Below, in pieces: positions 1 through 24,644 of a DNA stretch of 24,644 nucleotides. The stretch comes from a virus. The stretch lies in the IMG/VR virus record IMGVR_UViG_3300026519_000641, positions 1-24,644 of that record; one strand, written 5' to 3'. A program made the position numbers and the translations under genes. A model generated the notes under the pieces. That model saw only the letters and a program-made list of their open reading frames with translations. It did not search any database and was not told the origin of the DNA. Each line of letters begins with the position of its first letter. The first letter of the stretch is position 1.

Positions 1-945
1 TCACACGCTACAACTCGCCCCGCCCAGCACGCAGAACTTGGCGCAATGGCGGTGGTTGAGCTTCACATCGCGCTCCGCCTCGGCCAGTGTTTCGCCCATC
101 TCGAATTCCGGCGTGTAGGCCAGCAGGGTGCAGGCCAGCACCACCGGCTTTTCCGCCCCCTTGCGTTTCACCACCATGCGGGAACTGGCGCACATCACAT
201 CGTCGGGCCGCTTGTCCAGAATCCCCCAGCAGGCGGTGGTGATTTCCGGCACATCGACGGTTTCGTCCATCTCGGGGAACAATACGGTCATGGCCGGATT
301 GAACGGGTCGATATCGAACCCCTCGGCCGTGAACAGGGCACCATACCCCGCGCGGCTGTCCGCATCCGTTTCGCCCCAGAGGGTCCGCCCCGCCACCGCC
401 ATGCGGAACCCGTTGTCGCGCAGCCAGCGCATGCCCTCCAGCGTGATGTCATAGGCCCCCGCGCCGCGCTCTTCGTCATGCAGCGCGCGCTTGTAATGGT
501 CCAGCGACACCCGCAGGGTCAGCCGGTCGCCGAATTCCGCCCGCAACGCCAGCAAGCCCGCCAGCACCCGTGGCCGCATCATCGGTTTCATGGCATTGGT
601 CAGCACCAGCACCTCGAACCCGCGTTCCAGCGACAGGCGCAGCATTTCGATAATCTGCGGGTTCATGAACGGCTCGCCACCGGTAAAGCCGATCTCCGTC
701 ACCGGCCAGTCCCGCTCGCCGATCTGGTCCAGAAACCCCGCGACCTCCTGCGGCGTGATATAGACCAGCCGGTCGTTTTCCGGGCTGCTCTCGATATAGC
801 AGTTCACACAGGTGATGTTGCACAGCGTGCCGGTGTTGAACCACAACGTTTTCGCCCCCGTCAGCGCGACCGAGGCCCGCGCCTCCCCCTTGGCGGTAAT
901 ATCGGGGTGGGAAAACTTGTTCAGCGAGGGGCTTTGGTCATTCAT
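1..945 (-). CDS. Radical SAM protein, substrate unknown (host gene)
   Basis: The 314-aa protein has the radical SAM cluster motif CNITCVNC (Cys42, Cys46, Cys49), which binds the [4Fe-4S] cluster that cleaves S-adenosylmethionine, followed by the GFTGGEP motif typical of the family. A second Cys group near the C-terminus (about residues 301, 305, 312), with further cysteines in the last third, may bind an auxiliary Fe-S cluster (inference). I chose the ATG at 945 because AAAGGA lies just upstream; a longer frame begins at 999 without such a site. The stop codon is the first three bases of the window, so the gene is complete. It lies outside the tRNA-Gly fragment that marks the prophage edge, so it is chromosomal. 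The substrate cannot be read from the sequence; a biosynthetic or peptide-modifying role is possible. Confidence 0.85.
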   Translation of the reverse strand: MNDQSPSLNKFSHPDITAKGEARASVALTGAKTLWFNTGTLCNITCVNCYIESSPENDRLVYITPQEVAGFLDQIGERDWPVTEIGFTGGEPFMNPQIIEMLRLSLERGFEVLVLTNAMKPMMRPRVLAGLLALRAEFGDRLTLRVSLDHYKRALHDEERGAGAYDITLEGMRWLRDNGFRMAVAGRTLWGETDADSRAGYGALFTAEGFDIDPFNPAMTVLFPEMDETVDVPEITTACWGILDKRPDDVMCASSRMVVKRKGAEKPVVLACTLLAYTPEFEMGETLAEAERDVKLNHRHCAKFCVLGGASCSV

Positions 946-1046
946 AAACGCGGTCCTTTTTCTGCCACGCAGATTCCCCTTCCCGTGCAGGAAGGTCAAG
1001 GGCCGATATGTAACGGACAGGCACGAAGGCGTGAGGAGGGGAAAAC

Positions 1047-1094
1047 TGGAGCGGGCGACGGGGTTCGAACCCGCGACAACCAGCTTGGGAAGCT
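1047..1094 (-). repeat. tRNA-Gly(TCC) 3' fragment; left attachment site
   Basis: Read on the minus strand, this stretch is the 3' half of a tRNA-Gly: anticodon loop with TCC, variable region, T-arm with GGTTCGAACCCC, acceptor strand GCCCGC and encoded TCCA end. No D-arm or 5' acceptor strand follows; upstream sequence turns AT-rich at about 1095. A 3' tRNA remnant facing the chromosome with an integrase directly beside it is the classic leftover of tRNA-targeted phage integration. The intact tRNA should be restored at the far prophage end, beyond this window. The right boundary at 1094 is estimated from where the anticodon stem stops pairing. Confidence 0.8.
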
Positions 1095-1135
1095 TAGGTA
1101 TTACGCGAAATAAACATATTAAATCAGATGGTTAC

Positions 1136-2197
1136 CTATTTTGAAATCTTTCGAGTGGGTTCAGTGTGGGACGACTCGGCGGTTTCCATGGCTTTTCGCA
1201 GGTCATCCATCTGGACGTGGGCATAGCGCGCGGTCGTCGAGATATCCGCGTGGCCGGCCAGCGCCTGCGCCGCGACGATCCCGTTGGTTCTGGTGATGCG
1301 CGATAGGGCTGTATGGCGCAGGTCGTGGAACCGGAAGTCTGGGATTCCGGCGTTCGCCAGTGCCTTCTTCCACGGCTTGTTCCAGCCGGATTGGGTGAAC
1401 GGCCGGCGCTTGCCGCGTTTGTTGTTTCTGAAAAGATAGGTGAACACCTGCGGTATCGCGGTTACATGTGGCTGGTTGGCGAGCAGGACGAGAAGTGCGT
1501 CGGTCATCGGGACGGCATGGTGTTCGCCGCCCTTCATTGTTCGAAAGACGATCATGCGGTTGCTGAAATCCACGTCGCGCCATTCCAGCGCGATGGCGCT
1601 GCCGACGCGGCAGCCGGTTGCGAGGCAGAACCGGACGAGCGGTTTCATGTCTTCGCGCAGGTGCTGAAAAAGGCGGACCTCTTCTTCGGCGGTCATTTCC
1701 CGCACCCGGCCCTTCGGCTCCGACAGGTGCAGCGCTCTCCAGTCGATGGCCGGAACCCTGGCGTTCAGGTTGCGGTCGGCATAGGTGATCACCCGGCGAA
1801 GGAGCTGGAGTTCGCGGTTGACGGTGGCGTTGCTGACTGTCGCCCGGCGGCGGGTGATATGTGCGGTGAGTGTCTGGTTGTCGATTGTTGCCAGCGCGGT
1901 TTTTTTCCGGAGGCAGGATAGCAGTATCTTCGCCTGGTATTTCGTAGTGCGCCATGACGGTTGGTGCATCGCCACGTTGGCGCAGTACGTGCCGATCGCT
2001 TCGTCCAGGGTGAGCTGCCGCGATGTGTCGCCGTGCATCAACCGGATGCGCGCGGCGCGGACCTCGGCCTCTTCTACTTCCCGCGCTGCCGATTTGTTTC
2101 TTTCGCCAGTGCTTCCTCGAATCCGATAACGTTCCCCGCCGACCGTGATCGTGCGGTCATACTGCCAGAACGGGCTGTCCTTTTTCCGGAACGGCAT
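1136..2197 (-). CDS. int: Tyrosine recombinase (phage integrase)
   Basis: The 353-aa protein is of full family length. An N-terminal arm-binding and core-binding region (about 1-160) precedes the catalytic domain. The catalytic set is visible: Arg197 in ATGCRVGS, a beta-hairpin Lys at about 222, His291 and Arg294 in HDLRHT, His316 in LAGHADIS and the nucleophile Tyr325 in TTARYAH. It would recombine the phage site with the 3' end of the neighbouring tRNA-Gly. The ATG at 2197 is preceded by GGAGG. Its 5' end overlaps the upstream excisionase-like gene by 124 bases, so the two are probably co-transcribed as the last genes of the leftward operon. Confidence 0.95.
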   Translation of the reverse strand: MPFRKKDSPFWQYDRTITVGGERYRIRGSTGERNKSAAREVEEAEVRAARIRLMHGDTSRQLTLDEAIGTYCANVAMHQPSWRTTKYQAKILLSCLRKKTALATIDNQTLTAHITRRRATVSNATVNRELQLLRRVITYADRNLNARVPAIDWRALHLSEPKGRVREMTAEEEVRLFQHLREDMKPLVRFCLATGCRVGSAIALEWRDVDFSNRMIVFRTMKGGEHHAVPMTDALLVLLANQPHVTAIPQVFTYLFRNNKRGKRRPFTQSGWNKPWKKALANAGIPDFRFHDLRHTALSRITRTNGIVAAQALAGHADISTTARYAHVQMDDLRKAMETAESSHTEPTRKISK

Positions 2198-2370
2198 GGG
2201 GAATCCTCCGTATGTGAATCGATGAAATTCTGCAAATCGTCCTCACGATAGCGGACAACGCCGCGAAGGCGAACATGTTTCAAGCCGGAACGGCGAAGGC
2301 GTCCCAGCGTTCTGGTGCTGATCTGGAGGCGTTCGGCCGCCTGTTGCGGGGTGAGTAGCGATACAACCAT
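2074..2370 (-). CDS. Excisionase-like helix-turn-helix protein
   Basis: The 98-aa protein opens with LLTPQQAAERLQISTRTLGRLRRSGL, the winged-helix MerR/AlpA-type HTH found in phage excisionases, followed by RYREDDLQNFI, the usual wing and closing helix. The C-terminal 40 residues are encoded in a region that overlaps the integrase start in another frame and look like low-complexity read-through. A GTG at 2379 is an alternative start. Its place directly before the integrase supports a role as recombination directionality factor, though a regulator of int is also possible. Confidence 0.75.
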   Translation of the reverse strand: MVVSLLTPQQAAERLQISTRTLGRLRRSGLKHVRLRGVVRYREDDLQNFIDSHTEDSPCRSGKRTARSGSMTARSRSAGNVIGFEEALAKETNRQRGK

Positions 2371-2371
2371 A

Positions 2372-2533
2372 TCAATCACCAGCCAACAGTTTCCCGATGG
2401 CGCGTATGTAAAGCGCAGCCTCGGTTGTCAGGCGATCACGCGTGGCCGCGTCCAGTGTGCACCACGCGCAGTGTTCCGGCGGGCCGCGATCGTCCCGCAG
2501 TTTTCGTGCCACACGTTCTGCAAGAGCGCTCAT
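2372..2533 (-). CDS. Small Cys-containing protein, unknown function
   Basis: A 53-codon frame lies exactly between two neighbours: its ATG overlaps the stop of the upstream gene (ATGA at 2530-2533) and its TGA sits two bases before the excisionase ATG. The product has an N-terminal basic helix (SALAERVARKLRDDRG) and one HCAWC motif, too little for a full zinc site unless it dimerises. I do not recognise a family. The tight coupling is the main evidence that it is real. Confidence 0.55.
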   Translation of the reverse strand: MSALAERVARKLRDDRGPPEHCAWCTLDAATRDRLTTEAALYIRAIGKLLAGD

Positions 2534-2763
2534 CCCCGCCATGTCGGTAGCTCGCGGATCAAAGCGGCCAGTCGCAGGGTGTCCGTGACCGACAGGGTGG
2601 ATACCCGGCCGTCCTCGATGAATACGAGGTTTGTGCCCTTTGCCGACGGGCGTCCGTCGATGCCCATAAGCGAGACGTCATCCGCCAGGGCGTCGGCAAG
2701 AACCTCGGCTTCTGCGCTCGCGCCAATAGCGGTGATTTCGATTGGTGTGTTCGGGTGGGTCAT
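2530..2763 (-). CDS. Hypothetical early phage protein
   Basis: The 77-aa acidic protein begins MTHPNTPIEITAIG and contains an alternating hydrophobic stretch (NLVFIEDGRVSTLSVTDTL) suggestive of a small beta sheet followed by a helix. The start at 2763 is fixed by the 4-base ATGA overlap with the upstream ribbon-helix-helix gene; a longer frame from 2799 lacks this coupling. No motif allows a function. It is a middle gene of the leftward operon. Confidence 0.6.
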   Translation of the reverse strand: MTHPNTPIEITAIGASAEAEVLADALADDVSLMGIDGRPSAKGTNLVFIEDGRVSTLSVTDTLRLAALIRELPTWRG

Positions 2764-2981
2764 TGTTCGACCTCCTCTCCAGTAGCTTCGATGCCCCATT
2801 CAATGAGGTTTCGGATTTGTTCAGCGACGCTGGTGTTTTCGCGCAGCGCGCGCTGGTAGATAAAGTCAAACTGGTCACTGTCCATTTTGATGACGACCTG
2901 GCGGCGGCCGCCATACAGTTTGACGCCTTTTGCCGGCCCGTTTCGATGCTGCTTGCCGAGCGGATATCCTTGCCCTGTCAT
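2760..2981 (-). CDS. Ribbon-helix-helix DNA-binding protein
   Basis: The 73-aa protein has a basic N-terminus and then RRQVVIKMDSDQFDFIYQRA, where the alternating QVVIKM segment is the expected beta strand of an Arc/CopG-type ribbon-helix-helix fold, followed by two helices (FDFIYQRALREN and SVAEQIRNLIEWGIE). Such proteins dimerise and bind operators; here it may regulate the leftward operon (inference). I prefer the ATG at 2981, which follows AAAGG, over the GTG at 3005, although the GTG overlaps the stop of the upstream gene and may couple translation. Confidence 0.7.
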   Translation of the reverse strand: MTGQGYPLGKQHRNGPAKGVKLYGGRRQVVIKMDSDQFDFIYQRALRENTSVAEQIRNLIEWGIEATGEEVEQ

Positions 2982-3001
2982 TGCACGGCGCCTTTCTGTT
3001 T

Positions 3002-3556
3002 TCACGATTCAGTGTTCAACGTATCCACGTTGGTTGCATGTGCCCTGAATTCCAGTGCGGCCACCCACGGGTTTGACTCCCAGCCGAACCCGCGTTTGGC
3101 ATTGATACTGTCCCAGAGGTCGCGAAAAGACGCGACCGCGGCGAAGCAACCGTTCTTGCAGTTCTTCATCCCGGTGTCCGCACATATCGCGCATTCCACG
3201 CCTTCAGCGATGCTATCGATAGGTGATATTTGCTGCAGGCGTTGCGCCCGCACGTTTGTTACCTCCAACGTTATCCGGCTGGCACGGCGAGGCATAAAAA
3301 TCGATGGTGTCCACGGCCGGAACAATTTTTCCTCAGGCCCCGCGTAGTTCGCGCGGTAAATGACAAAATCCTGCGCGCCCGGCTCTCCATCGGACCCCCA
3401 GCAGAATGTTTCGCGCACCCACAGCAGATCGCCCTGACGGTATTTGATGATCGGGTCCTCGTGAGCGGAGCAAACTACGCGGCGCGTTTGGGTCTTCCGG
3501 CCCAAACATATCGCACGGACCATTTCAGGTTTAAATAGTATGGGCTTAATGGTCAT
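3002..3556 (-). CDS. ASCH-like phage protein with a Cys cluster
   Basis: The 184-aa protein opens with PILFKPEMVRAICLGRKTQT, the hallmark start of a phage-encoded ASCH/PUA-like family often loosely annotated as morphogenetic proteins. The fold is thought to bind RNA or modified bases; no reaction is established for phage members. DLLWVRETFCW and the later RDLWDSINAKRG segment also fit this family. Four cysteines at about 122, 125, 133 and 137 (CAIC, then CKNGC) form a possible zinc-knuckle insert. The start ATG overlaps the end of the upstream 71-aa gene by 11 bases. Confidence 0.75.
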   Translation of the reverse strand: MTIKPILFKPEMVRAICLGRKTQTRRVVCSAHEDPIIKYRQGDLLWVRETFCWGSDGEPGAQDFVIYRANYAGPEEKLFRPWTPSIFMPRRASRITLEVTNVRAQRLQQISPIDSIAEGVECAICADTGMKNCKNGCFAAVASFRDLWDSINAKRGFGWESNPWVAALEFRAHATNVDTLNTES

Positions 3557-3761
3557 CGGTCGTTACCCCTTCCAGACGCTTCCGGTTCTGTCGTTGCGTT
3601 TCCGCGCGCAGTGCCCGGTGCCATGCGAGGCGCAATGCCTCTGCCTCCCGTATCCGGTTCTCCAGATCCGGATGATGCAGGTTGGAATTGATCACCTGCA
3701 TGATCTGGTTCCATCGGTGGCCGAGAATATCCGCATCCGAAAATTGCTTCTGATGTATCAT
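3546..3761 (-). CDS. Hypothetical small helical protein
   Basis: The 71-aa charged protein begins MIHQKQFSDADILGHRWNQI and appears almost fully helical, with a heptad-like run through NRIREAEALRLAWHRALRAE. The ATG overlaps the TGA of the preceding gene (ATGA at 3758-3761), and its own end overlaps the next gene, so it belongs to the coupled leftward operon. No family recognised. Confidence 0.6.
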   Translation of the reverse strand: MIHQKQFSDADILGHRWNQIMQVINSNLHHPDLENRIREAEALRLAWHRALRAETQRQNRKRLEGVTTDDH

Positions 3762-4228
3762 GCCGGATCCGTCGAATTTCGATCCGATCCGTCAGTTTTA
3801 CCGCCGATCCGCCCGATAGCATCCCGCACGGTGTCGGCTTCCTGTTCATCCAGCAGCTCGACGGTAAGGGCCCAGCCGTCATAATCATCACCGTCCATGA
3901 AGGTTTCGCCGCCGTTATGTCCAACATAGAACCGTCGGCAGGCATCGATCGGAAGGCGCAGATCTGGTGATGTCCCCAAGGACGGATCAAGAGCAACGTC
4001 GCGGATGCCGCTGGTGGCGTCGCGACCTGCCAGAGCCTCGATCGCGAGGTCGGCGATGCGGCCTTCGGCGAATTTCGCGGCGGCGCGACAGTCGGCGCGG
4101 GTTTTGCCCCATGAAGTGACGCAGAAATGGCCGTCCTCGTTGACGGCGATGATCGCGATGCGGCTGGCGTTGGCTTTTTGGCCGGCGGCGCGGGCCGTGG
4201 CGATCGGGATGGCTTTCAGGTTGTTCAT
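3758..4228 (-). CDS. Hypothetical acidic phage protein
   Basis: The 156-aa protein starts MNNLKAIPIATARAAGQ, with GAAGGAA nine bases upstream of the ATG at 4228, which also overlaps the upstream stop (ATGA). Its N-terminal half looks like a small alpha/beta domain (ASRIAIIAVNEDGHFCVTSW, then a DCRAAAKFAEGRIADLAIEA helix). The C-terminal half is acidic with GGETFMDGDDYDGWALTVEL. No catalytic motif is obvious. High Asp content would fit an inhibitor or DNA mimic, but that is speculation. Confidence 0.6.
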   Translation of the reverse strand: MNNLKAIPIATARAAGQKANASRIAIIAVNEDGHFCVTSWGKTRADCRAAAKFAEGRIADLAIEALAGRDATSGIRDVALDPSLGTSPDLRLPIDACRRFYVGHNGGETFMDGDDYDGWALTVELLDEQEADTVRDAIGRIGGKTDGSDRNSTDPA

Positions 4229-4485
4229 GCTGCGTTCCTTCGTTGTTGTCTGGCGAGGCCGAGGCGCTTCCACCCGGGCCCGAGCTGCGCATCGGTGTTG
4301 GTGTGGTCCGGCACAGCGGCATCGGCCTGCCGGATGCGGTAGTTAAGCCCGATGACTGTCCCTTTCGAATACGGGTGGCCGGTTTTTCGGGTCAGCCGCG
4401 CGGCGATTGAGGCTGCGGTTTCACCAGCGTCAATGCGTTCGAGTATTTCAAGGAGCACTGCGTCCGGATGGCGGTATGCGGTCAT
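4225..4485 (-). CDS. GcrA-like helix-turn-helix protein
   Basis: The 86-aa protein contains LERIDAGETAASIAARLTRK followed by a short insert and GTVIGLNYRIRQ. This matches the shape of the GcrA N-terminal HTH (helix, ASQIAA-like helix, then an NAVIGK-like recognition helix), an alphaproteobacterial sigma70-cofactor domain often carried by phages. Full GcrA is much longer, so at most the DNA-binding part is present. The start at 4485 overlaps the upstream stop; longer readings from 4605 run into another gene's frame. A generic phage HTH is an alternative. Confidence 0.55.
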   Translation of the reverse strand: MTAYRHPDAVLLEILERIDAGETAASIAARLTRKTGHPYSKGTVIGLNYRIRQADAAVPDHTNTDAQLGPGWKRLGLARQQRRNAA

Positions 4486-4760
4486 GCTGCAGCGCTTTCT
4501 TCCAGCAGGCGGGTAGCGGCTGTGATCCAGTTGGATACCGCGCTGTCGATGGTGGTGCCCCATGCTGTCGCGCCGTGGAGCGATATCTCGATCATGCTGT
4601 CGCACGGCTGTTCGGTGTCGCTGTTGAAAACGCTCATGGCGCCGCCGGAAAATGTGCCGCCGCTTTCCATGATCGCGCCCGCAATGGCGTCGGCGCGTTC
4701 TGTCGCGGAGAGGCAGCGCAGATAGGTCGTGAATGCTGAGAGTCTGGTTGCTTCTATCAT
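4482..4760 (-). CDS. Hypothetical early phage protein
   Basis: The 92-aa protein starts MIEATRLSAFTTYLRCLSAT and ends in an Ala-rich helix. Upstream of the ATG is GGAGAAAACAAA, a good ribosome binding site, and the ATG overlaps the TGA of the ParB-like gene. Small polar residues dominate the centre (ESGGTFSGGAMSVF). No family or motif recognised. Confidence 0.6.
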   Translation of the reverse strand: MIEATRLSAFTTYLRCLSATERADAIAGAIMESGGTFSGGAMSVFNSDTEQPCDSMIEISLHGATAWGTTIDSAVSNWITAATRLLEESAAA

Positions 4761-5611
4761 TTTGTTTTCTCCGGAATTTTATTCGGCAGTATCTTGTTCA
4801 GGGCCTTGACGAGCTGGCCCGTGAAGTGTGTTTTCTTGTTGCCGCCGATCAGCCGGACAAGTTCGCGGGCGCGGCTGTCGATCTGCTCGAAATCGATCAT
4901 CGCCAGAGCGGGTTTCAGGCTGGCCGGGTCGATACCGGCCCGCGCCGCGCGGCGGTATGCTTCGGCAACCCCGGTGACGTTGCTGGCGCTCAGCAGGTTT
5001 CTGGTATCCGGATGTGTGTCGGTCAGCATCTCGAGCACATGTTCGAGCCGGTCCGCCCCCATGTTTTTTGTGAGGGTCAGTAACGTGGTTATTGCCCGTG
5101 TGCGTCCCGGGCGGATCTCGCCGGTTTCGGCCTCGAGCTGTATGCCGAGCCTGTCGAGGATGCTCTGGACCGCCAGTGCGTCCGGTGCCCCGGCAACCAG
5201 TGCGGCGCGGTATTCATCCAGCGGGCCGACACGTGTGCGGTTCTTGTTGATGCCGACGAAAGCGTCGGCCTGTGCGATGTGGTCGCTGCTTCCAACCAGT
5301 GCGGGGACTTTCGGCAGTTGCAGGTGGATCGCGGCGATAGCGCGGTGCTGGCCGTCGATCACAGCGAAGTCCGTGCCGGACTTTGCCACGATCAGCGCGC
5401 CGAATTTCATCCAGTCGAATTGTCCGATGATTTTTTTGATTGTGCGCTGGCCGATGCGCGAGATCCCGCGCTGGTACGACGGGTCGAGCAGCAGATTATC
5501 CGTGTCGATCCACAGCAGGTCGGGGAGCGCCAGCCCTTCGGCGGCCGGCAGGCAGGTCGCCGAGAATTCGAGCAGGCTGGCGATCGGGGTGATTTTGGTC
5601 AGTTCCGGCAT
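4757..5611 (-). CDS. ParB-like nuclease-fold protein
   Basis: The 284-aa protein carries an N-terminal ParB/sulfiredoxin-type domain: LLDPSYQRGI (about 41-50), a helix, then VIDGQHRAIAAI (about 84-95), where the DGQHR signature corresponds to the nucleotide-binding G-x-x-R region of ParB N-domains. The remainder is helical without a clear ParB HTH, so a partition role is unlikely. Stand-alone phage members are variously assigned nuclease, CTPase or regulatory roles; none can be chosen here. The ATG at 5611 follows AAAGGAG and overlaps the upstream gene by 13 bases. It is the largest gene of the leftward operon. Confidence 0.8.
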   Translation of the reverse strand: MPELTKITPIASLLEFSATCLPAAEGLALPDLLWIDTDNLLLDPSYQRGISRIGQRTIKKIIGQFDWMKFGALIVAKSGTDFAVIDGQHRAIAAIHLQLPKVPALVGSSDHIAQADAFVGINKNRTRVGPLDEYRAALVAGAPDALAVQSILDRLGIQLEAETGEIRPGRTRAITTLLTLTKNMGADRLEHVLEMLTDTHPDTRNLLSASNVTGVAEAYRRAARAGIDPASLKPALAMIDFEQIDSRARELVRLIGGNKKTHFTGQLVKALNKILPNKIPEKTK

Positions 5612-5841
5612 GCGCGGCTCCTTTTGTGGCGGCTTTCCATGATTTGCGGCATTTCCGATGCGGCGAAGGCGAGGCGGCGCTGCCTGGACTGGCGCACCGG
5701 ATGGCCCTGCGCGGATTTCAGGATCAGCCAGCAGGTAGTGAATATTTGCGGGCTGGCAGTATGCTCGCCCGGATTGGCCGCCACGCGGCGGGCGTCACGG
5801 ATAATCCCGCTTTCCGGCATTGTCAGAAAAACATCGGTCAT
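5599..5841 (-). CDS. Hypothetical small basic protein
   Basis: The 80-aa frame begins MTDVFLTMPESGIIRDARRV and ends in a strongly basic tail (RHKRSRACRN). Its ATG overlaps the stop of the preceding gene (ATGA at 5838-5841), and it overlaps the ParB-like start by 13 bases. The basic tail suggests nucleic-acid contact, but no family is recognised. Confidence 0.55.
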   Translation of the reverse strand: MTDVFLTMPESGIIRDARRVAANPGEHTASPQIFTTCWLILKSAQGHPVRQSRQRRLAFAASEMPQIMESRHKRSRACRN

Positions 5842-6089
5842 TCCGGCGCGTCCCTTTCGATGGCGGCCTTGATCCAGTTGCGGACGGCGCGCAGCTCGTT
5901 CATGGTCGAGGTGGCGCGGCGGCCGGACATCATGAAAATCCAGTCGCCGCCCGTGACGCGCTGCATTACGGCCATCCCCTTGTTGATGCGGAAGCGGATT
6001 TCGCGCAGCAGCTGGTCGTCCGACAGGCGGTCGAGCGCGAGGGCGTCGATATGGCGGCTTTCTTTTTCAGTATTCGAAGCGCGGTGCAT
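5838..6089 (-). CDS. Hypothetical helical phage protein
   Basis: The 83-aa charged, helical protein has a central LSDDQLLREIRFRINKGMAV segment and a C-terminal NELRAVRNWIKAAIERD helix. The ATG at 6089 is preceded by AAAGGA; a TTG at 6104 would place that Shine-Dalgarno sequence inside the gene, so it was rejected. It is the first gene after the terminator at 6103-6139, so its expression likely depends on read-through from the leftward promoter. Confidence 0.65.
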   Translation of the reverse strand: MHRASNTEKESRHIDALALDRLSDDQLLREIRFRINKGMAVMQRVTGGDWIFMMSGRRATSTMNELRAVRNWIKAAIERDAPE

Positions 6090-6102
6090 CGGCTGTCCTT
6101 TC

Positions 6103-6139
6103 AAAAAACCCCTCCGGCCTGTTCGCCGTGCCGGAGGGG
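6103..6139 (-). terminator. Rho-independent terminator in the leftward operon
   Basis: A perfect 10-bp stem (CCCCTCCGGC with GCCGGAGGGG, 6109-6139, 11-nt loop) is followed on the minus strand by six T. It lies between the first gene from the leftward promoter and the rest of the operon, a place where antitermination or read-through could be controlled. Confidence 0.85.
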
Positions 6140-6199
6140 AGTTGAAGGTGCCGGTCGATACGCGGTTACTGGTTACGCGGCACCCGTCCAGGGAGGTTT

Positions 6200-6340
6200 C
6201 TACGGATGAGACATTCCGTAAAACACGACGCCGATGGCGGCGATGCAGGCCAGAACCAGCACGAGGCGCAGGGCCTCGATGGCGAAAACGGCGAGAGGCG
6301 CCGTGGCGTCACCGGAAAATCGTGCTGTTCTGATCGGCAT
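6200..6340 (-). CDS. Small single-pass membrane peptide, first gene from the leftward promoter
   Basis: The 46-aa product MPIRTARFSG... has one long hydrophobic helix (about residues 14-41) ending in YGMSHP, with a basic N-terminus that predicts N-in orientation. The ATG at 6340 is preceded by GGAGG; the longer frame from 6406 would begin upstream of the predicted transcription start. It is the only gene between the repressor-controlled promoter and a strong terminator, so it would be the most readily expressed early gene. Function is unknown; an early lysis, exclusion or host-modulating peptide is possible. Confidence 0.6.
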   Translation of the reverse strand: MPIRTARFSGDATAPLAVFAIEALRLVLVLACIAAIGVVFYGMSHP

Positions 6341-6372
6341 GTGGTGCCTCCATCGGTTGAGTCGATGGAGAA

Positions 6373-6402
6373 TAGTTACTAATGGTAATGGTGACGTGTC
6401 AA
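6373..6402 (-). promoter_or_regulatory. Leftward early promoter (PL-like)
   Basis: On the minus strand TTGACA (6402-6397) is followed by an 18-bp spacer and TAACTA (6378-6373). The predicted start lies near 6366, leaving a leader of about 26 bases to the ATG at 6340. The rightward promoter at 8311-8340 has the same layout. Confidence 0.65.
6376..6388. promoter_or_regulatory. Repressor operator overlapping the leftward -10
   Basis: TTACTAATGGTAA is a 13-bp near-palindrome matching four other copies flanking the repressor cassette. It overlaps the -10 element of the leftward promoter, so binding would block polymerase. Confidence 0.7.
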
Positions 6403-6410
6403 TCAAAAAA

Positions 6411-6423
6411 TTACTAATAGTAA
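6411..6423. promoter_or_regulatory. Repressor operator upstream of the leftward -35
   Basis: TTACTAATAGTAA is fully palindromic around its central base and lies 35 bp centre-to-centre from the site at 6376, upstream of the -35. This matches the 36-bp spacing of two of the sites at 8289-8337. Confidence 0.7.
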
Positions 6424-6455
6424 TAATAATTGACAGCGCGGTGCGTCGTGCGCAT

Positions 6456-6486
6456 AAACGAAAGGCCGCGCAACGGGTGCGCGGCC
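6456..6486 (-). terminator. Terminator of the repressor/lysogeny operon
   Basis: The stem GGCCGCGC/GCGCGGCC (6464-6486, 7-nt loop) is followed on the minus strand by a T-rich TTTCGTTT tract. It ends the transcript running through the repressors and the membrane protein, just before the leftward promoter. Confidence 0.75.
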
Positions 6487-6565
6487 TGTGGTATTAAAGG
6501 ACCGGAGGCGTTATTTTTCCGGCGGGTTTTGTGGTCTGGTTGTTTGTGTGACGCCGGCGCGGTTG

Positions 6566-6913
6566 TCAGGTGACGGGGGGATCCTTCCTGACCGGAAAGC
6601 GCGAAAGAAAATCGTCGTCAGCCAGTGTGCTGGATGACTGTGCGGGCGCGCCATTCCGGCGGTTGGCCGCCGGTGCGGTTGTTGTATCCTCCAGTGCGCG
6701 GGTAATCCGTTCGAGATACAGGTTGTTTTGAATGGTGATCGCCAGGATGCCGAAAACAACGATTGTCGCCAGCAGCCCACCGGCCGCTGCCAGCAGCCCC
6801 ATGACAGCACCGTCGGCGCCGGCAATCACGACCGCGCCGACGGCAGTGCTGATCAGGGCGGCAAGGATCAGGAGGGAAATGAGCGATTTGAATGCGTTGG
6901 CAATAAAATTCAT
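6566..6913 (-). CDS. Two-helix membrane protein in the repressor operon
   Basis: The 115-aa protein has two predicted membrane helices (about residues 10-31 and 36-61) rich in Ala, Gly and Leu, then a polar, probably cytoplasmic tail of about 50 residues rich in Ser, Thr and Ala. The ATG at 6913 follows GGAG and lies 13 bases after the stop of the second repressor, so it should be expressed in the lysogen together with the repressors. In known phages this position often holds exclusion genes (for example rexAB of lambda). A superinfection-exclusion or lysogenic-conversion role is inferred from position and topology only. Confidence 0.7.
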   Translation of the reverse strand: MNFIANAFKSLISLLILAALISTAVGAVVIAGADGAVMGLLAAAGGLLATIVVFGILAITIQNNLYLERITRALEDTTTAPAANRRNGAPAQSSSTLADDDFLSRFPVRKDPPVT

Positions 6914-6926
6914 CGGGGGCTCCGGT

Positions 6927-7526
6927 TTATAGTGTCTGTATGTCCTGTTGTGCGATGTGCCTACGCAAAGGGGCGGCCCACTTCAGGTGGACCGCGTATT
7001 CAGTCTGGTTCGAATTGTTGGCACTATGCAAGTCAAAAGTGTGCGGTTCGCGCCCCGGGCGTATATATTTCACCAGTGCGCGGCCGTCGGTGGTTTCGCA
7101 GATCCCGACATGGTTGATGGCATTTTCATCGACGCCGACAAAATGGCGGGTGAAAAACAGGATGTCGCCACTCTGGATGATCGGCGACATGGAGTCGCCC
7201 TGCACCTCGACCGCGACGATGCCGCTGGCGGGGAGGTCGTCGGGGCAGGCGACGTGATAGAGGCCGTCGCCCTTGGCGTAGGCGTCGACCAGCTCGACCG
7301 TTGCGCCAGCGCCAACGCGACCGGCAACAGCAACGGGGCGATCATTTGCATAAAGAGCGGCGACAGGCACATCGAGGACCGTTGCTATATCCTGAAGCAA
7401 GGCAGCGCTCGGTCGGCGCTTTCCGGTTTCTATCTGTGACAAATAGGGCTGACTGATGTCGATAGCATCGGCCAGATCGCGGGCCTTCATCCCAGCCTTT
7501 TTGCGAATTTCAGCAATTCTAAACAT
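6927..7526 (-). CDS. S24-family repressor 2 (HTH + autopeptidase)
   Basis: The 199-aa protein has an XRE-type HTH at residues 1-57 (ARDLADAIDISQPYLSQIET), a short hinge and a LexA/CI-type S24 peptidase. The presumed cleavage site is Ala68-Gly69 (VAGRVGAGA), Ser112 in GDSMSP is the nucleophile and Lys153 in RALVKYI the general base, so RecA-stimulated self-cleavage is expected. The C-terminal 138 residues are nearly identical to those of the upstream repressor, while the HTH differs. The ATG at 7526 begins the conserved HTH; a TTG at 7565 would add unrelated residues. It follows repressor 1 on the same strand. Confidence 0.9.
   Translation of the reverse strand: MFRIAEIRKKAGMKARDLADAIDISQPYLSQIETGKRRPSAALLQDIATVLDVPVAALYANDRPVAVAGRVGAGATVELVDAYAKGDGLYHVACPDDLPASGIVAVEVQGDSMSPIIQSGDILFFTRHFVGVDENAINHVGICETTDGRALVKYIRPGREPHTFDLHSANNSNQTEYAVHLKWAAPLRRHIAQQDIQTL
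6933..7340 (-). repeat. Direct repeat copy A: repressor peptidase domain
   Basis: This stretch aligns without gaps to 7632-8039 (constant offset 699 bases), with only scattered substitutions. Similarity stops at the hinge between the peptidase and HTH codons, and just past the stop codon at the other end. It records a recent duplication or gene conversion of the peptidase module alone. Confidence 0.85.
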
Positions 7527-7611
7527 GAGTTCTGTTTGGCAAAGGGAGTGATTCGGTGGCGGCAAGGGCGGTAATTACAGCAAGGGCGATCCAGATAATA
7601 AAGATAACCAT
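7519..7611 (-). CDS. Possible 30-aa hydrophobic peptide between the repressors
   Basis: The frame MVIFIIWIALAVITALAATE... fits between the two repressors: it starts 14 bases after the stop of repressor 1, and its stop overlaps the ATG of repressor 2. The first 18 residues could span the membrane. No convincing ribosome binding site precedes the ATG, so it may instead be an untranslated spacer or serve translational coupling. Confidence 0.35.
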   Translation of the reverse strand: MVIFIIWIALAVITALAATESLPLPNRTHV

Positions 7612-7625
7612 GTTGGCAGCCGTTG

Positions 7626-8234
7626 TTAGAGTCTCTGTATGTCCTGTTGCGAGATGTGCCTGCGCAGCGGGGCTGCCCATTTCAGGGGGACGGAGTATTC
7701 AGTCTGGTTCGAATTGTTGGCGCTATGCAAGTCAAAAGTGTGCGGTTCGCGCCCCGGGCGTATATATTTCACCAGTGCGCGGCCGTCGGCGGTTTCGCAG
7801 ATTCCTACACGGTTGATGGCATTTTCATCGATGCCGACAAAGTGGCGGGTGAAAAACAGGACGTCGCCATTCTGGATGATCGGGGACATGGAGTCGCCCT
7901 GCACCTCGACCGCGACGATACCGCTGGCGGGGAGGTCGTCGGGGCAGGCGACGTGATAGAGGCCGTCACCCTTGGCGTAGGCGTCGACCAGCTCGACCGT
8001 TGCGCCAGCGCCAACGCGACCGGCAACAGCAACCGGGCGGTTATCCGAAATGAGCGCATGCACAGGAACGTCTAAGGCACGCGCGATCTCTTCAAGCAGA
8101 GTCGTGCTGGGCTTTTTTTGGTTTGCCCCACGTTCCAACATAGAAATGTAGCCTGGGGTTTTGTCGATCATATCGGCTAGATCGGCAATCGTTAGGCCGC
8201 GTTGTTTGCGAAGTTCTCGAATTCTGAGTTTCAT
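7626..8234 (-). CDS. S24-family repressor 1 (HTH + autopeptidase)
   Basis: The 202-aa CI/LexA-like repressor has an XRE HTH at 1-60 (IADLADMIDKTPGYISMLER), a presumed cleavage site at Ala71-Gly72, nucleophile Ser115 in GDSMSP and Lys156 in RALVKYI. It is nearest the rightward operators, divergent from the Cro-like gene, as expected for the main lysogeny repressor. Its recognition helix (TPGYISMLE) resembles that of the Cro-like protein (SPSYLSLLE) more than that of repressor 2, suggesting a shared operator. I chose the ATG at 8234 because an upstream GTG at 8279 lies inside an operator site. No strong Shine-Dalgarno is visible. Confidence 0.9.
   Translation of the reverse strand: MKLRIRELRKQRGLTIADLADMIDKTPGYISMLERGANQKKPSTTLLEEIARALDVPVHALISDNRPVAVAGRVGAGATVELVDAYAKGDGLYHVACPDDLPASGIVAVEVQGDSMSPIIQNGDVLFFTRHFVGIDENAINRVGICETADGRALVKYIRPGREPHTFDLHSANNSNQTEYSVPLKWAAPLRRHISQQDIQRL
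7632..8039 (-). repeat. Direct repeat copy B: repressor peptidase domain
   Basis: This is the partner of 6933-7340, with the same length and no gaps. The encoded segments differ at 9 of about 138 residues by direct comparison. The first 60 codons of the two genes are clearly unlike. Confidence 0.85.
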
Positions 8235-8271
8235 CGGGTAAAGGTGCCAGATTTTGTAAGGGTTTGTCGAC

Positions 8272-8284
8272 TTACCCACGGTAA
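8272..8284. promoter_or_regulatory. Operator-like palindrome nearest repressor 1
   Basis: TTACCCACGGTAA keeps the outer TTAC/GTAA arms but a different centre from the other sites. It lies 17 bp centre-to-centre from the next site and just upstream of the repressor 1 gene, so it could serve autoregulation. Confidence 0.5.
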
Positions 8285-8288
8285 AAAG

Positions 8289-8301
8289 TGACTAATGGTA
8301 A
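8289..8301. promoter_or_regulatory. Middle operator of the rightward switch
   Basis: TGACTAATGGTAA matches the palindrome with one change in the left arm. It lies upstream of the rightward -35, the position equivalent to 6411-6423 at the leftward promoter. Confidence 0.6.
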
Positions 8302-8310
8302 AATACCCCC

Positions 8311-8340
8311 TTGACGGGAAATCCTTACCAATAGTAACTA
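8311..8340 (+). promoter_or_regulatory. Rightward early promoter (PR-like)
   Basis: TTGACG (8311-8316), an 18-bp spacer and TAACTA (8335-8340) mirror the leftward promoter exactly in spacing and -10. Seven bases past the -10 is the A of the ATG at 8347, so the transcript is predicted to be leaderless. Confidence 0.65.
8325..8337. promoter_or_regulatory. Repressor operator overlapping the rightward -10
   Basis: TTACCAATAGTAA is a 13-bp near-palindrome in the same position relative to the -10 as the site at 6376-6388. Occupancy would shut off the rightward early operon. Confidence 0.7.
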
Positions 8341-8346
8341 TTCGAT

Positions 8347-8547
8347 ATGTTGAAATCATATATCAAACGCACCGATTCATCTCGCCGCGATCTGTCGCGG
8401 AGACTTCGGATAAGTCCTTCATACTTATCGTTGTTGGAAAACGGGAAGAAGAAACCATCCCTCGACCTCGCTGTCCGCATCGAGCGCCTGACCGATGGTG
8501 CTGTTCCGGCCTCGAGCTGGGTAGAGCAGAGCGGGGAGGCGGCGTGA
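8347..8547 (+). CDS. Cro-like XRE repressor
   Basis: The 66-aa protein is a single XRE HTH domain (RRDLSRRLRISPSYLSLLENGKKKPS), the usual length for Cro-type phage repressors, without a peptidase domain. It is the first gene of the rightward operon, divergent from repressor 1, and should bind the same operators to favour lytic growth. There is no Shine-Dalgarno: the ATG falls at the predicted transcription start. Its stop overlaps the next ATG (TGATG). Confidence 0.85.
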   Translation: MLKSYIKRTDSSRRDLSRRLRISPSYLSLLENGKKKPSLDLAVRIERLTDGAVPASSWVEQSGEAA

Positions 8548-8633
8548 TGCGGGAATCCTCCTTTCAAGTCGATCCTGTCACAGCAGGATTTCCGGCACAC
8601 GGGAAAGCGGACGGGGGATTTGCCCATGCGTAA
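8547..8633 (+). CDS. Possible 28-aa peptide
   Basis: A frame of 28 codons starts within the Cro-like stop (TGATG) after GGGGAGG and overlaps the following gene by 8 bases. It fits the coupled layout of this operon, but its composition (SSFQVDPVTAGFPAHGKADG) gives no fold or function. It may be translated only to couple the next gene. Confidence 0.35.
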   Translation: MRESSFQVDPVTAGFPAHGKADGGFAHA

Positions 8634-9099
8634 CGTCCGCCCAGGCTCGATACAGGCCGCGATCCGCGAGGTTATCACCCGTGCCGGCGGGCTGGAGTGT
8701 GTCAGTGCCGATATCGGCGTGTCTGTCACGAACCTGTCCCGCGCGACCGCCTGCGACGATGATCGCCCCGGCGGTCTGGGGATCAACCATTTCGACCGGC
8801 TGGGCCGTATCGTTCCGGATGCGGTGGTGCCGCTGGCGCAGCATTTCGGGCACATGGCGGGCGGTGTTTTCCAGCCGCTGAAGGTCGACGGTGCGCTCGG
8901 GGCCGATATGAGCCAGCTGACGGCCGAGTTCGCCGATGTGCTGGCGGTCCATGCCGAGGCCATGTCGAGCCGGTCGAAGAATCCGGACGATTACACGGTC
9001 GAGGAGGCGCGGGCGGCGCTGAAGGAAATGGACGAGCTGATCGAGGTCGCCGCGCGGGTGCGCGGGTCACTGGTGCAGAAGGCGAGGGGGCGCGTATGA
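8626..9099 (+). CDS. CII-like phage regulatory protein
   Basis: The 157-aa protein begins MRNVRPGSIQAAIREVITRA and has an HTH-like segment (GGLECVSADIGVSVTNLSRA) followed by NHFDRLGRIVPDAVVPLAQHFGH. This order resembles the Phage_CP76/CII-type regulators, in which a poorly conserved HTH is followed by a conserved Leu-rich part. The last 50 residues form a charged helix. The ATG at 8626 follows GGGGGA; a TTG at 8620 is less likely. As second main gene of the rightward operon it is well placed to influence the lysis-lysogeny choice. Family assignment is tentative. Confidence 0.6.
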   Translation: MRNVRPGSIQAAIREVITRAGGLECVSADIGVSVTNLSRATACDDDRPGGLGINHFDRLGRIVPDAVVPLAQHFGHMAGGVFQPLKVDGALGADMSQLTAEFADVLAVHAEAMSSRSKNPDDYTVEEARAALKEMDELIEVAARVRGSLVQKARGRV

Positions 9100-9863
9100 C
9101 CGAGCTGACATCCGAAGCCATTGCCGATATGACCCGCGCGTTTACCCGTTCCGGCGGGAAGGTCCGCCGGATCCGGCGCGGAGTAACCGCCAGCCGGCCG
9201 AGCACATTGCCGCGTGATCTGCGGGACCAGTATATCGAAAAAATCCAAACGCGCGGTCTGGCCTCGACGCGGTATATTCTGACGTTGAAGCAGGTGTATG
9301 CGGTCGAGGAGATGATCGCACGGCGGGCGGGGCTGGACGCAATCGCCGCGCGGATAGGGATGACCGGCAAGCCGCTGGCGAAGATCGTTGCGCGCCTTGA
9401 ATCGTCCGGCGTGGCGTTTCCGGATTATCTGCGCAAGGACGTCGCGCTGTTGATCGAGGATGGCCGTGAAAATCCGAAAACCGAAGATACTGTCAGCCAT
9501 AAAAAGATGCCGCGCCAGCCCAAACCGGGGAAAGAAATCCGGCCGTTGACCAGTGCGGAGTTGCAGGCCTTCGAAATGGTGCGCTGCGGTTACAACACCA
9601 ACGTGGCGGCGCGGGCGTATGGTTTGCGGGCGCAGGCCTTGCGGCAGTTGATCGTTACCCGTTTTGGCGGCCCTTATGATCTGATGAAGGTCAAGAATTT
9701 CGCTGCATTGCAGCGCGCGCTCGAGGTCAAGAACAACGATTCCGAGGGCGCGGCAGAGCCGGTGGTGAGGTGCCTGAATTGTGGCGCGGCGATGCCGGAT
9801 GACTGGCGTGGCGGGCGATGTGACCCATGCGCCGGTCGCGCGCCGTTACGGGGCGCCCAATGA
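9096..9863 (+). CDS. Two-HTH, zinc-ribbon DNA-binding protein
   Basis: The 255-aa protein has a basic N-terminus (KVRRIRRGVTASRPS) and two HTH-like regions: TLKQVYAVEEMIARRAGLDA with IAARIGMTGKPLAKIVARLE, and ELQAFEMVRCGYNTNVAARA with YGLRAQALRQLIV. The C-terminal zinc ribbon has Cys226, Cys229, Cys242 and Cys245. The repeated HTH design suggests recognition of a specific DNA site; given the downstream SSB and primase genes, a replication or early regulatory role is plausible. The start overlaps the previous stop (ATGA at 9096-9099). No named family recognised. Confidence 0.65.
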   Translation: MTELTSEAIADMTRAFTRSGGKVRRIRRGVTASRPSTLPRDLRDQYIEKIQTRGLASTRYILTLKQVYAVEEMIARRAGLDAIAARIGMTGKPLAKIVARLESSGVAFPDYLRKDVALLIEDGRENPKTEDTVSHKKMPRQPKPGKEIRPLTSAELQAFEMVRCGYNTNVAARAYGLRAQALRQLIVTRFGGPYDLMKVKNFAALQRALEVKNNDSEGAAEPVVRCLNCGAAMPDDWRGGRCDPCAGRAPLRGAQ

Positions 9864-10045
9864 GTGTGCTGCGGGTTCATTGCGAGGTGTTGCGGGTTCC
9901 GGTCTCGCGACAGACGGCGGCCCGCCTGCGGGCCATGGCGGTCGAGGCCGGAGCGGAGCTTCCGGATCTGGCCAGTGTGCTGCTGGAAAATTGCGCGATC
10001 AATTATATCGAGGCGAAAGGAGCCAGAGATGCCGAAAAGGAATAA
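9860..10045 (+). CDS. Small ribbon-helix-helix-like protein
   Basis: The 61-aa product MSVLRVHCEVLRVPVSRQTA... shows a hydrophobic strand (LRVPVS), then helix QTAARLRAMAVEAG and helix LASVLLENCAINYIE, the pattern of an Arc/CopG fold. The start is set by the ATGA overlap with the previous stop; a longer frame from 9827 has no coupling. Its end overlaps the next gene by 17 bases. Confidence 0.55.
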   Translation: MSVLRVHCEVLRVPVSRQTAARLRAMAVEAGAELPDLASVLLENCAINYIEAKGARDAEKE

Positions 10046-10391
10046 ATATCCGGTCGGAATTCCATGCAGCTACAACCGTCAGGTGGTGCTCGACATTGTC
10101 GCCGGTTCGTTGCCGGATGGTGACGACAGTTTGACTGTTCCGCGCGCGTTGCTCGAGGCCGTCATTCTGGTTGCGGCTGATATTGTGGTCGATGGTCAGC
10201 TTTGGGACCGCGATCTTACGGGCGCGGCGCGGGCGTTGCGGGAGCCGGAATTTGGTGGTGCCGCCTGGCGGTCAAGTCTGCGGCGGAACTCGCAGCACCT
10301 GCTGCACGTCCTCGAGGAAGAGGGATTCGTCAGGGTTTTCGACAACAGCATCGATTGCGCGGCTTATCAGGCCGGAATGGAGGTGGCGTGA
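10029..10391 (+). CDS. Hypothetical replication-region protein
   Basis: The 120-aa protein begins [20 protein letters not shown]. It appears helical with a possible winged-helix-like C-terminal half ([20 protein letters not shown], then a short strand). AAAGGAG precedes the ATG at 10029, and its TGA overlaps the SSB start. A role beside SSB in replication is suggested by position only. Confidence 0.6.
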
Positions 10392-10843
10392 TGGCGGGAA
10401 GTGTCAACAAGGTAATCCTGATCGGAAACCTCGGGCGGGACCCGGAGGTGCGCACATTCCAGAACGGCAGCAGGGTGTGCAACCTGCGGATCGCGACGTC
10501 GGAAAGCTGGAAGGACCGAAATTCCGGCGAGAAGCGCGAGCGGACGGAGTGGCATTCCGTGGCGATATTCAATGACGGGCTTGTCCGCGTTGCCGACCAG
10601 TATCTGAAGAAGGGCGCGACGGTTTATATCGAGGGCAAGCTGCAGACCCGCAAGTGGCAGGATCAGGCGGGTAACGACCGTTATTCGACCGAGGTTGTGT
10701 TGCAGGGGTTCGATGCAAAGCTGGTGATGTTGGGGCGAAAGCCGGATGGCGGCAGCAGTGCGGATCAGGGCGGTTCGGGCAGTGGTTCCGGTGGTGGCTA
10801 TGCTGCTGCCGGAGCCGGTCTTGAAGACGAGATTCCGTTCTGA
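10391..10843 (+). CDS. ssb: Single-stranded DNA-binding protein
   Basis: The 150-aa protein has the bacterial SSB OB-fold: it opens with [18 protein letters not shown], continues with [14 protein letters not shown] and [10 protein letters not shown], and ends the domain with [17 protein letters not shown] Gly/Ser-rich linker leads to the conserved acidic tail DEIPF, which docks replication partners. It would protect single-stranded phage DNA and recruit host replication proteins. The ATG at 10391 overlaps the upstream stop (TGATG); the longer frame from 10202 belongs to the shadow of the preceding gene. Confidence 0.97.
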
Positions 10844-11085
10844 TGGGGATGCCGGCGAAATACGTTCGGCATGATGTGCCCGTGGACATGTATGCCTTGC
10901 TGCGCAAGGCGGCCGATATGGGCATGAAGGTTCGTGTCGCGCCGGATAATCCGGAGCAGGGGTATGTCTATTGCCAGAACTGTGGCGATGGCCGCGACGT
11001 CAGGATTGTGCTGTCGCGGTGGCAAAACAGTCCGCATGGGTGTTTGAGGTCCCCCTTTCGGGCCTGCTCCGCCAGTGGGGGGTGA
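10843..11085 (+). CDS. Hypothetical Cys-containing protein
   Basis: The 80-aa product [20 protein letters not shown]... has an N-terminal helix and YCQNCG followed by a variable tail. Only two closely paired cysteines are clear (a third near the end in HGC), so a zinc site is uncertain. The start overlaps the ssb stop (TGATG), and the stop lies two bases before the primase ATG. No family recognised. Confidence 0.55.
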   Translation: MGMPAKYVRHDVPVDMYALLRKAADMGMKVRVAPDNPEQGYVYCQNCGDGRDVRIVLSRWQNSPHGCLRSPFRACSASGG

Positions 11086-11087
11086 AT

Positions 11088-12194
11088 ATGCGTGATGACC
11101 CACGGCTGGATGAGGCGAAGGCAATACCGATCGAGAACATCGCCGGAATGCTGGATATCCCGGGGCTGAAACGGGCCGGTAACGAGGTGACAGGGCCGTG
11201 TCCGGTTTGCGGTGGCGTTGACCGTTTCTCGATCAGTCCGCGCAAGAACCTGTTCAATTGCCGCCAGTGCGGCGGTGGTGACGGGATCAAGCTGGTCGAG
11301 TTGGTGCAGGGATGCGATTTCAGGGCGGCGCTGGCATTTTTGTGCGGGGAAGCAGCTGCGCCGGTATCGCCGGAAGAACAACGCCGCCGTGTGCGGCGTG
11401 CCGAGGAAGCCCGACAGAAAAGCGAAGAGGAGGCGCGCCGGTATCGTGAAAAGGCGATCCATGCGGCAAAGAAAATATGGGCGGAGGCGGCTGGCGGCAC
11501 ATTGAACCACGTTCTGCATTATCTTGACCGGCGCGCGATCAGGATTGACGGGTTGCCGCTGTGTCTGAGGGACATTGATCGGCATAAATACTATCAGATT
11601 AACGGGCGCGAGGCGGTCCATGTTCATACCGGACCCTGTATGGTCGCGGCGATCCAGCGGCCGGACGGGCGCCTGTCGGCGGTGCACCAGACATGGCTGG
11701 ATCCGGCGCAGCCGAACGGCAAGGCGCGGATCGTTGCGGCTGATGGGCGGGTGCTGGATGCGAAGAAGGTTCGCGGCTCGAAAAAAGGCGGCGCGATACG
11801 GCTGACCGGCGCGTTGAAATCCGATGTGCTGGTCATGGGGGAAGGCATCGAAACCACCCTGTCGGCCATGGTGGCCGATACTTACCCCGGCGCGATGTAT
11901 TGGGCGGGTATCGACCTTGGCAATATGTCTGGCCGGATGCGGCCGGTTGACGGCCGCCGGTGGTCTGGCTTGCCGGACATGACGGACAAGGAGGCGTTTT
12001 ACCCGCCCCCCTGGGTGAAACGTCTGATTTTTATTCAGGATGGTGACAGCAATCCGACGATGACGCGGGCGAAACTGGAGAGCGGTTTGCGGCGCGCAAT
12101 GGCACTGAACGCGGGGTTGGTGGCCCAGATCGTGCACCCCGGCAAAGGGGTCGATCTGAACGATATTCTGATGGGAGTGGCGGATGCCGGATAA
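11088..12194 (+). CDS. Zinc-ribbon/Toprim primase
   Basis: The 368-aa protein begins with a DnaG-like zinc ribbon: CPVCGG (Cys38, Cys41) and CRQCGG (Cys58, Cys61), separated by a FSISPRKNLFN strand pair. A charged helical linker (about 95-135) follows, then a Toprim region with MGEGIETTLSA (Glu252 as catalytic acid) and IQDGDSN (about 317-322), which bind metal. These are the features of phage Toprim primases. It would make primers for the adjacent helicase. The ATG at 11088 follows GGGGGG; the frame from 10971 extends into the previous gene. Confidence 0.9.
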   Translation: MRDDPRLDEAKAIPIENIAGMLDIPGLKRAGNEVTGPCPVCGGVDRFSISPRKNLFNCRQCGGGDGIKLVELVQGCDFRAALAFLCGEAAAPVSPEEQRRRVRRAEEARQKSEEEARRYREKAIHAAKKIWAEAAGGTLNHVLHYLDRRAIRIDGLPLCLRDIDRHKYYQINGREAVHVHTGPCMVAAIQRPDGRLSAVHQTWLDPAQPNGKARIVAADGRVLDAKKVRGSKKGGAIRLTGALKSDVLVMGEGIETTLSAMVADTYPGAMYWAGIDLGNMSGRMRPVDGRRWSGLPDMTDKEAFYPPPWVKRLIFIQDGDSNPTMTRAKLESGLRRAMALNAGLVAQIVHPGKGVDLNDILMGVADAG

Positions 12195-13980
12195 AAACGT
12201 GGATAAGGTGCGTGATATTATGGCGGAGCCGGAAACCATTGCGCCGGACCCGGATGCGGTCGCACCCCGCACCCCGCCTGAAGGACCGCCCGCCGATCCT
12301 CCCGAGCCGGACGATGGCGGGCCGGTGCGGGATTGTGCCGAACTGCCGCTCAATGATTATGGCAACGGTCAAAGATTCGCGATCCATTTTGGCGAAGACC
12401 TGTTGTTTGTGCCGCGGGTCGGCTGGTTTTGTTGGGACGGGGTAATGTGGGCCAAGGATCCTGACGGGGTCGAGGTGCGCCGCAAGGCCCAAGGTGTCGC
12501 AGCGCTGATCAAGCGTGAAATCCCGCATCTGGCACTCGATGAATGGCAGATGGACAAGCTGTCCGAAAAGCGCGCGGTTGCGGAGGAGCTGCAAGCGTTG
12601 GATCGCATCGAGATGCCGACGGACGAGCAGAAAGAGCGGCGACAGATACTGCTGTCGAAAAGCGCGGCTATTTCCAGCCTCGAGGCGTTGTTGGGCCAGA
12701 AAAAACGGGACCATCACCGGCATGCCAAGAATGCGGGTAACGCCGGTCCGATGAAGCATATGGTGGAGCAGGGCGAGATCAATCTGCATTGTCCGTATGA
12801 GGCGCTCGATGCGGACCCGCTTCTGGTTAACACGCTGTCGGGTGTGTTGAAGTTCGAGGTTGACGAGGCTGCCCGGCGCCAGTTGCGCGAGGAAGGGTGT
12901 TCGGATTTCGAGGGCATCGCAAAGGTTTCCCTGGTGAAACACGATCGGGCGCTGCGGCTGACAAAGGTCATGCCGATCGAGTATGATCCGCAGGCCACCT
13001 GCCCGATGTTCGACGATTTTCTGGCGCGGATCCAGCCGGAAGAGGATATGCGCGGCTTTTTGCAGCGCTGGTTCGGACTGTCGATGACCGCGTTGATTGG
13101 TGATCAGAAGATGGTCTTTTTGTACGGCATGGGGGCGAACGGCAAGTCCGTACTGGTCGATCTGATGTCGAAGATGCTCGACGGTTATGCGGCGACGGCC
13201 AAGATTGAATCGCTGACCGGATCCTCGAAGCGATCCGGGGCCGAGGCTACGCCTGACCTGGTGCCGCTGATGGGCGCGCGTATGGTGCGGGCGTCGGAGC
13301 CGGAACAGGGCGCACCGCTCAAAGAAAGTGTGATCAAGGAGCTGACCGGTGGCGAGCCGATACTGGTGCGGGCGCTCAATCAGGATTTTGTCGAGGTGTT
13401 GCCGGAATTCAAGTTGACGATCAGCGGCAACCACAAACCGGAGATCCGCGGCACAGACGACGGTATATGGCGGCGTGTGCTGCTGACACCGTTCGATGTC
13501 CAGATACCACAGGCCGAGCGCGACCCTAAGCTGGGTGAAAAGCTGTGGGCGGAACGCTCGGGCATCCTTAACTGGATGATTGCCGGGCTGATGGATTATC
13601 TGGAAAACGGCTTGCGGGAGCCGGAGAGAATTATCGCCGCGACACAGGAATTCCGCGAGGAGAGCGATCCGGTACACAGTTTCCTTGTGCAATGTTGCGA
13701 GGTGACCGGCAAGGAACAGGATTTCACCCGCAGCAAGGATCTGGTCGAGGCGTTCCAGTTCTGGCAGCGCGAGCGGGGCGAGACGCCCTGGAAGGACACG
13801 ACGGTCGCCAGACGCCTGTCCGACAAAGCGGGCAAGTGGCGCGAGCCGCGATCCGGCCTGCTGTTTTCCAAGCACAAGGCCAGCGTGTCCGGCTATCGCG
13901 GGATCCGGCTCACCGACATGTTTCGCAAACGGCGCGAAGACGTCGAGATACAGAGCCGGTATGGAAGCGGTGAATTGTGA
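12184..13980 (+). CDS. P4-type primase-helicase (SF3 ATPase)
   Basis: The 598-aa protein has a Pro-rich disordered N-terminus (about 15-50), a D5/P4-family N-domain and an SF3 helicase core. Walker A is GMGANGKS (315-322); a Walker B-like region follows at LVPLMGARMVRASEPEQG, and KLTISGNHKPEI carries the sensor Asn of motif C. A C-terminal winged-helix-like region follows. P4-family proteins of this kind unwind the origin and can recognise repeat sequences there. The ATG at 12184 overlaps the primase end by 11 bases. The repeat-rich non-coding region at 14557-15092 is a natural candidate target. Confidence 0.93.
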   Translation: MPDKNVDKVRDIMAEPETIAPDPDAVAPRTPPEGPPADPPEPDDGGPVRDCAELPLNDYGNGQRFAIHFGEDLLFVPRVGWFCWDGVMWAKDPDGVEVRRKAQGVAALIKREIPHLALDEWQMDKLSEKRAVAEELQALDRIEMPTDEQKERRQILLSKSAAISSLEALLGQKKRDHHRHAKNAGNAGPMKHMVEQGEINLHCPYEALDADPLLVNTLSGVLKFEVDEAARRQLREEGCSDFEGIAKVSLVKHDRALRLTKVMPIEYDPQATCPMFDDFLARIQPEEDMRGFLQRWFGLSMTALIGDQKMVFLYGMGANGKSVLVDLMSKMLDGYAATAKIESLTGSSKRSGAEATPDLVPLMGARMVRASEPEQGAPLKESVIKELTGGEPILVRALNQDFVEVLPEFKLTISGNHKPEIRGTDDGIWRRVLLTPFDVQIPQAERDPKLGEKLWAERSGILNWMIAGLMDYLENGLREPERIIAATQEFREESDPVHSFLVQCCEVTGKEQDFTRSKDLVEAFQFWQRERGETPWKDTTVARRLSDKAGKWREPRSGLLFSKHKASVSGYRGIRLTDMFRKRREDVEIQSRYGSGEL

Positions 13981-13996
13981 TGGCGTGCTGTCGACC

Positions 13997-14233
13997 CTAT
14001 GATGTTTCCAGCCCCAGTTCTTTGCGCAGAAGGGCGTTGGCGCGGGTTTGCCAGCCGCGGCCATCCCGCTTCAGACGCTCGATCACATCGGGATCCAGCA
14101 TGATGGTCACGCGCTGCTTGCGTTCGCCGGCCGGTTTGGGCGGGCGGCCGCGCCGTGCGGATTTGAAGAAGGCGTCGTCCAGCTCGCGGACCTCGCCGGT
14201 CGGGTCGGTGTATGGTTCAGGTTTCTTTGGCAT
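13997..14233 (-). CDS. brnA: BrnA antitoxin
   Basis: The 78-aa protein has the BrnA pattern: an acidic, flexible N-terminal part that wraps the toxin (YTDPTGEVRELDDAFFKSAR), RGRPPKP, then a ribbon-helix-helix domain (KQRVTIMLDPDVIERLKRDG, then WQTRANALLRKEL). It neutralises BrnT and represses the operon. Its start overlaps the brnT end by 17 bases, the usual toxin-first order. The pair runs against the replication operon and ends 16 bases past the helicase stop, as an inserted accessory module would. Confidence 0.92.
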   Translation of the reverse strand: MPKKPEPYTDPTGEVRELDDAFFKSARRGRPPKPAGERKQRVTIMLDPDVIERLKRDGRGWQTRANALLRKELGLETS

Positions 14234-14498
14234 ATCTGGCCACCTCTCGTTTGTTCGCCTTGCGCAGGCTGATGATGCGGATGTTGTCGCCGCGCCAGCA
14301 CCATGCGCAGACGTGCAGGCGCTGGCCGACGGGGGCGATGCTGACAAAGCGCCGCTCTCCATAATCGGTGCGGGTATCTGTGACGGTCATGGCGGCGTCC
14401 CAGTCAAAGCGCTGCATGGCGGTGAAATCCACGCCGTGCTTGGCGATGTTGTTGTCGCGCTTGCTGTTGTCCCATTCGTATGTGATTCCGCCTCCCAT
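14217..14498 (-). CDS. brnT: BrnT ribonuclease toxin
   Basis: The protein contains YEWDNSKRDNNIAKHGVDF, the hallmark BrnT opening, later RFVSIAPVGQRLHVCAWCWR and the closing IRIISLRKANKREVARY. BrnT is a RelE-fold RNase that cleaves RNA and halts growth. From the ATG at 14498 it is 93 aa, the usual length. An in-frame GTG at 14525 would add nine residues and lie within the promoter palindrome, so it is less likely, though no Shine-Dalgarno precedes the ATG. In a lysogen it could stabilise the prophage or act in phage defence. Confidence 0.92.
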   Translation of the reverse strand: MGGGITYEWDNSKRDNNIAKHGVDFTAMQRFDWDAAMTVTDTRTDYGERRFVSIAPVGQRLHVCAWCWRGDNIRIISLRKANKREVARYAKET

Positions 14499-14500
14499 GC

Positions 14501-14556
14501 AATTATTGTATGTATAAATATTCACGATTGCAAGAATATTTATGAATACAATAATT
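14501..14556 (-). promoter_or_regulatory. Palindromic brnTA operator/promoter region
   Basis: Two 23-bp arms (14501-14523 and 14534-14556) are inverted copies with two mismatches and a 10-bp centre. The stretch is very AT-rich, unlike its surroundings, and lies immediately upstream of brnT, where BrnA is known to bind in other systems. Confidence 0.7.
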
Positions 14557-14691
14557 ATATATTCAACATGACAATTCGAAAGATAGCTGGCGAGGCGCGG
14601 ATGCGTGACCGGGCCGGTTCGTGCTATTTGGCCGAGAGCTATCGCGATGGGAGGGCCGAACCCGCACCCGATGTTGGTCAGTTCTTCGAAT

Positions 14692-14708
14692 GGGAGGGTA
14701 ACCCTCCC
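14692..14708. repeat. 17-bp palindrome, copy 1
   Basis: GGGAGGGTAACCCTCCC is palindromic around its central base; the exact reverse complement recurs at 14981-14997, 289 bases away. Confidence 0.85.
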
Positions 14709-14780
14709 AGACCGGGAGGGTGGATGCGCAAAGGGGGTGTGGGGAAAAGTGATGTTTGTCAGATGGTTGCGCGGAAATCT

Positions 14781-14805
14781 GGGAGGCTAGGGAGGCTAGG
14801 GAGGC
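14781..14805 (+). repeat. Tandem 9-bp repeats GGGAGGCTA
   Basis: Two full copies of GGGAGGCTA and a third partial copy (GGGAGGC) follow each other with a 9-bp period. The inverted version occurs at 14888-14910. Confidence 0.85.
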
Positions 14806-14887
14806 AATTTTCGGCTACGCGCGTGCGCGAGGGGGTGGGGTGCTGGAAAGGCCGAAAAGAGGACTCACGCGTAAGGGTCAAATCATC

Positions 14888-14910
14888 CTCCCTACGTTCC
14901 CTAGCCTCCC
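14888..14910 (-). repeat. Inverted copy of the 9-bp repeat array
   Basis: Read on the minus strand this is GGGAGGCTA, GGGAACGTA, GGGAG, again at 9-bp period. With 14781-14805 it forms an imperfect inverted repeat with about 82 bases between the arms. Confidence 0.8.
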
Positions 14911-14980
14911 ACATCCGGTTTTTAACTTAAAATTATCAACGGGTTAATGGTCACTATTTTCAGGGAGGATAGAAATATCA

Positions 14981-14997
14981 GGGAGGGTTACCCTCCC
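14981..14997. repeat. 17-bp palindrome, copy 2
   Basis: GGGAGGGTTACCCTCCC is the exact reverse complement of the palindrome at 14692-14708. Together they bracket the GGGAGG repeat region. Confidence 0.85.
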
Positions 14998-15092
14998 AAA
15001 CAGGAAAGCGGAGTTATGGCCGCAACCAAATGTAGTAGTGATGTTGTGGCAAGCCACAAAATATAGAAAACGAGCAGCAAGGAAGTGTGAAA

Positions 15093-15752
15093 ATGCCCAG
15101 AGCCAGAAGAAAACCAGCCGCATTGTCGATGACGGACGCCGTGATTGTCGGGGTGTCGCGCAATCAGGACTACGACCTCGGTGCGCCGACGCATTTCCGT
15201 TTGCGACCGGAATGCCGGACCGGCGGCGTTGCCCTGTGTCGCGATCTGGCCGCCAGCGAGGCGAAGGTTCGCCGCGCGGCGCGGGTGGCCGCCAACCGAC
15301 CGGTGCCTGGCGCCCGTGCGACGCGTATGCTGAAGCGCGAGGCGGTTGATGGCGATGTCAATGGCCGGCAGCGTGTGCGCGAAATGCATCCGTTGCAGGT
15401 TATGTACAAGGCGGGTGCCGTATCATTGCCCGAGTGTGCCGCCGGAATGAAGTTGTTCGAGGCGTGGGAAGAAACAGGGCGCAGCCCGTCCGTGGATCTG
15501 TCGCAGGATCGGGTAGACACATCCAGCAATCCGGCCGGTACGGAGGACAGGATCGCGATGTTGCAACGGTTCAGCCGGATCTGGCGCCTGCTGCCGGTCG
15601 AAGGGCGTGACGTTTGCTTCCACGTTTGTTGCGAGGGCCGGTTCCTGCGGGACGGGTTTAGCCGGAACAGTAGAGAGATGGTGGCCGCGGTCGAGGTGTT
15701 GCGGATGGCGCTTGGCGTTCTGGCCGACGCGATGGCTGACGGGAAATTTTGA
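15093..15752 (+). CDS. Unknown phage protein, possible late regulator
   Basis: The 219-aa protein has a very basic N-terminal third (MPRARRKPAA, then SEAKVRRAARVAANRPVPGA) and a helical C-terminal part from HPLQVMYKAGAVSLPECAAG to the end. The HPL...AG.L....AAG...EAW pattern recalls small alphaproteobacterial regulators such as DUF6456-type proteins; this is from memory and uncertain. AAGGAAG lies seven bases before the ATG at 15093. It is the last gene before a strong terminator that precedes the tRNA and the whole late operon, the place where phages often encode a late activator or antiterminator (inference). Confidence 0.6.
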   Translation: MPRARRKPAALSMTDAVIVGVSRNQDYDLGAPTHFRLRPECRTGGVALCRDLAASEAKVRRAARVAANRPVPGARATRMLKREAVDGDVNGRQRVREMHPLQVMYKAGAVSLPECAAGMKLFEAWEETGRSPSVDLSQDRVDTSSNPAGTEDRIAMLQRFSRIWRLLPVEGRDVCFHVCCEGRFLRDGFSRNSREMVAAVEVLRMALGVLADAMADGKF

Positions 15753-15807
15753 AATAGTATTTGCCAAGTCCGCGAATCGCTTGTACCTTCTGCATATTCC
15801 AAAGATG

Positions 15808-15846
15808 GGCCCGACGGAGCAAAATCTCCGTATCGGGCCTTTCTTA
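15808..15846 (+). terminator. Rho-independent terminator before the late genes
   Basis: GGCCCGA-CGGAG and CTCCG-TA-TCGGGCC pair in a 12-bp stem with a 2-base bulge and a 6-base loop, followed by TTTCTT. It separates the replication operon from the tRNA and head genes. Confidence 0.85.
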
Positions 15847-15863
15847 TGGCCAATCCATTTATT

Positions 15864-15939
15864 GTCAGGGTGGAGCAGTCGGTAGCTCGCGTGGCTCATA
15901 ACCACGAGGTCGCAGGTTCGAGTCCTGCCCCTGCAACCA
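15864..15939 (+). tRNA. tRNA-Met(CAT), initiator-like
   Basis: The sequence folds as a tRNA: D-arm GAGC/GCTC, anticodon stem CGTGG/CCACG with loop CTCATAA (CAT), T-arm GCAGG-TTCGAGT-CCTGC and an encoded CCA end. Initiator traits are the A11:T24 D-stem pair and the lack of a 1:72 pair. The usual three G:C pairs in the anticodon stem are reduced to two, with T:A at the third. Acceptor position 2 also appears unpaired because of an extra T near the 5' end, so only five acceptor pairs form. It may be charged poorly or processed unusually. It lies after a terminator and before the late genes. Confidence 0.8.
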
Positions 15940-15969
15940 GATCGCCAGCGGCGCAAAGAGGAGAACGAG

Positions 15970-16326
15970 ATGGGCATTATGACACTTCAGGAGATCAAGT
16001 CGACGGGCCTTGCGCCGTCGTTTGCTGCGGTGGCTTCCGCCGATGTGATCGAAACGGCAGGTGATGACCGCGTTATGCTGTACGTAAAGAATGGCGGCAG
16101 CAGCTCGATTAACGTAACCGTTTCGGCGGTCAATACATCCGTCGATGTCCTTGGTGTCGGCTCTCTGGCAGTTGATGACATGGTTGTGGCTGTAGCGGCC
16201 GGTGCGGAGAAGATCATCGGGCCGTTCGCAGCCGCGTATCGCGACGGCGACGGCACGGTATCGGTCGCATACTCCGCGACAACTTCGGTAACCGCAGCTG
16301 CGCTGAAGCTGAAACGCATTCCCTAA
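15970..16326 (+). CDS. Small beta-rich phage protein, possibly capsid accessory
   Basis: The 118-aa protein is rich in Val, Ala, Ser and Thr with alternating patterns (RVMLYVKNGGSSSINVTVSA, DDMVVAVAAGAEKIIGPFAA), typical of a beta sandwich, and lacks catalytic motifs. GAGGAG precedes the ATG at 15970. It resembles small head-decoration or head-fibre proteins in composition, but its place ahead of the HNH and terminase genes is unusual for those. No firm family. Confidence 0.55.
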   Translation: MGIMTLQEIKSTGLAPSFAAVASADVIETAGDDRVMLYVKNGGSSSINVTVSAVNTSVDVLGVGSLAVDDMVVAVAAGAEKIIGPFAAAYRDGDGTVSVAYSATTSVTAAALKLKRIP

Positions 16327-16692
16327 ATGGGAAGGCTGACCAACCTCAAGCCGCGCCTTGGCGTCCAGCGACAGCGGCTTGAACGGGTTGGTGTCGGAAA
16401 TCGAGATCGCGATCGGGTAGCTGCAAATCCGTCGCGCGCCTGGTACAATACTAAACGCTGGCGGGAGCTTCGCCAAAAGGTTCTTATTCGCGACGGATAT
16501 TTGTGTCAGAAAACCGGCGAGATATTGAGCGGAAAATATCCGGCTCCGAACAGCCCGGTTGTTGACCACATCCGCCCGCATCGTGGCGATGAAAAGCTAT
16601 TCTGGGACATCGACAACCTGCAGTCTGTGTCGAAGGCATACCATGACGGAGACAAGCAGCGCATTGAAAAGGGGGGGGTGGTCAAACTCTAA
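16327..16692 (+). CDS. HNH endonuclease
   Basis: The 121-aa protein has a basic N-terminal part (WYNTKRWRELRQKVLIRDGY) and an HNH core: VVDHIRPHRGDEKLFWDIDNLQSV, with His-Asn-His provided by DHI, DNLQ and the AYHDGDKQR segment. In HK97-like phages the HNH protein next to terminase is needed for packaging-linked DNA cleavage. The zinc cysteines seen in many HNH proteins are mostly absent (one Cys in LCQKTG, SKAYH in place of CxxCH), which I believe is normal for this subfamily. The ATG directly follows the preceding stop. Confidence 0.9.
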   Translation: MGRLTNLKPRLGVQRQRLERVGVGNRDRDRVAANPSRAWYNTKRWRELRQKVLIRDGYLCQKTGEILSGKYPAPNSPVVDHIRPHRGDEKLFWDIDNLQSVSKAYHDGDKQRIEKGGVVKL

Positions 16693-16742
16693 CCACCTAC
16701 CAGCGCAATACCCACCGCCATATAATTCGGAGATTTTTTCCT

Positions 16743-17213
16743 TTGGATCATGAAATTTCGCCAGACCAGCATGATGTTGATCTGTTCGGCAACGCTGTCG
16801 AGCCGATCCGCGATAGACGCGGGCGGCCAAGTTACAAAAAAACAAAGGAAAATCAGGACTTTGTATCCGTGCGCGCTGCGGCTGGCTGGACGCAGCAGCG
16901 TATTGCGGAAGACATGGGGATCGATGCGAAGACGCTTCGAAAGAATTTTTCCCGCGAGCTGGAAAATGGTGCGGTGTTCATCGAGGGGATGGCTCTCGAT
17001 GTCCTGATGAAAAAAACACGTGAAGGTCACGTGCCATCAATCCGGTTGCTTCTGGATCGTATCGATCCGAGATCCGCGATCGGGAAGCGCTCCGGCTCCG
17101 AAAAGACGAAGCCGACACCAAAGCCGGGCAAGAAGGAACATCTGCGCGTCGAGGCAGGAAAGCCGTCAGGTGGTTGGGCTGGTCGCTTGCCCGGGTTCGA
17201 AAAGGCAAACTAG
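16743..17213 (+). CDS. terS: Terminase small subunit
   Basis: The 156-aa protein has DLFGNAVEPIRDRRGRPSYK, then a DNA-binding HTH (AAGWTQQRIAEDMGIDAKTL, RKNFSRELENGA) and a helical oligomerisation segment; the C-terminus (PSGGWAGRLPGFEKAN) would contact the large subunit. It recognises the packaging site on phage DNA. The start is a TTG at 16743 with GGAG twelve bases before it; no in-frame ATG precedes the conserved part. The gene ends directly before the large subunit start. Confidence 0.88.
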   Translation: MDHEISPDQHDVDLFGNAVEPIRDRRGRPSYKKTKENQDFVSVRAAAGWTQQRIAEDMGIDAKTLRKNFSRELENGAVFIEGMALDVLMKKTREGHVPSIRLLLDRIDPRSAIGKRSGSEKTKPTPKPGKKEHLRVEAGKPSGGWAGRLPGFEKAN

Positions 17214-18914
17214 GTGGCTTTCGATTTTTCGTGCCCGGACTGGGCTGAAAAGCTCGCGGCCGGAAGTACACCAATTGCTGATCTGCCGCTGGATATGGAT
17301 GCCGCCGAGGAAGCTGTGGCGATTTACAACAATCTGCACCTTCCGGATGTGCCTGGAACGCCTGCGCTCGAAGAGGCGGGGGGCGAGTGGATGAGAGATA
17401 TTATTCGCGCGGTGTTCGGTTCGACCGAGGCCAGCACGAATATCAGAATGGTCGGCGAGGTATTCTGCCTCGTCCCCAAAAAAAACAGTAAGACGACAAA
17501 CGCGGCTGCGTTGGCCATCACCTTTCTGCTGTTGAACCAGCGAAAGCATGCGGATCTTCTTCTGATCGGACCGACGCAGAAAATTTCCGAGACAGCGTTT
17601 GAGCAAGCAAAAGGTATGATCGAGGCGGACCCAGAGGGATATCTGCAAAAACGGTTCCACATTCAGGATCACAAGAAAACGATACAGGACAGGGTGACCA
17701 AGGCGCGGCTGATGGTCCGGACATTCGGAATGGAGGTTCTGACCGGGGTTAAGCCGATTTTCGTCGTTATCGACGAGGTGCATATCCTCGGAGGCATTCC
17801 ATATTCTGCGGATGTACTTCGCCAGATCAGGGGTGGAATGCTCCCGTTTCCGGAAGCCTTGCTGTTCATGATTACTACACAAAGCGATCATCTGCCATCT
17901 GGAGTATTTAAATCTGAGCTCCAGTATGCACGAGGGGTACGGGATGGGCGCATCACTGAGGGGGTGAGGTTGCTGCCGGTGCTGTACGAATTTCCAGAGG
18001 AGATTCAGAGAAGCGAGGACAAGCTGTGGCTGGATCCGGATATCTGGTACATGGTCACGCCGAATGTCGGCCGTTCGATTTCGATCGACAGGATGGTCAC
18101 GGCCTTCCAGCGCGCCCAGGAGGACGGCGACGAGGAGGTTGCAGCATGGGCGACGCAACACCTGAATGTCGAGGTCGGATTGGCTCTGCACTCCAACAGG
18201 TGGCTGGGCGCCGACTACTGGCTGGCGGCCGGCGACAAAAGTGTAACGCTGGATTCGATAATGGACAGCGCCGAAGTGTGCTGCGTCGGCATTGACGGTG
18301 GAGGTCTTGACGATCTGCTTGGCGTCGCTGTGATTGGTCGCCACCGGAAAACAAAGCAATGGATGCACTGGGCGAAGGCCTGGGCACACCCAGATGTTTT
18401 ACGTCGCCGCAAGAGTATCGCCGGAAGGTTGGAAGAATTTGCAAGGCTTGGGCAGCTGACGATCTGCACGGAGCCGACGCAGGACATCATTGAGGTTGCC
18501 GATATTATCGACCAGCTGAACAGTAGCCGGCTGCTCCCGGCATCGGCCGCCGTCGGTCTAGATCCATACGGAGTTGCGGCTCTGATTGATGAAATTTCCA
18601 GCCGGAATATCCCGGACGATATGATGCTCGGTATTGGACAGGGCACACGTTTATCGCCAGCCATCTGGGGACTGGAGCGTAAACTCAAGGACGGAACATT
18701 CGTTCACGGAGGGCAGGAGCTTATGGCGTGGTGTGTCGAAAATGCTGTTGCCGAACAGCGGGGAAACGCGATTTTGATTACAAAACAAACGGCCGGAAAG
18801 TCGAAAATCGACCCGCTGGTGGCAACTTACAACGCTGTGATGCTGATGGCGCGCAATCCGGAAGCATCGTCCACGGAGTCGGTTTATAGCCGCCGTGGCC
18901 TGCTGATGGTGTGA
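17214..18914 (+). CDS. terL: Terminase large subunit
   Basis: The 566-aa protein matches Terminase_1 length and layout. The N-terminal ATPase has a variant Walker A VPKKNSKTT (about 88-96) and Walker B IFVVIDE (about 182-188), and the C-terminal RNase H-like nuclease begins at VGIDGGGLDDLLG. It powers DNA translocation into the prohead and cuts concatemers. The GTG start directly follows the small-subunit stop codon. Confidence 0.95.
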   Translation: MAFDFSCPDWAEKLAAGSTPIADLPLDMDAAEEAVAIYNNLHLPDVPGTPALEEAGGEWMRDIIRAVFGSTEASTNIRMVGEVFCLVPKKNSKTTNAAALAITFLLLNQRKHADLLLIGPTQKISETAFEQAKGMIEADPEGYLQKRFHIQDHKKTIQDRVTKARLMVRTFGMEVLTGVKPIFVVIDEVHILGGIPYSADVLRQIRGGMLPFPEALLFMITTQSDHLPSGVFKSELQYARGVRDGRITEGVRLLPVLYEFPEEIQRSEDKLWLDPDIWYMVTPNVGRSISIDRMVTAFQRAQEDGDEEVAAWATQHLNVEVGLALHSNRWLGADYWLAAGDKSVTLDSIMDSAEVCCVGIDGGGLDDLLGVAVIGRHRKTKQWMHWAKAWAHPDVLRRRKSIAGRLEEFARLGQLTICTEPTQDIIEVADIIDQLNSSRLLPASAAVGLDPYGVAALIDEISSRNIPDDMMLGIGQGTRLSPAIWGLERKLKDGTFVHGGQELMAWCVENAVAEQRGNAILITKQTAGKSKIDPLVATYNAVMLMARNPEASSTESVYSRRGLLMV

Positions 18915-18915
18915 T

Positions 18916-20169
18916 ATGGGCGTTCTTGATATTTTCCGCAGGCAGGCTTCGCAGACGCTGCGGCCCTCTCCGCGAGCAATGGCTATAGACGGCGGCAAAA
19001 CAATCACGACTTCGGCAGATCTAGAAGAGGCACTGCGTGGTTCTATGAAGTCGGGCAGTATTGCGGTAAATTCAAACAGCGCAATGCATGTGGCTGCGGT
19101 CTATGCGTGCATCAGAATACTTTCAGGTTCTGTTGCAAATGTGCCGTTGCACGTAAAGCGCCGGGATAAAACAGGCGCACGTTACGATGCGCCGGATACG
19201 GCTTTGTGGAAATTGTTGCGGGGCAGGCCCAACCAGTTTCAAACGGCCAGACAGTTCCGGCGTGCAATGCAGGTCGATGTTCTGTCTGAATACGGTAATG
19301 GATATGCTGTTATAACTCGCGGCACAAGAGGAGAGCCGATTCAGCTGATACGGCTGAACCCAGCGAGGGTAACCGTCAAGCAGAATCGGGATCTAACGAA
19401 GGTATTCGAATATCATGATGAAAACGGGGCGTTTCACCGGTATCAGCAGGATGAGATTTTTCACCTTTTCGGTTTGTCGCTTGACGGCATTTCTGGCGTC
19501 GGACCTATCAAATATGCCCGTGAAGCGATCGGGGATTCACTGGCTCTTGCGCAGCATGGCTCTACGGTGTTTCGCAACGGCGCCCGTGTTTCCGGTGTGC
19601 TGGAGACAGACAAGGTTATCGGACAGGAAGGCATTTCGGCGCTGAAGGAAAGCCTCGAGGCTTTTCGTGCCGGTGGTGACAATGAGGGCAAAGACCTGGT
19701 TCTGGAGGACGGCCTTAAATACAAGGCCATGGCGATGTCGTCGCAAGATCTTCAGTGGATCGAGGCGCGGTCATTCGGACGAGCCGATATCGCTATGTTC
19801 TACGGGGTTCCGCCGCATATGCTCGGCGTCACCGAAAAAAGCACCAGCTGGGGGGCCGGCATCGAGGAACAGACGTTAGGCTTCCTCGCCTACACACTCG
19901 AGGATCATCTGACCATGTGGGAGGATGCGATCGAAGCCCACCTGACAAATCCTGATGACGGCATTTATGCCCGCTTCAACCGCGCAGCCCTGATCCGAAG
20001 CGACACGGGGCGGCGAAAAGAGTTTTACACCGGAATGGTCCAGTGGGGCCTTATGAGTCCGAACGAGGTCCGGGCGCTGGAGGACATGAACCCGCGTGAA
20101 GGTGGCGACATCTACTATCAGCCGCCGAACACAGCCGGAGAGCCACAGAAAATGGAGCCGAGGAAATGA
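18916..20169 (+). CDS. Portal protein (HK97 family)
   Basis: The 417-aa protein shows the HK97-type portal pattern: AVYACIRILSGSVANVPLHV, LLRGRPNQFQTARQFRRAMQ, GNGYAVITR, then IFHLFGLSLDGISGVGPIKY and FYGVPPHMLGVTEKSTSWGA. It forms the dodecameric DNA channel at one capsid vertex. The length is normal for the family. The ATG follows the terminase stop by one base, and the end overlaps the protease start (ATGA). Confidence 0.96.
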   Translation: MGVLDIFRRQASQTLRPSPRAMAIDGGKTITTSADLEEALRGSMKSGSIAVNSNSAMHVAAVYACIRILSGSVANVPLHVKRRDKTGARYDAPDTALWKLLRGRPNQFQTARQFRRAMQVDVLSEYGNGYAVITRGTRGEPIQLIRLNPARVTVKQNRDLTKVFEYHDENGAFHRYQQDEIFHLFGLSLDGISGVGPIKYAREAIGDSLALAQHGSTVFRNGARVSGVLETDKVIGQEGISALKESLEAFRAGGDNEGKDLVLEDGLKYKAMAMSSQDLQWIEARSFGRADIAMFYGVPPHMLGVTEKSTSWGAGIEEQTLGFLAYTLEDHLTMWEDAIEAHLTNPDDGIYARFNRAALIRSDTGRRKEFYTGMVQWGLMSPNEVRALEDMNPREGGDIYYQPPNTAGEPQKMEPRK

Positions 20170-21038
20170 GCCTTCGCAATTTGCCAAAGATAAATGTTGG
20201 TCAGCGCCCGCAAAACTTCCAGTGGGACGCGCCGTCAGATGTCCTCGCTAAATGGGCCGAGGCGCCTCTTGCCGCAGATAGTGGCGGCAACAATACGATC
20301 ACCGTGTTTGATGTGATCGGCGAGGATCCGTGGACCGGCGGCGGCGTAACTGCAAAACGCGTCTCGGCGGCACTGCGTGCGATCGGCAACAAGGATGTGA
20401 CGGTCAAAATCAATAGCCCCGGCGGCGACATGTTCGAAGGGATCGCCATTTACAATCTTTTGCGGGAACACCCTGCGGTGGTCACGATCGAAATCGTCGG
20501 CTGGGCGGCGTCCGCAGCGTCAGTCATTGCGATGGCCGGAGATGAAATCCGCATGGGTCTCGGGACTTTCCTGATGATCCACAACGCATGGGGCGCTGTG
20601 GTCGGAAATCGTCACGACATGCGCGAGGCTGCGGATCTGTTCGAAAGCTTTGATGCGGCTATGGTGGATATTTACGTGGCGCGTGCCGGCAGCGAGCGGG
20701 ATGACGTTGTTGCGCTCATGGATGCCGAAACGTTCATGGGGCCGAGCGACGCCAAGGCCAATGGGTTTGTAGACGTGATAGACGAGTCCCTGGACCAAGT
20801 ACCCCTGGACCAGACAGAAGGTAAGATGCAGGGCGGAAGTCAGCGCTCCATTCAGGCCCGCCGCCAGATCGAGGCGGCGCTGGCAAAATCAGGATATTCC
20901 CGTCGCGATCGCAGCCAGATGCTGGCCGAAATCGTTGACGATACGGTGGCCCCGCGAGATGCAAGCCACGACCACGCCGCGCGCGATGCAGGCACAATCG
21001 CTGCTTTCGAGCAGCTCATCAATTCCATGAAAAGCTAG
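20166..21038 (+). CDS. Head maturation protease (ClpP-type)
   Basis: The 290-aa protein is an S14 ClpP-like protease: KINSPGGDMFEGIAIYNLL, nucleophile Ser116 in GWAASAAS, and His139 in FLMIHNAW; the acidic member is probably in the following helical region. A flexible C-terminal part (about 220-290) carries many charged residues. It removes the capsid scaffold during prohead maturation. It lies between portal and capsid genes as in HK97-like phages and overlaps the portal stop (ATGA). Confidence 0.95.
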   Translation: MSLRNLPKINVGQRPQNFQWDAPSDVLAKWAEAPLAADSGGNNTITVFDVIGEDPWTGGGVTAKRVSAALRAIGNKDVTVKINSPGGDMFEGIAIYNLLREHPAVVTIEIVGWAASAASVIAMAGDEIRMGLGTFLMIHNAWGAVVGNRHDMREAADLFESFDAAMVDIYVARAGSERDDVVALMDAETFMGPSDAKANGFVDVIDESLDQVPLDQTEGKMQGGSQRSIQARRQIEAALAKSGYSRRDRSQMLAEIVDDTVAPRDASHDHAARDAGTIAAFEQLINSMKS

Positions 21039-21051
21039 AGAGGACAACAAC

Positions 21052-22323
21052 ATGTCTTACATGACCACCCCCGCGCGTGTGCGCGGCGCCACCGCTGTGC
21101 GCGCAGATGCAACCAGCGCAAAGGATATCGCGGCCAAGCTGGCCAAAACGTTCGAAGACTTCAAGGCGGCTCAGGACAAGCGCCTCGAGGGCATCGACAA
21201 GAAGTTCGATGACGTCGTGCAGGCGGAACAGGTCGAACGGATCAACGGCGAACTCTCGGAGCTGTCCAACATGATCAACGAGGTCAAATCGCTGCAGGCA
21301 GCAATGCAGGTTGGCTCTGGCGGACAGAATGTCGATCCGGATGTGCAGGCGCATGCAGACCAGTTCAACAGCTGGTTCCGCCGCGGCGACCGTGCGCTGT
21401 CGGCAGATCTCGGCGACTTGGAGGTAAAGGCCAAGTTGACCACGCAGTCCGATCCGGACGGTGGCTACCTGGTGCCGACCGATATGGAAAATACGATCGA
21501 CCGCGTTCTGGGGGCCGCCTCGGCCATGCGTAGCGCCGCGCGGGTGATGCCCATTTCCAGCAACACCTACAAAAAGCTGGTGAGCAAGGGTGGCGCTGGT
21601 TCCGGTTGGGTGGGTGAAAGTGAGGACCGCCCCGAAACCAACACGCCCCAGCTGGCTGAAATTGCCATCAACACGAAGGAACTTTACGCCCAGCCTGCAT
21701 CGACCCAGTCTGCCCTGGATGATGCCGCCATCGATGTTGCAAAATGGCTGGCGGACGAAGTGTCGATCGAGTTCGCCGAACAGGAAGGCGCCGCATTTAT
21801 TTCCGGCGACGGTGTGAACCGGCCGAAAGGTATTCTCGGATATCCCACAGTGGCGAATTCCAGCCACACATGGGGCAAGGTCGGTTTCGTGAAAACGGGC
21901 GCAGCATCTTCTTTCGCGTCAACAAACCCGGCCGATGCGTTGGTGGATCTGTACTATGCTCTCAAGGCCGGTTATCGGAATGGTGCGAGCTGGATCATTT
22001 CCGATGTTGTGCAGGGCGAGGTCCGCAAGATGAAGGACGGCCAGGGCAACTACCTGTGGGCAGCCCCGACGGAAAGCGCGCCGGCGACATTCCTGGGCAA
22101 ACCCATAATGTCGGATGACAATATGCCCGGGCTGGCCGCCAACAAATTCCCGGTCGCATTCGGGAACTGGAAACGTGCGTATCTGATTGTCGATCGCATT
22201 GGTATCCGTGTGCTGCGGGATCCGTTCACATCCAAGCCGAATGTTCTGTTCTACACGACCAAGCGTGTTGGCGGCGGCCTTGTCAACTTCGAGGCATGCA
22301 AGCTTTTGAAGGTCGCAGCGTAG
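21052..22323 (+). CDS. Major capsid protein (HK97 fold)
   Basis: The 423-aa protein has an N-terminal delta/scaffold region (about 1-115) with a predicted coiled coil (KLAKTFEDFKAAQDKRLEGI). The HK97 capsid domain includes DPDGGYLVPTDMENTIDRVL, ELYAQPASTQSALDDAAIDV and the C-terminal FGNWKRAYLIVDRIGIRVLR. The upstream protease should remove the N-terminal region near residue 110 (inference). GAGAGGA precedes the ATG. Confidence 0.96.
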   Translation: MSYMTTPARVRGATAVRADATSAKDIAAKLAKTFEDFKAAQDKRLEGIDKKFDDVVQAEQVERINGELSELSNMINEVKSLQAAMQVGSGGQNVDPDVQAHADQFNSWFRRGDRALSADLGDLEVKAKLTTQSDPDGGYLVPTDMENTIDRVLGAASAMRSAARVMPISSNTYKKLVSKGGAGSGWVGESEDRPETNTPQLAEIAINTKELYAQPASTQSALDDAAIDVAKWLADEVSIEFAEQEGAAFISGDGVNRPKGILGYPTVANSSHTWGKVGFVKTGAASSFASTNPADALVDLYYALKAGYRNGASWIISDVVQGEVRKMKDGQGNYLWAAPTESAPATFLGKPIMSDDNMPGLAANKFPVAFGNWKRAYLIVDRIGIRVLRDPFTSKPNVLFYTTKRVGGGLVNFEACKLLKVAA

Positions 22324-22358
22324 ATCTGCTGACCAGCCGCGTAGGCCTGCAGACCACA

Positions 22359-22382
22359 TGACGGGGGTGTAATCCCCCGTCA
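22359..22382 (+). other. Intergenic hairpin after the capsid gene
   Basis: TGACGGGGG and CCCCCGTCA form a perfect 9-bp stem with a 6-base loop. No T-run follows, so it is more likely an mRNA-stabilising or processing hairpin than a terminator. Confidence 0.7.
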
Positions 22383-22412
22383 AATCAACATCCAGAAAAA
22401 GCGAGAGAAACA

Positions 22413-22850
22413 ATGAAAGACCTTCATTCCAATATCTATATCGATCAGGTGGTCGGTGCCAAAGTTCTTGCGAGCACGCCCACGCCTGTTGCGTCCGATC
22501 TTCAGGATCACAACTCGGCCGAGATCATCCTGGGCATCGGCATCGGTGGTATCACGTTCGATACGACCAACAAGATCGAGTTCGTGGTCGAACATTCCGA
22601 TGATGACAGCACCTACTCGGCCGTCTCGACCGACGAGATGCTGGGTGCAGGCACGATTTCCGGCGGAATCGTCAAGGCCCTGACGGCCGCCCACGCAGCG
22701 GCGGCGGTCTATCGCTTCGGCTACATTGGCGGCAAGCGTTACCTCAAGGTTACGCCGACGTTCGCCGGGACACACGTGACTGGCACGCCGATCATGTGCG
22801 CAATCGCCAAAGGTGATGGTATCAGCAACCCGCAGGATGATCAGGCCTGA
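22413..22850 (+). CDS. Probable capsid decoration/head accessory protein
   Basis: The 145-aa protein looks all-beta (AEIILGIGIGGITFDTTNKI, KIEFVVEHSDDDSTYSAVS, RFGYIGGKRYLKVTPTFAGT), with a short N-terminal arm. It sits directly after the major capsid gene, where phages commonly encode decoration or head-stabilising proteins. The YIGGKRYLKVTP segment is frequent in uncharacterised phage proteins at this position. The ATG follows GAGAGAAACA. Function is inferred from place and fold type. Confidence 0.6.
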   Translation: MKDLHSNIYIDQVVGAKVLASTPTPVASDLQDHNSAEIILGIGIGGITFDTTNKIEFVVEHSDDDSTYSAVSTDEMLGAGTISGGIVKALTAAHAAAAVYRFGYIGGKRYLKVTPTFAGTHVTGTPIMCAIAKGDGISNPQDDQA

Positions 22851-22864
22851 TCGTGAAATCTGAA

Positions 22865-22885
22865 GGGCGGGCGCAATGTCCGCCC
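22865..22885 (+). other. Intergenic hairpin before the connector gene
   Basis: GGGCGGGC pairs with GTCCGCCC (8-bp stem, one G-T pair, 5-base loop), followed by AAAACAGG. There is no T-run. With the hairpin at 22359-22382 it brackets the head accessory gene. Confidence 0.65.
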
Positions 22886-22901
22886 AAAACAGGAGCGCTG
22901 C

Positions 22902-23486
22902 ATGCTTAGACCACTACAGGTGACTCCACCATCCGGAACTCCGGTTACTTTGACGGAGATGAAAACGCACTTGCGTATTGACGGGTCCGACGAGGACACA
23001 CTTGTCCAGTCCTACATTGATGCCGCCACCAGTTATCTGGATGGCGCGACAGGTATTCTTGGCAGGTGCCTGTTGACCCAGACCTGGGCCGTGAAATTGC
23101 CTTCGTTCCCGTCGGCGGATTTCAAGTTTCCGTTTCCGGATGTGGATGGCTCGGCTGTTGTGGTAAAATACTACGATTCAGACGATGTCGAACAAAACGT
23201 GGCGGCAGCGGAGTATTCCGTTCACGAGGGCGCGGCGAGCGCACATCTGACATTCAGATCAACCTACACGATCCCGTCGATCGCCGATCGGGACGATGCT
23301 GTCAGCATCACGTTTGATGCAGGGTATGGTGCTGCCTCCGATGTTCCGGCTGCAATCAGGAACGCAATCATGATTATGGTCGCCCGTGCATACCAGGACC
23401 GCGAGGGAGTGGAAGCTTCCGGTGGCGGGATGTCTAGGGACCCCGTGTACATGCTGATTGCCCCGTTTCGTCGAATCGCGATTTAG
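22902..23486 (+). CDS. Head-tail connector protein (gp6-like)
   Basis: The 194-aa protein starts with the pattern VTLTEMKTHLRIDGSDEDTL, then VQSYIDAATSYLDGATG, which marks the HK97 gp6/phiE125 gp8-type connector family. A beta-rich middle follows, and a helical end ending in DPVYMLIAPFRRI. It forms the ring below the portal. AGGAG lies upstream of the ATG. Confidence 0.9.
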   Translation: MLRPLQVTPPSGTPVTLTEMKTHLRIDGSDEDTLVQSYIDAATSYLDGATGILGRCLLTQTWAVKLPSFPSADFKFPFPDVDGSAVVVKYYDSDDVEQNVAAAEYSVHEGAASAHLTFRSTYTIPSIADRDDAVSITFDAGYGAASDVPAAIRNAIMIMVARAYQDREGVEASGGGMSRDPVYMLIAPFRRIAI

Positions 23487-23494
23487 GTGCGGAA

Positions 23495-23821
23495 ATGAAA
23501 TCCGGAGATCTTGACCGCCGTATCGCAATCGAGCGGGCTACCGTGACCGTGAACGGCTACAACGAGGAGGTCCGCAGCTGGACAATACTTGCGACCGTTT
23601 GGGCCGCGGTCTGGCCGATCGCGGATGGCGAGCGCTGGCGAGCAGGCGAAGTCGGCGCGACGGTGACGCACAGGTTCAGGATCAGATGGTCATCTACGGT
23701 GTCGGATATCACGCCGGCAGACAGAATCAGTTTTGACGGACGTATTTTCGAAATCAGCGGAAGCAAGGAAATCGGCCGGCGTGAGGGAATCGAGATTACG
23801 GCTTCGGCGAGGGCGGAATGA
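23495..23821 (+). CDS. Head closure/head-tail adaptor protein
   Basis: The 108-aa protein starts MKSGDLDRRIAIERATVTVN and continues with RSWTILATVWAAVWPIADGE and FRIRWSSTVSDITPADRISF, the pattern of the SPP1 gp16-like head-tail adaptor family. It closes the connector channel after packaging. The length is typical. Its stop overlaps the next start (ATGA). Confidence 0.92.
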   Translation: MKSGDLDRRIAIERATVTVNGYNEEVRSWTILATVWAAVWPIADGERWRAGEVGATVTHRFRIRWSSTVSDITPADRISFDGRIFEISGSKEIGRREGIEITASARAE

Positions 23822-24381
23822 GTAAAACGGTTGTGAAGGTCGAGGGGTTGCGCGAACTCGAGAAGAGTTTGCAGAAGTTTACGTCGGCAACGGGCAAGGC
23901 CGTTCTGCGTCGAACCTTACGTCGAGCAGCAATTCCGATCCGTGACGCGGCCAGAAGTTATGCGCCATATGACCAGGGCAACCTCGAGGCGTCTATCAAT
24001 GCAACGACAAGAAAGCCGAAAGGGCACGATGTCGGGAAGAATGCATTTCGCAAAGCCATAAAGGACGGCAAGGGCCGCGCAGAGGCCGTATCGGCGATGC
24101 GCGACGCCAGACGGATTGGCGATCCGAACAATGCTTTTGCCGAAGCATTTGTGGTGGCAACTGATCCGGCAGCCATATTGGTGGAGTTTGGAACCGGGGA
24201 GCGTGTTCAAAAGTCGACAGGGAGGAATGTTGGCAAGATGGAGCCTGATCCGTTTATGCGGCCCGCCTTCGATACCAAGGCGCCGGTTGCGGCTGCGATG
24301 ATCAGAGATACCTTGCGCGACGAGATCAGCAAGACGGCCGCACGATTGCGCGCCCGGGCCGCGCGGGCAGGGGGGCGGTAA
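23818..24381 (+). CDS. HK97 gp10-like head-tail joining protein
   Basis: The 187-aa protein begins with KVEGLRELEKSLQKFTSATG and contains RDAARSYAPYDQGNLEASIN and YILVEFGTG-like VATDPAAILVEFGTGERVQK with DPFMRPAFDTKAP, the pattern of the HK97 gp10 family of minor tail/joining proteins. The start overlaps the adaptor stop (ATGA at 23818-23821). Confidence 0.92.
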   Translation: MSKTVVKVEGLRELEKSLQKFTSATGKAVLRRTLRRAAIPIRDAARSYAPYDQGNLEASINATTRKPKGHDVGKNAFRKAIKDGKGRAEAVSAMRDARRIGDPNNAFAEAFVVATDPAAILVEFGTGERVQKSTGRNVGKMEPDPFMRPAFDTKAPVAAAMIRDTLRDEISKTAARLRARAARAGGR

Positions 24382-24383
24382 CC

Positions 24384-24644
24384 GTGCAACGGGATTTTGT
24401 CGCACTACTGTTGGCCGACAGCGCTATCGCTGGCCGTTTTGGTACTCGAATCCACTGGGTGGAGCGGCCGCAGGGAAGCGGGCTGCCGGCGGCAGTTCTA
24501 TATATCGTCAGCGAGGTCAACAAATATACCACGCAGGCGCCTGACCGGTTGGTCATGACAAGGGTGCAGATAGACGTTTTCGCGGACACCTATGCCGATG
24601 CGGATCAGGCATTCCGTGTTCTGAAGGCAAAGCTGAATGGATAT
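24384..24644 (+). CDS. Tail completion/terminator protein (DUF3168-like), partial
   Basis: The frame starts with GTG at 24384, two bases after the previous stop, with GGGGGG upstream, and remains open at the window end (87 codons seen). FVALLLADSAIAGRFGTRIH, IHWVERPQGSGLPAAVLYIV and VQIDVFADTYADADQAFRVL match the DUF3168/gpU-like tail-terminator pattern. It should cap the tail tube for joining to the head. The C-terminal part is outside the window. Confidence 0.85.
   Translation, partial: MQRDFVALLLADSAIAGRFGTRIHWVERPQGSGLPAAVLYIVSEVNKYTTQAPDRLVMTRVQIDVFADTYADADQAFRVLKAKLNGY

Follow-up and report, generated by a model that had tools for sequence, protein, structure and literature searches.

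Tandem CI-type repressors with a nearly common S24 domain and different HTH domains in the immunity region of a lambda-like prophage

The window, the whole stretch of 24,644 nucleotides analysed here (IMG/VR virus record IMGVR_UViG_3300026519_000641), contains a lambda-like prophage in which an integrase gene (2197-1136) is followed by leftward early genes and an immunity region, and which also carries genes for SSB, primase/helicase, terminase, portal, head protease and major head protein. A ParB-like protein (phrog_1033) is encoded in the leftward early operon (4757-5611, minus strand), and a tRNA-Met (CAT) gene lies between the replication and head genes (15863-15939, plus strand). The immunity region holds two repressor genes in tandem, here called A and B, among the following features:

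6376-6388, unstranded: predicted operator, OL, TTACTAATGGTAA
6411-6423, unstranded: predicted operator, OL, TTACTAATAGTAA
6463-6487, minus strand: terminator-like hairpin of 10 pairs, after the 115-residue membrane-protein gene
6566-6913, minus strand: gene for a 115-residue membrane protein with no Pfam family, orthologue of 1277-1609 in the viral contig L003
7526-6927, minus strand: repressor A, 199 residues (HTH at residues 1-64, linker, S24 domain)
6927-7340, minus strand: S24 segment of A shared with B, equivalent to 7626-8039 in an ungapped alignment
7519-7611, minus strand: orfX', a 30-residue remnant of a 54-residue membrane gene, its end overlapping the start codon of A (ATGTTTAG)
8234-7626, minus strand: repressor B, 202 residues (HTH at residues 1-67, S24 domain), canonical CI by position
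8272-8284, unstranded: predicted operator, OR3-like, TTACCCACGGTAA
8289-8301, unstranded: predicted operator, OR2-like, TGACTAATGGTAA
8325-8337, unstranded: predicted operator, OR1-like, TTACCAATAGTAA, directly past a TTGACG hexamer at 8311
8347-8547, plus strand: Cro-like HTH protein, divergent from B
8620-9099, plus strand: CII-like activator (phrog_101)

Both repressor reading frames are open from ATG to TAA, and both products match Pfam HTH_3 (A 5e-16, B 1e-15) and Peptidase_S24 (A 7e-10, B 2e-9) above the cut-offs. Alignment of the two genes confirmed what the preliminary description had stated of their C-terminal parts, namely a gapless DNA alignment at an offset of 699 over the last ~138 codons with nine residue differences; the exact count is 9 of 137 residues plus one at the boundary, or 93% protein identity between the S24 domains, and the DNA copies differ at 25 of 411 nucleotides. 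Identity falls from 23-24 to at most 14 of 24 nucleotides at the linker before VAVAG, while the other edge of the homology is the stop codon. The same description called the first 60 residues clearly unlike, which holds in that the HTHs differ, though the wording is slightly strong for domains with 50% identity across 64 aligned residues and a two-residue indel, which lie closer to each other than to the remaining HTHs compared (25-43%). Third-position GC is about 0.50 in both HTH halves (7343-7526 and 8042-8234) against 0.73-0.74 in the S24 halves, as if the HTH segments had been drawn from another pool.

The Ala-Gly cleavage site and Ser/Lys dyad of the S24 domain, invariant among the aligned relatives, are present position for position in both proteins (Ala73-Gly74 and Ser112/Lys153 in A; Ala76-Gly77 and Ser115/Lys156 in B). 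An AlphaFold model was made of A only (mean pLDDT 83), in which residues ~63-194 match 3k2z (Z 12.0), 8gmu (Z 11.8) and 1jhe (Z 11.7); overall the C-domain resembles LexA and lambda CI structures, including RecA-bound ones, at Z 11-12 over ~114-123 residues with rmsd 2.4-3.0 Å, and the HTH separately matches HTH domains of the P22 C2, SinR and DdrO kind. By domains, by cleavage site and dyad and, for A, by fold, the two are LexA/CI-type S24 repressors with predicted autocleavage, and each gene looks functional. Since site and dyad are kept in both, SOS cleavage and hence joint inactivation of A and B is to be expected.

The surroundings of B are those of a lambda-type immunity region, with cI divergent from cro and repeated predicted operators both between these genes and at PL. 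A 13-bp operator with the consensus TTACYAWTRGTAA occurs in three copies between B and cro and in two at the left early promoter. At the 12-bit cut the operator matrix gives no strong match in the window other than these five, where shuffled sequence would yield 0.3; since the matrix was derived from the same five sites, their high scores arise partly by construction. In the whole host assembly there are three perfect operator matches, all inside this prophage, and none for a reversed control. Because these operators lie at OR beside B and at OL, B is positioned as the classical CI and would be the protein that binds them. A, in contrast, has no such adjacent operators of its own: no B-type site was found before it, the intergenic regions examined yielded no second repeated dyad that would fit it (a non-repeated motif could escape this search), and the only near-copies in the window of any part of the 34 nt upstream of A are two single-mismatch 12-mers. 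The pairing of recognition helices between CI and Cro was also considered as proof that B is the cognate repressor and was dropped, because B and its Cro share position 28, as do CI and Cro of L003, whereas those of the relative L073 do not. Relatives with other HTHs carry other sequences in the gap between cro and cI (L003 320-440; L073 3200-3310 and 4000-4080), and L073 has, by eye, related-looking TTCTCTGT sites at OR and at a left-operator position; the operators seem to vary in step with the HTH.

Behind B, the gene order can be read against that of L003, a viral contig with the same arrangement and a single repressor (80% identical to B in the S24 domain, 33-42% in the HTH), which is followed by an intact 54-aa orfX and then by the orthologue of the 115-aa membrane-protein gene. 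In the window, orfX' resembles L003 orfX over its first 18 codons only (12 of 18 residues identical), the similarity stopping where the leader and ORF of A start, so that A sits inside a broken orfX and is, relative to this single-repressor relative, an extra gene with a visible insertion breakpoint. Lying on the same strand downstream of B, with no operator site before it and no terminator-like hairpin found between the two genes, A is probably co-transcribed with B; besides the hairpin after the 115-aa gene, the minus-strand terminator-like hairpins are at 6242-6229 and at 8320-8306, the latter upstream of B.

The differences between the shared segments are unevenly spread. In the last 24 codons 12 of 72 nucleotides differ (dS 0.77), against 13 of 339 in the rest of the shared part (dS 0.10), a contrast significant by Fisher's test (p = 3e-4) and by a permuted single-breakpoint test (p = 0.002). 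Compared with L003, both parts have diverged to about the same degree, and a local mutation hot spot can therefore be discounted as the cause. Statistically, the part from the linker towards the C-terminus has been homogenised by recombination or gene conversion at least once since the copies diverged, which lends support to the earlier suggestion that conversion keeps the domain uniform. Of the 13 codons changed in the homogenised part, 8 carry synonymous changes, where 75% non-synonymous changes would be expected (p = 0.006); dN/dS between A and B is low (0.030/0.18), and polarising with L003 as outgroup assigns six residue changes to B and one to A. A has neither stop nor frameshift and shows no sign of decay.

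Among the relatives with a single copy, one S24 family is joined to varied HTHs (HTH identity 25-43%, S24 identity 43-84%), and exchange at the linker is thus customary in this repressor family. Since so many HTHs are paired with one S24 family, donors of other specificities are to be expected. A search of viral contigs with the HTH of A found no relative, phage records gave only weak HTH matches to it and no nucleotide relatives, and in 391 genomes of the order nothing exceeded 49% identity to this HTH except the window's own copies. A second repressor copy was likewise found at none of the 129 other loci with this S24 domain in viral contigs and genomes, a set that includes overlapping loci and loci with short flanks or contig ends; a second repressor whose C-terminus is unrelated would escape this search. 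In 12 other genomes of the genus the locus is absent altogether, and the pair is present in a single draft assembly of 333 contigs. No account of tandem CI genes with a common S24 domain turned up in the searchable literature, which largely lacks subscription papers. The pair is a real, rare and apparently new form of the lambda-type immunity region. The preliminary description had called two repressors in one switch uncommon and treated them as equal partners: the rarity agrees with the lack of a second pair in the 129 loci, but only B is at the switch, adjoining Cro and the OR and OL operators, while A is inserted behind it, and the equal partnership has to be given up.

These features can be brought together in a model in which B would act as a normal CI, holding OR and OL shut and opposed by Cro. 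Recombination would have placed an additional CI-type repressor, A, with another HTH, inside the downstream gene orfX, creating a lysogenic operon of B, orfX', A and the membrane protein. As A would belong to the same lysogenic operon as B, it would be expressed throughout the silent state of the prophage, and its specificity, judging from the HTH, would be unlike that of B. It could then silence early promoters in a related phage of different immunity and give the lysogen a second immunity; because no operator for A is recognised in the prophage, such a role in trans against a heteroimmune relative seems the simplest and likeliest. RecA should inactivate A and B together through their almost identical autocleaving domain, so that A would not block induction of the prophage itself. 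That A is a repressor of second specificity recombined into the lysogenic operon, where it broadens immunity, is a reading based on anatomy and evolution for which belief and doubt are evenly balanced; weighed against capture were the failure to find a phage with the HTH of A, the mutual nearness of the A and B HTHs (50%) and the single assembly. The fuller picture, in which two CI proteins of different specificities mix as AA, BB and AB dimers under one SOS trigger, widening immunity with inducibility kept, is unlikely to hold in all its parts.

The pair might instead have arisen by internal tandem duplication of cI, one HTH diverging while conversion kept the S24 halves alike, with A regulating within the prophage or the host. 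The two HTHs being nearest to each other among those compared, the residual DNA similarity beyond the linker (12-14 of 24 nt) and the tract-like homogenisation of the S24 part all suit such an origin, which is nonetheless somewhat unlikely: with the junction inside orfX and the homology ending at the stop codon, there is no sign of a second orfX or of any other duplicated flank, similarity breaks off at the linker as sharply as in single-copy relatives with exchanged HTHs, and the intergenic regions examined hold no second repeated dyad on which A could act. It is quite unlikely, too, that A is a recent functionless passenger or the pair an assembly mis-join of two related phages, even though the pair comes from one 333-contig draft assembly, the insertion broke orfX and no operator partner of A is recognised. 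A passenger would sit poorly with the absence of stops and frameshifts in A, with the predominance of synonymous changes in the homogenised part (8 of 13 changed codons, p 0.006) and with the greater change on B than on A, and a mis-join at a repeat with copies that differ at 25 of 411 nt and a 99-nt B-A spacer that is unique and within reach of one read.

Heterodimers of phage repressors have been engineered together with chimeric operators, and Hollis et al. reportedly made a 434/P22 repressor heterodimer in 1988. As in that case, two HTH specificities are combined here with compatible dimerisation domains, though the 434/P22 protein was engineered and A and B are known from sequence alone. 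With this precedent, dimerising S24 domains that are 93% identical and probable co-transcription, A/B heterodimers are plausible. That A and B work mainly as heterodimers, either with hybrid-operator specificity or with A titrating B and so tuning the switch, is very unlikely: the five predicted operators belong to a single type with no hybrid-looking site among them, and the last 24 residues, which by analogy with LexA would include interface strands, account for four of the nine residue differences.

The capture reading can also be set beside natural systems. B is like the S24 repressors lambda CI and P22 C2 in its HTH and S24 domains and its divergence from Cro, and its region like theirs in having three operators at OR, more at OL and CII downstream of Cro; A, too, combines these two domains. 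What differs is the tandem arrangement of CI-type genes with a nearly common S24 domain and the lack of recognised operators for A. P22 carries immC (C2) plus immI (Mnt/Arc/Ant) and so likewise unites two immunity functions in one prophage, but its second locus has no sequence relation to the first and lies elsewhere, whereas A is a sister of B with a common SOS-responsive domain. The nearest match in the literature is that of tandemly integrated prophages in M. abscessus, in which two repressors, unrelated in sequence, likewise lie close together, but belong to two prophages, whereas A and B belong to one prophage operon (PMC9934374). The question addressed is how temperate phages might widen their immunity while staying inducible, for which a stacked pair, if true, would offer a simple route in which a new DNA-reading domain is joined to the same sensor. 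Such a pair would also provide a parallel in nature to the engineered 434/P22 heterodimers, in a setting where related phages swap HTHs freely. The conserved 115-aa membrane-protein gene ends the probable lysogenic operon both in the window phage and in L003, and by its position could be a superinfection-exclusion gene.
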